NCBI GenBank assembly: GCA_029564595.1
Contig: JAKQPS010000160.1
Span: forward strand, 62,001-126,000
Source: a bacterium
Lineage (GTDB): Bacteria > UBP15 > UBA6099
Reading direction: 5' to 3'
DNA: 64,000 nt
Position numbers and translations under genes: made by a program. Positions 1 to 64,000 of this stretch are shown here, piece by piece (positions within the stretch are counted from its first letter, which is position 1; each line of letters opens with the position of its first letter). The notes beneath the pieces are model-generated. The model did no database searches, was not told where the DNA came from, and was given only the letters and a program-made list of their open reading frames with translations.

Positions 1-2207
1 GTATTGAAAAAGTACCACCACTGATAATACAACTTGATGGAGATAGCGAACCAATTGAAATTGATATATCGAATGATGAAATATGGGAGAATATTAAAGA
101 TAAAGTAAGACAAGCAGCAATAGAAGGTAGTGATTATGTTGAAATAATACCGAAACATTTTGTACCTATTAATCAATTGCCCGAAGAACTTGTTTCAGCG
201 ATTGATAAATACAATAATGAAAACAATAAAGATAAGAGAAAAATATATTCATTGATTATTAAGAATAACGTTTATTCACTTGAATGTGGAGACCAGACAT
301 TAATTAAATGTGAGGAATGTCAAATATTTACTACACCACCTACTAGTATAGCTAATGGCGTGAAATTGTATCAGCATCAGCTTGAAGGCTATTCGAGAAT
401 GTATTGGATTACACAGAATATAACTGACCCATTAAAAGGCTTTTTATTGGCTGATGACATGGGGTTAGGAAAGACATTACAGGTTATATGTGTATTAGCA
501 AAAAATATATCACAGGGTATTGAGGGTAAACATCTTTTAGTCGCGCCAATATCGTTACTAGAGAATTGGAATAGTGAAATAACGAGATATTACCCCGGAG
601 TATTTTCTACATATTGGCTACCAGGAAAGCATTTTAACCCTGATATGATTAAAAATAATACAATAGTAATGACATCTTATGAAACTTTGAGAGAACGGCA
701 ACTTGAATTAGGAAAAATACCATGGCAAACAATGATTATTGATGAAGCACAGAAAACAAAGAATGTAAATACTCGTATTTCTAATGCAATAAAAGCTATG
801 AAAGCAAAAAATAAATTTGCCCTTACAGGAACGCCAATAGAAAACTCATTTTCAGAATTGTGGAATATTCTTGATTTTGTTCAGCCTGGATATTTAGGGT
901 CATTAAAAGAATTTCATAAAAAGTATATATTGCCATGGAAAAATGCATCAAACGAACAAAAAGTGGTATTATCATCTTCGCTTCAAAATGATATAAAACC
1001 ATTGTTTTTAAGAAGAAATAAAGTAGATGTTCTTAATGACCTTCCAAAAAAACATTTACAAACAGTAAGAGTAGGAATGGGAGAACTACAGAAGCAATAT
1101 TATCATGAAGAAATCATAAAATACAACCGAGATATTAACACAAATATGATAGGAACAATATTACGACTGATTGCCATATGCAGTCATCCAGCATTAATTT
1201 ATGAAACAATGAATGATTTCAAAAAATGGATTGAAGATTGTCCAAAAATGAAATTAACGATCGATATACTTAAACAAATAAAGAAAAAAGACGAAAAAGC
1301 TTTGATATTTACTCGTTTTAGAAAATTGCAGATGATGATGAAAATTATAATAGAAAACATATTTGGTATTAATGCTTATGTTATAAATGGTCAGACTCCT
1401 CCTAATAAGCGACAAGAAATAGTTGATACATTTTCTAACACACCCAATTTTAATGTTTTAATATTAGGACCTAGAGCTGCAGGATTTGGGTTGAATATAG
1501 TAGCTGCAAACCATGTTGTATTTTACACAAGAGAATGGAATCCTGCTGTAGAATCGCAAGCAATTGACAGGACATATAGGATTGGGCAAAAAAAAGACGT
1601 ATACGTATATTATCCATTTGTATCAGATAGTTCATTTATAACTGTTGAGGAAAAGATTCACCAACTATTACAGCAAAAAATGGAACTACAAACTTCTATT
1701 GGAATAATGCCTCAATCAGATATTACTTTGACATCAAATGATTTTATAGAAATACTTAAAAAAGAGCATCATGAGGATGATGCTCGTATTTTAAATATTA
1801 GCGATATTGACAAACTAGGGTGGGAATATTTGGAGAGAACTGGGAAGGTAATATTTGAGCGTAAAGGATATAAAGTTAATTTTACACCTAAGACGGGTGA
1901 CGCAGGTATAGATCTTGTGTGTAGGAATTTGGATAGCAAAACAGGCGTTTTAGTTCAATCAAAACATAGGACTGATAGCAGTGGAAGAAGCATAGGTAAC
2001 GATGCTGTTCAACAAGTTGTTGCAGGTAAAAAATACTATCAGGACAGAGATAGCTACATTTATAAAGAATTATATGTTATCACTAATGGTGAATTTACTT
2101 CTTCAGCTAAACGTTTAGCAAGATCAAATGGAGTAAAATTGATTGGACGGCAGATGCTTCAAAGAATGCTCGCAGAATATCAAATAAAGTTGTATGAAGT
2201 ATTATAA
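1..2207 (+). CDS. SNF2-family helicase with C-terminal Mrr-like nuclease domain (5' partial)
   Basis: The reading frame is open from position 3 with no stop, so the gene starts left of the window; at least 734 residues are visible. SNF2 motifs appear in order: Walker A (DDMGLGKT, near nt 455), a DEAQ box in place of DEGH (near 750), the TGTPIENSFSELW motif (near 830), then the second RecA lobe with KALIFTRF (near 1300) and AIDRTYRIGQ (near 1575). The last ~150 residues carry GDAGID, a spaced QSKH and a terminal RxGVKLIGR stretch, matching the PD-(D/E)xK core of Mrr-type restriction endonucleases. It is probably a DNA translocase-nuclease acting on foreign DNA. Helicase plus Mrr-like nuclease also describes ZorD of Zorya defence, but no other Zorya gene is visible. 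Family-level confidence is high; system-level confidence is low. Confidence 0.85.
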   Translation, partial: IEKVPPLIIQLDGDSEPIEIDISNDEIWENIKDKVRQAAIEGSDYVEIIPKHFVPINQLPEELVSAIDKYNNENNKDKRKIYSLIIKNNVYSLECGDQTLIKCEECQIFTTPPTSIANGVKLYQHQLEGYSRMYWITQNITDPLKGFLLADDMGLGKTLQVICVLAKNISQGIEGKHLLVAPISLLENWNSEITRYYPGVFSTYWLPGKHFNPDMIKNNTIVMTSYETLRERQLELGKIPWQTMIIDEAQKTKNVNTRISNAIKAMKAKNKFALTGTPIENSFSELWNILDFVQPGYLGSLKEFHKKYILPWKNASNEQKVVLSSSLQNDIKPLFLRRNKVDVLNDLPKKHLQTVRVGMGELQKQYYHEEIIKYNRDINTNMIGTILRLIAICSHPALIYETMNDFKKWIEDCPKMKLTIDILKQIKKKDEKALIFTRFRKLQMMMKIIIENIFGINAYVINGQTPPNKRQEIVDTFSNTPNFNVLILGPRAAGFGLNIVAANHVVFYTREWNPAVESQAIDRTYRIGQKKDVYVYYPFVSDSSFITVEEKIHQLLQQKMELQTSIGIMPQSDITLTSNDFIEILKKEHHEDDARILNISDIDKLGWEYLERTGKVIFERKGYKVNFTPKTGDAGIDLVCRNLDSKTGVLVQSKHRTDSSGRSIGNDAVQQVVAGKKYYQDRDSYIYKELYVITNGEFTSSAKRLARSNGVKLIGRQMLQRMLAEYQIKLYEVL

Positions 2208-2749
2208 TCGTAATAAATTAATGAGCGTAAATTATTAATAGAAATCATGGCAACAAGATTAAAATATAGCGATATAAGACCATATTTATTTGAATTGTAC
2301 ATCTTCAGCGATATGAGAATCGGAAAAAAGTGACAGGGTAGGCTTTTCAACGCAAATTTCGTCTGAATCAGATGAAAAGCCAACGTCCAAACCGACAAAA
2401 ACGTCTTTACCAATAAAAATGTACTGAATCGATCATCCGCACTGCCGCTGGACAGTCTCGAAAATTACGCAACTCTCCTAACCTTCTCGACCAAGCCCCT
2501 GAACAAAACCGTTATATAATATTTCCGAACTCTCCATTACGACAAAATGGACATGCCCTGTGCAAATAATATATCGTGCCTGTCGACCTGTATAACCTAG
2601 CAGAGGCTGTGCGCGAGAAACGACACTGACCTGTGTCTTTTCGAAAAAACCCGGAGTTGCGCTATCTTTAGCTGAAACCATATTGTGCTTTCTGTCGGTT
2701 TTTATGCATAATTGATGAAGTGGCAAATAAATGCTTTACGGAGAATACA
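2208..2749. other. Gene-poor gap with left copy of a 58-bp repeat
   Basis: No convincing gene is seen on either strand; the short minus-strand frames lack ribosome sites and family features. The left copy of the 58-bp direct repeat lies at 2417-2474. The next gene begins at 2750. Confidence 0.5.
2417..2474 (+). repeat. 58-bp direct repeat, left copy
   Basis: The first 29 bp (2417-2445) are identical to 3673-3701. The next 29 bp align without gaps, sharing TCxCGAAAAT and a terminal GCAACT. A shorter shared string, AATCAGATGAAAA, lies near both copies (about 2378 and 3761). The two copies bracket the DGxHR-metalloprotease gene. Confidence 0.8.
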
Positions 2750-3601
2750 ATGACAATGAGTCGCGCACAAAAAATGGTTAAAGAGTATCTATTAGAAGAA
2801 GGAGGCCACAAGCCTGGATCAAGAACGCGCATACCAGATATTATTGACGAAATAGAAATCAACCCAGAAATTGCTCGGCAGATGCTAAAATGCCAACCAG
2901 AAAAGAAAAGAAGGCTGAACCGCATTTTACTATTGACTTTGAAGAAGGCTATTACAGAAGGTGAAGATGTTTGTTTCATTTATCCAATTATTTTTAACAA
3001 TTGGAAACTTATGGATGGTATTCATCGGCTTCAAGCATGCGCGGACACAAATATTTCTTTTAAGACCAGTATCCGTTTTTTATATAACAAAGAATATAAA
3101 AGAGTGTTTGACTCTGACAGGGATCTTTACACAAGAGAATTATTAGAACATCTACTAAATATTCCTCTCATGTTAAAATTGACCGAAAAAAAGATGGAAA
3201 AACAATGGCGTATACTTCAGAAAGCCATGAAAGAATTTCTCAACAGACTTCCAGATGACCCACTTAAGGATTTATGGAAGACCAGAGAATGGTACAAATT
3301 TGATGTAATAATGGGTATCTGGGGCTCATGTGTGCATTTTTCGGATTTGAGGTGCGTGGACATAAATCTATTACCAGCCTCGTTGGATCAAAAGGTTTCT
3401 ACAATAATTGGGATCATCGCGCATGAATTTGCTCATTCTTTTATTGGGCCTCAAGAAGTATGCGTCGACGATGCTGATGCTATCATTGAGAGCCATGAAA
3501 ATAATGAGGACGATGCAGATGAACTTGTATGTGAATGGGGTTTTGCCAAGGAAATGGAGGAGGCAAGAAACGCTAAAGACAGAACCCAATTAAAAAAATA
3601 A
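2750..3601 (+). CDS. DGxHR (ParB-like) protein fused to HExxH metalloprotease motif
   Basis: A 283-residue protein starting at ATG 2750, six bases after CGGAG; a GTG at 2720 would add ten residues without a ribosome site. The N-terminal half holds MDGIHRLQAC (residues ~97-106), the signature of ParB/Srx-fold and phage DGQHR proteins. The C-terminal half holds HEFAH (residues ~222-226), a zincin zinc-binding motif, followed ~30 residues later by an acidic stretch EDDADELVCEWG that could supply the third ligand. No signal peptide or membrane segment is present, so it should be cytoplasmic. I know of no named family combining both halves; the function is unknown. It stands alone between the SNF2 gene and the lipoprotein, flanked by 58-bp direct repeats. 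Confidence 0.7.
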   Translation: MTMSRAQKMVKEYLLEEGGHKPGSRTRIPDIIDEIEINPEIARQMLKCQPEKKRRLNRILLLTLKKAITEGEDVCFIYPIIFNNWKLMDGIHRLQACADTNISFKTSIRFLYNKEYKRVFDSDRDLYTRELLEHLLNIPLMLKLTEKKMEKQWRILQKAMKEFLNRLPDDPLKDLWKTREWYKFDVIMGIWGSCVHFSDLRCVDINLLPASLDQKVSTIIGIIAHEFAHSFIGPQEVCVDDADAIIESHENNEDDADELVCEWGFAKEMEEARNAKDRTQLKK

Positions 3602-3672
3602 TATATTGAATGATTTCTGTTGGCTGAATGGGAAAACCTATTGTTATAGATAATATTATTCTTTATTCTTTG

Positions 3673-3730
3673 AAATGTACTGAATCGATCATCCGCACTG
3701 CGCCTATCCGGTCACGAAAATCGAGCAACT
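3673..3730 (+). repeat. 58-bp direct repeat, right copy
   Basis: Right partner of 2417-2474: 29 bp perfect, then 29 bp of partial identity ending in GCAACT. The copies are 1256 bp apart, start to start, in the same orientation. Confidence 0.8.
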
Positions 3731-3850
3731 GGAAAATATATACTTCCGCCCAATCAGATGAAAAAGCTTAATCCTTATGCGGCTATATTGGCTGATATGT
3801 CGTTTATGGCTGATTATCGATATTGGTGAAGATGTAAAAATACTTTTTTA

Positions 3851-3879
3851 TTGACATATGGTTTTATGTGTGATAAATT
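3851..3879 (+). promoter_or_regulatory. Sigma-70-type promoter for lipoprotein
   Basis: TTGACA (3851-3856), a 17-bp spacer and TAAATT (3874-3879) give a near-consensus promoter. Transcription should begin near 3886, leaving about 90 nt of leader before the lipoprotein. Confidence 0.6.
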
Positions 3880-3916
3880 CGCATCGATATTTCAAGTTGT
3901 TTTTAGGAGAAAACTG

Positions 3917-3979
3917 TTGAAGTGTAGATGTATGAGAGTTGGTTGGAAATTTGCACAATTTAAGGGGATTAGATTATGA
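3917..3979 (+). CDS. 20-codon leader peptide overlapping lipoprotein start
   Basis: A TTG codon at 3917 sits seven bases after AGGAG (3905-3909) and opens a 20-codon frame whose TGA (3977-3979) overlaps the downstream ATG (3976) as ATGA. The peptide is basic (MKCRCMRVGW...). The geometry suggests translational coupling to the lipoprotein. There is no homology support, and the start is non-ATG. Confidence 0.35.
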   Translation: MKCRCMRVGWKFAQFKGIRL

Positions 3980-4566
3980 TTAAAATTTTCAAAGCAATAT
4001 GTCTTTTCATCGTAGCTTTATTTTTTTTACAAGGATGTGCAAACAAAGTGAGTGATATTTCAATTGATTCATCTGATGAATCTAACAAAATTCAAATTGA
4101 AGGTGACCGCCAGCAAATTGATGCAGTTAGAAATGGTGTATTAGAGCAAATAGATGGTTCTCTAACAGTAAAGAATGCTTTGGAAAATTATGTTTCATAT
4201 TCAGCAGCCAGATGGACGACAGAGCAAGATAGTCAGGGTCGAAAATACGTTGTGTTTTTTGGTTTTATTGAAAACGATCCAGATAAATGCAAAGAAAAAT
4301 ATCCAGATATCGACGTAGAAAATCTTGAACTCTGCGAGAACACTATTACTAAAGTGAACAAATTCATGTTTTTGTTAAATGCAGATATGACAAGTTTTAC
4401 TTATCAAGGCGGCATCGCTTATTGTGCATGCATAGATGAGTCACAAACAGATGATAGTGAGCAGGATATACTCAAAGTATATAAAAATGAAGAAAGTTAT
4501 TCATTCTGCACAAAGGGAATATTTTTATTAGATTCACATGTTTGCACACTTAATGAATCTAATTGA
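3976..4566 (+). CDS. Putative lipoprotein
   Basis: A 196-residue protein with a type II signal peptide: basic MIKIFK, a hydrophobic core, and lipobox LQGC with the lipidated cysteine at position 21. The residue after the cysteine is Ala, so outer-membrane sorting is plausible. The mature part is acidic, carries six or more cysteines (paired clusters such as CACID near the C-terminus) and has no recognised domain. A near-consensus promoter at 3851-3879 and a coupled leader peptide precede it. As a lone AT-rich lipoprotein on an integrative element it could act in surface exclusion or host interaction, but this is only a guess from context. Confidence 0.7.
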   Translation: MIKIFKAICLFIVALFFLQGCANKVSDISIDSSDESNKIQIEGDRQQIDAVRNGVLEQIDGSLTVKNALENYVSYSAARWTTEQDSQGRKYVVFFGFIENDPDKCKEKYPDIDVENLELCENTITKVNKFMFLLNADMTSFTYQGGIAYCACIDESQTDDSEQDILKVYKNEESYSFCTKGIFLLDSHVCTLNESN

Positions 4567-5168
4567 CATTTAAAATTATATTGATTTCACTTTGGCCCAC
4601 CGAAATAATGTTCAATGCTTTTATAATCGTCCACGTTCGACAAGTCTACGATAATGTTCACCAAGGACGGTAAGCTTACACAATTTGCTTTCCATCGCTG
4701 CGTGCCACATGTGTGGCGCACCCACTGGAACAACGAGGTTTACCCTATTGTATTTTTGAAGCACTGCAATATTGCACTATATCGGAATAAGAAGCGTCTT
4801 CCCTTTATGTGATAAAACGCCTAAAGGCATCTCTGTTTGATCTTTGCTGAAAAACTCATTAAATATAATTAGATCAGAAGAAAACGTAATCTAAAATAAA
4901 CTTTGATCAGCGGCGTGCACACGATTTTAACATCCAATATCGTTGCTGATAAAATACAAAAACGTATAAAATCATTCCGGTCAGTACAGTTTGAAAGTTG
5001 AGCACGTAATATCTATATAGATCATCGTTTTCCATGTTTTATCATAGACATCCATATAGAATCAATGTGTTTCATCGCACCTGCCCAACGCCTCTATACG
5101 CTTTTCCTCGCGCCTCTCTATATATATTAAATCTTGAAATCAAACTGAAGTTACAAGGGAGACCCCCG
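4567..5168. other. Non-coding gap
   Basis: No convincing gene is seen. A 12-bp perfect palindrome TGCAATATTGCA lies at 4765-4776. No clear terminator follows the lipoprotein gene. Base composition shifts upward at the right end, where the recombinase block begins. Confidence 0.45.
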
Positions 5169-5354
5169 ATGATTTTATCCGATTTTAACCTAGAGCGATT
5201 TATCGAAAAAACGCCGGTGACCGCAGTAATCAGCCTGTTCAGAACAATAGGGCTGCTGGAAAAGCATGAAGCAAGCTACCTATACGCCCTAGATAGAGAA
5301 GATTTTGTAGAAGAAATACTGGCTCTAGCGGGAAGCTACGATACGAAGCATTAA
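5169..5354 (+). CDS. Small protein upstream of serine recombinase
   Basis: A 61-residue protein from ATG 5169, preceded by AGGGAG. A longer frame back to 5034 reads through sequence without coding character or ribosome site. It is largely helical and acidic (e.g. TPVTAVISLFRTIGLLEKHE), with no membrane segment. It ends 15 bp before the recombinase, whose AGGAAAGGAG ribosome site lies in that gap, so the two are probably co-transcribed. The function is unknown; a recombination accessory or regulator is possible by position. Confidence 0.55.
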   Translation: MILSDFNLERFIEKTPVTAVISLFRTIGLLEKHEASYLYALDREDFVEEILALAGSYDTKH

Positions 5355-5369
5355 AAGGAAAGGAGTCTC

Positions 5370-6059
5370 ATGAAAAAAACCATTGGCTACATCAGGGTCA
5401 GCACAGAGGAACAGGCGCGAGAGGGAATCAGTCTGGACAATCAGCGAAGCAAGATAGACCTTTATTGTCGCATTAACGATTTTGAACTGGTCGGAATCGA
5501 GTCAGACGAAGGAATCAGTGGAAAAGACCTGAACCGCCCCGGAGTGAAGCGAATTCTGGACATGGCGAAGAACAGGCAAATTGATTCAATCGTGATTTAC
5601 AAATTGGATAGATTATTTCGAAACACCACAGACGCGCTGACGACCGCAACCATGCTGGACAAGAAAGGGATCGCGCTGCACAGCATCTGCGAAAAGCTTG
5701 ACACACAATCTGCAATCGGAAAATTCTTCTTCACCTTGGTAGCCAGTTTAGCCGAGATGGAAAGGAACATCATTTCAGAAAGAACCGCAGATGCCATGCA
5801 ATCGATGAAAGCAAGCGGTAAATCAACAGGCGTGGCTCCGTACGGATTTAGATTGAGCTCTGACGGCATTCACCTTGAGCCTGACGAGGCCGAACAAGTA
5901 ATCACAGGACTAATCGTGAAATTAAGAAGTCGGCTCTACACCTATCAGGGCATAGCTGACGAACTAAACGAGAAAGGCTACAGGAACCGTAAAGGAAACA
6001 TCTGGCGGCCTCAGTATGTGCGCGGCGTCTACATAGCAGTAAGAGGACGAGATTTATAG
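5370..6059 (+). CDS. Serine site-specific recombinase
   Basis: A 229-residue resolvase/invertase-family protein with a strong ribosome site (AGGAAAGGAG) before ATG 5370. The catalytic domain begins with IGYIRVSTEEQ (nucleophile Ser11), followed by YKLDRLFRN and SLAEMERNIISERT. After the catalytic domain (~1-140) comes the start of the Recombinase domain (GVAPYGF, then YQGIADELNEKGYRNRKGNIW). It is longer than small resolvases (~185 aa) but much shorter than large serine integrases (450 aa or more) and lacks the zinc ribbon, so it is either a mid-sized invertase-like enzyme or a truncated integrase. It may have mobilised the 5.1-9.7 kb block before or after the outer tyrosine-integrase element formed. 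Confidence 0.88.
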   Translation: MKKTIGYIRVSTEEQAREGISLDNQRSKIDLYCRINDFELVGIESDEGISGKDLNRPGVKRILDMAKNRQIDSIVIYKLDRLFRNTTDALTTATMLDKKGIALHSICEKLDTQSAIGKFFFTLVASLAEMERNIISERTADAMQSMKASGKSTGVAPYGFRLSSDGIHLEPDEAEQVITGLIVKLRSRLYTYQGIADELNEKGYRNRKGNIWRPQYVRGVYIAVRGRDL

Positions 6060-6168
6060 TCACATTTTAATCTATGGGAACCCGCTGGTTAAACCAAAGG
6101 CTGTAAAACAAGCTTCAAACCCCGAAAACAACTTAACAAAACCCAAATCAGAGAGGAGGTGAATCAGC

Positions 6169-6519
6169 TTGGAGTTTCAAAGTTTTGACACATGGGATGA
6201 AATGATGGCCGCAATCGAAAAAGCCAGAGTGGCTGCTGACGGCAGGGTGAAAGAGTGGCAGTCGGCAATCAAGACAGGGGCCTGTTACATTCAGGCGACT
6301 GAATATGGATTCTTCATATTCGGAGAGATACTGGATGCGGACGATGCTTTCTACAAATCTCAGGAGGGAAGAAACTACAGGCTATGTCGGGCATATTCGG
6401 TTGCTTGTCCTGACGGAGAAAGCGGCGATGTGCATGTAAGCGTCATAACGGCGGTGATCAGCAGGGAACTATTTGAAGCAGCAAAAAGCAAGGGCTGGAA
6501 CATAGAGCCACAGGAATAA
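6169..6519 (+). CDS. Hypothetical protein
   Basis: A 116-residue protein starting with TTG at 6169, seven bases after GAGGAGGTG. No family is recognised. It contains repeated aromatic/acidic segments (ATEYGFFIFGEILDADD) compatible with a small alpha/beta fold, and no signal peptide or membrane helix. It lies at the head of a short same-strand run with the next two genes, ending in the DUF932-like protein, a setting typical of plasmid and phage accessory genes. Confidence 0.6.
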   Translation: MEFQSFDTWDEMMAAIEKARVAADGRVKEWQSAIKTGACYIQATEYGFFIFGEILDADDAFYKSQEGRNYRLCRAYSVACPDGESGDVHVSVITAVISRELFEAAKSKGWNIEPQE

Positions 6520-6561
6520 CAAGTTTATCCATAATTTTAAAAAGGACAGAAAAGAGGACGC

Positions 6562-6750
6562 ATGAAAGATTCAAGAGAAAGGATAATCGAATTCATCGAG
6601 AACGAGAACGCTTTTCAAGTCATGGGCGAACTCAAGAAGCAAGGGCTGATCACCAAAGAAGACATCACAGCAGCAACGCTGATGGACAGGAAAGGGTGGC
6701 TGAAGTTCATGAAAGAAAAAGCCGGGGTACTCGATGACGAGGAGGGCTGA
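6562..6750 (+). CDS. Small hypothetical protein
   Basis: A 62-residue, charged, mostly helical protein from ATG 6562 with AGAGGA as ribosome site. It has no cysteines, membrane segment or recognised domain. Its stop lies five bases before the next gene's ATG (6755), and the GAGGAGGG ribosome site for that gene is inside its last codons, so the two are translationally linked. The function is unknown. Confidence 0.6.
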   Translation: MKDSRERIIEFIENENAFQVMGELKKQGLITKEDITAATLMDRKGWLKFMKEKAGVLDDEEG

Positions 6751-6754
6751 AAGA

Positions 6755-7687
6755 ATGGATTCAAGGATAAAGAGCATGGCTAGAAAAGTTCAGCGTCAAT
6801 CAAGCGACAGGCGCGACGAGGTCGAACCCGCAACCGCCATGCGCCATGAGCAGTCAGGATTCACTTTCAACAAACAGGCGATAAGAACGACCAGAATCGC
6901 CGCCGCGCAGCTTTGCTCTCTTGCCGGATTGCCTGTTAGGGTCTATGACAAGCTATCGCCAGAACAACGGCCCGCCACGTTCAATGAATTGTTTTCAAAT
7001 CTTGGCGACAGGCATCTGATGTTCAGGTTCAAAGGCGATCAGCTTCTTGGCGTGGTAAGCCCTAACTACCAGAAGATAGATAACGATGTGCTCATGGTTG
7101 TTGTGCGGCGCGCCTTTTCAGTTCTAAAGCTGGTTCCTGTCACCACAATATTAAGCCCTGAGTACAGTTTCATTCGCCTGATACCTGAAGGTCAGTCAGC
7201 GTCAAGCCGTGAACTGACCCCGTGTATGACTGTGGCAAACAGTGAAATAGGGCTATCAGCTTTCAGAATCATGGCAGGTGTGTTTCGTATGGTTTGCGGG
7301 AACGGCCTGATAGTGGAAGAAAAGCAAAGAGACTGGCGCTGGGTTCATTATGGCTCAGATGTCGAAGTCAAACCAAACCTGTCAGAAGTTATGTATGTTG
7401 CAAACAGGCACGTCAGGCTCATGGATGGAACGAAGGGCAGATACCTTAATGTGGAGCAGAAGATTGCTCTAGCGAATTCGATAAAGAGGGACTTAGGGGT
7501 CAAGGTGGGCAACGCTTTTACAGAGGCGGCAAACAGGGACTATTACGGAGGAAGAGACTGGTACTGTGCGATTAATGCGCTCACTCATGCGGCTCAATTG
7601 TTTCAGCCTCTCAAGCAGACCGAGATCGAGGAGTATTCAGGGCGCATTCTGGCTGGAAGCATCTTTAACGGGTTTGAAACAAATTAA
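6755..7687 (+). CDS. DUF932-like plasmid/phage protein
   Basis: A 310-residue protein resembling the DUF932 / phage-plasmid-like family common on mobile elements. Recognisable blocks are the RFKGDQLLGVVSPNYQKIDNDV segment (~residues 93-114), IRLIPEGQ, the GLSAFRIMAGVFRMVCGNGL core (~175-194) and a C-terminal helical segment. Start 6755 has GAGGAGGG nine bases upstream; an in-frame ATG at 6734 overlaps the previous gene and has no good site. The biochemical function of the family is not established. It closes a short operon with the two small genes before it. Confidence 0.7.
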   Translation: MDSRIKSMARKVQRQSSDRRDEVEPATAMRHEQSGFTFNKQAIRTTRIAAAQLCSLAGLPVRVYDKLSPEQRPATFNELFSNLGDRHLMFRFKGDQLLGVVSPNYQKIDNDVLMVVVRRAFSVLKLVPVTTILSPEYSFIRLIPEGQSASSRELTPCMTVANSEIGLSAFRIMAGVFRMVCGNGLIVEEKQRDWRWVHYGSDVEVKPNLSEVMYVANRHVRLMDGTKGRYLNVEQKIALANSIKRDLGVKVGNAFTEAANRDYYGGRDWYCAINALTHAAQLFQPLKQTEIEEYSGRILAGSIFNGFETN

Positions 7688-7807
7688 CTCGGCTATGTAG
7701 CGTCAGCAATAACGAGGCGGACAAAACAGATTTCAGCGTAGTGTCAGACGAGAAAAGGTCAGTGTCGTGGAATATGTTGGATAACTCAAAAAAACGGAGG
7801 ATTAAGC

Positions 7808-7888
7808 ATGGCTAACAAGGTAATCAACATAATTGGAGAAATCGTGAAAATCGCAATCGAGTTCGTGGTCAATAGAAGGTCGAAGTAG
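7808..7888 (+). CDS. 26-aa hydrophobic peptide
   Basis: ATG 7808 follows GGAGG (7795-7799) at eight bases and opens a 26-codon frame. The peptide is an amphipathic/hydrophobic helix (KVINIIGEIVKIAIEFVV) with a basic tail NRRSK. A rho-independent terminator follows at 7952-7977, so a short dedicated transcript is plausible. It resembles type I toxin or leader peptides in size and character, but no antisense RNA has been identified. Confidence 0.45.
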   Translation: MANKVINIIGEIVKIAIEFVVNRRSK

Positions 7889-7951
7889 GGGCTGATGCAG
7901 TATCCGGCCTTCAACAATCAAGCGATAATAAATGAGGGCGCAACACTTCTT

Positions 7952-7977
7952 AACCCGGCTATTGACCGGTTTTTTTT
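7952..7977 (+). terminator. Rho-independent terminator
   Basis: AACC(C)GG pairs with CCGGTT around a seven-base loop and is followed by a run of eight T residues. It ends the plus-strand block that includes the 26-aa peptide. Confidence 0.6.
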
Positions 7978-8002
7978 CACTTAAACTTCTATTATCAGAA
8001 AA

Positions 8003-8040
8003 TGGAGGTTTCCAAGTAAAAATAGTGGAGGTTTCCAAGT
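8003..8040 (+). repeat. Two 15-bp direct repeats, 23-bp period
   Basis: TGGAGGTTTCCAAGT occurs at 8003-8017 and 8026-8040. The 23-bp spacing is close to two helical turns, compatible with an iteron-like or regulator-binding pair. Confidence 0.7.
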
Positions 8041-8139
8041 GGCATTTAAGTAAATATGAATATGTGCAAAACGAGATTTATCGATTCATTGGATTATATT
8101 AAAACCATTTCTTTTTATTTACTATTTCATCCACATCTC

Positions 8140-8162
8140 GTATGGATGTCTTTTATCCATAC
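8140..8162. repeat. Short perfect inverted repeat
   Basis: GTATGGAT and ATCCATAC are perfect 8-bp arms around a seven-base centre, without a following T run. It may be a protein-binding site downstream of the primase gene. Confidence 0.5.
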
Positions 8163-8270
8163 AGGTGTGAAATACACTTTTTGTTCATTACTTGTTGGTT
8201 GTCTTTTATTCATTGAACTACAGGCGTAATATAGATGAAACAACATAACAGGAAACCTATAAACTGAGAG

Positions 8271-9668
8271 TCACTTCAGTATCCGTATCCACAAGTATTT
8301 ACTGCCCTTGTTTGCTTCATAGTCGATGATGCCCTGCATTTTCAGAACCTGAAGGGGTGTCATGCCAGAGTAAGGATTGTATTGTCTTTTGTTCTGAATA
8401 GTAAATTTGCTAATTCCGGCTTCTTTTGCCAATTCATCATAAGTTGTTTTCATCCATCCGTCGCCTCGTTCCGGGTGCGGCCCCTTGTAGCTTCTGAGAT
8501 GATATAGAGCAAGTTCAATCTTGTAGAGGGCTGATATTTTCTTTTTCAATACAATGTATCTGTCCTTGTCAGCAACCGGCAATGACGATCTTCGGTTCTT
8601 GTCATACTCGCAGTCCTGACACAGATTGTATTTTATGCAGACTTGTTTATGCTTGCCTTTCTTGCATGTCGGCCAGCCATTATATCGAAGCACGCTTTTA
8701 CACGTATTGTCGATTTCTTTCCAAGTAAGTTTCGGTTCTGTAAGGCTATTGTTCCAATCTATCATCAGGCTCTGCAATCCGGCGGCGTCAACTTTCATAA
8801 TATTCTTAAAATAAAGACCAAGCCAGAAAGCCATGTCATTTCTTTCGCCGTCTTTGGTTTTGTTGCTTAGAATCATTTTGAAACAGGCTCGCGTCTCATT
8901 GTTTCTTATCTGAATAAGGCTGGCGGACACCTCGCCAACAGGCTCTGTTGAAAATATGTCATGCTGATGTTTCTTGTCTAAATCACAGTCATTGAATTGA
9001 CGCATGCTCAATGGTTGCCATGCTCGCAATAGTTCAAGGCTCTCTTGGATTTCGTATACAGGCTGAACCTGATTGTCGCTGATAACACATAGATGAGATT
9101 TTGCCCCGTCTTTCTTTTCATGGTATCGTTTGCGGTGAACACCTAGCGGCAATCTAATGAGGTTGCCGAGGCCGTCAGGGGTAGGGTTGTTTGGAAATAT
9201 TTCCACAACGTATTCATATTTGACTGCGGCAAGAAATGTCGTTACAACTTCAGCGGCTACTGGTTTATCAGACCAGAACCACAAGTGAAATCCGGCTCCG
9301 CTATTTTCTACCAGAATCTGGTCATTCTTAACGCCAAGGTCGGTGTAATACTTTATCAACGGCAGCAGTTTGTCATGAACCAATTCGTATTCAGTAACTG
9401 AATCATTGTGTCGGTCGATGTCTATTGCCATAGTCGCCACTGTTCCGCGCTCGTCTATGGGGTATATGCCAATGGTTTTCTGGTAGCGCAAATGCTTGCC
9501 GACGGTTTCAAGCCATTTGCTGTCGAATGTGGGATGCCAGAAATTCTCATTCGACTGGACAGGAATGCGGTAGTTGTTGCCTTTGAATTTCTGCATCATT
9601 ACCATTGCCAATTCGTTGTAGAGAGAATCGCGCTCCAAATAACTTTTGCCGCATGTGCCATTACTCAT
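8271..9668 (-). CDS. Archaeo-eukaryotic (TOTE-like) DNA primase
   Basis: A 465-residue protein starting at ATG 9668 with GGAGG seven bases upstream; the upstream in-frame ATG at 9734 falls inside a terminator hairpin and is unlikely. The N-terminal ~230 residues show AEP primase motifs: AIDIDRH (metal-binding DxD), NSGAGFHLWFW (SGxGxH) and GLGNLIRLPLGVHRKRYH, the version seen in TOTE-type and plasmid/phage replication primases. A cysteine-rich segment (CKKGKHKQVC...CQDC, ~residues 358-378) and a winged-helix-like C-terminus (ELAKEAGISKFTIQN) follow, resembling primase C-terminal modules. It probably primes or initiates replication of the excised element. An attenuator-like leader lies immediately upstream. 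Confidence 0.82.
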   Translation of the reverse strand: MSNGTCGKSYLERDSLYNELAMVMMQKFKGNNYRIPVQSNENFWHPTFDSKWLETVGKHLRYQKTIGIYPIDERGTVATMAIDIDRHNDSVTEYELVHDKLLPLIKYYTDLGVKNDQILVENSGAGFHLWFWSDKPVAAEVVTTFLAAVKYEYVVEIFPNNPTPDGLGNLIRLPLGVHRKRYHEKKDGAKSHLCVISDNQVQPVYEIQESLELLRAWQPLSMRQFNDCDLDKKHQHDIFSTEPVGEVSASLIQIRNNETRACFKMILSNKTKDGERNDMAFWLGLYFKNIMKVDAAGLQSLMIDWNNSLTEPKLTWKEIDNTCKSVLRYNGWPTCKKGKHKQVCIKYNLCQDCEYDKNRRSSLPVADKDRYIVLKKKISALYKIELALYHLRSYKGPHPERGDGWMKTTYDELAKEAGISKFTIQNKRQYNPYSGMTPLQVLKMQGIIDYEANKGSKYLWIRILK

Positions 9669-9692
9669 TGTTGTGCCTCCGTATGGGAATGT

Positions 9693-9724
9693 AAAAAATG
9701 CCGGAACCAATACTGGCCCCGGCA
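9693..9724 (-). terminator. Intrinsic terminator in primase leader
   Basis: Read on the minus strand, an 11-bp stem (two G-U pairs) with a GTAT loop (arms 9714-9724 and 9699-9709) is followed by six T residues (9698-9693). It lies only about 25 bases upstream of the primase ATG and upstream of its ribosome site, so it would stop transcripts before the gene unless it is disrupted. Confidence 0.7.
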
Positions 9725-9797
9725 AGTTCCCCATACAGATAGCTGTATATTTTTTGCCGAGATGTTGTGATGTTTAAATCTGTATGGGGGCGTTGCC
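9721..9797 (-). promoter_or_regulatory. Candidate antiterminator / structured leader of primase
   Basis: Arms 9721-9740 and 9778-9797 are inverted repeats with 17 of 20 positions paired, including a perfect 12-bp core (CCCCATACAGAT and its complement). The promoter-distal arm includes 9721-9724, which is also the outer end of the terminator stem, so the two structures exclude each other. A third competing hairpin (ATACAG...CTGTAT, 9733-9748) lies inside. More short hairpins occur up to about 9895. The arrangement is that of an attenuator or an antisense-RNA-controlled replication leader. Confidence 0.5.
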
Positions 9798-10031
9798 CTG
9801 AATAAGGGCTCATATATTTGTCCTGAGGCAGGTTTTTGATGGTTGTCTTCAGTATGCGCAGCCTGCTGTTTCCTAAAAGAAGCCTGTCAGGCGGCATGCT
9901 GATAGTTGCTATTAATTAAAGGTATATATATATATGGGAAAAGAAGCGGCGCAATATCAATAGCTATTATCTTATAGGTAAGATGGAAGAAGTTGGCATG
10001 ATAGATTCACTTAATTTAAATGAATAGTTTT
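9798..10031. other. Upstream part of primase leader, no gene
   Basis: Contains two more short hairpins, CCTG-AGG-CAGG (9822-9832) followed by five Ts on the plus strand, and GCCTG-T-CAGGC (9882-9892). An alternating TA tract at 9923-9935 may contribute a minus-strand -10 element. No convincing gene is seen. Confidence 0.4.
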
Positions 10032-11003
10032 TTATTTGCATACAGCTTTTTTTATAAATAATTCAAACTTATCACTTGTTGTAAGCGAACCGTGATTCTT
10101 CGAAAACACAAATTCGCTAAAGCATTTCTTAGAGTTTTTGGAATTCGGCGCGACTCGGCACTTATTTAAATAACTGTCAAGTTTTTCAAATATGTCATTT
10201 ATATCATCGTGAAACTGTTGCACAAAAATATGGGGTGTACCTTGTAGCGTCAGCGATTCATTTTTGTGATAATCAGGGTCGTAAAGAACCGTTGATTGGC
10301 CAGCAATAATAACATTATTGATGAAATTATTCATAGCTTGAGTCATTTCCGTATTTATTACTTGCATACGAGCATCGCAAACTTCCAATGCCTCCTCTTT
10401 TTTCTCCTCAGAAATGTCCTGCGCATACAACATCCTTCCTATATAATCATTGATATCGTCAATTAAGCGGTGAAAGAACACATGCCCATTATTATCTAGA
10501 AGATATTCAAGTTTTATGCGCTTAACACTAATGTTGTCGTCTAGCTCAGCAGCAAGAGCAATAAGCGGCCGCTTTCTTCTTTCTGATTTACGCTCTTGAT
10601 CACTTCCGACAAAACGGCAACATACAAATATTCTCCCTTGTAGTGCAGGCTTTTCAATATCTTCAAAGATATCTCGTATTTTATTGTGGCACTTTAAAAT
10701 TGCCTTTTTATCAAAATCAGAAAACTGTGATTTCAAATCAGCGTGGCTCAGACCATCTTGATCACCAAGTAACGTTTCTATAATATGAAACCATTCTGGC
10801 AGTCGCCTAACATCCTGAAATATTGTACCAGATGTAGGCGATATTTGAGTTCTGCAATTCTTGCAACAGCTTAACCCTCGGTCAGTAATAATATTGCTTT
10901 TGTCTTTGTACGTACATTTCGGGCAATAAAAACCATCTGCCCACCGGGCATCGGATAGGATCTTCAGGCAGTCGTTCCGTGTGCGCAATTCACTATACTT
11001 CAT
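10032..11003 (-). CDS. IS1595-transposase-like zinc-ribbon protein lacking DDE motif
   Basis: A 323-residue protein (ATG 11003; a TTG at 11012 is possible). The first ~70 residues are a clear match to the zinc-ribbon N-terminus of IS1595-family transposases: DARWADGFYCPKC, then CCKNCRTQISPTSGTIFQ, followed by the LPEWFHII helix. In active relatives the next domain begins with a DETYxGG motif. Here the equivalent stretch reads RIFVCCRFVGSD and the usual acidic triad is not evident. The C-terminal half (~170-323) is helical and unrecognised. No terminal inverted repeats are seen. It may be a domesticated DNA-binding protein, perhaps a regulator, or a decayed transposase. It is divergent from the ParB-like gene to its right. 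Confidence 0.6.
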   Translation of the reverse strand: MKYSELRTRNDCLKILSDARWADGFYCPKCTYKDKSNIITDRGLSCCKNCRTQISPTSGTIFQDVRRLPEWFHIIETLLGDQDGLSHADLKSQFSDFDKKAILKCHNKIRDIFEDIEKPALQGRIFVCCRFVGSDQERKSERRKRPLIALAAELDDNISVKRIKLEYLLDNNGHVFFHRLIDDINDYIGRMLYAQDISEEKKEEALEVCDARMQVINTEMTQAMNNFINNVIIAGQSTVLYDPDYHKNESLTLQGTPHIFVQQFHDDINDIFEKLDSYLNKCRVAPNSKNSKKCFSEFVFSKNHGSLTTSDKFELFIKKAVCK

Positions 11004-11148
11004 AAAAATCAACCATTTAGAGCTTAATTTACAATAATGCTTACGTCAAGACCATGTTTCTGCATATTTCGGCTAAAAAATTCTTAACAAACATGTGAAA
11101 TTTCCGAAGGCCGTCTATGAATGGCCTAAAAATCAAAGGAGGATTCTT

Positions 11149-12054
11149 ATGAATCTCATCGACAGAATCGTTGTTGACAGTGCAGTGAAAGATGTTTTGC
11201 CACAGTTGTCGGAGTCTGAAATTCAGAAATTAAGGTGTCAGCTAAAGAAAGATGGCCTGACATCAAAAATTGTCGTCGAAAAAAACGGGGACAATTTCAA
11301 AGTAATCGATGGAATGCACAGAATTGATATTTGCCGCGAAGAAGGTATTCCTGTAACGATTGACGATTTGCATGTTAAGAGTTTTGAAAATCAAGATCAA
11401 CTTAAATTATGGATTATTCAAAACCAGATGGGGCGCAGAAACCTTGAACCATGGCAACGGTGCGATATCGGTGTGATTATAGAAGTTAACCATTTAGAAT
11501 ATTTTAAAAAACAAACAATGTTGTCACTTAATATAAATGAAGGTTGGGATACGCAGAAGTTTATTTCTAAGTTTGTTAATGTCAGCAGTACGACATACTC
11601 CCGTTATCGAAGAATTTATTTGGAAAACAATCAAGAATTGAAATGTATCAAAAGTGGAGATGAATCGATATCGTCGGTATATTCTAGGCTGTATGAAAAA
11701 AAGCAGTCTGCTAATATTAGTCGAAAAACAAAAACGCAAAACAACGGTAAATGGCTATTAATTAATGATTCCAAAACTTTGATAGAAAAGATAAGAGAGG
11801 ATGATAGCATTAAAACTATCGTGCCTATTGTCGCTTTTGATATGCCTAGCAAAATAGCATATTTTGTATATACAGATTATATATACAAAGCTCCTTCGTT
11901 GATTAGATGTGCGGTGATGGAAATGGAGATAAAAGCTAGTGAAATTTATAATTCCCATATTGCCTCATTAAATGATTCTGAAAAAGATGACAGCTCATCC
12001 CCTATCGTATCTCAGGATGATACTTTAGCTTCACAAGAAAGTGTTTCAATCTAA
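11149..12054 (+). CDS. ParB/Srx-like DNA-binding protein
   Basis: A 301-residue protein starting at ATG 11149, six bases after GGAGGA; an upstream GTG (11095) has no such site. The N-terminal ~110 residues form a ParB/sulfiredoxin-like domain with VIDGMHRIDICREEGIPV (the GxHR motif, ~residues 52-69) followed by IIQNQMGRRNLEPWQR, as in plasmid partition and ParB-like regulators. A likely helix-turn-helix follows (VSSTTYSRYRRIYLE). The C-terminal ~100 residues are unrecognised and end in a Ser/Asp-rich tail. Likely roles are segregation or regulation of the excised element. The next gene follows 74 bp later on the same strand. Confidence 0.7.
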   Translation: MNLIDRIVVDSAVKDVLPQLSESEIQKLRCQLKKDGLTSKIVVEKNGDNFKVIDGMHRIDICREEGIPVTIDDLHVKSFENQDQLKLWIIQNQMGRRNLEPWQRCDIGVIIEVNHLEYFKKQTMLSLNINEGWDTQKFISKFVNVSSTTYSRYRRIYLENNQELKCIKSGDESISSVYSRLYEKKQSANISRKTKTQNNGKWLLINDSKTLIEKIREDDSIKTIVPIVAFDMPSKIAYFVYTDYIYKAPSLIRCAVMEMEIKASEIYNSHIASLNDSEKDDSSSPIVSQDDTLASQESVSI

Positions 12055-12128
12055 AAAGAGCCAGATATCGAGCATAAAACGCACAAAATGCTTTCATATA
12101 ATCGCATGAAAAAAAAAGGAGCACAAAG

Positions 12129-12968
12129 ATGAGTGAACAACTTGAGAATGAAATGAAAATTGCTTTGATAGGCCAGGAACAAGAACCACGAGTAATCCGT
12201 TTTAATCCCAAGCAATATAATGTTTTATTAAGCGTGCTAAAAGCGGTTTCAAAAACATGTGTTGATGTTATTGTATCAAACGGAGTTATTCGTAACTATG
12301 ATTCACATCGTAAAGTGTTTATTGAAGTTGATCTCTCGCAATATATTGGGTCAAATGGTTGGCTAGCATTTCCTAATGCTAGCAATAAATATAAGCAATT
12401 AAAAACACTTGCCAAAACCAAAAGAACGATTGAATTTATTATTACTGATGAGAAGTATATCGTTCGAGACGTAGCTGATTCAACGGTTAACATATCAAAT
12501 AGTATGAGTGAGTCACAAATAAGGTATCTTTCAGTGCCTGAAAAATACTTGATGTGTTTGCCAGTGAATAAAAGCGTATACGACCCTGAAACCACATATA
12601 AAGGCAACAGGATCGTCGAAATGCAATTGGAAAAAATCCACATTGACAGAATCAAGGCATGTCGAAGGCATTTCGGTCTTGACAAAGTTTTTATACGGTT
12701 CACAAAAGGGAAAGCTGAAATGGTATTTATTAGTAGAAATAGAAGAAGAAAAAAGAGAGACACGATGACAAGAATAAGACTAACCGACACAAACCCTGTA
12801 TATGACGGATTAGTTATTGACTATCCTGTGCAGTGTTTTATTTATTCTAATGAAGAAACATATTTTGAGATACGCGATGTTGACAACATGAATGTGAAAC
12901 ATGTGCTTAAAACAATAACAACAATCAAAGACACACCAATAATAACATGGGCTATAGGCGAATACTAA
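12129..12968 (+). CDS. Unknown 279-aa protein, possibly clamp-like
   Basis: No family recognised with certainty. AGGAG lies eight bases before ATG 12129. The N-terminal half runs a long amphipathic helix (FNPKQYNVLLSVLKAV), then a strand, then DSHRKVFIEVDLSQYI, and later YIVRDVADSTVNIS. This helix-strand order and the DSH...VDLS block recall the first domain of PCNA-type sliding clamps, but the similarity is by eye only. The C-terminal half has a basic patch (SRNRRRKKRD) and more strand-like segments. There is no membrane or signal segment. It forms a two-gene unit with the ParB-like gene and ends before a strong terminator. A DNA-replication accessory role would suit the primase on the same element, but this is inference. 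Confidence 0.5.
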   Translation: MSEQLENEMKIALIGQEQEPRVIRFNPKQYNVLLSVLKAVSKTCVDVIVSNGVIRNYDSHRKVFIEVDLSQYIGSNGWLAFPNASNKYKQLKTLAKTKRTIEFIITDEKYIVRDVADSTVNISNSMSESQIRYLSVPEKYLMCLPVNKSVYDPETTYKGNRIVEMQLEKIHIDRIKACRRHFGLDKVFIRFTKGKAEMVFISRNRRRKKRDTMTRIRLTDTNPVYDGLVIDYPVQCFIYSNEETYFEIRDVDNMNVKHVLKTITTIKDTPIITWAIGEY

Positions 12969-13061
12969 AGTAACTCGTACGTCTTTGTTCTAGCCACTAT
13001 AAAGCATAATTAACTATCTAGAAGGCGCTTCTTCAAGATTATTGATTGAGCAGACTCGTGT

Positions 13062-13093
13062 GGGGCAAGGATTAGTCCTTGCCCCTTCTTTTT
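13062..13093 (+). terminator. Rho-independent terminator
   Basis: A perfect 10-bp stem (GGGGCAAGGA / TCCTTGCCCC) with a TTAG loop is followed by TTCTTTTT. It ends the ParB-like / 279-aa unit and isolates the excisionase-integrase unit. Confidence 0.85.
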
Positions 13094-13222
13094 AGCATAT
13101 ATCATTTGTTAAGAGATAATGAAAAAAGCTGTAAAGCAACTATATTTGTGCTTTCATCTTTTAAACACGTGCGTTCTAAATATTATTTAATAAAGGGCGG
13201 CGTGTATCGACAAGGAGCAATC

Positions 13223-13405
13223 ATGAGATACTACACTGTTCGGGAAGTTGCTGACCTTCTCAAAGTCAAAGAAAAGACAGTTAGGGAATGGCTATCGGCT
13301 CGGAAGTTAACGCACTTCAAAATATCCGGCAAATGCGTTCGGATATCAGATCAGCAATTAGAGGCGTTTCTAAAAAAACGCGAAATAAAAGTGGAGGTTA
13401 TATGA
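13223..13405 (+). CDS. Excisionase-like helix-turn-helix protein
   Basis: A 60-residue MerR-type HTH_17 / excisionase protein. ATG 13223 follows AAGGAG; the longer frame back to 13079 runs through the preceding terminator's T run and is rejected. The sequence reads YYTVREVADLLKVKEKTVREWL, the usual two-helix DNA-recognition pattern, then FKISGKCVRISDQQLEAFL with a basic wing. It sits 32 bp before the tyrosine integrase, the usual position for Xis, and so probably bends DNA at the attachment site and directs excision. A general plasmid regulator of the same fold is the alternative. Confidence 0.8.
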   Translation: MRYYTVREVADLLKVKEKTVREWLSARKLTHFKISGKCVRISDQQLEAFLKKREIKVEVI

Positions 13406-13437
13406 GCAGGTAAAGCTCATATCAGAGTATTGGAACG

Positions 13438-14454
13438 ATGGATATCAGTGGCGGTAGCATACTAAAAGTTAAAGACAGACTTAAACCTTGGCGGTATTCT
13501 TTTCGATGCAATGGAAAAGTTATAACGAAATCTGGTTTTTCAACGCGCAAAGCTGCCTTATCAGCGATGGAGGCGAAGAAAAAGCTGTTGTTAGATTATG
13601 GTGGCGAAATCAAAAGAATCGAGTTCAAAGAAGCGTATGAGATATATTTAAGGGACATGGAAGGCGAAAACACGGTCGATAACATAAAAAATAAAAAAAC
13701 GTACGGAAAAAGATTCGAGAGTCATTTTAGAGGGCACTACCTTGACCAGATTACACAGATAGATATTCAACGGTATAAAACAAATCGAAAGAGAGCAGAG
13801 ACGCACAGCACCGGAACAATTGATCTGGAACTTGGAACTCTAAAACATTTATTCGGTTGGGCTATCGCTCACGGATACACCAAAACCAATCCGGCGAAAG
13901 AAATCAAAAAGTTCAATGACGATTACAGGCGCGGAGTGGTTATGACGCATGAGCAGGCTAGGCGGTTGCTTGAAACCGCAGACCCAGAATTGAAGCTAAG
14001 ATTATTGCTGGCGTTGGTCTATGGATTGAGACACGGCGAGATAGCTGGGATAAAGAAAGAAGATGTCGACTTGCTTAATAAGACGATTACGATATACCGT
14101 CTGAAGAAGAAACACTCGAAAAAATCGGTTTTGCAAATCCCGGATGAAATTGTACAGATGATAAAAGATTTACCGCCGGGAGTCGGCAATCGGGCGGTTT
14201 ATGTCTTTCCTAAAAAAGACTGCGAGAAGAGATTTAAGAGCGCGCTCATCCGTGCAGGGATTGACCCAAAAACTTTTCGTTTTCACGATTTAAGGCACAC
14301 GGCGGCGTCATGGCAACTTGAGCAAGGCACGAATCTCGAAACAATTAGAATGTTTCTCGGTCATTCGGACATTCAAACGACCTCGAGATATTTACACGTG
14401 GATGATCGGGAAGTCCATGTCGCGGCCTCGAAAACATTGAAGACGTTGCTATAA
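13438..14454 (+). CDS. int: Tyrosine recombinase / integrase
   Basis: A 338-residue phage-type integrase. Residues ~1-50 form an AP2-like arm-binding domain, ~55-150 a SAM-like core-binding domain, and ~165-338 the catalytic domain with Arg in GLRHGEIAGI, HDLRH, LGHSDIQTTSRYLH and the nucleophile Tyr in that last block. All catalytic positions appear intact. ATG 13438 has only a weak ribosome site, so coupling to the excisionase gene is plausible. Integration at tRNA-Gly(GCC) is indicated by the tRNA 3' fragment just downstream. Confidence 0.93.
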   Translation: MDISGGSILKVKDRLKPWRYSFRCNGKVITKSGFSTRKAALSAMEAKKKLLLDYGGEIKRIEFKEAYEIYLRDMEGENTVDNIKNKKTYGKRFESHFRGHYLDQITQIDIQRYKTNRKRAETHSTGTIDLELGTLKHLFGWAIAHGYTKTNPAKEIKKFNDDYRRGVVMTHEQARRLLETADPELKLRLLLALVYGLRHGEIAGIKKEDVDLLNKTITIYRLKKKHSKKSVLQIPDEIVQMIKDLPPGVGNRAVYVFPKKDCEKRFKSALIRAGIDPKTFRFHDLRHTAASWQLEQGTNLETIRMFLGHSDIQTTSRYLHVDDREVHVAASKTLKTLL

Positions 14455-15010
<556 letters not shown>

Positions 15011-15787
15011 ATGAAAACAAGAAAACGAGCGGACATAAGCTTGAAGAAAACGGCGATTGCGCTTGCGGCGCTGACATCGGTTTCCTCGGCAGCGTTAGCC
15101 TGTCAGCCTATTCCCGGCCTTGCTTACTCCATGATGAGCACAGCAGCGACGGTCGCAATAGTCACCCAATCTGCGGCGGCGCTGGTGGTCGTTGTGCTTG
15201 TGAAGTCGTTGTTTTTCTCTTTCAAATCCGGAATCAGGGAGCGAGACGCTTTTTTATTGATGATGGCCGCGAATGTCTTTTCGACGATTCCCGGCGTGGT
15301 CGGCGTGATGGCGTTAGGCATCGGCGGGATATTCACGCTGGTTGCGGGGGCGCCGCTTTACTTCATCTACATCGTTCCGGCTCGTAGAATTGCGAAACTG
15401 CTCAACAAGAGGCGGATTTCTCCCGCGACGGTCAACATCTCCATGATTATCGCCACTTATATTTCAGCGGCTCTGTTCGTGGCGGCGACAAGCATGTCGT
15501 CCGAAGTCGGCTTGTTGTCATACTGGGCGATGAAGATTGTGTTCACTACGATTGGCGTGGCGGTCGGGCTTGCTATCTCGGTCGGATACGAGGAAACCTG
15601 CGTTTCAAAGTTTTACAAGAAGATGTCTGGCCGGAGCGTGAACTTTTTCGATCCGGTTCTGCGCGCCAACGTCTGGACCGCATTGACGTTCGCGGCGCTT
15701 GGAGCTGCGATAGCCATACCCCAACGGCTTTCCTCGCCTGATTTTTTGATATTGGCTCAAAGAGCGATACGGGCGATATTCGGCTGA
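15011..15787 (+). CDS. Integral membrane protein of unknown function
   Basis: About 258 residues. After a basic N-terminus comes a hydrophobic segment ending in SSAALAC, then four to six further membrane segments (AATVAIVTQSAAALVVVVLV; a long helix around GVVGVMALGIGGIF; NISMIIATYISAALFVA; a helix around TTIGVAVGLAI; a final WTALTFAALGAAIAI). Short basic loops (PARRIAKLLNKRR) suggest cytoplasmic faces. No transporter or enzyme signature is visible. ATG 15011 is chosen because it gives a normal N-terminus; ATG 14984 is the alternative and neither has a strong ribosome site. It stands alone next to the element junction. Confidence 0.55.
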   Translation: MKTRKRADISLKKTAIALAALTSVSSAALACQPIPGLAYSMMSTAATVAIVTQSAAALVVVVLVKSLFFSFKSGIRERDAFLLMMAANVFSTIPGVVGVMALGIGGIFTLVAGAPLYFIYIVPARRIAKLLNKRRISPATVNISMIIATYISAALFVAATSMSSEVGLLSYWAMKIVFTTIGVAVGLAISVGYEETCVSKFYKKMSGRSVNFFDPVLRANVWTALTFAALGAAIAIPQRLSSPDFLILAQRAIRAIFG

Positions 15788-16094
15788 TGCGGATGACGCC
15801 GCGATTTTATTATCAGTTGAACATTTAGAAAAGAAGGCGCTGTAAGAAGTATTTTTGCGGTTGCCTGACCCCGTTTTATGATCGGGTTTAATCGCAACAG
15901 GGCGCGGCAACCGCGCCCCTACGCCTCACATGTTCTCCCCGCCGTTGACAATATACCGCCAGACCATGAATTTGTTTCGTAGGGGCTGGGTCTCCCAGCC
16001 CTGACCACGAGTATTTTTGAAAGGTGCGCGGGAAAAACAATTTTTGCATGAAATGGTTGCCCTACAAACTTGTGGAAAAAACCATTCAAGAAGT
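15788..16094. other. Intergenic region with two REP-like hairpins
   Basis: GGGCGCGG-CAA-CCGCGCCC (15900-15918) and GGGCTGGG-TCT-CCCAGCCC (15983-16001) are perfect short hairpins, the second preceded by GTAG. Such paired hairpins are typical of dispersed intergenic palindromes. They lie between a plus-strand and a minus-strand gene, so they might also end transcription. No gene is seen. Confidence 0.6.
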
Positions 16095-17120
16095 TTATTT
16101 CATCGAATCCGCATTAAACATCTTAGCCAGATGGAGCATGAGGTTGACGCGGGCGGGGTCTGTTCCGGGGTTGACTTCGCCGCCGGTGGCGAAGATGAAG
16201 CCGCCGCCGGGCGCTCCCGCTTTGAGAACTTCGAGGCAGGCGCGGCGGACCTCTTCGTCGGAGCCGCGCGCGAGAACGCCCATCGGCGAAATGTTTCCCA
16301 TCAGGGCGACGCGCCCCTTCATCGCCTCTTTGGTCTGCCGGACATCGTTCTCGTATCCGAAATGAAACAACTCCATGCCGCAAGAAGGAAGGACGTCCAG
16401 CAGGTGAGAGGTGCGCGAGTCGTTGTGAAGGATTTTGAGGGCGTCCGGGAACGTGTCGAAGATGCGGCGGTGGAAGGGAGCGACGAAACGCGAAAAGGCG
16501 GCGGCGCTTATCATGCCGGGGAAATCCTCGGCGAGAATGACGCGGTCGGGCGCTCCGATTTTCTCCGCCAGCCATTTCGCTCCGGCGACGCTCGCCTCGG
16601 TGAACAACTCCATCGCCGCTTCGATGAAGCCGGGGTCCGACTTGATTTTCAGAAACCAGTCGCTTGAGCCGGCGACTTCGACGAGGCTGTCGAAAGGGTT
16701 CTCGAACCTGACAAGGCCCCGGCAGTAGCCGTACAGTTCCTTCAGCCTTTCGGGCATGTGTTCGGAGATGAAAGCGATTTCGTCCAGCCGCGCCAGATTT
16801 TCCGGAACGGAATCGGGGTCGGGCAGTTTCGTCCGGCGGAAGACGTCCGCGGAGAGAGGGCCGCCGCCGGCCGCCTCGCGCAAGTTGCGTATAAGCGCCG
16901 GATACAGGCAAGGCGTCGGGTCCGCTACGAATATGATCGGGATGCCGGGGAACAGTTCGTCCGCCCGCTCAAGCATGCGGATTTGTTGCGCCGGGTCCGA
17001 CATGTCTTCCATGCCCGGCGTGATGGTGGACATATAGAACTCGGTTATCGCTCCGGCGACGGGCACATGCTCCGTCTTTTCAAATCTTGCGGCGGCCATG
17101 AACATCCGTATCGGCGTCAT
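16095..17120 (-). CDS. UROD-family protein (uroporphyrinogen decarboxylase / corrinoid methyltransferase fold)
   Basis: A 341-residue TIM-barrel protein; GAGGAGAACAC precedes ATG 17120. Family marks are the early RFEKTEHVPV segment, ILAEDFPGM mid-barrel, LKILHNDS, VALMGNISP and the C-terminal TGGEVNPGTDPARVNLM. Within the family (heme-pathway HemE, MtaA/CmuA corrinoid methyltransferases and many uncharacterised members) it looks closer to the methyltransferase-like group. The positions that carry zinc-binding cysteines in MtaA-type enzymes appear to read Asp (HNDS) and Gly (TGGEV), so it may not be a standard thiol methyltransferase. There is no corrinoid protein gene nearby. The substrate is unknown. 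Confidence 0.75.
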   Translation of the reverse strand: MTPIRMFMAAARFEKTEHVPVAGAITEFYMSTITPGMEDMSDPAQQIRMLERADELFPGIPIIFVADPTPCLYPALIRNLREAAGGGPLSADVFRRTKLPDPDSVPENLARLDEIAFISEHMPERLKELYGYCRGLVRFENPFDSLVEVAGSSDWFLKIKSDPGFIEAAMELFTEASVAGAKWLAEKIGAPDRVILAEDFPGMISAAAFSRFVAPFHRRIFDTFPDALKILHNDSRTSHLLDVLPSCGMELFHFGYENDVRQTKEAMKGRVALMGNISPMGVLARGSDEEVRRACLEVLKAGAPGGGFIFATGGEVNPGTDPARVNLMLHLAKMFNADSMK

Positions 17121-17385
17121 GTGTTCTCCTCGATGCTAGCGGCTCATTAAGCCACATGATTAAAGATAGCATTACACTAATTGATATCCGACGTTATGTC
17201 GAAATAAAAAAGATGCCATTTGAGAAAGTCTGTTTGTTCATCTCCTGAGCCACCATATTATAAAACGCTGCAAACAATCGGGTGGGCCATTAGGTTGAAT
17301 ACGAAATCTGACCGAACAAAAATCAGTGGCAAAGAATTCGGTTAGGTGACATTTCACATGCCGCGACGCTTATGTTGTATAAGTC

Positions 17386-17415
17386 TTGACACGTATGTCG
17401 GCAAATTGATAATAT
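17386..17415 (+). promoter_or_regulatory. Sigma-70-type promoter (distal)
   Basis: TTGACA (17386-17391), an 18-bp spacer and TAATAT (17410-17415). It lies about 140 bp before the toxin ATG, so it would give a long leader. Confidence 0.5.
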
Positions 17416-17521
17416 ATCTTGAGTATAAACAAATAGCAACGATGACCAATAAGGCACAATGAGAAATATGCCTTTAAGAAAGCGAATACATCGCGAGCTA
17501 TGATATATTTCGCAATCGGAC

Positions 17522-17550
17522 TTGACGAAATATAACTCAAAGGTTATATT
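17522..17550 (+). promoter_or_regulatory. Promoter with overlapping operator of TAC operon
   Basis: TTGACG (17522-17527) and TATATT (17545-17550) are 17 bp apart. The palindrome TATAAC-N6-GTTATA (17531-17548) covers the spacer and the -10, a typical site for autorepression by a HigA-type antitoxin. The toxin ATG (17554) is so close that this transcript would be nearly leaderless. Confidence 0.5.
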
Positions 17551-17553
17551 GTT

Positions 17554-17925
17554 ATGTTGTGGACAATCGCTGAATTCACTGGCAAGTATAAGAGGCCAAT
17601 CTTTGTTTTAGGAAAGAACGAAAGATACAGGGCAGATGAGTTCTTAAAAGGTTGTAGAAATGAGAATAAAGATTGCTTCAATACGCTAACGCGACTGATA
17701 CAAAGGCTGGCTGACTGTCATGAAATGCGCAACTCAACTCAATTTAAACAAGTCAGGAAGAATCTCTTTGAACTGAAAGTTCAGAATTATAGGTTATATC
17801 TTTTTTTTGATGATGAAAGAATCATACTCGTCGATGGTGGCAAAAAGGGGGCTGAAAAGAGTCAAACGCGCGATATAGACAACGCTCAAAGAGCAAAAGA
17901 TGAATATTTTAGAGAAAAGTCTTGA
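17554..17925 (+). CDS. higB: HigB/RelE-family toxin of a TAC system
   Basis: A 123-residue toxin of the RelE/ParE superfamily, HigB type, predicted to cleave mRNA on the ribosome. The core reads FELKVQNYRLYLFFDDERIILVDGGKKG followed by a helical tail (DIDNAQRAKDEYF), the usual order of strands and last helix. No ribosome site precedes ATG 17554, and a promoter ends three bases before it. It is the first gene of a toxin-antitoxin-chaperone operon; the antitoxin begins 29 bp downstream. The AT-rich composition differs from the flanking chromosome. Confidence 0.75.
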   Translation: MLWTIAEFTGKYKRPIFVLGKNERYRADEFLKGCRNENKDCFNTLTRLIQRLADCHEMRNSTQFKQVRKNLFELKVQNYRLYLFFDDERIILVDGGKKGAEKSQTRDIDNAQRAKDEYFREKS

Positions 17926-17954
17926 TTTGCTGTTGTTAAAGGGGGGGAATGCAA

Positions 17955-18368
17955 ATGGGTTATAAGCCTTGGTTTGATGATTACGTGGAAGAAGTCAAAG
18001 ACACTCCTAGCTATGTGGCTTCTGGACTGATAGTTGAGATAACCGACAAGTTTTTCGACCGTATGAAAGAGCTTGGCTTGACTCAAGAATCTTTGGCAAA
18101 AAAGCTCGGATTCACACAACCTTACATATCGAAACTACTCAATCACGGAGCGAACATGACGATTCAGACGCTTGCGAAAATCGCTGTCGCGCTTGAAATG
18201 GATGTAAAAGCGCCAGAATTTACGCCGAAAGAGAGAAAGTATGATATCGGTTTTGTCAGTCCGGCACAATGTTCTCATGAACAAGATGAATATGAAAGAA
18301 TAGTCATTAACGAAAGAGAATCCTGCGAGGTTGATCAAGATGACAATAAGCTCGCAAATGCAGCTTGA
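17955..18368 (+). CDS. higA: HigA-type antitoxin (XRE helix-turn-helix)
   Basis: A 137-residue protein (ATG 17955, seven bases after a G run; ATG 17949 is an alternative two codons upstream). A classic HTH_3 occupies residues ~28-80: MKELGLTQESLAKKLGFTQP, then a recognition helix, then TIQTLAKIAVALEMDV. A ~55-residue C-terminal extension follows, including PEFTPKERKYDIGF. In SecB-controlled TAC systems such an extension is the chaperone-addiction segment that makes the antitoxin unstable without its chaperone, so this is the likely role here. It should repress its own promoter at the 17531-17548 palindrome. The end overlaps the chaperone gene by 29 bp. Confidence 0.8.
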   Translation: MGYKPWFDDYVEEVKDTPSYVASGLIVEITDKFFDRMKELGLTQESLAKKLGFTQPYISKLLNHGANMTIQTLAKIAVALEMDVKAPEFTPKERKYDIGFVSPAQCSHEQDEYERIVINERESCEVDQDDNKLANAA

Positions 18369-18801
18369 TTGCTTTTACCTGAATTCTCTTGTTATTAAAT
18401 CGAAAGCCATCGAGCAGGATAGCGAATTTGTTGAGTATGGGAGGAACGCGTCTATTGCTTTTCACGTTGAAAAAGCGGTGGACGCGCAGAAATATAGGGT
18501 GGTTTTAAATGTTGATGTAAAACCGGGGAATCCCAGCGAAGATCATTTGGAAAATCTGACTATAGAGTTAACAGGTTTTTTTTCATTCGAGAAAGAAATG
18601 GAGAAAGAGGAAATTGACAAATATGTTCCGACATTGTGCCTGACGAATTTGCTCGGCATCGCAAGAGGAATAATTGTCCAATCGACAGGGATGTGTCATG
18701 GAGGCCCTATTCTATTGCCGTTGGTCAACATAAACCAAGTTGTAAAGGAATACATTCAAAGAGGCGTCTCGGATAAAATGGGCAAACCGGAAACTGATTG
18801 A
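18340..18801 (+). CDS. SecB-like chaperone of TAC system
   Basis: A 153-residue SecB-fold protein. The N-terminal strands (DCFYLNSLVIKSKAIEQ, FHVEKAV, VVLNVDVKP) and the later LTIELTGFFSF, YVPTLCLTNLLGIARGIIVQSTG and a terminal hydrophobic strand GPILLPLVNINQVVKEY match the order in SecB. ATG 18340 lies within the antitoxin gene, after GAGG. By analogy with M. tuberculosis Rv1955-Rv1957 the tetrameric chaperone would bind the antitoxin tail, fold it and so hold the toxin inactive, linking toxin release to protein-export stress. It is not the housekeeping secB, given the gene context and composition. Confidence 0.75.
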   Translation: MTISSQMQLDCFYLNSLVIKSKAIEQDSEFVEYGRNASIAFHVEKAVDAQKYRVVLNVDVKPGNPSEDHLENLTIELTGFFSFEKEMEKEEIDKYVPTLCLTNLLGIARGIIVQSTGMCHGGPILLPLVNINQVVKEYIQRGVSDKMGKPETD

Positions 18802-19066
18802 CGGCAATTGCTCTTAGCGCCATAACGATATTCTGATTCGTCGGATTTTTAAAGAAGTTTTGGCATTAGAATACCTATTGGTTAATCCGGGTTTGTTTAT
18901 GTTTTATTTCACCCAAGAAGATAACTTTGAATTACTTTGAAAGCGAACCGCGCATGGATTAAGGAGCGGGGGAAGTCCGGGCGAAGGAGGGAGGGTAGGG
19001 CATAGTTTTGCGGGCGAGGCGCGCGCCGCCGCGGAGCGCTATAATATGCGGTGGAGAGAAATGTTT

Positions 19067-22000
19067 ATGTCAAAGATAATCGCGTCGGTTCTGCTAGCGG
19101 CGGCGGCGCTTGCCTCTGCGGCTTTTGCCGCTCCGGCGACGGTCGAGTTCGGGCAGGTGTCGCTGGACGGCGAATGGATGCTGGCGGTGGTTTCGCCCGG
19201 GGAATCGACGGGGGCGGAACTGACGCCCGCGCCGGATTTCCCGGAAGCGGCGATGCGCGCGGCGCGCGTTCCGCATAACTGGGAGATGGACGAGTTCGAG
19301 CGCGCGCGGTACCGTTATCCTTCGGACAGCGTCGGGTTCTACAGAAAAAGGTTCGTCGCGCCTGAAATGTCGGAAGGGCAGCGGCTGACGGTCTGGTTCG
19401 ACGGCGTTCTGTACGGGGCGGAGGCGTGGCTAAACGGAAAACGGCTGGGGTCGCATATCGGCGGCTTCACGGGGTTCGGGTTCGATGTCACGGAGTTCGT
19501 TGTTCCCGGAGCGGAGAACGTTCTGGATGTAAAAGCGACCAAGAGCGGGACGCCCGGGCATGAGTTCGACTGTGGCGACGACTGGGCGTTGAGCGGGATT
19601 TACAGGAGCGTTTACCTGCGCAAGCTTCCCGCGGTGTATATCGAAAAAATCAAAGTGGAAACATATTTCGACGAGGCGGGCGAGGACGCCGAATTGCGGG
19701 CGAGGGTGTGGGCGAGGAACAGCGGCGCGGCAGATGGGGCGGCGACCGCGAGTTTCGAGTTGTTCGCGCCCGGCGGCGGCGCTGCTGCTGCGGAAGCGTC
19801 GGCGAAAATCGACGTCGCGGCGGGCGAAACCGTTGAACTGACTCTGTCGGCGAAAGTCGAGAGGCCGCTAAGGTGGAGCGCGGAGACGCCCTCGCTGTAC
19901 ACGCTGCGGACCGCGTTGTCCGGCGGAGATTCTGAGCCGACGGCCGTAGAGACGAAGGTCGGGTTCAGAGAAGTCAGGACGGACGGGGTATTGCTGCTTG
20001 TCAACGGAGCGCCAGTGAAGCTGAGGGGAGTTGTGAGACGGGAGATTTCGGCGGCTAGGGGAAAGGCGGTATCGGCGGAGGACGCGCGGGAAGATATCCG
20101 TATGATGAAGCGCGCGAACATCAACGCAGTGAGGACGCAACTGAGGCCGCCGCATCCGGCGTTCCTCGAACTTTGCGACGAGATGGGCATGTACGTGTTC
20201 GTCGAGGCTCCGTTCGGCTACGGCGATTTCATGCTGGACAGGCCGGAGATAGTCCCGATGGCAGAGGCGCGAGTCAGCGAAACCATCGAGAGGGATTGGA
20301 ATCATCCTTCAGTTATCGCGTGGAGTCTGGGGGACGACAACAGGCTGTCTGACTCTCACCCGAAGCTGTTGGCGTTTGCGAAAAGCCTTGACCCGACGAG
20401 GCCGCTGACGATGCCGGGAACGGGATTTCACAGGGACAAGCTCGGAGAGCCGCTGCCGGAAGAGGCGGGGATTCTGGCTCCGAAGAACCCGGACGCGGAG
20501 CGGTTCAGGCTGATACTGGCCGATCAGGTCGGCAGGCCCGGAGGCAGGCCTGTGGTGGCGGCGGAGTTTCTGAACGCGCTCGGCAGACGGCTGGACACGG
20601 CGGAAATGTGGAATGCCGTCGAGCTTTACGAGTCTTCCGCTGGAGGATTCGTCAGCCGTTGGATGGACAACGGGATAATCCGCGAGGCGGGAGGCGAGCG
20701 GGTTTACGCTCACGGCGAGCCGCTGGACGTTCTGGCGGACGACACGCTGTTTGCGCATCGCAGGCTGGACGACGGGCGGATAATAGACGCTCACGGCGCG
20801 GCGGGCGAGGACGGTCTGGTTGATTCCGACCGCAACCCGCGCGCGGCTTACTATGAAATCAGGAAGATATATTCTCCGATCCGCATCGATGACGGCCCGG
20901 CGGAGTTCAAGCCCGGACAGTCCGGTTTGGAGTTGGGAATCCGCAACAATTATTATTTCACCGACATCGAGGGCGCGAGGTATTACTGGAAGCTGTTTGA
21001 AGATTTCGAGGCGATAGGGGCGGGGGCGGGGGCGTTCGCGCCGCTGGCGCCGCGCGCCTCCGGGGTTCAGCGCTTTGCGGTGGATTTTCCCGGCGCGGTC
21101 AGGCGCGGCGCGGCCTACTTGCTCAGGATTTCCGTTTACGATATCGCGGGGGCTTTAATCGACACGCATCAAGTAGAATTGAAACCGGCGCTCCCGCTGC
21201 ATGTCGAAGCCAGTTTCGAGAGGGAATACTCGCTGAAGTGGCTTCCGGCGAACGCGCGCGCGACCGTCTTCGCGCGCGAGGGCGGCGAGCCTGTCCCTTA
21301 CGAGGCGACGATAAAGGTGTCGAACGAAGGAAATATTATTGCCGTAAAGAAACATAATGGAACCGCAGAGCCGGGAGCGCCGGCGCAGCTTGTCAGGTTC
21401 GACGAGTGGTGGACGGCGCAGAGGGTGATGCCCCGCAAGGGAGTGTTGCGGGTGGACGCCGAGGTTGTCGCTCCGTCGGGCGGGGTGAAGGCGTCGGGGT
21501 TCATGCGGCTCGCCACCCCGCTTCAGGTCAGGCACGAGGAAGACGCGATATCCGTCGGCAACGAGGACTTCAACGTAAGGCTCTACAAGGCCACTGGAAT
21601 GATAGGCAGAATAAGGGTGGACGGAGCGGTGTCGGACATAGAGGGGCCGGCGCTGAACGTGTGGCGCGACCTTCTGCCAGTCGAGACCACGCAGCCGTCG
21701 TTCAGGCTCTACGCTGAAACAACGCTGCCCGCGTTGAAGGGGATGCGCCCGGAAGTGGAGCAGTTGAAGGTGTCGAGCGAAGCGCCGGAGAAAGTGTGGC
21801 TGACGGCAAAAGTATACTATCATCTGCCCGGCGGCGGCGGGGCGGGGTTCAGAGCGGTTTACGACTACGACATCGATTGCAACGGGGTCGTGGCTGTGAA
21901 ATACAGGATAACGCCGGAGATAGGCGCGGCCGAGCTTCTGGAGATGGGCGTCTCGTTCGCGTTCCCGCCGGAGTTCGACACGCTGACCGTCGCGGGCGTC

Positions 22001-22345
22001 GGCCCGGACGCGTATCCCGGCTCGATGCCCGGAACCGAAACATCGATGATGCAGACGGTCAAGAGGTCGTCGGCGCATCCCGGATTCGGGGCGAACATGA
22101 CGGCGGTCAGATGGGCGGAGGCGTCCGGGCGCGACAACTCGGTCAGATTCGAGTTGCCGTTCGAGTCCGCCGTCCACAACGCGCGCGCGGACAAAGACGG
22201 GCGACGCTTCATTCTGCGAGTCAACCCGTGGGCAAAGCGCCCATATATCGCCAACGCCGACCCGCCGGACAGCTTCAGGGTTTTCGTCCGCAACGGCGAC
22301 ATGTTTGAAGGCTCGTTCGCGATAAAGCTTCTGGACGCGCGTTGA
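19067..22345 (+). CDS. Glycoside hydrolase family 2, LacZ-type, with altered acid/base residue
   Basis: About 1092 residues; start 19067 follows GGAGAG at eight bases and begins a signal peptide (KIIASVLLAAAALASAAFA), so the protein is exported. A TATAAT at 19040-19045 may be its -10. Domain order follows LacZ: jelly-roll sugar-binding domain (~25-200), Ig-like domain (~205-300), TIM barrel (~300-590), then a C-terminal beta-galactosidase small-chain-like domain (~820-1092). The acid/base motif, WSLGNE in active enzymes, reads WSLGDD here (Asp424 for Glu, codon 20336-20338), while the nucleophile motif AAEFLNALG (Glu500) is kept. Activity is therefore uncertain. Substrate is not predictable. 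It precedes the DUF1611 gene by 37 bp. Confidence 0.85.
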   Translation: MSKIIASVLLAAAALASAAFAAPATVEFGQVSLDGEWMLAVVSPGESTGAELTPAPDFPEAAMRAARVPHNWEMDEFERARYRYPSDSVGFYRKRFVAPEMSEGQRLTVWFDGVLYGAEAWLNGKRLGSHIGGFTGFGFDVTEFVVPGAENVLDVKATKSGTPGHEFDCGDDWALSGIYRSVYLRKLPAVYIEKIKVETYFDEAGEDAELRARVWARNSGAADGAATASFELFAPGGGAAAAEASAKIDVAAGETVELTLSAKVERPLRWSAETPSLYTLRTALSGGDSEPTAVETKVGFREVRTDGVLLLVNGAPVKLRGVVRREISAARGKAVSAEDAREDIRMMKRANINAVRTQLRPPHPAFLELCDEMGMYVFVEAPFGYGDFMLDRPEIVPMAEARVSETIERDWNHPSVIAWSLGDDNRLSDSHPKLLAFAKSLDPTRPLTMPGTGFHRDKLGEPLPEEAGILAPKNPDAERFRLILADQVGRPGGRPVVAAEFLNALGRRLDTAEMWNAVELYESSAGGFVSRWMDNGIIREAGGERVYAHGEPLDVLADDTLFAHRRLDDGRIIDAHGAAGEDGLVDSDRNPRAAYYEIRKIYSPIRIDDGPAEFKPGQSGLELGIRNNYYFTDIEGARYYWKLFEDFEAIGAGAGAFAPLAPRASGVQRFAVDFPGAVRRGAAYLLRISVYDIAGALIDTHQVELKPALPLHVEASFEREYSLKWLPANARATVFAREGGEPVPYEATIKVSNEGNIIAVKKHNGTAEPGAPAQLVRFDEWWTAQRVMPRKGVLRVDAEVVAPSGGVKASGFMRLATPLQVRHEEDAISVGNEDFNVRLYKATGMIGRIRVDGAVSDIEGPALNVWRDLLPVETTQPSFRLYAETTLPALKGMRPEVEQLKVSSEAPEKVWLTAKVYYHLPGGGGAGFRAVYDYDIDCNGVVAVKYRITPEIGAAELLEMGVSFAFPPEFDTLTVAGVGPDAYPGSMPGTETSMMQTVKRSSAHPGFGANMTAVRWAEASGRDNSVRFELPFESAVHNARADKDGRRFILRVNPWAKRPYIANADPPDSFRVFVRNGDMFEGSFAIKLLDAR

Positions 22346-22382
22346 CAAACGGCACAATGAACAAGGGAGACGGCAACCACAG

Positions 22383-23444
22383 ATGGACGGAACAGCGATA
22401 ACGCTCTGCGAAGGACATTTCAGCTCGCCCAACGGAAAGACGGCGCACGGGCTTGTCAGAGGCACAGACAGATACCGCCTGCTTGGGGTGATAGACAGCG
22501 CGAACGCGGGCAGGGACGCCGGGGAAACGCTGGACGGAAAACCCAACGGGATTCCGATTTTCGCAAGTTTGGAAGATGCGGCCGCCAAAGCCGGAAAGCC
22601 GGACTATATGGCGATCGGGGTGGCTCCCGACGGGGGCATGCTGCCGGACGCGCTCAGGCCGGTCGTGGCCGCCGCGTTGAAGATGGGAATCAATGTTGAC
22701 AGCGGGCTGCATCAGATGCTCGGCGACGACCCTGAATTCCGCGCGGCGGCGGAGTCGTCAGGCGCTCGCGTCCGCGACGTGCGCCGTCCGAAACCAGTTT
22801 CCGAGCTTCATTTTTATCAGGGCAGAATCGGCGAGGTCGGCTCTTTGCGGGTGGCTTTTCTCGGCACGGATTCGGCGATAGGAAAACGCACCACCGCAAA
22901 GATAGTTTTGAGCGCGCTGAGAGAGAGGGGAATTTCCGCGGAGATGATAGGCACGGGCCAGACGGCATGGTTTCAGGGCCTGCCGTTTTCTATGATACTC
23001 GATTCGACGGTGAACGACTTCGTGGCCGGAGAGATCGAGCATGCGGCGCTGTCGGCGTGGGAATCGGGCAAACCGCGAGTGATGCTGTTCGAGGGGCAGG
23101 GGTGTCTGACCAATCCCGCGTACCCCGGAGGTTTTGAAATACTCGCTGCGGCGCGTCCGCAGGCGGTCGTGATTCAGCACGCCCCGAGGCGCGCGGCTTA
23201 CGACGGGTTCCCGGATTTTCCTCTCGCCGGACTCGACCGCGAGAAACAGATAATCGAGCTTCTCTCCCCGGGGCCGGTCGCGGCGATAACGATTAACCAC
23301 GAAGGCATGACGCGCGAGGAAACGGACGCGGCGGCGGCGGAACTTGAGGCGAAACACGGCGTTCCTGCGTGCGACCCGATTTTCCACGGGCCGGAAAAAA
23401 TAGTGAGCGCGATTTTAGCGATGGAAAAGGGAGGCGGCAAATGA
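22383..23444 (+). CDS. dgcN: DUF1611 family protein, DgcN-like (D-glutamate N-acetyltransferase candidate)
   Basis: A 353-residue DUF1611 protein. The N-terminal ~140 residues form a Rossmann-like domain (LLGVIDSANAGRD; DYMAIGVAP). The C-terminal part is P-loop-like, with FLGTDSAIGKRTTA (~residues 160-173) and VMLFEGQGCLTNPAYPG. Members of this family named DgcN work with the enolase-superfamily DgcA in D-glutamate use, acetylating D-glutamate before epimerisation. The neighbouring epimerase gene, overlapping by four bases (ATGA), makes that assignment likely here. An older general description of the family is NAD-dependent epimerase/dehydratase-like. The exact substrate is inferred. Confidence 0.7.
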   Translation: MDGTAITLCEGHFSSPNGKTAHGLVRGTDRYRLLGVIDSANAGRDAGETLDGKPNGIPIFASLEDAAAKAGKPDYMAIGVAPDGGMLPDALRPVVAAALKMGINVDSGLHQMLGDDPEFRAAAESSGARVRDVRRPKPVSELHFYQGRIGEVGSLRVAFLGTDSAIGKRTTAKIVLSALRERGISAEMIGTGQTAWFQGLPFSMILDSTVNDFVAGEIEHAALSAWESGKPRVMLFEGQGCLTNPAYPGGFEILAAARPQAVVIQHAPRRAAYDGFPDFPLAGLDREKQIIELLSPGPVAAITINHEGMTREETDAAAAELEAKHGVPACDPIFHGPEKIVSAILAMEKGGGK

Positions 23445-24532
23445 GCGAGCCGATATGCATTCAGGCCGCGCACGCGTTTAAGCTGAACATTCCTCTCAAG
23501 ACTGAGTTCGCGGTGGCGTACGCCTCTTACGACCGGGTGGAGACGATAGTGGCGAGCGTGGGAGCGGACAACGGAGTGGTGGGCTGGGGAAGCGCCTCGC
23601 CGGATGAAGAAGTCACCGGCGAAACCGTCGAGTCTACCTTCAAGGCTCTGACGGAGAAAATAGGCCCGGCGCTGATGGAAGCGCAGTCGGCCCCCCCCGC
23701 TCGCCTGCTCCGCGTCGTCTTCAACGCGGCCCCGGAAGCTCCGGCGGCGCGCGCGGCGGCGGACATCGCCATCCACGACCTATGGAGCAAATCCATCGGT
23801 TGCTCTCTCTCATCTCTCCTCGGCGCGTATCGAACGACGATTCCGACGTCCGTAACCATCGGTATATGCGACGAGAGCGAGACCCTCGAGCGCGCCCGCG
23901 CTTTCATCGACCGCGGGTTCTCGATACTCAAAATTAAATGCGGAAAGAACGCCGACGAAGACATAGCAAGAGTGAAAAAACTCAGAGAAACCATCGGCGA
24001 AAAAGTGAAGCTGAGGCTGGACGCCAATCAAGGGTATTCGCTAGACGACGCAAGGAAAGCGGCCGCCGCGCTAGCCCCGGAAAACATCGAGTTCATAGAG
24101 CAGCCGACCGCCGCGAAGGACAGGGAAGCTCTGGTCGCGCTGGCGACCGAATCTCCCATCCCCGTAATGGCGGACGAGTCGGCCCTAGACGCGAAGGACG
24201 CGCTGGAACTTTTTCAGGCGGGCGTTCCTCTGGTCAACATCAAACTGATGAAATGCGGCGGAGTTCGCGAAGCGCTCAGGATATGCGACATCGCGTTGAC
24301 GCTCGGCAAAAAAGTTATGATAGGCTGCATGGACGAGCTTCCGCTGTCGATGGCGGCGGCGGCGGCGGTCGCTCTAGCCCACCCGGCTGTGGCATACGCG
24401 GACTTGGACGGGCATATCGACCTCGAACAGCGCGTCGCGGCGGGCGGCATCATAATCGACACCGGCTTCGTCTCTGTCACCGAAAGGCCCGGACTGGGCG
24501 TTGAGATAAGAAAACAATATTTGAAAGAATAG
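23441..24532 (+). CDS. dgcA: Enolase-superfamily epimerase, DgcA/dipeptide epimerase-like
   Basis: A 363-residue mandelate racemase / muconate-lactonising enzyme family protein. Start ATG 23441 overlaps the DUF1611 stop and has GGAGG upstream. Catalytic marks are the KIKCGKN Lys motif (~residues 164-170), the metal ligands in RLDANQGYS and EFIEQPT and MADESA, and a second Lys in VNIKLMKCGG. This pattern is that of dipeptide epimerases (L-Ala-D/L-Glu type) and of DgcA, which interconverts N-acetyl-D- and L-glutamate. Pairing with DUF1611 favours the DgcA role; peptidoglycan-peptide recycling is the alternative. Confidence 0.75.
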   Translation: MSEPICIQAAHAFKLNIPLKTEFAVAYASYDRVETIVASVGADNGVVGWGSASPDEEVTGETVESTFKALTEKIGPALMEAQSAPPARLLRVVFNAAPEAPAARAAADIAIHDLWSKSIGCSLSSLLGAYRTTIPTSVTIGICDESETLERARAFIDRGFSILKIKCGKNADEDIARVKKLRETIGEKVKLRLDANQGYSLDDARKAAAALAPENIEFIEQPTAAKDREALVALATESPIPVMADESALDAKDALELFQAGVPLVNIKLMKCGGVREALRICDIALTLGKKVMIGCMDELPLSMAAAAAVALAHPAVAYADLDGHIDLEQRVAAGGIIIDTGFVSVTERPGLGVEIRKQYLKE

Positions 24533-24539
24533 CGGGCGT

Positions 24540-26498
24540 TCAGTCGCCGCAGTTGAATTCTTTTTCTTTTTCGTCAAGCTCTTCCGAAAGCGATTCCCAC
24601 TCGGCGACCGCCGCGTCAAGAGCCGAACGAACCGATTTGAGTTCTGCGGGCAGAGAGCGCGACTTCTCCGGGTCGTTGTAAGTATCCGGGTCGGCGAGCG
24701 CGGCCTCGATTTCCACGGCGCGGGATTCAAGCCCGCAGACGCGGCTTTCGGCGTCTGCCACAGCGGCTTTCAGAGGAGCGAGCGCGCGCCCGCGCTCCAG
24801 TATCTGTCGCGCGCGGTCCTGCCTCGCCGCCCTCCGCGCCTCCCCGCTCAGCGCGCTCTCGCTCTTGGCGGCCTCTCCGTCCCCGGCCTCGGCGCGCTCC
24901 CTCAGCCGCTTCTGTTCCTTCATGTCGTCGTAGTTGCCGATGAAAAACTCAATGCCGGACGGCGTAATCTCGACTATCCGGGTTGCAAGCCTGTTGATGA
25001 ACCGCCGGTCGTGGGACACGAAGCAAATCGTGCCGTCGTAGTCTTCTAGGACATCCTCAAGCATTTCCCTCGAAGGCGGGTCGAGGTGGTTCGTCGGCTC
25101 GTCGAGCAGAAGGAAGTTCGCCGGGTTCGCCATCATCCGCGCAAGAAGCAGCCTGCTCTTTTCGCCGCCGCTGAGCGCCGCCACCTTTTTTTCTACGTCG
25201 TCTCCCCTGAAAAGAAAAACCCCCAGAAGAGTCCGCGCGCTCCCCGAAAAACCCTCGCCGCAGTGTTCCGACACCTCTTCCAGCGCCGTCTTGTCGGGAT
25301 TCAGCAACTCGTACTGATCCTGAGAAAAATAGTGGAGGGACACGTTGTGACCGGGTTTCCGCGCGCCGGTGTATTCCGTGCGGTCGGCCAGCACTCTCAT
25401 CAGAGTGGTTTTGCCCAGCCCGTTTGCTCCGATTATCGCCAAGCGGTCTTCCCGGTTAATCGTCAGGCTCACATTGTTCAGGACGCGTTTGTCCCCGTAA
25501 GCTTTCGACACGTCGTCGAGTTGCATGACGACTTTTCCGCTTTTCGTCCGGGCGCGGAAAGAGAAACTCAGTTCCCTTCGCTCTTCGGGAGTCTCGATGC
25601 GCTCGATTTTTTCGAGCATCCGTATCCGGCTCTGCACCGAGCGAGCCTTGGTGTTCTTCGATCTGAACCTCTCGATGAACCGTTCCACCCGTTTGATTTC
25701 CCTGTCCTGATTGGCGGCGCGGTTGAGGAGGATTTCGAGCCGTTTGGCCTTTTCCTCCTCGTAGTAGGAATAGTTGCCGTTGTAAACCTCGATTTTGCGC
25801 ATGTTGATTTCGGCGACGCGGCGGGCGGTGCGGTCGAGGAATTCCCGGTCGTGTGAGACGAACACGACGGCCCCGGGATAAGTTTGCAGAAAGTCCTCCA
25901 GCCAGACGAGCGCCGGGAGGTCGAGATGGTTCGTAGGCTCGTCGAGAAGCAGAACGTCCGGTTTCACAAGGAGGAGCCTCGCGAGAGCCACCCTCATCTG
26001 CCAGCCGCCGCTGAACTCAGAGATTTCCCTGTCTCGGTCCGGCGCGCTGAAGCCGAGACCCTGAAGCGTTTCCGCCGCGCGCGCCCTGAACGTGAAGCCG
26101 CCGCGCGTCTCGAACTCGTGCTGAAGCCGTCCGGCGCGGTCGATCAACTGTTTCTGCGCCTCCGCGTCCGGCTCGTCCGCCGCGGTATAATTCAACTCAT
26201 TGATCTCCCGCTCCATCTCTTCGAGAAACCTGAACGGGTCCAGCGCGGCCTCCATAATAGAGCGGCCACGGTCGTATATGCTGTCCTGCGGCAACAAGCC
26301 CACAGTCAACCCTTTTCGCCTGCTCATAGAGCCGCCGAAGTCCGTGATGTCGCCTTCGATCATTTTTAAGAGAGTAGTTTTGCCAGAGCCGTTCGGGCCG
26401 ACCAGCCCCAACCTGTCCCCCGGCTTCACATGCAGAGAAGCCCCCTCGAACAACGTTTGCCCGCCGAACCCGTATTTTATATCGCTCATCTGTATCAT
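24540..26498 (-). CDS. ABC-F family ATPase
   Basis: A 652-residue soluble protein with two ABC domains and no membrane segment. The first has Walker A GPNGSGKTTLL (~35-45), signature FSGGWQMR and Walker B LLLDEPTNHLD; the second repeats GANGLGKTTLM, LSGGEKSR and LLLDEPTNHLD. The Arg/Lys-rich linker between them (RFIERFRSKNTKARSVQSR) and the C-terminal coiled-coil tail (~560-652) place it with the Uup/YheS-type ABC-F proteins that bind the ribosome E site. It probably relieves ribosome stalling. Antibiotic resistance cannot be read from sequence alone. A TATAAT lies just upstream of the start on the minus strand, suggesting a short leader. Convergent with dgcA, 7 bp apart. Confidence 0.9.
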   Translation of the reverse strand: MIQMSDIKYGFGGQTLFEGASLHVKPGDRLGLVGPNGSGKTTLLKMIEGDITDFGGSMSRRKGLTVGLLPQDSIYDRGRSIMEAALDPFRFLEEMEREINELNYTAADEPDAEAQKQLIDRAGRLQHEFETRGGFTFRARAAETLQGLGFSAPDRDREISEFSGGWQMRVALARLLLVKPDVLLLDEPTNHLDLPALVWLEDFLQTYPGAVVFVSHDREFLDRTARRVAEINMRKIEVYNGNYSYYEEEKAKRLEILLNRAANQDREIKRVERFIERFRSKNTKARSVQSRIRMLEKIERIETPEERRELSFSFRARTKSGKVVMQLDDVSKAYGDKRVLNNVSLTINREDRLAIIGANGLGKTTLMRVLADRTEYTGARKPGHNVSLHYFSQDQYELLNPDKTALEEVSEHCGEGFSGSARTLLGVFLFRGDDVEKKVAALSGGEKSRLLLARMMANPANFLLLDEPTNHLDPPSREMLEDVLEDYDGTICFVSHDRRFINRLATRIVEITPSGIEFFIGNYDDMKEQKRLRERAEAGDGEAAKSESALSGEARRAARQDRARQILERGRALAPLKAAVADAESRVCGLESRAVEIEAALADPDTYNDPEKSRSLPAELKSVRSALDAAVAEWESLSEELDEKEKEFNCGD

Positions 26499-26565
26499 AG
26501 CCCGATAATTATAGTCACGCTTAAACCATTTTTTCCATGAGTTTGCCGGGAAACATGATAGTTAA

Positions 26566-26637
26566 GGAAGAAGTTTTTGAGCGGACGGGAATGGGGGCTG
26601 ACCGGGCGCGAGTTGCCGTCACAGGGGAAAGTTATCG
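26566..26637 (+). repeat. Copy of the repeat at the 3' end of moeA
   Basis: About 70 bp aligns with 29450-29517 with two single-base indels and few substitutions, sharing a long block from ATGGGGGCTGA through the CACAGGGGAAAGTT string. The other copy covers the last codons and stop of moeA. Confidence 0.8.
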
Positions 26638-26998
26638 CGAAAAAGGGGACAAGCAGCGCGCATTCCAGCGATGACTGTGCCCGCTTTTCGCCACCCAGAA
26701 AACCCACCTTTCCGGGTGTCACCTACAAGCGTTTTTTGCTTGTGGGTGCGTCGTCGTATTTTCGCCGCCCCGAAAACCACCCCGTTCACCAAATAACATT
26801 TACGTTAAAACGCGCGCATTCCGCGCGCTTTGGAGTGCGGCAATTCATTGCCGCTTTGCCATTACGGGAATATTTTCCGGCTTCTTCATCGGGCGGGAAC
26901 GCCGATACCCGCCGCCAATCACGAAAAACGGGGACTGGCAGCGCGCAACCCAGCGATGACTGTACCCGCTTTTCGCCGCCCCGAAAACCACCCGTGAA
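26637..26998 (+). repeat. Direct repeat cluster
   Basis: Two ~70-bp copies (about 26637-26706 and 26921-26996) share CAGCGATGACTGT and CCCGCTTTTCGCC followed by GAAAACC. A third, partial copy (26759-26783) carries TTTTCGCCGCCCCGAAAACC. Between them an imperfect hairpin with 10-bp arms lies at 26721-26747. Spacing is irregular and spacers differ in size, so this is not a CRISPR. Confidence 0.65.
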
Positions 26999-27273
26999 AT
27001 CCGCCAATACAAACTACCCCCTTCCGGAAATCTTTCCTTTGTGACTTCGTGACTTCGTGGTTCACGCTTTTTTATCATTAATTTGCCTCCGCGTTCGAAG
27101 ATGACATCCATCATTCCCGCTTTTCTCCCCAACCAAGCCCCGCCACTCTGCCACTCACAACAAACTATCCGCAATTGGCCCCCGTTGCCAAATCGCTTTC
27201 TTTCGATCATAATGGCAACATAACCGATAAGCGAGAGAATGACGGAGTTTTCGGGCAAGATCAGGGAAGACCT

Positions 27274-27395
27274 GTGGTTAAGGCCTAGACTATTGACAGA
27301 TTAAGCCGAAGTTAAAAGAGATTAAGAGGCGAGGCGCCAAGAATGACAACCACTGCGAAAAAGCAAATATGTGTCAATAGTCTCGGCCTAACCCC
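27274..27395. mobile_element. MITE-like element, copy A (full)
   Basis: About 122 bp bounded by terminal inverted repeats: the left end ends in GACTATTGACA and the right end (27372-27395) begins TGTCAATAGTC, about 23 bp each with small differences at the outer left end. The interior carries GATTAAGCCGAAGTT and GAGATTAAGAGGC, shared with the other copies. It encodes nothing. Confidence 0.75.
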
Positions 27396-27506
27396 AATGT
27401 TATGCCAATGTTCACGCGAGCCGTGCAAAAAATATCTCGGCATAAAGAACCCAGAAAAAGAATCTAAAGGCGAGTGAGTTAAAGAACTAAATAGAAGGAT
27501 ATAACA

Positions 27507-27968
27507 ATGAAGAATAATGGAAAGAAAAAGACAATATACTTGCTTTTAAAATCAATAACAATCGTACTATTTATCATCACATGTTTCGGTATCTACAGAT
27601 ACAAACGAATGAAAGAATCGCTTTGGTTCTGGACAACTATGGGCATTGAATCAAATATGGATATTGTCGCAGTAAAGAATGGAACACTGTACGTAGGACC
27701 GATGATTGATTCATCATTAGCGTTAAGATCAGATCTGAATGATGTGGAAACCATGATTGAACAAATAAAGAACGCAAAACATAAAAGATATTTCAAGATA
27801 CAATGCACAGACGACGAAATTGTAACTAGATTAATGTCAAAAGCGCTATTTGATCTTGCGATAATATACTTGTCTACAGATTTGATAATAGTTGAAGAAT
27901 GCAATTTTGATTTCGGTGCAAAAAACCCGGGAGAATCTGGGGTCAGGTCGAGACTATTGACAGATTAA
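27507..27968 (+). CDS. Small membrane-anchored protein ending in a repeat
   Basis: A 153-residue protein with AAGGA before ATG 27507. A single N-terminal membrane segment (TIYLLLKSITIVLFIITCFGIY, ~9-30) is followed by a ~110-residue extracytoplasmic domain with no recognised fold. The last ~10 codons and the stop come from MITE copy B, so the original C-terminus has been replaced or truncated. The AT-rich composition is unlike the surrounding chromosome. The function is unknown. Confidence 0.5.
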   Translation: MKNNGKKKTIYLLLKSITIVLFIITCFGIYRYKRMKESLWFWTTMGIESNMDIVAVKNGTLYVGPMIDSSLALRSDLNDVETMIEQIKNAKHKRYFKIQCTDDEIVTRLMSKALFDLAIIYLSTDLIIVEECNFDFGAKNPGESGVRSRLLTD

Positions 27969-28009
27969 GCCGAAGTTGAAAGAGATTAAGAGGCGTAGAG
28001 GGCAACAAG
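27939..28009 (+). mobile_element. MITE-like element, copy B (right end missing)
   Basis: Left end GGGGTCAGGTCGAGACTATTGACA-type sequence (27939-27962) plus the shared interior; the right terminal repeat is absent. It supplies the stop codon of the 27507 gene. Confidence 0.7.
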
Positions 28010-28111
28010 TAGGCTTGAAATAAGCTGCTATTGGAACATCACATAGGGTAATATGGCTTTCTAAGCACAATAGGCATCGTTTGTTTTAGAGCCATGATAA
28101 GGAGCACGTCT

Positions 28112-28366
28112 TTGGAGAATATAGTCGACAGTATTATTGTGTTTATTCTTCTGTTAGCCTTTAATGGGATAACATTATATCCTTTTGTGCTGCTATGGTT
28201 TGTGTATTATCGCAAGGCCGATAGAAAAGCGCATTACAAGACAGTTGTCAAGTACGCATTTGCATTTTTAGTTGTGTTTCAAAAGGATATTTGGGGTCAG
28301 GCCGAGATTATTGACAGATTAAGCCGCAGGAGATTTGGAGATTTGGGGTCAGGCCGAGATTATTGA
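28112..28366 (+). CDS. Small membrane protein disrupted by repeats
   Basis: TTG 28112 lies seven bases after AAGGAG and is preferred to ATG 28094, which overlaps that site. The protein is ~84 residues with a long hydrophobic segment (IIVFILLLAFNGITLYPFVLLWFVYY) and a basic loop. From about residue 60 the frame runs through MITE copy C and into copy D, which supplies the stop. The intact ancestor was therefore probably longer; treat as degraded. The function is unknown. Confidence 0.4.
   Translation: MENIVDSIIVFILLLAFNGITLYPFVLLWFVYYRKADRKAHYKTVVKYAFAFLVVFQKDIWGQAEIIDRLSRRRFGDLGSGRDY
28293..28327 (+). mobile_element. MITE-like element, copy C (left fragment)
   Basis: A 35-bp left-end fragment (GGGGTCAGGCCGAGATTATT and following) directly followed by a short spacer and copy D, giving a local tandem arrangement. 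Confidence 0.7.
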
Positions 28367-28464
28367 CAGATTAAGCCGAAGTTGAAAGAGATTAAGAGGC
28401 GGGGCAACAAGAATGACTAGGTCAGAGAGAAAGCAAATATGTGTCAATAGTCTCGGCCTGACCC
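28345..28464. mobile_element. MITE-like element, copy D (full)
   Basis: A 120-bp element with a left end beginning GGGGTCAGGCCGAGA and a right end (28442-28464) TGTCAATAGTC...GGCCTGACCC, an inverted repeat of ~23 bp with one mismatch. The interior matches copy A. It encodes nothing. Confidence 0.8.
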
Positions 28465-28531
28465 TATATATCCTATATATCCCTATATATCCTGACCCTA
28501 TATATCCTATATTTCCTGACTCTATATTTCC
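28457..28531 (+). repeat. Tandem CCCTATATATCC-type repeats
   Basis: Short units of the form CCTGACCCTATATATCCTAT recur with small changes immediately right of MITE copy D, apparently amplified from its last bases. Confidence 0.7.
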
Positions 28532-28603
28532 AATGTTCGTGCTTATACATCATATGAAGGCAAAGAGTGCTTTCAAGAATGCAATAAGGGATTGCAAGAA
28601 TAA

Positions 28604-28843
28604 ATGAACCATAGGAATAGCATTTTCTTAGCGCTTTCAAAATCCTTCGCTATTATGTGTTTTATATTATCTATTATAATAATTGCGGGTTTCTATATAT
28701 CAGGCGAGGCATCGTTCGACAACGCTATTAGGATTATTACTTTTAGAAGTGGTTTAGGAATGCTTAACCTTGGAGTGGGATATTTCTATTATTACATTTC
28801 ATTCTTAACTTATATGGCAATACAAGTGTTTAGAAAACATTAG
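28604..28843 (+). CDS. Small membrane protein (paralogue of next gene)
   Basis: A 79-residue protein with two predicted membrane segments (FAIMCFILSIIIIAGFYI, ~14-31; GYFYYYISFLTYMAIQVF, ~58-75). A weak ribosome site precedes ATG 28604. The C-terminal half aligns with the protein at 28936 (an SF/SI-start loop, then a hydrophobic segment with conserved Y/F and TY-AI positions), suggesting duplication. The function is unknown. Confidence 0.45.
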   Translation: MNHRNSIFLALSKSFAIMCFILSIIIIAGFYISGEASFDNAIRIITFRSGLGMLNLGVGYFYYYISFLTYMAIQVFRKH

Positions 28844-28935
28844 GTAAACTCTATGTCAGGCCGAGCAGGTAATCTGGGGTAATCTGGGGTCAGGGCAGAC
28901 CCTATTTATTCTGTTTTTTTCGGAGCGATAAATAA

Positions 28936-29199
28936 ATGACGAGTCTCAGCGCCACATTAAAAAGTGTTTTCTTGCTCTATATAAAACTGTTTTGCTTTTT
29001 CGCTCCATTGTTCTTATATGGTTATTATTATCAACATGAAATATCTATACGAGCAACATTGTATATATTGATGTTTAATATGAAACGTCCAACTATGTTG
29101 TTTTCAGTAATGATGTTTTATTTGTGCTTTTTAATAATAACATATACCGCTATCAACATGTTGATATCATTCATTAATAGTGTTAAGAATAGGAAATAG
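28936..29199 (+). CDS. Small membrane protein (paralogue of previous gene)
   Basis: An 87-residue protein; GGAG precedes ATG 28936. Two hydrophobic segments (VFLLYIKLFCFFAPLFLYGYYY; MLFSVMMFYLCFLIITYTAI) and a basic tail SVKNRK. It looks like a diverged copy of the 28604 product. Between the two genes are further scraps of the MITE family (GTCAGGCCGAG; a GGGGTCAGGGC string). The function is unknown. Confidence 0.45.
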   Translation: MTSLSATLKSVFLLYIKLFCFFAPLFLYGYYYQHEISIRATLYILMFNMKRPTMLFSVMMFYLCFLIITYTAINMLISFINSVKNRK

Positions 29200-29500
29200 A
29201 ACAGATTCGGAATCATTTGTAAGGAACCCGTTTGGGAAAAAGAAATTAGCTCGTTGCTGAAAAGGGCAGGGTCTTACCCTGTTATTTCCTGTTTATTCCA
29301 CCCGGCATCAGTTTTGTTGTTCAATAGTGTTGAGTCAGATTATAGAGAGACAGAATTGATGACATGATGGTTTTTTCATTGGTCGAAAAACCAAATAGAT
29401 AAATTGCTTGAGGATGATGTGTCGCCATAGGCAGAAGCCTGTTTGTTATGGAAGAAGTTTTAAGCAAACGCGATGGGGGCTGATCGGACGCGAGTTGCCG
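29200..29500. other. Intergenic remnant region
   Basis: Contains scattered AT-rich scraps (for example GGGTCTTACCCTG near 29270) and the second copy of the moeA-end repeat from 29450. No gene is seen. Confidence 0.4.
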
Positions 29501-29517
29501 TCACAGGGGAAAGTTGT
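29450..29517 (+). repeat. Repeat covering the 3' end of moeA
   Basis: Partner of 26566-26637. Its last ~17 bp encode the final codons and TGA of moeA on the minus strand; the rest is downstream of the gene. Confidence 0.8.
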
Positions 29518-30718
29518 CAAGCGGTATGATGTCCGCGATGTCGCCTTTTTTGAGTTTGCCGACGCCGTCGGGCATGACGATGAAACAGTTGGCGAGGGAC
29601 ATGGACATGAGAATGCCGGAGCCTTGTTCGCCGGTGGTGGTAACGGTGACGCCGGTTTTTTTGCGGGATGCGACGCCCCGGATGATTTTTACGCGGGAGG
29701 GTTTCTCGATTATCTCGCAGGCCAGTTTCGCTTGGAGGCGGGGGCGGAGGATTTCGCGCGCGCCCATCATTTTCAGAAGGGACGGTCTGACGAACATCTC
29801 GAAAGCGACCATTGTTGAAACGGGGTTTCCGGGCAGTCCGAAGAGAGGTTTTCCTCCGAGTGTTCCGAACGCGAGAGGTTTGCCGGGCTTCATGTTGATT
29901 TTCCAGAAGTTAATTTTTCCGAGGTCGCCGAGCACGGCTTTGACCAAGTCGAAGTCGCCTACGGACACTCCGCCTGTGGTGATGATGACGTCGCAGGACT
30001 CTGCGGCGGAGGAAAAAGCCGCTTCAAGGGCGGGTCTGGAATCGGCGACGATTCCCAAGTATTTCGGTTCCGCTCCGGCTTCCCTGCACAGGGCGATAAG
30101 CGTATAGCTGTTGCTGTTTCTTACTTTTCCCCGGCCGGCAGGAGCTGACGGTTCGACCACTTCGTCTCCTGTGGATATGACGCCTACGACAGGCCGCCGC
30201 ATGACCAGCGGGCGCGCGATGCCCGCCGAGGCGACAATCCCCACGTCCGCTGCTGACAGCCTGCGCCCGGCGTTGAACAGAAGAGAGCCTTTCTTAATAT
30301 CTTCCCCGGCGCGGCGGATGTTGGCCCCCGGCTCGATTGAGGCTGAAGCCAGCATTTCGCCATCGAGTTTTTTCGAGTGCTCGACCATCAGCACGGCGTC
30401 CGCCCCTTCGGGCAATGGAGCGCCCGTCATTATCCGGCTGGCGGTTCCGGGGACGATTGTTTTTGTCGGAACCGTGCCGGCGGGCACGTCCTCAAGCACG
30501 GTCAGCCGCGCCGGGTTGTCGTCCGACGCGCCCCTGATGTCTTCGGCGCGCACCGCGTAGCCATCCATCGCCGAATTGTCCGAAAACGGCACATCCGAGT
30601 CCGCCCTTATCTCTTCGGCGAGAATCCTTCCGCCCGCCTCGGCGATGTCGACTGACTCGGCGCCCAGAGGCAGGATAGATTCGAGGATATTATTCAACGC
30701 TTGTTCAATATCTAACAT
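29501..30718 (-). CDS. moeA: Molybdopterin molybdenumtransferase
   Basis: A 405-residue MoeA, cytoplasmic, inserting molybdate into adenylylated molybdopterin in Mo-cofactor synthesis. AAGGAAG precedes ATG 30718. Motifs in order: SDVPFSDNSAMDGYAV (~40-55), IMTGAPLPEGADAVL, GVISTGDEVVEP, SNSY, then ITTGGVSVGDFD (~246-257), KPGKPLAFG and GLPGNPVS, all as in functional MoeA. Its length is normal. The last codons lie in a repeat shared with 26566-26637, so the C-terminus may have been altered slightly. No other Mo-cofactor gene is near. Divergent from the sensor kinase. Confidence 0.93.
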   Translation of the reverse strand: MLDIEQALNNILESILPLGAESVDIAEAGGRILAEEIRADSDVPFSDNSAMDGYAVRAEDIRGASDDNPARLTVLEDVPAGTVPTKTIVPGTASRIMTGAPLPEGADAVLMVEHSKKLDGEMLASASIEPGANIRRAGEDIKKGSLLFNAGRRLSAADVGIVASAGIARPLVMRRPVVGVISTGDEVVEPSAPAGRGKVRNSNSYTLIALCREAGAEPKYLGIVADSRPALEAAFSSAAESCDVIITTGGVSVGDFDLVKAVLGDLGKINFWKINMKPGKPLAFGTLGGKPLFGLPGNPVSTMVAFEMFVRPSLLKMMGAREILRPRLQAKLACEIIEKPSRVKIIRGVASRKKTGVTVTTTGEQGSGILMSMSLANCFIVMPDGVGKLKKGDIADIIPLDNFPL

Positions 30719-30858
30719 ATTGTCTTCCTTTACATGCGCCCGCAGCGCCGGTTCGATGCTGTACGAGCGGCTGTTGAGGGCGCGATGTCAGATTATATTG
30801 CCGCGCGTCGCGGGAGTCAAACCGGTTTTGAGCGGCGGAGAATGGAGCCGGGCGCAAC

Positions 30859-30888
30859 TTGACTTGCGCATGAAAAAAGACATATTAT
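30859..30888 (+). promoter_or_regulatory. Sigma-70-type promoter of sensor kinase
   Basis: TTGACT (30859-30864), an 18-bp spacer and TATTAT (30883-30888), within the divergent region shared with moeA. Expected start near 30896. Confidence 0.55.
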
Positions 30889-30951
30889 AATTAAGCTGTT
30901 ATCAATATATGCAAATTGCAGATAAACGGTCACAAGAAAGGCGATGTCGTA

Positions 30952-33480
30952 TTGAACAAATCGGACACATTGCTGAAGCGGCCGGCGTCAGCTTGGATGC
31001 CTGTTTTTGTTTCATTTGTCGCTTTGGCGGTTGCGGCAGGGCTGGTTTGGCACGGCTCGAACGTCCACCGCGTTTTTAAAGAAACCCTCACTGAACAATT
31101 CCAAGACCTCCAGAGCGAGATAGCGAAGAGCAGCGCGCAGGGAATAGAATCCGTGGTGGCGAGGCTCACCAGCGATATGCTGTCGCTTGCGGCGGCCCCG
31201 CGCATGCAGGATATTGACAGCCCGCAGACTATGGAACTTCTGATTGATTTCTACAGGTCGAATCAGGATATCGCTTACGCGGGATACAGGATGAGCAATG
31301 AGGGCATTCTTACGGACATGTATCCTGTGGATGAAAATTCTCTTTACGCCGACATCAGATATCAAAAACATGTGGTGAATCTTTTCGAGACAAGACGGCT
31401 GGTGATAAGCGGGCTGTTCCGAGCGGTGGAGGGATTCGACGCCATAGCCATTCACGCTCCGGTGTTCAAAGGCAGGGAAATGAACGGGAGCGTGGCGACG
31501 ATAATAAAGCTGGACAGCATAACGAGCAGATTTCTGCGCGGGATAGAGATAGGCGAGGGCGGGTACGCATGGCTCGTGGATGAGGACGGAGCGATTATAT
31601 ATCACCCGGACGGCGGGGTTATAGGCAAGAAGCTGAAAGACGATCATCCAGTGTTTGACGAGGAAGTTTGCGACGCGCTCGCCCGCGAGATATGGCGGGG
31701 CAGGCCGATGACGATGCAGATCGGCGACACGCTGTTTTCCATTCATCCTTTCATGATAGGCGACAGGACATGGACGGTGGTGATTTCCACTCCTTACGCA
31801 GCCATCTCCGGGCCGATCTCGGACCACTGGCGAAATATGATGATTCTCACGTGCGCCGTGTTGCTGCTCATGTATTCGGTGGGATACGCCGCGCTCAAAT
31901 ACAGCATGAAAGCGACGCAGCTTCAAAAAGACAAAGCGGCGCTCGAAAAAGAAATGGAACTGGAGAAAGAGCTGAAACTGAGCCACGACCGGCTCAACCA
32001 CATAATTAAGATGTTGCCGAGCGGCTTGTTCACAGTGGACACCGACAGGGTGATCCAGAAATGGAACGACACCGCAGAGAGGCTGACTGGATTTGCGGCG
32101 GAAGAGGTTGTGGGGCAGCGCTGCTCTTATGTTATGAGCGGAGCCTGCGGGGACTTCTGCTCTCTTTTCGATCCTTCCCGGCTAGAGTTTCCCATAGTCG
32201 GAAAGGAATGTGAGATAGTAACGAAATCGGGCAAGAAGATTCTCGTCAGCAAAAACGCCGACCTGCTTCGAGACGCGGACGGAAACATCATCGGCGGGAT
32301 AGAAAGCTTCATCGACGTGACGGAAGCTAAGCGCGCCGAGGAAGACCGCATCCAGAACATCGAAATGAAAAAGCAGATTGAATATCTGGAGAAGATGAAC
32401 GAGGGGAAGACGAACTTCCTGTCGATGGTGTCGCATGAGTTGAGGACGCCGCTTTCGGTCATGCTTGGGAATCTGGATATGGCGCAGAAGGAGAGATACG
32501 GACCGCTGCCTGAGAAGTTTGCGGAGAAATTAAAAGTGATTCTCAAGCGCGGCTGGCAGCTCAACGACCTGATAGACAACCTGATACTGCGCGCCAGAAT
32601 AGAGATGGGCGCGATGGGGTTGGCGAAGAGAGAGTTGAACGTGGAAACGGCGGCGAGGGAGGCTCTGGAAAGGTTCAGGGACGAAATCGAGGCGCAGAAA
32701 CTAAGCGCTTCCGTGGAAATATCGGGCGAAGCCGAATGGGTTTTCGCAGACGAGTCAATGTTCCAGAAACTTCTGTCGAACCTTATCAGCAACGCTGTAA
32801 AATTCACCCCTGAAGGCGGATTCGTCAAGGTGGTTTCCAAGCGAGCCGGCAAGTCCGTCATCGTTTCAGTAAAAGACAACGGCATCGGGATTCCCCCGAA
32901 CGAGCACGGCAAGATATTTGACAGGTTCTACCAGATAGACGACACCTCCACGCGGCAGTACGGAGGAACGGGGCTTGGACTTGACATGGTCAAGCAGATA
33001 GCGGCGATTCACGAGGCGGAGATAAGACTCGAAAGCGCTCCCGGCTCCGGAACGGAGATATCCGTCGTTTTCACAGACAAAGACAACGATGAAAACAGCA
33101 TCCCGTCTGAGGCTGTTTCAAACGGAACCATACTATTGTTCGACGCTTCTCCCGACATCCTTACGTCAGTCACTGAAATGCCTGAAACGCAGGAGCACAA
33201 CGTGATAGTGGCCACATCCATAGACGAAGCTGCGGATCTGCTTGCGCGGGGAGGCGTCAAACTCGTTCTGTTCGGCCCTCGGACATCCGTAATGGGAGCG
33301 GACGCGGCGGCGGCCGCGTACTCTCGCGCAACGGGGCCTCTTCCTCCGGCGCTCATCGCGACGGACGACGCGGTGTTCGCGAGCGAAATGCGTTCCCGGC
33401 TTAAATGCCGCTCGTTGACTGTCGCAAGTCAAGCGGACGCCTCCTCTCTTGAAAAAGCTATGAAATCCCTCCTTGCGTGA
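30952..33480 (+). CDS. Cache-PAS sensor histidine kinase with degenerate receiver
   Basis: About 842 residues (TTG 30952 after AAAGG; TTG 30916 is an alternative). Order: first membrane helix (WMPVFVSFVALAVAAGLVW), large periplasmic double-Cache-like sensor domain (~35-290), second helix (MMILTCAVLLLMYSVGYAAL), short coiled coil, PAS domain with a Cys cluster (GQRCSYVMSGACGDFC), HisKA with phospho-acceptor in SMVSHELRTPLS, HATPase_c with NAVKFTPEGG, DNGIGIP and GGTGLGL. The last ~115 residues resemble a receiver but have LVLFGPRTS where the phosphorylated Asp strand should be, so a pseudo-receiver is likely. No response regulator gene is adjacent. The Cache domain suggests a small-molecule ligand. 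Confidence 0.88.
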   Translation: MNKSDTLLKRPASAWMPVFVSFVALAVAAGLVWHGSNVHRVFKETLTEQFQDLQSEIAKSSAQGIESVVARLTSDMLSLAAAPRMQDIDSPQTMELLIDFYRSNQDIAYAGYRMSNEGILTDMYPVDENSLYADIRYQKHVVNLFETRRLVISGLFRAVEGFDAIAIHAPVFKGREMNGSVATIIKLDSITSRFLRGIEIGEGGYAWLVDEDGAIIYHPDGGVIGKKLKDDHPVFDEEVCDALAREIWRGRPMTMQIGDTLFSIHPFMIGDRTWTVVISTPYAAISGPISDHWRNMMILTCAVLLLMYSVGYAALKYSMKATQLQKDKAALEKEMELEKELKLSHDRLNHIIKMLPSGLFTVDTDRVIQKWNDTAERLTGFAAEEVVGQRCSYVMSGACGDFCSLFDPSRLEFPIVGKECEIVTKSGKKILVSKNADLLRDADGNIIGGIESFIDVTEAKRAEEDRIQNIEMKKQIEYLEKMNEGKTNFLSMVSHELRTPLSVMLGNLDMAQKERYGPLPEKFAEKLKVILKRGWQLNDLIDNLILRARIEMGAMGLAKRELNVETAAREALERFRDEIEAQKLSASVEISGEAEWVFADESMFQKLLSNLISNAVKFTPEGGFVKVVSKRAGKSVIVSVKDNGIGIPPNEHGKIFDRFYQIDDTSTRQYGGTGLGLDMVKQIAAIHEAEIRLESAPGSGTEISVVFTDKDNDENSIPSEAVSNGTILLFDASPDILTSVTEMPETQEHNVIVATSIDEAADLLARGGVKLVLFGPRTSVMGADAAAAAYSRATGPLPPALIATDDAVFASEMRSRLKCRSLTVASQADASSLEKAMKSLLA

Positions 33481-33507
33481 TTTTGCGGCCTCATTCGCTT
33501 ATGCGGC

Positions 33508-33536
33508 TTGACGCGTCGCGCTTTTGTGCTTAATCT
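33508..33536 (+). promoter_or_regulatory. Sigma-70-type promoter of icd
   Basis: TTGACG (33508-33513), a 17-bp spacer and TAATCT (33531-33536), 34 bp before the icd ATG. Confidence 0.55.
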
Positions 33537-33569
33537 TCAAAGTCATATTTTTTGAGGGAGACTTTCGAC

Positions 33570-34799
33570 ATGGCATACTACGTCGCGCCACAGGGCGGAG
33601 AAAAAATCAAGATGGACGCAGGCCGCGCAATCGTCCCGGACAACCCCATTATTCCTTTCATCGAGGGGGACGGCACGGGAGTGGACATCTGGGCGGCCTC
33701 CAAAAGGGTGTTGGACGCGGCGGTGGAAAAGATATACGGCGGAAAGAAAAAAATATACTGGATGGAGATTCTTGCCGGAGAAAAGGCCCACGCGGAGACT
33801 GGCGAGTGGCTGCCGAGGCGCACCATAGACGCGATCTCCGATTACGCGGTGGCAATCAAAGGGCCGCTCACCACGCCCGTCGGCGGCGGCATACGCAGTC
33901 TGAACGTGGCTCTCAGGCAGGAGCTTGACCTGTACGCGTGCGTGAGGCCGGTGCGGTATTTCGCCGGAACTCCCGCTCCGGTTCGCGAGCCGCAGAAACT
34001 CAATGTCGTCATCTTCAGAGAAAACACGGAAGACGTTTACGCGGGCATCGAATGGAAAGAAGGAACGCCGGAAGCGGCGAAAGTAATATCTTTCCTCAAC
34101 AACGAGATGGGGCGCAACGTGCGTTCGGACTCCGGCATAGGCATAAAGCCGGTCAGCCGCGAAGGCTCCCGCCGGCTTGTCCGCAGAGCCATCGACTTCG
34201 CCATAGCGAAGGGCCGCTCATCGGTGACCCTCGTCCACAAGGGCAACATCATGAAGTTCACCGAAGGCGCGTTCAAGGAATGGGGATACGAGCTTGCGCG
34301 CGAGGAGTTCGCCGATAAGACGATAGCCGAAAGCGAAATCTGGGAAGGCAAGAGCGCGGAAGGCAAAGTGGTCATAAAAGACCGCATCGCGGACGCCATG
34401 TTCCAGCAGGTATTGCTGAGGCCGGACGAGTATGAAGTGATAGCGACGCTGAACCTGAACGGGGACTACCTGTCGGACGCGTGCGCGGCGCAGGTTGGCG
34501 GGCTGGGAATGGCTCCCGGAGCGAACATCGGCGACGCGGCCGCCGTCTTTGAGGCCACCCACGGAACCGCCCCGAAGTACGCCGGACAGGACAAAGTGAA
34601 CCCCGGCTCGGTTATTCTATCCGGCGTGATGATGTTTGAGCACATGGGATGGGACGAAGCGGCGCGCGCGATTATCGGAGCCATCGAGAAATCAATTTCT
34701 CAGGGCCGCGTCACTTACGACCTGCACAGGCAGATGCCCGGCGCGACTCTGCTGAAATGCTCCCAGTTTGCCGACGCAGTCATCGAAAATATAAGTTGA
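33570..34799 (+). CDS. icd: Isocitrate dehydrogenase, NADP+-dependent
   Basis: A 409-residue TCA-cycle enzyme converting isocitrate to 2-oxoglutarate. GAGGGAG precedes ATG 33570; the in-frame TTG at 33552 is rejected. Motifs: [14 protein letters not shown] near the N-terminus, the substrate-binding [27 protein letters not shown] block including the Ser that is regulated by phosphorylation in E. coli, [14 protein letters not shown], and [17 protein letters not shown], whose Lys-Tyr pair is typical of the NADP+ bacterial type. Its length is normal for the E. coli-like homodimer. It is followed on the same strand by fumarase, so the locus supplies two TCA steps. Confidence 0.95.
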
Positions 34800-34920
34800 G
34801 ACGCTACGGCTCCGCGCCGGATATCCAACTCTAATAAATTCTCTTTGATTTCAATTTAGTGTATAATTCATTTTCCTTTTGATAGAAGCGCGAAGGGTTG
34901 CGCTCGTGAGATGTGCCTAT

Positions 34921-35763
34921 ATGAGAAAAATCGAGTTTCAAACCGTAGTTGACGCGGCAAAAGAGCTTTGCGCGCGGAGCGCGAGCGACCTTCCCGCGGA
35001 TGTGGAGCGGGCGCTCGCCGCGGCGCGAGCGAGGGAGATTTCCCCGGCGGGCGCGGAGATTCTGGATTCTCTGCTGGAAAACGCGCGGGTGGCCCGCGAT
35101 GAAAAACGACCAATCTGCCAAGACACCGGGGTGGCGGTTTTCTTTATCGAAAAGGGCGCGGAAGCGGTCGTCGCGGGCGGGACTCTGACGGACGCAGTGA
35201 ACGAGGGCGTCAGGCGCGGATACGAAGAGGCTTTTCTGAGAAAATCTATCGTTCGGGGGCCGTTGGACCGCGTGAACACCAAGGACAACACGCCTGCGGT
35301 CATTCATCTCGAAGAGGTTCCCGGAGACAGGATTTCGATCAGGTTCATGGCGAAGGGCGGAGGCTGCGAAAACATGTCGCGGCTGGCGATGCTCACGCCC
35401 GCCGAGGGCAGGGAGGGCGTTATAAGGTTTGTGGTCGGCGCGGTGGACGCGGCGGGAGCGAACCCGTGCCCGCCGATTGTGGTCGGCGTCGGCATGGGCG
35501 GCACGTTCGAGGTTGCCGCGCTGCTCGCCAAGAAAGCTTTATTCAGAGAAATCGGCTCTCCGAACCCGGCCCCGGCTCTGGAAACGCTTGAAAAAGAAAT
35601 TCTTGAAAAGATAAATAATCTGGGAATCGGGCCGCAGGGCATGGGGGGCGTGACGACCGCGCTCGCGGTCCACGTTCTATCGCATCCGTGCCACATAGCA
35701 AGCCTGCCTGTGGCTGTGAACATCGAGTGCCACGCGCACAGGAGCGCGGAGGTCGTCTTGTGA
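34921..35763 (+). CDS. Fumarate hydratase class I, alpha subunit
   Basis: A 280-residue alpha subunit of the two-subunit, [4Fe-4S] class I fumarase (TtdA/FumA N-terminal type). ATG 34921 is chosen; a TTG 14 codons upstream is less likely. Marks: CQDTGVAVFF (~residues 60-69, the first cluster cysteine), APKGGG-like MAKGGGCENMSRL with a second cysteine, and IGPQGMGGVTTALAVHV near the C-terminus. Hydrates fumarate to malate. The gene overlaps the beta-subunit gene by four bases (GTGA), so the two are translated together. L-tartrate dehydratase is the alternative within this family, but the icd context favours fumarase. Confidence 0.88.
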   Translation: MRKIEFQTVVDAAKELCARSASDLPADVERALAAARAREISPAGAEILDSLLENARVARDEKRPICQDTGVAVFFIEKGAEAVVAGGTLTDAVNEGVRRGYEEAFLRKSIVRGPLDRVNTKDNTPAVIHLEEVPGDRISIRFMAKGGGCENMSRLAMLTPAEGREGVIRFVVGAVDAAGANPCPPIVVGVGMGGTFEVAALLAKKALFREIGSPNPAPALETLEKEILEKINNLGIGPQGMGGVTTALAVHVLSHPCHIASLPVAVNIECHAHRSAEVVL

Positions 35764-36320
35764 GCGGAACAATAATTAAAGTGAAAAGTCCGCTCGCGGA
35801 AGGGGCGGTCGAATCGTTCCGCGCCGGAGATGTTGTGAGGATTTCGGGCGTGTTGTACACCGCAAGGGACGCGGCGCACAAGAGGATAGTCGAGGCGTTG
35901 GACGCGGGGCAGGCCCCGCCGTTCGAGCTTTCGGGGCAGATAGTGTACTATGTAGGCCCGACGCCGGCGAGGCCGGGAGAGGCAATCGGCTCCGCCGGCC
36001 CGACGACAAGTTGCAGGATGGACTCTTACGCGCCGAGGTTGCTTGAGGCCGGGTTGAAGGGGATGATAGGGAAAGGCAACCGGGCTCCGGTGGTGGTCGA
36101 AGCGATGAAAAAGTATCGCGCGGTGTATTTCGCGGCGGTAGGCGGAGCGGGCGCGCTCATTTCAAAAAGCATAAAATCTTGTGAAATAATCGCGTATGAA
36201 GACCTCGGCGCGGAAGCTGTCAGAAAGCTGCTTGTAGAGGATTTCCCGGCGATTGTCGTCAACGACGTCCTCGGCGGCGACATTTACGAAACAGGCAGAA
36301 AAAAATATCAGAGGTTATGA
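35760..36320 (+). CDS. Fumarate hydratase class I, beta subunit
   Basis: A 186-residue beta subunit (TtdB/FumA C-terminal type). GTG 35760 overlaps the alpha stop and has GGAGG eight bases upstream inside the alpha gene; the longer frame back to 35688 is an overlap artefact. Marks: LSGQIVYYVGPTPARPG, the GSAGPTTSCRMDSYAP block with the catalytic region, GMIGKGNR, and FAAVGGAGALISKSI, followed by an EDLGAEA segment. It binds the substrate over the alpha-subunit cluster. Length is normal. Confidence 0.88.
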   Translation: MSGTIIKVKSPLAEGAVESFRAGDVVRISGVLYTARDAAHKRIVEALDAGQAPPFELSGQIVYYVGPTPARPGEAIGSAGPTTSCRMDSYAPRLLEAGLKGMIGKGNRAPVVVEAMKKYRAVYFAAVGGAGALISKSIKSCEIIAYEDLGAEAVRKLLVEDFPAIVVNDVLGGDIYETGRKKYQRL

Positions 36321-36374
36321 CCGTCCGGCGCTTTTCGATGTCCGGAGACAAACCGATTCGTGGAGGAAATGGCA

Positions 36375-37703
36375 ATGAGCATATTCAAGGCGTATGACAT
36401 CAGAGGGATAGTGCCGGACCAGTTGGACGAAGCTCTGGCGTATAAGATAGGACGCGCTTATGTGACGTTTCTGAAATGCGACCGGGTGGTGGTCGGCAGG
36501 GACGCCCGGGCGAGCGCGGACGCGATGTTCGAGGCGCTGGCGCGCGGCATCACCGATCAGGGGGCCGATGTTATTGACATCGGGCGCAGCGACACCCCGA
36601 TGCTTTACTTCGCCGCCCGCAACGAGCCTGCCGCCATTATGATTACCGCCTCTCACAACCCGCCCGCCTACAACGGCTTCAAGATGTGCCGCGAGAACTC
36701 TATCCCGATAAGCGGAGACACCGGGATAAAGGATATGGAGAAGATAGTTCTTGAGGAGAGTTTCGCGGCTGCGGCGCGGAAAGGCGAGATAGTGAAAAAA
36801 GACGCGCTGGATGAGTTCGCCGCTTTCACGCGCTCATTCGCGCGGCTGGACGGCGGAAGGAAGCTGAAGGTGGTGGTGGACGGCGCGAACGGGGCCTGCG
36901 GTTACACTTACCCGAAAATTTTCGATGGGATGAATATTGAATACATTCCTTTATATATGGAACCGGACGGAACGTTCCCAAACCACGAGGCGAACCCGCT
37001 GCTGGACGAGAATCTGGTGGATATAAAGAAAAAGGTGTTGGAGACGGGGGCGGACCTCGGGGCGGCCATTGACGGCGACGCGGACAGGTGCATGTTCATA
37101 GACGAGCGGGGGGAGACGGTGAGGGCGGATGTGGCCGGGGCGATTATCGCAAGAGACCTGCTGAAGACATCTCCGGGCGCGGCTGTGCTTTACGATCTGC
37201 GCAGCACGAGCGCGGCGGCGGAAGACATTGAAACTTATGGCGGCAAACCGGTGATGTGCAGGGTCGGACACGCTTTCATCAAGCGCCAGATGCGCGAGCA
37301 CGACGCGGTGTTCGCTTCTGAGCTTTCAGGACATTTCTATTTCAAGGCCCACAATTTCACCGAAAGCTCCGCTATAGCTTTAATCTGCATGTTGAACCTG
37401 ATGTCGGAGACCGGAAAGAAGATGAGCGAGCTTGCGGCTCCGGTTTTGCGCTACTCTCATTCGGGCGAGATAAACTTCGAGGTCGCCGACAAGGACGCCG
37501 TATTGAAGAAGCTCGAAGAGACTTACGGAGCGGCGGGCAGGGTTTTCCACCTCGACGGGTTGAGCGTGGAACTTGACGGCTGGCGGTTCAATGTGCGCGC
37601 GAGCAACACCGAGCCGCTGCTGCGCCTTAACTTGGAGGCGGCCGACGTTGAAGAGATGGAAAAGAAAAAGGCGGATGTAATCGGGATAATAGAGGGCAAA
37701 TGA
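36375..37703 (+). CDS. Phosphomannomutase/phosphoglucomutase
   Basis: A 442-residue alpha-D-phosphohexomutase. GTGGAGGA lies just before ATG 36375; two in-frame starts upstream sit on that site. The four family motifs are intact: the active serine in MITASHNPPAYNGFK (~94-108), the metal-binding DGDADRC, the sugar-binding SELSGHFYFK and the phosphate-binding RASNTEPLLRL. Length and motifs match bacterial PMM/PGM (AlgC/ManB-like), supplying mannose-1-P and glucose-1-P for surface polysaccharide. Its stop overlaps the first atp gene, so some atp transcription may start upstream of it. Confidence 0.92.
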   Translation: MSIFKAYDIRGIVPDQLDEALAYKIGRAYVTFLKCDRVVVGRDARASADAMFEALARGITDQGADVIDIGRSDTPMLYFAARNEPAAIMITASHNPPAYNGFKMCRENSIPISGDTGIKDMEKIVLEESFAAAARKGEIVKKDALDEFAAFTRSFARLDGGRKLKVVVDGANGACGYTYPKIFDGMNIEYIPLYMEPDGTFPNHEANPLLDENLVDIKKKVLETGADLGAAIDGDADRCMFIDERGETVRADVAGAIIARDLLKTSPGAAVLYDLRSTSAAAEDIETYGGKPVMCRVGHAFIKRQMREHDAVFASELSGHFYFKAHNFTESSAIALICMLNLMSETGKKMSELAAPVLRYSHSGEINFEVADKDAVLKKLEETYGAAGRVFHLDGLSVELDGWRFNVRASNTEPLLRLNLEAADVEEMEKKKADVIGIIEGK

Positions 37704-37990
37704 TGACGGACAAGATGGACGCTGACAACGAGCGAGACTCCGGCAAAGACGAAAAAAAGAAAACCCCCGAAGCCGAGAGCCGCTCTAAACTTAAGATGCG
37801 CCAGAGGGCTGCTCTGTGGACGGGCATACCCATGACCATGCTCGCCGGGCTTATCGTCGGCTATATGATAGGAATCGGCCTTGAAAGCGTGTTCCACACT
37901 GAAAACAATATTCTGCTGGCAGTGAGCGTGATGCTCGGAGTGGCAGCCGGATTCAAACTTGTGTTCGAGCAGATAAAAAAATTGGAGTAA
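37700..37990 (+). CDS. atpZ: AtpZ/AtpI-family protein (ATP synthase gene 1)
   Basis: A 96-residue protein with a ~35-residue highly charged N-terminus and two membrane helices (LWTGIPMTMLAGLIVGYMIGIGL, ~40-62; ILLAVSVMLGVAAGFKLVF, ~71-89). The G-x-G-rich pair of helices is that of the ATPase_gene1 (AtpZ) family, found at the head of atp operons and implicated in Mg2+ supply or rotor assembly. ATG 37700 overlaps the PMM stop. It is followed by the subunit I-like gene after a candidate promoter. Confidence 0.75.
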   Translation: MMTDKMDADNERDSGKDEKKKTPEAESRSKLKMRQRAALWTGIPMTMLAGLIVGYMIGIGLESVFHTENNILLAVSVMLGVAAGFKLVFEQIKKLE

Positions 37991-37995
37991 AAATA

Positions 37996-38024
37996 TTGAC
38001 ACAGCGAAGCTTTTGTGAAATGAT
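37996..38024 (+). promoter_or_regulatory. Candidate internal promoter of atp operon
   Basis: TTGACA (37996-38001), a 17-bp spacer and a weak -10 AATGAT (38019-38024), about 30 bp before atpI. Confidence 0.4.
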
Positions 38025-38054
38025 TCACGTGCTTGATTATGAGACCTATGGCTA

Positions 38055-38453
38055 ATGGAACGAAAACAGCGCAAAACATCATTCATCAAAAATATTATTA
38101 TATCTGTTCTCTGGGTGACGACGCCTGCCGCGATTGCAATGATACTGTTCCGGGAGAAACTGCCGCCGATGTTCGCGGCGGGGTTCATTGCCGGAGTCAT
38201 TTTTGGAAGCCTCAACCTGTTATGCGTTGAGCGGCTGGTAAAAAGTCTCATCGGGGGAGCGGACAAAAGAAAAACACGGGCGGCAATCGCGAGCGCGGCG
38301 GCGTTGGCGGCGATAGTCAGTGGACTTTTGGCCGGATTGTACTTTAGAATATTCGACGGTTTCGGCGCCTTGGCCGGATTCACAGTGGTTCTGGCGGTTA
38401 TGATGGCGCGGGGAATGAAACAGATAAACATATTGAAAGAGAATAAAAAATGA
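38055..38453 (+). CDS. atpI: ATP synthase protein I-like
   Basis: A 132-residue protein with four predicted membrane helices (IIISVLWVTTPAAIAMIL; MFAAGFIAGVIFGSLNLL; IASAAALAAIVSGLLAGLY; ALAGFTVVLAVMMA). It fits the ATP_synt_I family, which precedes subunit a in many operons and assists c-ring assembly. The motif GVIFGSLNLL is typical. ATG 38055 has little ribosome site. The stop overlaps the atpB start by four bases. Confidence 0.7.
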   Translation: MERKQRKTSFIKNIIISVLWVTTPAAIAMILFREKLPPMFAAGFIAGVIFGSLNLLCVERLVKSLIGGADKRKTRAAIASAAALAAIVSGLLAGLYFRIFDGFGALAGFTVVLAVMMARGMKQINILKENKK

Positions 38454-39373
38454 GCGCGACGACAGCGGCGGAACACGCGACGACAGCGGCGGAACATGTC
38501 GCTGAAAACGCAGGACACGCGGCGGAACACACGGCCGAGGCGGCGGGCCACGCCGCGGAGCACGTCGGCGGCGTACACATCCCCGAACTTCAGAACGTCA
38601 TCGACTATGCGCTTCATCTCAAGCATATCAGCATTTGGGACGACGCGTTCGGTCACGGTTTGTGGGGTCTCAGTTGGTTTGACATGATAAACATCGTGTT
38701 CGCCTGCGGAGTGATTCTGATACTCAGCGTGCTGGCGATCAGATTGAAAGCAAAGCTCCAAAGAGTCCCCAAGGGCTTCCAAGCTCTTGTGGAAGTCTTC
38801 GTCAACGGAATGAACACTTATTTTAGCGGAATCATGGGAGCCAAGTGGGGAAGAGTTTTCACCCCATTCGTCGGAACCCTCTTTATTTATATTCTTTTTA
38901 TGAACTATCTCGGATTAATCCCGTTCGCAAAATCTCCCATCGCCGCAAATATCAATGTGCCGATGGCGATGGCGATATGCGTGTTTTTCCTTGTGCAGTA
39001 TCACGGCATAAGGCAGAACGGGTTGAAAAACTACTGCAAACATTTTCTGGGCGAGAAAGCGGGAATCATAGGGCTAGACCAGTTCCTGATGTGTTTGAAC
39101 CTTATGTTGCACATACTTGGCGAACTGGTGAAACCGGTTTCGTTGACGCTCAGGCTTTTCGCAAATATCACGGCGGAAGACGCGGTGTTGGCGTCTCTGG
39201 TGATAATGGTGGTGTCGTTGCCGTGGTGGCTGCCGATACCGTTGCAAGCGGTGTTTTTCCCGCTGGCGCTTCTGTTCGGATTGATCCAAGCGGTGGTGTT
39301 CTCCACATTGAGCGCGCTGTACATATCGCTGATGTCCGCGCACGAAGAACACGGGCACGACGCGGAGCATTGA
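38450..39373 (+). CDS. atpB: ATP synthase subunit a
   Basis: A 307-residue F0 subunit a forming the proton half-channels against the c ring. The core carries the expected helices and the essential Arg in SLTLRLFANITAEDAVLASL (~220-239). The N-terminal ~45 residues are unusual: AAEH/AGH units repeat five or more times, giving a His-rich, Ala-rich extension not seen in typical AtpB. The gene overlaps atpI and precedes atpE by 79 bp. Confidence 0.93.
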   Translation: MSATTAAEHATTAAEHVAENAGHAAEHTAEAAGHAAEHVGGVHIPELQNVIDYALHLKHISIWDDAFGHGLWGLSWFDMINIVFACGVILILSVLAIRLKAKLQRVPKGFQALVEVFVNGMNTYFSGIMGAKWGRVFTPFVGTLFIYILFMNYLGLIPFAKSPIAANINVPMAMAICVFFLVQYHGIRQNGLKNYCKHFLGEKAGIIGLDQFLMCLNLMLHILGELVKPVSLTLRLFANITAEDAVLASLVIMVVSLPWWLPIPLQAVFFPLALLFGLIQAVVFSTLSALYISLMSAHEEHGHDAEH

Positions 39374-39452
39374 AAACAAGGCGAAACCGGCAAGATACAA
39401 TTGTCGACGCGATATAGAGACAGGAAAAACTGAGAAAGGGGGACAATAGAAC

Positions 39453-39683
39453 ATGGAAGCTGGAGCACTCGTAGGATTGGCGCTTCCGATCGGGGTGGGA
39501 CTCGCCGCAATCGGTTCGGGACTCGGACTCGGTCAGGCAGTAGGAAAAGCGTTGGAAGCAATCGCAAGGCAACCGGAGGCCGCGGACAAGATTCAGACGG
39601 TCATGATCATCGGCGCGGCTCTGATTGAAGCTCTCACGATTTACGCGCTTGTTGTCGTGTTTCTTCTCATGGGCAAAGTGTGA
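39453..39683 (+). CDS. atpE: ATP synthase subunit c
   Basis: A 76-residue hairpin proteolipid forming the rotor ring. Two helices flank the polar loop ARQPEAADK; the ion-binding carboxylate is Glu59 in [15 protein letters not shown]. The positions that give Na+ specificity in Ilyobacter-type rings (Gln32, Ser66) are Leu and Ala here, so proton coupling is expected. GAAAGGGGGA precedes ATG 39453. Confidence 0.95.
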
Positions 39684-39760
39684 TTCGCCCTTGAACGGAC
39701 TGATCCGCCGCCGGCGGGCGGACGTCCCGGTTCGCATTGCGGTCGCCGGGGGGGTGCATT

Positions 39761-40267
39761 GTGGTCGAGATATTTGAAGCGCTAGGCGTAAAGCCGACAC
39801 AGATCGCCATTCAGTTGGTCGGTTTTCTGTTGCTGTTCTTCGTGTTGAGGAAGTTTCTGTGGAACCCCATCCTTAACCTGATGGAATCGCGGGAAAAAGA
39901 GGTAGAGGACATGCTCGGCAAGGCCGAAGAGGCCAAAAAGACGGGCGAACGTCTCGAAGCCGATTACAAAGACCGCATTTCTCAGATAGACGACGAAGCG
40001 CGCAAATACAGAGATGAAGAATTGAAGCGGGGCCGCGAGATGGCTGAACAGATCATCAAAGAGGCCCGCGACGAAGCCGAGGTCGAGAAACAGAAAGCCC
40101 TCAACGCAATCCGCGAGGAGAGCAGGCGCGCCCGCATGGAGCTTCGCGACTATTCGGTCGGCCTTTCAATCGACATCGCGGCAAAGGTGCTTGAAGAAAA
40201 GATCGACCGCGCTTCTCACGAACAGCTCGCGAGGAAGTTCCTCGACAAATTGGACTCGTTGAATTGA
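39761..40267 (+). CDS. atpF: ATP synthase subunit b
   Basis: A 168-residue peripheral-stalk subunit. GTG 39761 follows a G-rich ribosome site; the listed upstream TTG (39737) adds eight residues of unlikely sequence. One N-terminal membrane helix (IAIQLVGFLLLFFVLRKFLW) is followed by a long charged coiled coil (~35-155) that would bind delta and the F1 head. Only one b-type gene is present, so the stalk should be a homodimer. Confidence 0.92.
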   Translation: MVEIFEALGVKPTQIAIQLVGFLLLFFVLRKFLWNPILNLMESREKEVEDMLGKAEEAKKTGERLEADYKDRISQIDDEARKYRDEELKRGREMAEQIIKEARDEAEVEKQKALNAIREESRRARMELRDYSVGLSIDIAAKVLEEKIDRASHEQLARKFLDKLDSLN

Positions 40268-40288
40268 TAAAGGAATCGGAGAGCGGGG

Positions 40289-40834
40289 ATGCTTAAAAGG
40301 GCCATATCCGCAAGATACGCCGGGGCGCTGTTCGCGCTGGCGAAAGAAACCGGAAAGCTTGAGACGGTGGAGCGCGACTTCGCGCGGGCCGTCGAGACGC
40401 TGGACGGCAACGCCGACGTGGACGCGTTTATGGCGCATCCGGCCATCGGCGTGGCAGACAAGCTTCAAGTGGCCGAATCTCTTTTCTCCGGCAAGGTGGA
40501 CGCGGCGGTTTACGACTTCGTCTGCCTCCTCATCGAGAAGAAGCGCGAACAGTATCTGCGCATGATACTCGATGATTTCGGCGCGCTTCTCATGGAGCAC
40601 AGAGGGAAACAGAAGGCGACGGTGTTCACGCCGTACGAGCTGACCCCGGAAACCAAGTCCGCGATAATCTCCGGGCTTGAGAAGAGCGCCGGAATGAAGA
40701 TTGACCTTGAGCAAGTGGTTGACAAGACGCTGATCGGCGGGATAAAAGTGCAGATCGGCGACATGGTGTACGACGGAAGCGTCAGGAGCGGACTCGAAAG
40801 GATGAGAGAGGCTCTCGGCGCGGCAAGGTTATAA
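40289..40834 (+). CDS. atpH: ATP synthase subunit delta
   Basis: A 181-residue OSCP/delta subunit joining the b stalk to the F1 head. The N-terminal helical bundle begins with SARYAGALFALAKETG, the family's usual opening, and the C-terminal domain ends with VVDKTLIGGIKVQIGDMVYDGSVRSGLERM, a close match to the conserved delta signature. It follows atpF by 21 bp with a GAGAGCGGGG site. Confidence 0.93.
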   Translation: MLKRAISARYAGALFALAKETGKLETVERDFARAVETLDGNADVDAFMAHPAIGVADKLQVAESLFSGKVDAAVYDFVCLLIEKKREQYLRMILDDFGALLMEHRGKQKATVFTPYELTPETKSAIISGLEKSAGMKIDLEQVVDKTLIGGIKVQIGDMVYDGSVRSGLERMREALGAARL

Positions 40835-40929
40835 AAGAGAGGCGCGCCCGGCGGCTGCGGCCGTGGGGTAACGGAGGCGGGCGGCTCCGACTCGCGCGAA
40901 GCGCCCGAGTATAACGAGGTGACAGGCTG

Positions 40930-42438
<1,509 letters not shown>

Positions 42439-42485
42439 AGCGCGGACGCCGGATGGCGACGGAGCGGCGGGGAGTGTGAACGGCC

Positions 42486-43358
42486 ATAGCTGAAAATCCG
42501 AAGAAAATACGCACCAGAATAGTCGCTGTCAAGAACACGCAGAAGATCACCAGCGCTATGAAGATGATTGCGGCGGCGAGGCTTCGCAAGGCCGAAGAGC
42601 GCGCGATGATGGCGCGCCCGTACGCGGACAGACTTCAGAGTTTCTTGGACGGATTTGCGATATCGCCTGAGAACGTGCCGCACCCGCTCGCCGAAACGCG
42701 CGGAACTGTCCGCAAGCGGGGCTTGTTGCTGATAACTTCAGACCGCGGTCTTTGCGGAAGCTATAACGGCAACATACTGCGCGAGGCCGACAACTGGCTG
42801 AACGCCAACGGGCGCGACAATTGCCTGTTCTACATCATCGGCAAAAAGGGCGTCAATTATTACAAAAGGCGCGGCGGAAATATCAAGTATTCGATGCTGG
42901 ACATCGACCAGACGATTAACCATAAACAAATCAAGGAAATCACGGACGCGCTCGCGGCGGACTTCATCGCGGGGGAAGTGGACGAAGTGAACGTGTTGTA
43001 TTCGAAGTATGTGTCTCCGGCGGTGTGCAAGCAGACGAACATTCCGCTGCTGCCGATACAGTCGGCGGAATCGGAAACTGAACGAAAAGGCCCCGCGGCG
43101 GACTTCATTTATCAGCCGAGTTCTGAGGCTCTGCTGGAGATATTGTTCCCGAAGTACTTGTACACCAGAATCATTACGTCTCTCGCGGAGAGCTTCGCCA
43201 GCGAGCAGGGACAGCGCATGGTGGCGATGACGAACGCGACGGACAACGCCGAGGAAATGGTGAGGTTGTTGACGCTGAAATACAACAACGCGCGCCAGAC
43301 GGCTATAACAAAGGAATTGCTTGAAATAGTAGGAGGCGCCGAAGCGCTAGAGAAGTAA
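42486..43358 (+). CDS. atpG: ATP synthase subunit gamma, non-canonical start codon
   Basis: A 290-residue rotor shaft subunit. The conserved N-terminal helix (ENPKKIRTRI, then KNTQKITSAMKMIAAARLRKA) is encoded from 42486, but the codon at the expected Met is ATA, and an in-frame TGA lies at 42477-42479. No ATG, GTG or TTG exists between that stop and 42558. Candidates are ATA 42486 (GGGGAG about 11 bases upstream) or ACG 42480 (five bases after GGAG). ATG 42558 would delete the essential N-terminal helix. A sequencing error of ATG to ATA is the simple alternative. The C-terminal signature ITKELLEIVGGAEAL is intact. Confidence 0.9.
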   Translation: MAENPKKIRTRIVAVKNTQKITSAMKMIAAARLRKAEERAMMARPYADRLQSFLDGFAISPENVPHPLAETRGTVRKRGLLLITSDRGLCGSYNGNILREADNWLNANGRDNCLFYIIGKKGVNYYKRRGGNIKYSMLDIDQTINHKQIKEITDALAADFIAGEVDEVNVLYSKYVSPAVCKQTNIPLLPIQSAESETERKGPAADFIYQPSSEALLEILFPKYLYTRIITSLAESFASEQGQRMVAMTNATDNAEEMVRLLTLKYNNARQTAITKELLEIVGGAEALEK

Positions 43359-44801
<1,443 letters not shown>

Positions 44802-44858
44802 AACACCGAAAGGTCCATCGCGGGGCGGCAACGCGCGCGCGGGAACCGATTCAAAGTT

Positions 44859-45263
44859 ATGGCGGATCAAAACTACACACTCGATATCATGACGCCGATG
44901 AAGTCGGCCTTCAAAGGCGACGTCAGAACGCTCATCGCGCGCGGCACGGACGGATACTTCGGAGTGCTGGCGAACCACGCTCCCATGCTGGCCGCGCTTG
45001 ACTTCGGCCCGCTTCATGTCCGCACAGCCGAAGGCGCGGACAAATGGTTCGCGGTCAGCAACGGTTTTTTCGAAGTGCGCGGCAACAAAGCGGCTCTTCT
45101 GGTTGAGACCTGCGAAGCAAAGGAAGATATAGACGTTGAGCGAGCTAGAAAAGCCAAAGAGCGCGCTGAAGAGCGCCTCAGAAAACGCGAAAGCATCGAC
45201 ATCAAACGCGCAGAGGCAGCCCTGTTGCGCGCCATCACGCGCCTGAGCATCGCGTCAAGATAA
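44859..45263 (+). CDS. atpC: ATP synthase subunit epsilon
   Basis: A 134-residue epsilon subunit, last gene of the atp operon. The N-terminal beta sandwich (TLDIMTPMKSAFKGDVRTLIARGTDGYFGVLANHAPM) is typical, and the C-terminal part is the usual pair of inhibitory helices (VERARKAKERAEERLRK). A strong terminator follows at 45280-45312. Confidence 0.93.
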   Translation: MADQNYTLDIMTPMKSAFKGDVRTLIARGTDGYFGVLANHAPMLAALDFGPLHVRTAEGADKWFAVSNGFFEVRGNKAALLVETCEAKEDIDVERARKAKERAEERLRKRESIDIKRAEAALLRAITRLSIASR

Positions 45264-45279
45264 CTAAACGGAAAGTTCC

Positions 45280-45312
45280 AAAGGGAAATCTTCAAAGAAG
45301 GTTTCCCTTTTT
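45280..45312 (+). terminator. Rho-independent terminator of atp operon
   Basis: A perfect 9-bp stem AAAGGGAAA / TTTCCCTTT (45280-45288, 45302-45310) is followed by further T residues, 16 bp after the atpC stop. Confidence 0.8.
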
Positions 45313-45601
45313 CATTTTAAAACCATGTCCGTTTTATTTTCTGCGTTTCCTTTACATATCGGTTTTGATGCGCCATGCTTAAATAGCGGAGCGATCCGCG
45401 CGGACGGTTGATTAAAATTATCTGTGGCGTATGTATTCTGTGAAGGCAAGCGGCATACTGGAGCGGGTTCCTCTCCGAAATACACCTCAAAACGATAACT
45501 GAAAACTATCCGCAACCCCGAATAAGCGCTTGCGCGTTCGGGGACAGGTTCGACGCCTGAACGCTGCATTTTAGAGCGCGCAGGGCGGCGGAGCGCGAAT
45601 A

Positions 45602-45657
45602 AACGGCCGAGGCCGTTGATATTTCTATATGGAAGGAAGCGGCGGCGGAACCGCCGC
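45602..45657 (+). promoter_or_regulatory. Two hairpins in the helicase 5' leader
   Basis: AACGGCC-GA-GGCCGTT (45602-45617) and GCGGCGG-CGGAA-CCGCCGC (45639-45657) are perfect stems. The second ends just before the AGAGGAAATG ribosome region of the helicase gene and could limit its translation, in the manner of RNA-structure-controlled helicase leaders. Confidence 0.4.
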
Positions 45658-45671
45658 AGAGGAAATGTTTT

Positions 45672-46931
45672 ATGTCAAGTTTTAAAGATTTAGGTTTGAA
45701 TCAGGAGATGCTCAAAGCCGTTAAAGCGGAAGGGTACTCGGAGCCGACGCCGATACAGGCGCAGGCGATCCCCTTGGTTCTAGAGGGAAGAGATGTTCTC
45801 GGTTGCGCGCAGACGGGAACGGGAAAGACGGCCGCGTTCGCGTTGCCTATAATCCAGAAACTAAGCAAGGCGCAGGCGCGCAAGGGCAGGCGTCCGATAC
45901 GGGCGCTGATTCTCACGCCCACGCGGGAACTGGCCGCTCAGATAGACGATTGCTTCGCCGCGTTCGGAAGAACGGCGGGCGTTTATAGAACAGCTGTGTT
46001 CGGAGGCGTAAGCCAAGGCCGGCAAGTGGACGCGCTCAGGCGCGGCGTGGACGTCCTTGTCGCCACCCCCGGAAGACTGCTCGACCTCATCAGTCAGGGC
46101 TTCATCGATCTCGGCTCGCTTGAGATTTTCGTTCTCGACGAAGCCGACCGCATGCTTGACATGGGGTTCATTCACGACGTGCGCAGAGTCGCGAAACTGC
46201 TTCCCGACCGCAGGCAGACTCTTCTGTTCTCGGCCACCATGCCCGGAGATATCCGGAGTTTGGCGGACAACCTGCTGGACAATCCGGCGAGCGTATCCGT
46301 CTCGCCGCCGTGCTCGACGGTAGACCTCATACAGCAGTCGGTGTACTACGTGGAGAAAGCCGACAAGGGCGCGTTGCTTTCGAGCCTTATGAGCAAGCCG
46401 GAATTCGGGCGCGCGCTGATCTTCACTCGCACGAAGCACGGCGCGGACAAAGTCGCGAAGATGCTTTCGCGAGGCAACGTGAAAGCCGAGGCGATTCACG
46501 GAAACAAAACGCAGAACGCGCGGCAGAACGCGCTGGACTCATTCAAGCGCGGACGCTCGCAGGCCCTTGTGGCAACAGACATCGCCTCGCGCGGCATCGA
46601 CATCGACAGCGTCACTCATGTTATAAATTTCGACCTGCCCAACGAGCCGGAAAGCTACATCCACCGCATTGGCAGAACAGGCCGGGCGGGAGCTTCGGGC
46701 GTGGCGATTTCTTTCTGCGCTGCGGACGAGCGCCCCTACCTGAAGGACATCGAGCGTCTTATAAAGAAGAGCATCAGGCGCGAGGACGACAACCCGTTCG
46801 CGTCCACTGTCGCCGAGGCTCCGGCAGCCGTCGCAACGCCCTCGCGGGCGCGCTACGGCGGCGGAACGCGCGGCGGCGTAAGATACGCTTCGGCCTCTTC
46901 AAACCGCAGGGGCCGCTCGGGCGTTCGCTGA
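45672..46931 (+). CDS. rhlE: DEAD-box RNA helicase, RhlE type
   Basis: A 419-residue ATP-dependent RNA helicase for ribosome assembly or RNA decay. Motifs in order: Q motif ([14 protein letters not shown]), I (AQTGTGKT, ~46-53), Ia (PTRELAAQ), II ([13 protein letters not shown]), III (FSATMP), IV (ALIFTRTKH), V ([10 protein letters not shown]), VI ([10 protein letters not shown]). The RMLDMGF and VLDEADRML forms are typical of the RhlE subgroup. The short C-terminal tail (~45 residues) is Gly/Arg-rich, as in RNA-binding tails. Preceded by two leader hairpins and followed by a terminator. Confidence 0.92.
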
Positions 46932-46976
46932 GCGGGGAATGTTTCGCAACGCTTAAATGAGATTGTTCGAAAGTTT

Positions 46977-47014
46977 GCGGGGCAACCGTTTTTTGCAAAA
47001 ACCGGTTTCCCCGC
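46977..47014 (+). other. Strong hairpin downstream of helicase
   Basis: GCGGGG and AACCG pair with CGGTT and CCCCGC around an A/T-rich loop. There is no T run directly after it; it may protect the 3' end or act on either strand. Confidence 0.5.
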
Positions 47015-47041
47015 GCCCCTTCCGAAAAAACTCTTAATAAG

Positions 47042-47082
47042 CCGATTTTGTTGAACTTCGTTCTAAATAAAATCGGTTTTTT
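47042..47082 (+). terminator. Rho-independent terminator of helicase gene
   Basis: CCGATTTT (47042-47049) pairs with AAAATCGG (47069-47076), followed by six T residues. It lies between two convergent genes. Confidence 0.7.
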
Positions 47083-47115
47083 ATTTCATGCCTAATCCGT
47101 CATTATGATTAGAAT

Positions 47116-48036
47116 TCATTGACGCAAGAGGCGCATAGCGGCGTTCAGAGTGGGGATGCCGTCGCGCGCGCCTACCGCGCCGCATGTGAGAAACGCGGCG
47201 GCGTTGGCGAATTCGCAACAGCGTTTGACGTCCCATCCGTTGAGAAGGCCATGAATGTACCCTCCGTGAAAGACATCGCCAGCGCCCGTGGTATCCACTA
47301 CGAATCCGGGTTTGGAGTAAGCTTGAATTCTGAAAGAGCCGTCGCGGGTGGCGCCGGCGCAGCCTTTTTCTCCAAGGGTGACAACCGCCGCGCGGGGGCC
47401 TGCGGCGAGGATTTTTTCACACGCCGACGCGGGACTGATTCTCGCTCCGTAGTATCTTCGGACAAACTCGTGAGAAGCTACAAAGTGGTCTACCGACGCG
47501 AAAATCTCGTCCATGCGCTCGCGGGGGCTTCCGGCGTCGATGACTGACGGGACGCCTCTGCGGCGGGCTGTTTTCAGCGCGAGTATAGCCGCGCGCGCGT
47601 CGCGCCCGTCCACATGCATGACGCGGCACTGCGGAAGAGCGGACCCGGAAACGGCGCGGGGCGGCAGAGGCAACGCTCCCGTCTGGTCCAGCGCGCACGC
47701 CCTGCTTCCCGTCGATTCGTCTATCCATACGAACGCCTTGCACGTCCGCGCTTTCTGATGCAGAACCATTCCGTCCGCGCGCACGCCGTATCTCTCAAGC
47801 TCCCGCTGGATGAAAAGCCCCTCGTGGTCGTTCCCCGCCGAGCCGATGAAGGAGCAGTTCCTTTTCCATTTAGCAAGAGCCACGAGCGCTGTGGGAACGG
47901 GCGCGCCTCCCTGCATCGTAAATTCTTTCACTGTTGTTTTTTCGTCAGGCTCTGGATACTTGCCCAGCACGCACTGATAGTCCAGCGCGCACAAACCTAT
48001 TCCCAAGCAATCAAAAACGGCTTCGTTGTTTTTCAT
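47116..48036 (-). CDS. PfkB-family carbohydrate kinase
   Basis: A 306-residue ribokinase-fold sugar or nucleoside kinase. Marks: the N-terminal GIGLCALDYQCVL and GGAPVPTALVALAKW, the GSAGNDHEG segment, and the C-terminal ATP/catalytic signature DTTGAGDVFHGGYIHGL with the catalytic Asp. It lacks features that pin the substrate (ribose, fructose, tagatose-6-P, nucleosides all remain possible). It stands before the DUF362 gene on the same strand, 39 bp apart, so the two may form an operon read from right to left. Confidence 0.85.
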   Translation of the reverse strand: MKNNEAVFDCLGIGLCALDYQCVLGKYPEPDEKTTVKEFTMQGGAPVPTALVALAKWKRNCSFIGSAGNDHEGLFIQRELERYGVRADGMVLHQKARTCKAFVWIDESTGSRACALDQTGALPLPPRAVSGSALPQCRVMHVDGRDARAAILALKTARRRGVPSVIDAGSPRERMDEIFASVDHFVASHEFVRRYYGARISPASACEKILAAGPRAAVVTLGEKGCAGATRDGSFRIQAYSKPGFVVDTTGAGDVFHGGYIHGLLNGWDVKRCCEFANAAAFLTCGAVGARDGIPTLNAAMRLLRQ

Positions 48037-48075
48037 TTAATCGCTCCGGAGAAAACCGCCAGAGGCGGGCTTCTT

Positions 48076-49218
48076 TTACTTTCTCACCATCTCGATAAGT
48101 TTGACCAGCGGCGGTTTGTTGAGCGCGACCGCGCTGTAAATGCAGAGTTCGTGGCAACAGAAACAGAGGATGCATTTATCGTTGTTGATTTTTCCGGCTT
48201 TTTCGTCGAAAGAAATGGCTCCGGCGGGGCAGACTTCGGCGCATTTGCGGCATTTGACGCACTTTTCCGGCTCGATGCGAGGGCGCACTTTCGTTAACTC
48301 GGTGAAAGGGGAGGCGAGAACGGGCATGAGCAGGAACGCGGCGGATGACGGCCTGCGGACGCGGCGGCGCACGTTCTCCAGCCGCTCGCCGAGGATATCG
48401 ATATCTTTAAGTTTGTAGGCTCCCATTCCGCGACGCCCCGCGCATTCGGTGACGGCTATCTCGCCGGGGGAGAACCCCAATGCGGCGGCGGCAAACGCGT
48501 CCAGCGCCACCGCGTCTGCCGCGCCCGCGATAAATTTCAGAGCTATCGGCTTGCCCTGACTCGGTCCAGTGCCTTCCATCCCGACTACCGCGTCCATTAT
48601 CGAAAGCGCGGGAGGCATGGCCGAATAGATGTCTGCCACAGCTTCCGCAAAATCCCTGTAGCGGGCGAACCTGTGCGCCGCCACCCTGTCCGTTGTGGCA
48701 GTCAGGCCGAACATGTTTTTCACCGCGCCCGTCATCAGCGTCTGCATGTGAGTCTTCAACTTGCAGACGTTCACAATGACGTCCACCTCGTCCAGATGCT
48801 TGGGAATATGGATGTGAGTCAGTTTTTTCGCGCCGGGGATTTCCAATTTTCTGAAGCTGTGCTTCTCGAGCGAGACCAGTTCCGCGCCAGTCTCCCGCGC
48901 CACTCTGGGCATATCGGTGGCTGTGTGCACTTTGCGGGTTCCGCCTGCGTGGAATCCGCCGGGCAGGTCGCCGAAAGAGACTGTCGCGCCGAGGTCTTGC
49001 AGCCTTCGTATGACTGCAATAAGGATCGCCGGGTGGGTTGTTACGGCTTCTTCAGGTTTTGCCGCCAGAAGCAGGTTCGGTTTGACGAACACCTTTTTGC
49101 CTCTGCCGACGAACTTCTCAAGGCCGCCGAGCAATTCCAGCGTGCCGTCGAGCGCCTTGCCGACCCGTTCGGGGGAGTAATCCTCGCACTTTGCGACAGC
49201 CACAATAGACTTTTCCAT
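48076..49218 (-). CDS. DUF362 protein with two 4Fe-4S clusters
   Basis: A 380-residue protein starting at ATG 49218 (a longer frame to 49281 adds an unlikely 21 residues). Residues ~1-300 are a DUF362 domain (VFVKPNLLLAAKPEEAVTTHP; VNVCKLKTHMQTLMTGAVKNMFG). The C-terminal ~65 residues form a 2[4Fe-4S] ferredoxin: CVKCRKCAEVCP and CILCFCCHELC. The last helix is basic. The family's function is not established; members often sit near redox or methyl-transfer enzymes. No membrane segment is evident, so it should be cytoplasmic. Divergent from the crotonase gene. Confidence 0.85.
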   Translation of the reverse strand: MEKSIVAVAKCEDYSPERVGKALDGTLELLGGLEKFVGRGKKVFVKPNLLLAAKPEEAVTTHPAILIAVIRRLQDLGATVSFGDLPGGFHAGGTRKVHTATDMPRVARETGAELVSLEKHSFRKLEIPGAKKLTHIHIPKHLDEVDVIVNVCKLKTHMQTLMTGAVKNMFGLTATTDRVAAHRFARYRDFAEAVADIYSAMPPALSIMDAVVGMEGTGPSQGKPIALKFIAGAADAVALDAFAAAALGFSPGEIAVTECAGRRGMGAYKLKDIDILGERLENVRRRVRRPSSAAFLLMPVLASPFTELTKVRPRIEPEKCVKCRKCAEVCPAGAISFDEKAGKINNDKCILCFCCHELCIYSAVALNKPPLVKLIEMVRK

Positions 49219-49383
49219 GCCGTAAATTCTAACAGAGCGGAAGCGCGGATGAAACATTTGAAAAAAAAGGGTTGGACGCAAGGCGGGCGCTTTGACTTTT
49301 GACCTTGCCCGGCGCTAGAATCGAGACGTTTCGCAGCCTGAAAAAGGCGGACCAAACAAATAACCGGAAGGAGAAAAATACTA

Positions 49384-50154
49384 ATGGAATACAAGAATCT
49401 GATTGCTGAAAAGAAAAGCGGATACGGGCAGATCACGTTGAACAGGCCGCCGGTGAACGCGCTGAGCGGGGATTTGGTGGTCGAGATAGGCGCGGCGATA
49501 GACGAGTTTGCGGCCGACGCCGAAATCCGTTCGATAGTCATCACCGGGGCCGGGGAGAAGGCGTTCTGCGCCGGGGCGGACCTCAAGGCCGGGTTCGGAG
49601 ACAATCCGGACACGTTCGTGAAGCGCGGGCAGGACACGTTTCTGAAGGTGGAAACGTGCGGCAAGCCTGTCATCGCGGCGATAAACGGCATCACTCTCGG
49701 AGGCGGTTGCGAATTGGCTCTCTCCTGCACCTTCAGGGTCATCGCTGAAAACGCCATCATCGGGCTTCCCGAATCCAATCTCGGAATAATTCCCGGCTAC
49801 GGCGGCACGCAAAGGCTTTCCCGCCTCGTCGGCAAATCCAAGTCGCTCCACATGATGATTTTCGGCCAACACATTAAGGCTGAAGAAGCGGTGGCGATAG
49901 GTCTGTGCGACAAGCTTTGCGCGCCCGGCAAGGCGCTTGAGGAAGCGGTCGCGCTGGCCGAACTGGCCGCTACTCGCTCTCCCATTGCGACTCGCTCCAT
50001 TCTCGATTCCGTCAACAGGGGCGTCGAGACGGACATCCAGTCCGGACTCGACATAGAGCGCGCGAATTTCCTCGTGGCGCTTGCTTCCGGCGACGCCCGC
50101 GAGGGCATTTCAGCCTTCTTGGAAAAGCGCAAGGCCGAATTCAAGGGCGTCTGA
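49384..50154 (+). CDS. Enoyl-CoA hydratase/isomerase family protein
   Basis: A 256-residue crotonase. AAGGAG precedes ATG 49384. The oxyanion-hole and CoA-binding blocks are present: AFCAGADLKAG (~60-70) and AAINGITLGGGCELALSC (~98-115). Both catalytic glutamates of enoyl-CoA hydratase appear (GGGCELA and GLPESNLGIIPGYGGTQRL), so hydratase activity on short-chain enoyl-CoA is likely. No other beta-oxidation gene lies near, so the pathway is not fixed. Confidence 0.9.
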   Translation: MEYKNLIAEKKSGYGQITLNRPPVNALSGDLVVEIGAAIDEFAADAEIRSIVITGAGEKAFCAGADLKAGFGDNPDTFVKRGQDTFLKVETCGKPVIAAINGITLGGGCELALSCTFRVIAENAIIGLPESNLGIIPGYGGTQRLSRLVGKSKSLHMMIFGQHIKAEEAVAIGLCDKLCAPGKALEEAVALAELAATRSPIATRSILDSVNRGVETDIQSGLDIERANFLVALASGDAREGISAFLEKRKAEFKGV

Positions 50155-50192
50155 GGCGGGACGACTTAAAAATCAATCAAAACAAGCCAAAG

Positions 50193-50225
50193 TGTGGCAT
50201 TTAGGTCACATGCGATGTGGCATTT
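50193..50225 (+). promoter_or_regulatory. Candidate activator (enhancer) site
   Basis: TGTGGCATTT occurs at 50193-50202 and 50216-50225, 23 bp apart, and CACAT-GCG-ATGTG (50207-50219) forms an inverted repeat between them. The position, about 110-140 bp upstream of the -24/-12 promoter, is usual for sigma-54 activators. Confidence 0.4.
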
Positions 50226-50333
50226 TTGTCAATTAGTTGTCTCAAAATAGCTGTTTTAAATCGATACTGATTTAAAAAGGCGAGAAAACAGCGCGTTTTT
50301 TATTTTTGTATTTTTATGGCAAGTGGCATAAAT

Positions 50334-50349
50334 ATTGCATGATACTTAT
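50334..50349 (+). promoter_or_regulatory. Sigma-54-type (-24/-12) promoter
   Basis: TGGCATAAATATTGCA matches the TGGCAY-R-N4-TTGCW consensus exactly, with correct spacing. Expected start near 50361, about 250 nt before the giant gene. Confidence 0.6.
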
Positions 50350-50506
50350 TTTGCGTGGGGTTTTCTGTCAACCGACTTGCTGTGAAATTGATTATCGCAT
50401 AGTTGAATATGTTGTAAAGACGGTAACGCGGGATGAAAAGGCGCATATTTAGGATTAGTAAAATATATGAATAGAATAAATATCACATTGCAATGATGGA
50501 GGAACT

Positions 50507-50545
50507 ATGGTAAAATTTTCAAACCGATTGAGACTTTTTTATTAA
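50507..50545 (+). CDS. 12-codon leader frame
   Basis: GGAGG lies five bases before ATG 50507, which opens a 12-codon frame (MVKFSNRLRLFY) ending in TAA. It lies between the sigma-54-type promoter and the giant gene. It may be a leader peptide or chance; there is no homology evidence. Confidence 0.3.
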   Translation: MVKFSNRLRLFY

Positions 50546-50612
50546 CAATTATGGGATTTTCGGCTAAGAGAACAGCATTGAAACAAATCCATTTGAAAAG
50601 GGCGATTTTGAT

Positions 50613-53600
50613 ATGAGAAGACATTTTATTGTCTTGTTGTTAATGTTGGGAGCTTTGACAATATGCTGCGGAGGGGCGTTTGCGGCTGATTGCACGAGCG
50701 TCGGGGCCGGGCCGGGGGATATCTGCATAGTATTGCAGGACGAGCTTGGCAACCCCATCGCCGGGGATGTCGATACGGTAGTGGAATTTTTAACCGAGGG
50801 CAGCGACGGCTCGCTGTCTAATCCCAATGTGCAATTTGATTTGTATGACGGACATGCGAACGATTCGAGCGGAAGCCCGGCTGACGGAGTGATACTTGTC
50901 ACCGCAGCGCAGCTTGCATCGTGGAACGCGTTCAATTTTGGGAATCCCGCGCCTTATGACTGGCGGATTTCGGTGACCTCAGCGTCTGGTTTCGTAAAGT
51001 ATCCGGCGGAAGATTTATTCTACAGTCAGGCGGCAGTGAACACGGCGAGCTCCGACCCGATTCAGCTTGAATACTCGTTGCATGTGTCGTTGGTGGACGA
51101 GCTTGGAGCGCCGATAGATTCCGGAGGCGGGCAGATAGAGATTACGGGGTTCGCGGCTTGCAACGGGACATATCGAGATGGCGTTCCGGGGGAAGACAAC
51201 GACGGGGTGGAGGACGGCGAGATATACGTTCTGTGTCCGGTTGTGAATCCCACCGCGATAGGGGTGGAAGTTACGGCGGACGGTTTCACTGATTTTGACA
51301 TCCCGGCGGTTGTGATAAGCAGGGACTCGCAGGCTCTGGAAACGACCTCGCAACAATACACTCTAAAAATCAATTCTGGAGATATCGAAGATTTTCTGGC
51401 TAACACGATAACGCCTGCCGATGCCGCCGATGTGAGCGGCTGGTTCACGGAATCAACGACGGCAGTGGCAAAGGCGCTTGTGGACGGCGGAGACGTGTAT
51501 ATAGCGGCGGACGGCGCGGGCGATCTGACGATCAGGTATCCGGGCTATCTGGAAAAGACGATAGCTGTGACTCCGGTGACGACGGCGCAGACGACTGTGG
51601 CGTACACCGGGGCGGACGGGCTGGATTATCAGATAGTGGTGAATTACGGCGGCGGCAACGTGGAGGACGAGCTTGGCGGCGCGCTAGGGTTCGACGCGGC
51701 GGACGCGTTTGTGGTGTCGGCGACATGCGGCGGGGCGGTTATCCCGCACACGGCGGCTGATGACGGGGCGGCGTGGTATATAGCGCCTGAGACGGCTCCG
51801 GGCGCGTTGTATGTGACGATATCGAGAGCGGGGTATGTTGACACCTGCGACAATTCGACCGTGACGACTACGTGGACGGCGGCGGATTCTCCCGCGTTTG
51901 AACCGGGAGACAGCGACGGACTGCCGTTTACTGTGAAAGTTGTCGTGGAAGACGAGCTTGGAAATGCGATAACGGGCGCGACGGCTGTGATAACCGGAGG
52001 GGAAACGGCGATAGACGGCGGGCTGGGCGACGGCGACGGGATGGCGGACGGAGTCATATATATCGCACAGGATCCAGCCGCGCTCGGCGCGGGTCCGCAT
52101 GAGATAACTGTGTCAAAAGCCGCATCGGGATTCATCGAATGGGCAGACGCGACTAAGACGATTAGCGCGACCGCGCAAACAGAATATACGACGGCAAACG
52201 AATATACGGTGAAAGTATCGGCTCTGGAAGACGAGTTAGGTAACACGCTGACGGGAGCGACGGTGACGTCGGGCGCGGGCGGCGCGGTGGCCTGCGTGGA
52301 GCCAGCGGCGCCGGACGGCAGTTACTATTGCGCTGTGCCGGATGGCGAAACATCTGAAGTTACGGCGGCGATGCCGGGATATATCGAAAACACGGCTGCC
52401 ACGCTGGGCGGAGCGGACGAAGACGGAGCGCAGATTGTTCAGGACATGAGCGACGGAACGGGAAGCGAGTTGCTCTTCACAGTAATGGTATCGGCTCTGG
52501 AAGACGAACTTGGGAACACGCTGACGGGCGCGACGGTGACGTCGGGCGCGGGCGGGGGGGTGGCTTGCGTCGAACCTGCGGTCGCGGACGGCAGTTATTA
52601 TTGCGCGGTTCCGGACGGAGAGACATCAGCAGTCACAGCGGCAAAAACAGGCTACATAACGAACACTGCGGCGACGCTCGGAGGAGCCGCCGAGGCAGGC
52701 CCGCAGTTGACGCAGGACATGAGCGACGGCAGCGGAGACGAACTCTTATTCACAGTTAAGGTTGACCCGGTTGAAGACGAACTAGGGAACACGCTGACGG
52801 GCGCGACGGTGACGTCGGGCGCGGGCGGGGCGGTGGCCTGCGTCGAACCGACTATAGCGGACGGTTCGTACTATTGCGCGGTTCCCGATGGAGAGACATC
52901 GGCTATTGTCGCCTCAATTTCAGGTTATATCGCTGGCGGCGCGGCGGACAACGGATCGGCGGACGAAGACGGCGCTCAGGTTGTTCAGGACATGAGCGAC
53001 GGCAGCGGAGACGAACTTCTATACACTTTAAAAATACCTGATTTGCAGAACGAAATCGGCGACACTCTGCTCGGGGCGACAGTGACTTCGGGCACGGGCG
53101 GAGCTGTGGCCTGCGACGAACCTGCCGCGCCGGACGGCAGTTACTATTGCGCTGTTCCGAACGGGCAGACGACGGCAGTGACAGCCGCGCTCGATGGATA
53201 CATCACGCGCGCCGCGACGACGGTCGGCAACGCGGACGAGGGCGGCGCGCAACTTGAACAGATTATGACGGACGGCAGCGGCAAGGAACTGCTGTTCACG
53301 GTCAAGGCGACTATTGAGAACGAAGTGGGCGACACGATAACGGGGGCGACAGTGAATTCCGGCGCGGGCGCGGCGGTGGCGTGCCTCGAAGAAGCCGCGC
53401 CGGACGGCAACTATTACTGCGCGGTTCCAAACGGCGAGACATCCGAGGTCATCGCGTCGTTCGGCGGATATGTGACGAGGACGGCGGCCACAGTGGGGAA
53501 CGCGAATGTGGGCGGCTCTCAACATGTTCAGAATATGACGGACGGCAGCGGCAAAGAATTGCTTTTCACAGTAAAAATTTCTCCGCTGCAAAATGAGATA

Positions 53601-56600
53601 GGCGGAACCCTGACGGGGGCGACGGTGACGTCGGGCGCTGGCGGAGCGATCCCCTGCGTGGAGGAATCGGTTCCTGACGGCAACTATTTTTGTCCCGTCC
53701 CCAATGGCCAGACATCGAATGTCACGGCTGTAAAGTCGGGTTACATAACAGGAACTTCGCTCGGATTGGGCAATGCCGCAGAGGCCGGCCCGCAACTTAT
53801 GCACGACATGTCGATGGGTTCGGGCAACGAACTGTTGTTCACTGTCGTGGTGACAACGCTGGAAAACGAAGTAGGAGCCACTGTCAACGCGGCGACGGTG
53901 GCGTCGGGCGCGGGCGCGGCGGTGACATGTTCACAGAAGGCTGTCCCGGACGGGAACTACTATTGCGCGGTTCCGAGCGGAGAAACTTCCGAGGTTGTCG
54001 CCGGCAAATCGGGATATGTGAATAGAACAAAGGTCTCGATTGGCAACGCGGCGGCGGGTGGGCCGCAGCGCATTCATGATATGACGGACGGGTCAGGCAG
54101 CGAACTGCTCTTTACGGTTAAGGTTTCGACGCTTGAAGACGAGATAGGAAACACTCTGACGGGCGCGACTATAAGGTCGGGAGATTTGGCGGACATAGTG
54201 TGCGTTGAGGAAACCGCGCCGGACGGGAACTATTTCTGCGCGGTTCCGGACGGTCAGTCCTCGGCGGTGGTCGCCGCTAAATCGGGATATGTGACGGAGA
54301 ACGCGGCGACGCTGGGCGCGGCTGCGGCGGCGGGGCCGCAGCGCATTCATGACATGACGGACGGCAGTGGCGGCGAGTTGCTATTTACCGTCAAAGTGAC
54401 ATTGCTCGAAGACGAGCTTGGAAACTTGCAGACTGGCGCGGCGGTGACGTCCGGGACGGGCGGCGCGGTCGTGTGCGTCGAGGATGGCGTCCCTGACGGC
54501 AGCTACTACTGCGCAGTTCCCAGCGGCCAGACTTCTGAAGTGGCAGCATTAGTGGACGGATACGCAAAGAGAACGGCTGCGACTCTGGGAAACGCCTCGG
54601 CGTCAGGCCCGCAGCGCGAACAGATAATGAGCGACGGGACGGGAAAGGAACTGCTGTTCACCGTCAAGGCGACGCTGGAGGATGAGCTTGGAAATGTGAT
54701 AACCGGGGCGACGGTGACATCCGGCGCTGGCGGAGCGATTGCCTGCGCCGAGGACGCGGCTCCCGACGGCAACTACTATTGCGCGGTTCCGTGGGGGCAG
54801 ACTTCCGCGGTGTCGGCGGCAAGCGCCGGATATGTGACATCGACGGCTGTCTCCCTCGGCAACGCTTCGGACGCTTCGCAACTTCTTCAGAACATGACGG
54901 AGGGGACGGCGGGCGAACTGCTGTTCACCGTCAAAGTGTCCGCGCTTGAAAACGAGTTGGGCGACACGATAACAGGGGCAACGGTGACATCCGGCGCGGG
55001 CGGCGCGATTGCCTGCGACGAACCCGCAGTCGCAGATGGCAGCTATTATTGCGCGGTTCCCGACGGTGAGACGTCGGCAGTCACCGCAGTTTACGCCGGG
55101 TATATCACGGGCGCGGCGGGCACGCTTGGCGCGGCGGCTGAGGCGGGGCCTCAACTGATTCAGGATATGAGCGCGGGCACGGCGGGCGAACTCCAGTTCA
55201 CAGTGATAGTCTCCGCGCTGGAAGACGAGCTGGGCAACACGATAACGGGAGCTACGGTGACATCCGGAGCGGGCGGGGCAGTCGGCTGCGTCGAGCCTGC
55301 AGTCGCCGACGGCAGCTACTATTGCGCGGTTCCGAACGCCGAGACGTCCGCAACGACCGCGGCGAAAACAGGATATATCACAGGAGTCGCGGTAGATATA
55401 GGCAACGCGTCGGCGGCGGGGCCGCAGCGCTCTCAGGACATGAGCGCGGGAATGGCGGGGGAACTCCAGTTCACAGTGATGGTTTCCGCGTTGGAAGACG
55501 AACTGGGCAATCCTCTTACAGGCGCGACGGTGACGTCGGGCGCGGGCGGGGCGGTGGCATGCGTCGAGCCTGCCGCGCCGGACGGCAGTTACTATTGCGC
55601 GGTTCCCGACGGGGCGACATCGGACGTCACGGCGGCAAAGGCGGGATATGTGACGGGAACGTCCACCGGACTCGGCAACGCCAACGAAAGCGGCGCGCAG
55701 CTTAGCCACGACATGAGCGACGGAACCGGCGGCGAGCTGCTTTTCACAGTCAAAGTGACCGCGCTTGAAAACGAGGTGGGCGACACGCTGACAGGCGCGA
55801 CGGTGACATCTGGAGCTGGCGGCGCGGTCGCTTGCGTCGAGGACGCGGTTCCAGACGGCAGCTACTACTGCGCGGTTCCGAACGGCGGCACATCCGCCGT
55901 AACAGCGGCGATCACGGGGCATGTGACCGGAACAGTGGCGAGCGCGGGCGCTGCGGACGAGAGCGGAATACAGATTGAACAAGACCTTAGCGACAGCAGC
56001 GGCGACGAGCTTCTGCTGACATTAAAAGTGACGCTGGAGGATGAACTCAGCAACCCGCTGACGGGCGCGGCTGTTACGTCCGGCGCGGGCGGCGCGGTCG
56101 CTTGCGTCGAGGACGCGGTTCCGGACGGCAGCTATTACTGCGCGGTTCCGGACGGAGAGACGACGGCGACCGAGGCTTCTCTGGGCGGATATGTGACGAT
56201 GACAGCGCTGACGCTCGGCGGAGCCGCCGAGGCCGGCCCGCAACTTGTTCAGAACATGGTCGCCGGAACGGGCGAAGAGCTTCCGTATACAGTGAAAGTT
56301 TCCATGCTTGAAGACGAGCTTGGCAACCCGATAACGGGCGCGACGGTGACTTCCGGCGCGGGCGGCGCGATCGTCTGCGTTGAGCCTTCGGTTCCGGACG
56401 GCAGCTACTACTGCGCGGTTCCGGACGGAGAAACGTCGGCGGTGACCGCTTCGCTGGCGGGCTATGTCACGGCGACGGCGGGCACTCTTGGAAACGCGGA
56501 CGAAAGCGGCGCGCCGCTCGTTCAGGATATGAGCGCGGGAACGGCGGGCGAACTGCTGTTCACCGTTAAGGTCTCCGCGCTCGAAGACGAGCTTGCAAAC

Positions 56601-59600
56601 CCGCTGACGGGCGCGACGGCGACGTCGGGCGCGGGCGGCGCGGTGGCGTGCGTCGAGCCTGCGGTCGCCGACGGCAGCTATTATTGCGCGGTTCCCGACA
56701 GCGAGATATCGGATGTTTCGGCGGCGAAATCAGGATATATAACAGGCGGAGCGACGGGGTTGGCCGTTGCAAGCGAGAGCGGCCCGCAGCGCGAACATGA
56801 CATGAGCGACGGAACCGGAAACGAACTTCAATTCACAGTCATAGTGTCCGCGCTTGAAGACGAAACAGGCAACGCTCTGATGGGCGCGACGGTGACGTCC
56901 GGCACAAGCGGGGCGGTGGCATGCGTAGAGCCTGCCGCGCCCGACGGAAGTTACTACTGCGCGGTTCCGGACGGCGAGACGTCCGACGCAACGGCGTCGA
57001 TAGCAGGATATGTGACAGGAACATCTACCGGACTTGGCAATGCCGACGAAAGCGGGGCGCAACTCGACCACGACATGAGCGACGGTTCCGGCGGCGAGCT
57101 TCTATACACAGTCAAAGTCTCCACGCTCGAGAACGAAGTAGGCGACACGCTGATCGGCGCGACGGTGACATCCGGCGCGGGCGGCGCGATAGCTTGCGTT
57201 GAGGACATCGTTCCCGACGGCAATTACTTCTGCGCAGTTCCCGACGGCGAAACATCCGCTGTCACGGCGGCAATCGCGGGACACGTGACGCGGACCGCCG
57301 CGACAATGGGAGCGGCGGACGAAGGCGGCGCGCAGCTTGTTCAGGATATGAGCGACGGCAGCGGCGATGAAATGCTGTTCACCGTGAAAGTCGCGCTTGA
57401 AGACGAGGTTGGCGGAGCGGTGACAGGAGCCACGGTGTCGTCCGGCGACGGCGCGCTGGTCGCCTGCGTGGAAGACATCGTACCCGACGGCTTCTATTAC
57501 TGCGCTGTTCCCGATGCGGAGTCTTCCGAGGTGGAAGCGGCGGCGGCAGGATATATAACGACTACTGCGGCGACAGCAGGCCCCGCCGACGAAAACGGTT
57601 CTCAAATAGTTCAGAGCCTTGTGGACGGCAGCGGCGAAGAAATGCTGTTCACGGTCAAACTAACAATACTTGAAGATGAACTCGGCAACACGCTCACTGG
57701 AGCGGCGGTGACATCCGGCGCTGGCGGCGCGGTCGCCTGTGTCGAGGACGTCGTTCCCGATGGAGCCTATTATTGCGCCGTGCCGAACGGCGAGACGTCC
57801 GCGATGGCGGCGGCAAAGACCGGATTCATCACAGGCGGCGCGGCGGACAACGGCAATGCCGACGAAAACGGAGTTCAGGTTCTTCAGGACATGAGCGACG
57901 ACACGGGCGACGAGCTTCTGTTCACAGTCATGCTGACCGTGCTCGAAGACGAACTAGGCAACCCGCTGATGGGCGCGACGGTGACATCCGGAACCGGCGG
58001 CGCGATTGCCTGCGTCGAACCGGCGGTAGCGGACGGCAGCTATTTCTGCGCTGTTCCAGATGGCGAAACATCCGATGTGACGGCTGCGAAGACAGGCTTC
58101 ATAACAGGCGGAGCGTCGGGATTGTTGGCGGCGGCGGAAGCGGGGCCACAGCGCGCTCATGACATGAGCGACGGCACGGGAGACGAACTTCTCTTTACGG
58201 TTAAAGTGACGGCTCTTGAAGACGAACTCGGCGCCACGCTGACAGGCGCGACTGTTACGTCCGGAACAGGCGGCTTGATTGCTTGCCTCGAACCCGCAAT
58301 CGTGGACGGCAGCTATTTCTGCGCCGTTCCCAATGGCGAAACGTCTGCCGTCACGGCGGCGCTGGACGGTTACATAACCCACACCGCAGCCACCCTCGGC
58401 GGCGCGGACGAAAACGGCGCGCAACTCGAACAGGACATGAGCGACGCAACCGGCGACGAACTTCTGTTCACCGTCAAGGCGTCCGTGGAAGATGAACTTG
58501 GCAACACGCTCACCGGCGCGACGGTGACTTCCGGAACAGGCGGCGCGACCGCATGTCTTGAAGACGGCGTCCCGGACGGTTTCTATTATTGCGCGGTTCC
58601 GAACGGCGAGACTTCAGCCGTGACCGCGGCGCTCATCGGCTATATCACATCGACCAGAACATCGGCGGGCAACGTGAACGTCGGCGGTTCTCAAATACTT
58701 CAGGATATGACGGACGGCAGCGGAGATGAGTTGCTGTACGTCATAAGAATAGACGCCGCGCAGGAGGAACTCGGAAACGCGGTGGACATAGAAGTTGGAG
58801 ACGTCGCGACGCTGTACAACACGGCGGGATGCTCCGGCCTCGAAGCGCCGCTGGACCCGCCCGCGTATGACGCGGCGACGGAAGCGTGGTATATCCGCAT
58901 CGCTCCCGGCTCGTATTACGCCAACTTGAGCAAGACGGGATACGTGGACGCATGCGACGCGACGACAGTCGCGGCGGCGGCGGCCGGGCCTCAGGCGATA
59001 CCCACTTTCACTCTGGCAGGCGGGGATCCTTTGAGGTACGGACTGAAAGTGAAGGTTTACGACGAATACGACAGGCCGATAACGAACGCGACTCTAACTC
59101 ACGGCGGCCTTCCGCCCGTTCACGAGAACATCGGCGTGGAGGCGAACACTTATTACTTCGACACTGCGGGAGCCGCGGGCCTAGTCGTTTCGAAAGAGGG
59201 ATACCAGACTATAAATCAGACGACCGCCGGAAGAACCACCGAACCGGGCGGCGGCGCGATTAAACAGACTTCGCTCACTCTCACCGGCAAGTCGAGCGGG
59301 AGCTTGGAAGACGGCGACATCGCGGCGATTCCCGCCGGGACTGTCGAAACGCGCAACGGGCTTCGCCTGCTCAACAACGTGAAACTCACTCTTCAGTACG
59401 ACAACGGAGTCGATTCCGGCGGCCTGCTCGGCCTCGGCAGCCTGACCAACTTCTATTTCCTTTCGGCGACAGGCTCCCGCGTCATCCCGTCCGCTTTCAT
59501 TGAGGTCGATCCTGTCAATCTGCCCGGCGAGTACCATTTCAGAGTTCCCGGCACGACCGCAAGCGTTCAGGTCAAGGACGTCGATTACAACGAAAACCCG

Positions 59601-62210
59601 TGGATCGACCTTGTCGATTCCGAAGTGATACCCCTCGCGGGATTGGACGAGCTTTCCCTTCACGACTATGGGACGGTGACGATGTATCCTAGGGCGGACC
59701 ACGTCGAGTTGACGGCGGACGCTTCTTTCTTCGCCGCAGCCACCAGCACGGTCTCAATCGCCGTCAGAGACAATGAAGGCAACATCATAACCGTAGGCCC
59801 GCATTCTGAGTTGAAGGTTCTGTTCTCGATGTCGGGCGGCTCCGTTTCTCCGCCTTCATTGAAAGACATCACGGACACATCGCTGGACAACGCTTCCAAT
59901 ATTTCGGGGGCCGCAGACACGAGCTTGACCGGAGAAGTCGCGGTTGGTGAAGGCGCTGTGGATATTTTCGACAGCGTGGTGTCCGGAGCCACGCCCATAC
60001 TGTTGTCCGCGGAAGCGGCGGACATTGTTCTTGAGCAGAACTTCGCGGCGAACACCGCCAATCTCGCTATCGACGTCGAGCATGCCGCCGCGTACAAAGT
60101 TGTCATTCATCAACCGGCGAACGTGACGACTGACGACGTGGCGACTGTGACCATTGAAATCCAGGACGAGTCGGGCAATGTCGTTGAATCAGGGACGCAG
60201 TATCCCAAGATAACCCTGACCGGAAGCGCGCTCATATCCTCTGTCGTGACCGGGACGAGATTCTCTCCGATCGGCGCGGATCCCGTGGATGAAATGACCA
60301 TTGAGACGGACAACGGGCGCATCGTGATAGAAATTTCGGACACAGTGGCAGAAACCACAGCCATCTCCGTTAGCAATGTTCTGCTGGAGCTTCCCGTGCC
60401 GGTGGACCTGACGTTCGCGCACGGAGCGCCTGCCGCGGTTGTCATAACGGATGTTTCTCACGCGACCCAGTCGGCGGGCGACGACGTTTCGGTTGAAATT
60501 GAAATCCATGACGCAAACGGCAACCTCGCCACTTCAAGCGAACCTATATTCACTGTCACAGCGGTGGGCGACGGAAACAACACCGCCAAGTTCACAGCCG
60601 CGACGACGGGCGACATCGTGTCTGGCGTTAACACCCACATTGCAGCCGTAAAAGCTTCCGGGGGAATTGTCGTTCTGACTCTGACTGATCAAAGCGCGGA
60701 GACTGTTGATATCTCTCTCCAAGACTCTGCGGGCGTAGGCCCCGCGTGGGACTGGACTTCGACGGATGAAGTGGAATTCTTCCAGTCCGGCATAGACTAT
60801 ATTACCGTCGACAGGACTACGGTGACTCTCATAGCCGGACAGTTGACGCCGGCAATAGTTGTTTCCGTTTTCGATGAGTTCGGCAACCCGGCGACAGGCA
60901 GGGCCTTGGACTTGACCGTAACCCTCAACTCATCCAGCGCTCAAGACCTCTTCTATACGACGGATCCTCCCGGCGCGGCGGTAACTTCCATAACCATCCC
61001 CGCCGCCGGATACTTCGCTCATTTCTATTACTACGACACGAAGGCAGGCGTGGCGACGATAACCATGTCCGCCGCCGGAGCGGACGACGTGACGACTCAG
61101 GCGACTGTCAATCCCGGCGCGCCCATAAACGCTGTCACCGTGACGACATCCTGCGGCTACGTCGACGCCAGCCAGCCCACAGGGTTCACCTGCAAACAGG
61201 AAAAGACAATCAACGCCCAGCCTTTCAACCTAGTCGAGTATCCGCGCACCGCGACTGATTCTTATGAATATCAGATCGTCGCCGACGGGCACACCAGAGG
61301 GGTGATAAAACTTCTCGTGGTTGACCAGTACGGCAACGCTATAGCCGGGGAGGACGTCAATTTCGTTGTTTCCGGCCTAACGGGCGCGGTCGTTTCTCCG
61401 GCGTCCGCCACTACGGACGCTGACGGAAAAATTACCGCTGAGATAACTTCGACAGCAGTCGGCTCCGCGCTAGTCAGGGCTGATCTCGCCGATTACGCGT
61501 ATGACTACGGCGTGTCGTTCACGGCGACTTTCAAAGCTGACGACAGGACGCCGCCCACAATCGCGCGGTTCGACAGCAAGACGCTCGTGGACGGCGACTA
61601 TGTGGACGCCCTCGGACCTATCGTAATCAGCGTCGTTCTAGACGACCCCGGGGACAATGCGGTGGGAATCAACTTGGCGGACGCCGACGCGATAACCGTA
61701 GCGGTAATGGCGGTCGGTGGCGGAACAGTGAACGGCGTGACGAACAAGACCGGGTGCGACTCCGAATTGGACTTGTCCGACTGCGTGGTGAGCTGGGAGC
61801 CGTTTGTCAGCATGACTGCCGGCTCTTATGAAGCGACTCTGACCGTCAAAGACAGGAATGGGAACGAACAGACGCAAGCATGGACGGTGGTTGTGGAGGG
61901 AAGCGCGGCCCTCAAGGACGTGTTGGCAGGCCCCGGCGTGTTCGATCCCCGGAGCGGACAGTCCATGACGATTTCGTTCCAGTCTTCCGAGGCGGGCGCG
62001 GTCGTGACTCTGGAAATCTATAACAGGTCTGGCCAACTGATACACCGGGATGTGCTGGTGGCCGACGCCGGATACAACTATTTCGAGTGGGCGGGACGCA
62101 CGCTCTATGGCAATTTGCCCGGCAACGGCATTTACATTTTCAGGCTGACGGCCAATATGGCGGGGCAAGTGACTTCTCAGACTGGCAAACTGGCGGTGTT
62201 CAAACCGTAA
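50613..62210 (+). CDS. Giant secreted repeat protein (3865 aa), adhesin-like
   Basis: The protein starts at ATG 50613 with a Sec signal peptide (RRHFIVLLLMLGALTICCGGAFA). Residues ~25-537 hold several diverged modules containing DELG. Residues 538-2715 are 24 tandem modules of ~91 residues, each with (L/V)EDELGN, GATVTSGAGG, DGSYYCAVP and GY blocks; the overall form resembles a carboxypeptidase-regulatory-like beta sandwich, and two cysteines per module suggest a disulfide. Residues ~2716-3760 hold further Ig/Big-like modules (e.g. VVDQYGNAIAGEDV, near 3565). The last ~95 residues match FlgD-like Ig domains (VTLEIYNRSGQLI, GIYIFRLT), common as C-terminal sorting or anchoring modules. It is probably a fibre-like cell-surface or secreted protein. 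A sigma-54-type promoter precedes it and a PorV-like barrel follows. Confidence 0.85.
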   Translation: MRRHFIVLLLMLGALTICCGGAFAADCTSVGAGPGDICIVLQDELGNPIAGDVDTVVEFLTEGSDGSLSNPNVQFDLYDGHANDSSGSPADGVILVTAAQLASWNAFNFGNPAPYDWRISVTSASGFVKYPAEDLFYSQAAVNTASSDPIQLEYSLHVSLVDELGAPIDSGGGQIEITGFAACNGTYRDGVPGEDNDGVEDGEIYVLCPVVNPTAIGVEVTADGFTDFDIPAVVISRDSQALETTSQQYTLKINSGDIEDFLANTITPADAADVSGWFTESTTAVAKALVDGGDVYIAADGAGDLTIRYPGYLEKTIAVTPVTTAQTTVAYTGADGLDYQIVVNYGGGNVEDELGGALGFDAADAFVVSATCGGAVIPHTAADDGAAWYIAPETAPGALYVTISRAGYVDTCDNSTVTTTWTAADSPAFEPGDSDGLPFTVKVVVEDELGNAITGATAVITGGETAIDGGLGDGDGMADGVIYIAQDPAALGAGPHEITVSKAASGFIEWADATKTISATAQTEYTTANEYTVKVSALEDELGNTLTGATVTSGAGGAVACVEPAAPDGSYYCAVPDGETSEVTAAMPGYIENTAATLGGADEDGAQIVQDMSDGTGSELLFTVMVSALEDELGNTLTGATVTSGAGGGVACVEPAVADGSYYCAVPDGETSAVTAAKTGYITNTAATLGGAAEAGPQLTQDMSDGSGDELLFTVKVDPVEDELGNTLTGATVTSGAGGAVACVEPTIADGSYYCAVPDGETSAIVASISGYIAGGAADNGSADEDGAQVVQDMSDGSGDELLYTLKIPDLQNEIGDTLLGATVTSGTGGAVACDEPAAPDGSYYCAVPNGQTTAVTAALDGYITRAATTVGNADEGGAQLEQIMTDGSGKELLFTVKATIENEVGDTITGATVNSGAGAAVACLEEAAPDGNYYCAVPNGETSEVIASFGGYVTRTAATVGNANVGGSQHVQNMTDGSGKELLFTVKISPLQNEIGGTLTGATVTSGAGGAIPCVEESVPDGNYFCPVPNGQTSNVTAVKSGYITGTSLGLGNAAEAGPQLMHDMSMGSGNELLFTVVVTTLENEVGATVNAATVASGAGAAVTCSQKAVPDGNYYCAVPSGETSEVVAGKSGYVNRTKVSIGNAAAGGPQRIHDMTDGSGSELLFTVKVSTLEDEIGNTLTGATIRSGDLADIVCVEETAPDGNYFCAVPDGQSSAVVAAKSGYVTENAATLGAAAAAGPQRIHDMTDGSGGELLFTVKVTLLEDELGNLQTGAAVTSGTGGAVVCVEDGVPDGSYYCAVPSGQTSEVAALVDGYAKRTAATLGNASASGPQREQIMSDGTGKELLFTVKATLEDELGNVITGATVTSGAGGAIACAEDAAPDGNYYCAVPWGQTSAVSAASAGYVTSTAVSLGNASDASQLLQNMTEGTAGELLFTVKVSALENELGDTITGATVTSGAGGAIACDEPAVADGSYYCAVPDGETSAVTAVYAGYITGAAGTLGAAAEAGPQLIQDMSAGTAGELQFTVIVSALEDELGNTITGATVTSGAGGAVGCVEPAVADGSYYCAVPNAETSATTAAKTGYITGVAVDIGNASAAGPQRSQDMSAGMAGELQFTVMVSALEDELGNPLTGATVTSGAGGAVACVEPAAPDGSYYCAVPDGATSDVTAAKAGYVTGTSTGLGNANESGAQLSHDMSDGTGGELLFTVKVTALENEVGDTLTGATVTSGAGGAVACVEDAVPDGSYYCAVPNGGTSAVTAAITGHVTGTVASAGAADESGIQIEQDLSDSSGDELLLTLKVTLEDELSNPLTGAAVTSGAGGAVACVEDAVPDGSYYCAVPDGETTATEASLGGYVTMTALTLGGAAEAGPQLVQNMVAGTGEELPYTVKVSMLEDELGNPITGATVTSGAGGAIVCVEPSVPDGSYYCAVPDGETSAVTASLAGYVTATAGTLGNADESGAPLVQDMSAGTAGELLFTVKVSALEDELANPLTGATATSGAGGAVACVEPAVADGSYYCAVPDSEISDVSAAKSGYITGGATGLAVASESGPQREHDMSDGTGNELQFTVIVSALEDETGNALMGATVTSGTSGAVACVEPAAPDGSYYCAVPDGETSDATASIAGYVTGTSTGLGNADESGAQLDHDMSDGSGGELLYTVKVSTLENEVGDTLIGATVTSGAGGAIACVEDIVPDGNYFCAVPDGETSAVTAAIAGHVTRTAATMGAADEGGAQLVQDMSDGSGDEMLFTVKVALEDEVGGAVTGATVSSGDGALVACVEDIVPDGFYYCAVPDAESSEVEAAAAGYITTTAATAGPADENGSQIVQSLVDGSGEEMLFTVKLTILEDELGNTLTGAAVTSGAGGAVACVEDVVPDGAYYCAVPNGETSAMAAAKTGFITGGAADNGNADENGVQVLQDMSDDTGDELLFTVMLTVLEDELGNPLMGATVTSGTGGAIACVEPAVADGSYFCAVPDGETSDVTAAKTGFITGGASGLLAAAEAGPQRAHDMSDGTGDELLFTVKVTALEDELGATLTGATVTSGTGGLIACLEPAIVDGSYFCAVPNGETSAVTAALDGYITHTAATLGGADENGAQLEQDMSDATGDELLFTVKASVEDELGNTLTGATVTSGTGGATACLEDGVPDGFYYCAVPNGETSAVTAALIGYITSTRTSAGNVNVGGSQILQDMTDGSGDELLYVIRIDAAQEELGNAVDIEVGDVATLYNTAGCSGLEAPLDPPAYDAATEAWYIRIAPGSYYANLSKTGYVDACDATTVAAAAAGPQAIPTFTLAGGDPLRYGLKVKVYDEYDRPITNATLTHGGLPPVHENIGVEANTYYFDTAGAAGLVVSKEGYQTINQTTAGRTTEPGGGAIKQTSLTLTGKSSGSLEDGDIAAIPAGTVETRNGLRLLNNVKLTLQYDNGVDSGGLLGLGSLTNFYFLSATGSRVIPSAFIEVDPVNLPGEYHFRVPGTTASVQVKDVDYNENPWIDLVDSEVIPLAGLDELSLHDYGTVTMYPRADHVELTADASFFAAATSTVSIAVRDNEGNIITVGPHSELKVLFSMSGGSVSPPSLKDITDTSLDNASNISGAADTSLTGEVAVGEGAVDIFDSVVSGATPILLSAEAADIVLEQNFAANTANLAIDVEHAAAYKVVIHQPANVTTDDVATVTIEIQDESGNVVESGTQYPKITLTGSALISSVVTGTRFSPIGADPVDEMTIETDNGRIVIEISDTVAETTAISVSNVLLELPVPVDLTFAHGAPAAVVITDVSHATQSAGDDVSVEIEIHDANGNLATSSEPIFTVTAVGDGNNTAKFTAATTGDIVSGVNTHIAAVKASGGIVVLTLTDQSAETVDISLQDSAGVGPAWDWTSTDEVEFFQSGIDYITVDRTTVTLIAGQLTPAIVVSVFDEFGNPATGRALDLTVTLNSSSAQDLFYTTDPPGAAVTSITIPAAGYFAHFYYYDTKAGVATITMSAAGADDVTTQATVNPGAPINAVTVTTSCGYVDASQPTGFTCKQEKTINAQPFNLVEYPRTATDSYEYQIVADGHTRGVIKLLVVDQYGNAIAGEDVNFVVSGLTGAVVSPASATTDADGKITAEITSTAVGSALVRADLADYAYDYGVSFTATFKADDRTPPTIARFDSKTLVDGDYVDALGPIVISVVLDDPGDNAVGINLADADAITVAVMAVGGGTVNGVTNKTGCDSELDLSDCVVSWEPFVSMTAGSYEATLTVKDRNGNEQTQAWTVVVEGSAALKDVLAGPGVFDPRSGQSMTISFQSSEAGAVVTLEIYNRSGQLIHRDVLVADAGYNYFEWAGRTLYGNLPGNGIYIFRLTANMAGQVTSQTGKLAVFKP
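52224..58757 (+). repeat. 24 tandem ~273-bp coding repeats
   Basis: Twenty-four in-frame modules, 90-91 codons each, occupy 6534 bp. Modules 4-8 are the most diverged (LQNE/IENE/LENE starts, EEAAPDG variants), while modules 1-3 and 11-18 are closest to consensus. Cys pairs (AC-V-E...YYCAVP) are kept in all but a few positions. Long stretches of near-identical DNA make recombination and copy-number change likely. Confidence 0.95.
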
Positions 62211-62271
62211 ACGGCAGCGCGCGAACGCGGCTTCCGGTCAACTAACTATACAGGGAACAGGTGCGACGACT

Positions 62272-63720
62272 TTGAAACTGACACTGATATCGAGAATGGC
62301 AATAGCCGCTCTGGCGGTCACGATTGCGGCGGCGGCGGGCGCGCGCGCTCAGGACGCCACCGCTCAGACCGACTTCTTCCGCGAAGGCTCCACCGCCCGC
62401 TCCTTTGGCATGGGCAACGCATTCGTCGCCGTCGCGGACGACATAGGAGCCGCTTATTGGAACCCCGCCGGGCTGGCCCTGCTTTCCGGCTCCACTTTCT
62501 CCACCACGAGGTCGACTCTCGACATCTTCGACCTTAACACCCAGACGCTTTCCTTCGCGGCTCCCGCCTACGGAGGCGTCGCCGCCCTCAACTTGGTTTA
62601 CTCTTCCATCAGCGGCGGAATAGAGACCGAGTTCGATCCTATAACCGGCAGGCTCGTTCCGATCGGAACCTTTGAAGAAACCGATACCGCCTTCTCTATT
62701 TCCTACGGCAAAGAATATAAAGAGAATTTGTATCTCGGCGGAACGATCAAACACGCAATGCAGAAGGTGTCGCGGTTCAGCGCCTCCGGCTTTGGCCTTG
62801 ACCTCGCCGCGCTTTATCAATACAACGATTACATCCGCGCCGGGCTTGTTCTTCAGAATGTCGGCGACATGGATATCGGCTCCGACACCATTCCATTCAA
62901 CGTCCGCGTCGGAGCTTCAATCATAGTTCCTCAAGAACCAAAACTCCTTATCGCCGTGTCTTATGAAACGGAATATCTCAACGAATCCGTCGCGTCCATC
63001 GGAGCGGAATACCGCTTCGCCGAAAACCTGACCGCCCGCTTGGGCGGCAACGAAGACGGCCTTTCAGCCGGACTCGGCGTCCGCTTCGACAAGTTCCACC
63101 TCGATTATTCTTTCAACAGAAACGACGACTCCGGAGACGAAAACAGATTGACGGTCGGCTACTACGTAGAGTCTCGAAAGAAGGCCCCGGAAAAGAAGGG
63201 GCAGGAGGCTCAAGCGACCGCGACTACGGAGTCCGAACAGCCGAGGACGACTCCGTCAAGGCCTGAAAGAGCAAAGAAAACAGAAGACGCAGACCCCGCG
63301 CCGGAGAGCGCTTCCGCGCCCGCCGAAGACGAACCGCCCAAACGCGGTCGCGGCAAAAAAGACGACGAAGAAAAACCGGCGGCGACGGAACCCGCTCCGG
63401 CGGCGGAAGAGACCGCCGCAACGAGCGTCCCGAAAAGAGGGACGATTTCCACGCCTGAACCGGCGGCTCAGCCGGAAAAGAAACAGGAAGCCGCAGTCGC
63501 GCTTCCTCCTCTGCCTTCCAAATCTGAAGTTCCAGCCGCTTCCGAAAGCGACATGAAACTTCAGCCTGTCGGCGGGGGAGATGGCCGCAGGGTTGACCTT
63601 CCGGGGCTGGACGACCTTCTGGGCGAACCCGAACCTCCGGAAGCGAGGATGTACCGCGAGGAGCAGTCGAGAAGAGACGGACGCATCGGCGAAGGTTCGT
63701 TCAGGTTGGAGCCTAGATAG
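62272..63720 (+). CDS. PorV/UPF0164-like outer-membrane beta-barrel protein
   Basis: A 482-residue protein; TTG 62272 lies after AGGTG. A signal peptide (ISRMAIAALAVTIAAAAGARA) is followed by ~270 residues of alternating strands with the family's opening: REGSTARSFGMGNAFVAVADDIGAAYWNPAGLAL, as in UPF0164 and PorV/PorQ outer-membrane proteins. Barrel strands continue to about residue 300 (LTVGYYVES). A ~180-residue Pro/Ala/Glu/Lys-rich tail without predicted structure then runs to the end, unusual for the family and perhaps periplasmic. PorV shuttles type IX cargo to the cell surface; the adjacency to a giant protein with a FlgD-like C-terminus suggests, but does not show, a similar role. Confidence 0.75.
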   Translation: MKLTLISRMAIAALAVTIAAAAGARAQDATAQTDFFREGSTARSFGMGNAFVAVADDIGAAYWNPAGLALLSGSTFSTTRSTLDIFDLNTQTLSFAAPAYGGVAALNLVYSSISGGIETEFDPITGRLVPIGTFEETDTAFSISYGKEYKENLYLGGTIKHAMQKVSRFSASGFGLDLAALYQYNDYIRAGLVLQNVGDMDIGSDTIPFNVRVGASIIVPQEPKLLIAVSYETEYLNESVASIGAEYRFAENLTARLGGNEDGLSAGLGVRFDKFHLDYSFNRNDDSGDENRLTVGYYVESRKKAPEKKGQEAQATATTESEQPRTTPSRPERAKKTEDADPAPESASAPAEDEPPKRGRGKKDDEEKPAATEPAPAAEETAATSVPKRGTISTPEPAAQPEKKQEAAVALPPLPSKSEVPAASESDMKLQPVGGGDGRRVDLPGLDDLLGEPEPPEARMYREEQSRRDGRIGEGSFRLEPR

Positions 63721-63776
63721 CGCTCATTTCTCATAGACGCGGACAGTTCCGGGCCACGCCGCCCGGAGGAGGTTTT

Positions 63777-64000
63777 GTGGCTGAAGCAAAAAAAACGGGT
63801 TCCGCAAACAGCCTAGTGTGGTATTTATGCGTCATTCTCACATTGGCCTCTGCCGCCGCAATCGCCGCTTTCGGATTTTATTACGCTGCAAATCAGAATA
63901 ACGTAGGCAGAAGGGTGGTTCTCATTATGGGCGCGGAACCGCCTTCGGCTGATGCTAAGCTGGACGACGTCAGGCTGTGGCTGGACTCGTACTCGGATGC
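63777..64000 (+). CDS. Membrane-anchored protein (3' partial)
   Basis: GTG 63777 follows GGAGGA at six bases; the frame is open to the window end (74 codons seen). A single N-terminal membrane helix (LVWYLCVILTLASAAAIAAFGFYYA) follows a short Lys-rich segment, so most of the protein should be outside the cytoplasm. The visible part after it has no recognised domain. It follows the barrel gene by 56 bp and probably belongs to the same unit. Confidence 0.6.
   Translation, partial: MAEAKKTGSANSLVWYLCVILTLASAAAIAAFGFYYAANQNNVGRRVVLIMGAEPPSADAKLDDVRLWLDSYSD

Follow-up and report, generated by a model that had tools for sequence, protein, structure and literature searches.

A giant exported protein with 24 cysteine-paired, predicted transthyretin-like modules and an adjacent PorV-family gene in the candidate phylum UBP15

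The window analysed here (the whole stretch of DNA, 64,000 nucleotides, from a UBP15 metagenome-assembled genome (MAG)) encodes a giant protein of 3,865 amino acids, 24 modules of which each carry a pair of cysteines. Reading the translation confirmed that the ORF (50613-62210, forward strand) starts with ATG and is open throughout. We propose that the protein is probably a surface stalk with one disulfide per module, exported by a T9SS-like route and served by a dedicated PorV-family partner encoded by the next gene. From the sequences and predicted structures we infer disulfide formation, surface display, this route of export and a purpose in adhesion. To our knowledge, the candidate phylum has no cultured member. 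The features of the locus are as follows.

50613..50684, + strand: Sec signal-peptide-like N-terminus, residues 1-24, MRRHFIVLLLMLGALTICCGGAFA, with a putative cleavage site before ADC (translation read by eye)
50685..52196, + strand: diverged, predicted transthyretin-like modules, N-terminal, residues 25-528 (module profile, second round)
52197..58730, + strand: array of 24 modules of 90-91 amino acids, residues about 529-2706 (alignment, AlphaFold2 model, fold search)
58731..59267, + strand: two diverged modules C-terminal to the array, residues 2707-2885 (module profile matches at 2705-2808 and 2807-2885)
59268..61271, + strand: non-array region preceding Big_1, residues 2886-3553 (Pfam scan and ortholog alignment)
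61272..61493, + strand: Big_1 Ig-like domain, residues 3554-3627 (Pfam PF02369, 48.7 bits, cut-off 34.9)
61518..62207, + strand: C-terminal two-domain region, a homologue of the PorU C-terminus, ending in GKLAVFKP (profile against the PDB, AlphaFold2, Foldseek)
61959-62156, + strand: FlgD_ig, residues 3783-3848 (Pfam, 37.9 bits, cut-off 27)
62272..63720, + strand: gene for a PorV/PorQ-family outer-membrane beta-barrel (NF033709 match)

This layout agrees with the original prediction of an exported protein of the same length, with 24 disulfide-capable modules flanked by diverged copies and Big/Ig modules. The start is signal-like, Big_1 and FlgD_ig were both recovered, and diverged copies lie on either side of the array. 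In the N-terminal region, the second-round module profile matched residues 248-323, 349-416 and 436-519, the last of these being nearest to the array modules. Residues 436-521, just N-terminal of the array, also pass the Pfam model for the macroglobulin domain MG4 (window 51918-52175; 37.3 bits, cut-off 24.7), which is a surprising assignment for a module of transthyretin-like type. The description of nearly the whole protein as modules was somewhat strong: modules do dominate, and the array takes up 56% of the protein. Residues 2886-3553 are probably Ig-like, and a Glyco_hydro2_C5 match within them (residues 3172-3241) is weak and under its Pfam cut-off. No peptidase domain was found, and the protein looks purely structural. 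At E values up to 1, Pfam gave no adhesive domain; an undescribed one within the N-terminal 500 residues is possible. Antisense ORFs across the array (e.g. 54603-55982) were taken as shadow frames rather than genes.

The original prediction had overlooked the PorU/FlgD-type C-terminal domain and the adjacent, likely cognate PorV-family gene. A profile from an alignment of the C-terminal 230 residues in nine relatives matched the T9SS sortase PorU (6za2) among PDB sequences with E = 2e-11 over 205 residues (profile positions 26-230), with weaker matches to FlgD (2e-6) and PorZ (3.5e-4). The AlphaFold2 model of this region reached a pLDDT of 86.6, and PorU accounted for its top two Foldseek matches (E = 6.5e-9). 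The NCBIfam PorU model likewise matched with E = 3.9e-9, which lies below its full-length cut-off. Curated T9SS signal models remained below their cut-offs on the C-terminus (Por_Secre_tail, 15.9 bits against 23; CHU_C, 17.4 against 27), and FlgD_ig was the sole model of those tested on the C-terminal signal to pass. By its profile and its predicted structure, this C-terminus is a homologue of the C-terminal region of T9SS PorU.

The PorV-family gene starts 61 bp downstream of the giant gene on the same strand. Its product scores 107 bits with NF033709 (cut-off 90), above the curated threshold of the PorV/PorQ subfamily, and does not reach the equivalog models for PorV (33.6, cut-off 250) or PorQ (71.8, cut-off 220). 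Across seven genomes, 11 of the 16 above-threshold PorV-family genes directly follow a FlgD_ig-ended gene on the same strand, and the giant-PorV gene pair is present in three families of the order. A tree of the 16 PorV proteins, which contains some long branches, falls into three groups, linked to this giant, to a second giant and its relative, and to SprA, each with 98-100% support; the PorV genes linked to this giant form a single group (98/96 support) drawn from all three families. This clean split by neighbouring gene is what a dedicated giant-PorV partnership predicts, and the product of 62272-63720 is likely the cognate shuttle or anchor of the giant. It also bears a long Pro/Glu/Lys-rich C-terminal extension past the barrel (window 63100-63720). 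Giant-linked PorV proteins are long in general (487-526 amino acids vs 317-341 for the SprA-linked ones).

Every one of the seven genomes also encodes SprA-like proteins of about 1,100 residues, half the SprA length, with a short significant SprA match. They score far under the cut-off of the SprA model; in a profile-profile comparison with full-length SprA they reached a probability of 97.7 (E = 1.5e-12), and reversed or column-shuffled controls gave no match. SprA_N and GldM models found nothing in the genomes searched, in searches run without a positive control. Because distant SprA-like proteins were found and SprA_N and GldM were not, a T9SS-like export route is no more than plausible on sequence grounds. 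In one operon (L086:4140-12962), genes for a PorV-family protein and for a SprA-like protein of half length accompany the gene of a 1,333-amino-acid protein ending in FlgD_ig; SprA-like paralogs also occur elsewhere (e.g. L088:2251-5628). A wider reading, which we put forward tentatively and consider doubtful, is that a reduced T9SS-like route exists outside Bacteroidota, in which half-length SprA-like exits work with PorV paralogs each dedicated to one PorU/FlgD-ended giant, and that the PorV family acquired cognate pairing on its own, separately from PorP/SprF.

The giant could instead be periplasmic or form an S-layer-like or extracellular-matrix coat, with the PorV-family protein as an anchor or transporter unrelated to T9SS. 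Consistent with this, the canonical T9SS parts are limited to PorV-like and distant SprA-like proteins, FlgD_ig also occurred in non-T9SS proteins in our controls (E. coli and others), and some Foldseek matches of the C-terminal model are S-layer domains. However, PorU matches the C-terminus best and does so along the whole of both domains, the giant and its dedicated PorV are tightly co-inherited, and the Pfam scan of the giant gave no match to an S-layer family. We therefore regard a coat or a periplasmic location as unlikely, and favour the surface stalk.

The module itself appears well folded. AlphaFold2 modelled three consecutive modules from a 30-row alignment with a mean pLDDT of 81.8 and about 90 over the first module, as opposed to the unstructured modules that would have spoken against the original prediction. 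The other four models had mean values from 76 down to 36, and the packing between modules is therefore a tentative part of the prediction. Foldseek matched the predicted single module to a carboxypeptidase D domain (5aq0; probability 1.00, target TM 0.66), to the SusC N-terminal extension (9hfj; probability 1.00, target TM 0.57) and to the PapC C-terminal domain (3l48; probability 0.98-0.99). The top-ranked matches spanning three modules had a large rmsd and mean merely a string of beta-sandwiches. In line with the fold matches, CarboxypepD_reg was the commonest sub-threshold Pfam match (7 of 41 modules, best E = 0.0038); no CarboxypepD_reg or other transthyretin-clan model scored above its cut-off anywhere in the protein, and the module profile found only chance-level matches, mostly antibodies, among PDB sequences. 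The array module is thus predicted to be a beta-sandwich of transthyretin-like fold, and the repeat family that had been thought unnameable can be called transthyretin-like, or CarboxypepD_reg-like, by fold and by weak Pfam matches.

All 24 array modules contain the cysteine pair, 12 residues apart (C..(11)..C), and both cysteines are kept in 92 of 92 modules from four species. Other near-invariant positions in these 92 modules are E14, A22, S26, G27, G42, Y44, V48, P49 and G62. A search of the organism's own genome for the module returned 24 matches, all in this gene (E = 3e-30 to 1e-46), and shuffled sequences returned none. In the predicted model, Cys34 and Cys46 (column numbers of the module alignment) lie in a beta-hairpin and are placed for a cross-strand disulfide, which would presumably form. 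Judging by the CarboxypepD_reg consensus, we place the two cysteines on the strands that face each other either side of the DG turn of the hairpin. All seven genomes that were examined from the order encode VKOR, a disulfide-forming enzyme, with scores above its cut-off. Isopeptide bracing was rejected as unlikely, with neither Lys nor Asn invariant (Lys at column 7 in 66 of the 92 modules, no conserved Asn). The array is strongly acidic (46 K+R, 291 D+E, net charge -245; window 52197-58730). Its linkers are Asp-rich (DMSDGTGDE), and calcium could possibly bind there, as in RTX adhesins.

A different role for the cysteines, in metal binding or in intermolecular crosslinks that would join neighbouring fibres into a sheet or bundle, strikes us as quite improbable. 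The setting may be anaerobic (the ADurb name on one sister MAG presumably denotes an anaerobic digester), and the net negative charge of the array could favour metal-mediated contacts. Against this, each module has exactly two cysteines, always together and on facing strands of the hairpin equivalent, the genomes encode VKOR, and no metal-site motif was seen. A disulfide within each module thus remains the preferred reading.

Complete 24-module arrays in the same order are present in three species (this genome and two sister species), and a third sister species has at least 20 modules before its contig ends; all copies of the giant gene come from MAGs. Modules of 90 residues occupy identical places in the array across species. 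Mean identity between orthologous modules is 94% and 91%, vs 63% between modules at different positions, and the best partner of almost every module is its positional counterpart. Modules 2, 3 and 18 are among the small number of exceptions: in some species their closest partner lies at another position, which suggests local or partial gene conversion. With dN/dS at 0.14-0.15 in the array and 0.08-0.11 in the flanks, the array is under purifying selection. Near-identical DNA and a variable repeat number had been predicted, and neither was borne out: DNA identity between modules inside the array is 60-82% (mean 69%), and the number is constant. Tandem repeats in MAG contigs can collapse, and partial gene conversion is visible, but because separately assembled MAGs agree on count, order and the irregular 90-residue modules, and the modules differ this much in DNA, the idea of an assembly artefact, or of an array length that changes by phase variation, is hardly credible and already largely refuted.

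The close 91-residue module turned up in a single genus of UBP15 MAGs, both in a profile search of 241 genomes and when 84,980 species were scanned with a pattern; IMG/VR contained no match. An ortholog of the giant in another family of the order (genome G005) is 40% identical over the C-terminal 1,156 residues and has a different module version, of about 100 residues, in the array position. The module profile also matches this ortholog and a second giant of the own genome, and none of the shuffled sequences; the cysteine-paired 91-residue module is therefore a genus-level expansion of an older module. The G005 ortholog seems split over contigs C206 and C193 (L067:5221-10140 and L066:6948-13403; 1,640 and 2,152 amino acids); in its modules the cysteines take other positions, and about four alternating modules make up a super-repeat. 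The second giant, which is FlgD_ig-ended, is apparently broken across two contig ends (G000:C42, L069:4337-13003, and G000:C186, L070:5592-8183, minus strand; 2,889 and 864 amino acids). Diverged modules with cysteines are numerous in it, alongside a block of Ig-like repeats that are nearly identical, and a PorV-family gene of its own accompanies it. A 5,377-amino-acid ORF of the same genome (L072:1888-18018) has internal FlgD_ig matches, and no adjoining PorV gene was seen.

In the mechanism that we propose, the giant would enter the periplasm via Sec, where VKOR-linked oxidation would close the Cys34-Cys46 disulfide across the beta-hairpin of each module. Once oxidised, the 24 transthyretin-like (CarboxypepD_reg-like) modules would make up a stiff stalk, strongly acidic and about 100 nm long. 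Its PorU/FlgD-type C-terminal domain would act as the outer-membrane sorting signal, passing through a T9SS-like exit formed by the distant SprA-like proteins to the PorV-family barrel of the next gene, which would retain the giant on the outer face. The N-terminal diverged modules would point outwards and make contacts. At a typical domain length of 3.5-4 nm, we estimate roughly 85-95 nm for the array (24 × 3.5-4 nm) and up to about 150 nm for the whole protein. Of the rigid, disulfide-braced fibre originally envisaged, the stalk-like build and a cysteine pair placed for a disulfide stand; the predicted length of hundreds of nanometres comes down to nearer 100.

Isopeptide or ester bonds commonly brace the stalks of Gram-positive bacteria; if our reading is true, the bracing here, in a candidate phylum, would come from one disulfide repeated in module after module. 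That the number stays at 24 across species suggests selection on stalk length, where repeat numbers usually drift. The giant-PorV pairing offers a testable link of PorV-family paralogs to particular cargos outside Bacteroidota, and bears on the reach of T9SS-like sorting. A literature search on PorV with FlgD in candidate phyla found no paper, and one on UBP15 brought up papers on a ubiquitin protease only. The kinds of component are all known; what is new is their combination in a candidate phylum, a fixed-number array of Cys-paired, predicted transthyretin-like modules with a PorU/FlgD-type C-terminus and a putative dedicated PorV-family partner.

Among known systems, the closest arrangement is that of SprB/SprF and the type B T9SS pairs, in which an exported protein of very large size likewise ends in a sorting domain, and the gene of a cognate outer-membrane barrel comes directly after. 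SprF binds SprB (PMC9143113), and the type B adhesins of Flavobacterium johnsoniae require, for their secretion, cognate shuttles whose genes lie immediately downstream (PMC12618676). The known dedicated shuttles are PorP/SprF proteins that work with type B signals, and every type A substrate is served by PorV (PMC12618676), which counts against reading a PorV as a dedicated shuttle. The giant also differs from SprB/SprF in its PorU/FlgD-like C-terminus, nearer type A, in a partner from the PorV/PorQ family, in its transthyretin-like modules with a Cys pair, and in that the canonical T9SS motor was not found here. With the PorU C-terminal region (6za2) it shares a sequence-profile and fold match over about 205 residues, and not the peptidase domain. 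By structure comparison its modules fall into the fold class of CarboxypepD_reg, Cna_B and SpaA, the last two being common stalk domains of the transthyretin clan CL0287 (PMC8286594), but they score below the clan cut-offs, carry the hairpin Cys pair and occur in 24 close copies. The Mobiluncus mulieris adhesin, with 7,651 amino acids and 51 Ig-like domains, is braced by ester, isopeptide, disulfide and thioester cross-links, the disulfide having been seen between adjacent strands (PMC10619420). Both are giant stalks of tandem beta-sandwich domains with internal covalent cross-links, here predicted from the Cys pair; in contrast to that Gram-positive protein with its mixed cross-links, the giant has the conserved Cys pair only, and outer-membrane-type sorting. 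Fibrillar adhesins in general share its tandem stalk domains (24 modules plus flanking Ig/TTR-like domains), though not its lack of an adhesive domain in the Pfam search. All in all, giant surface stalks are already known from other bacteria, and this protein looks like a variant of these and not like a novel kind of protein.
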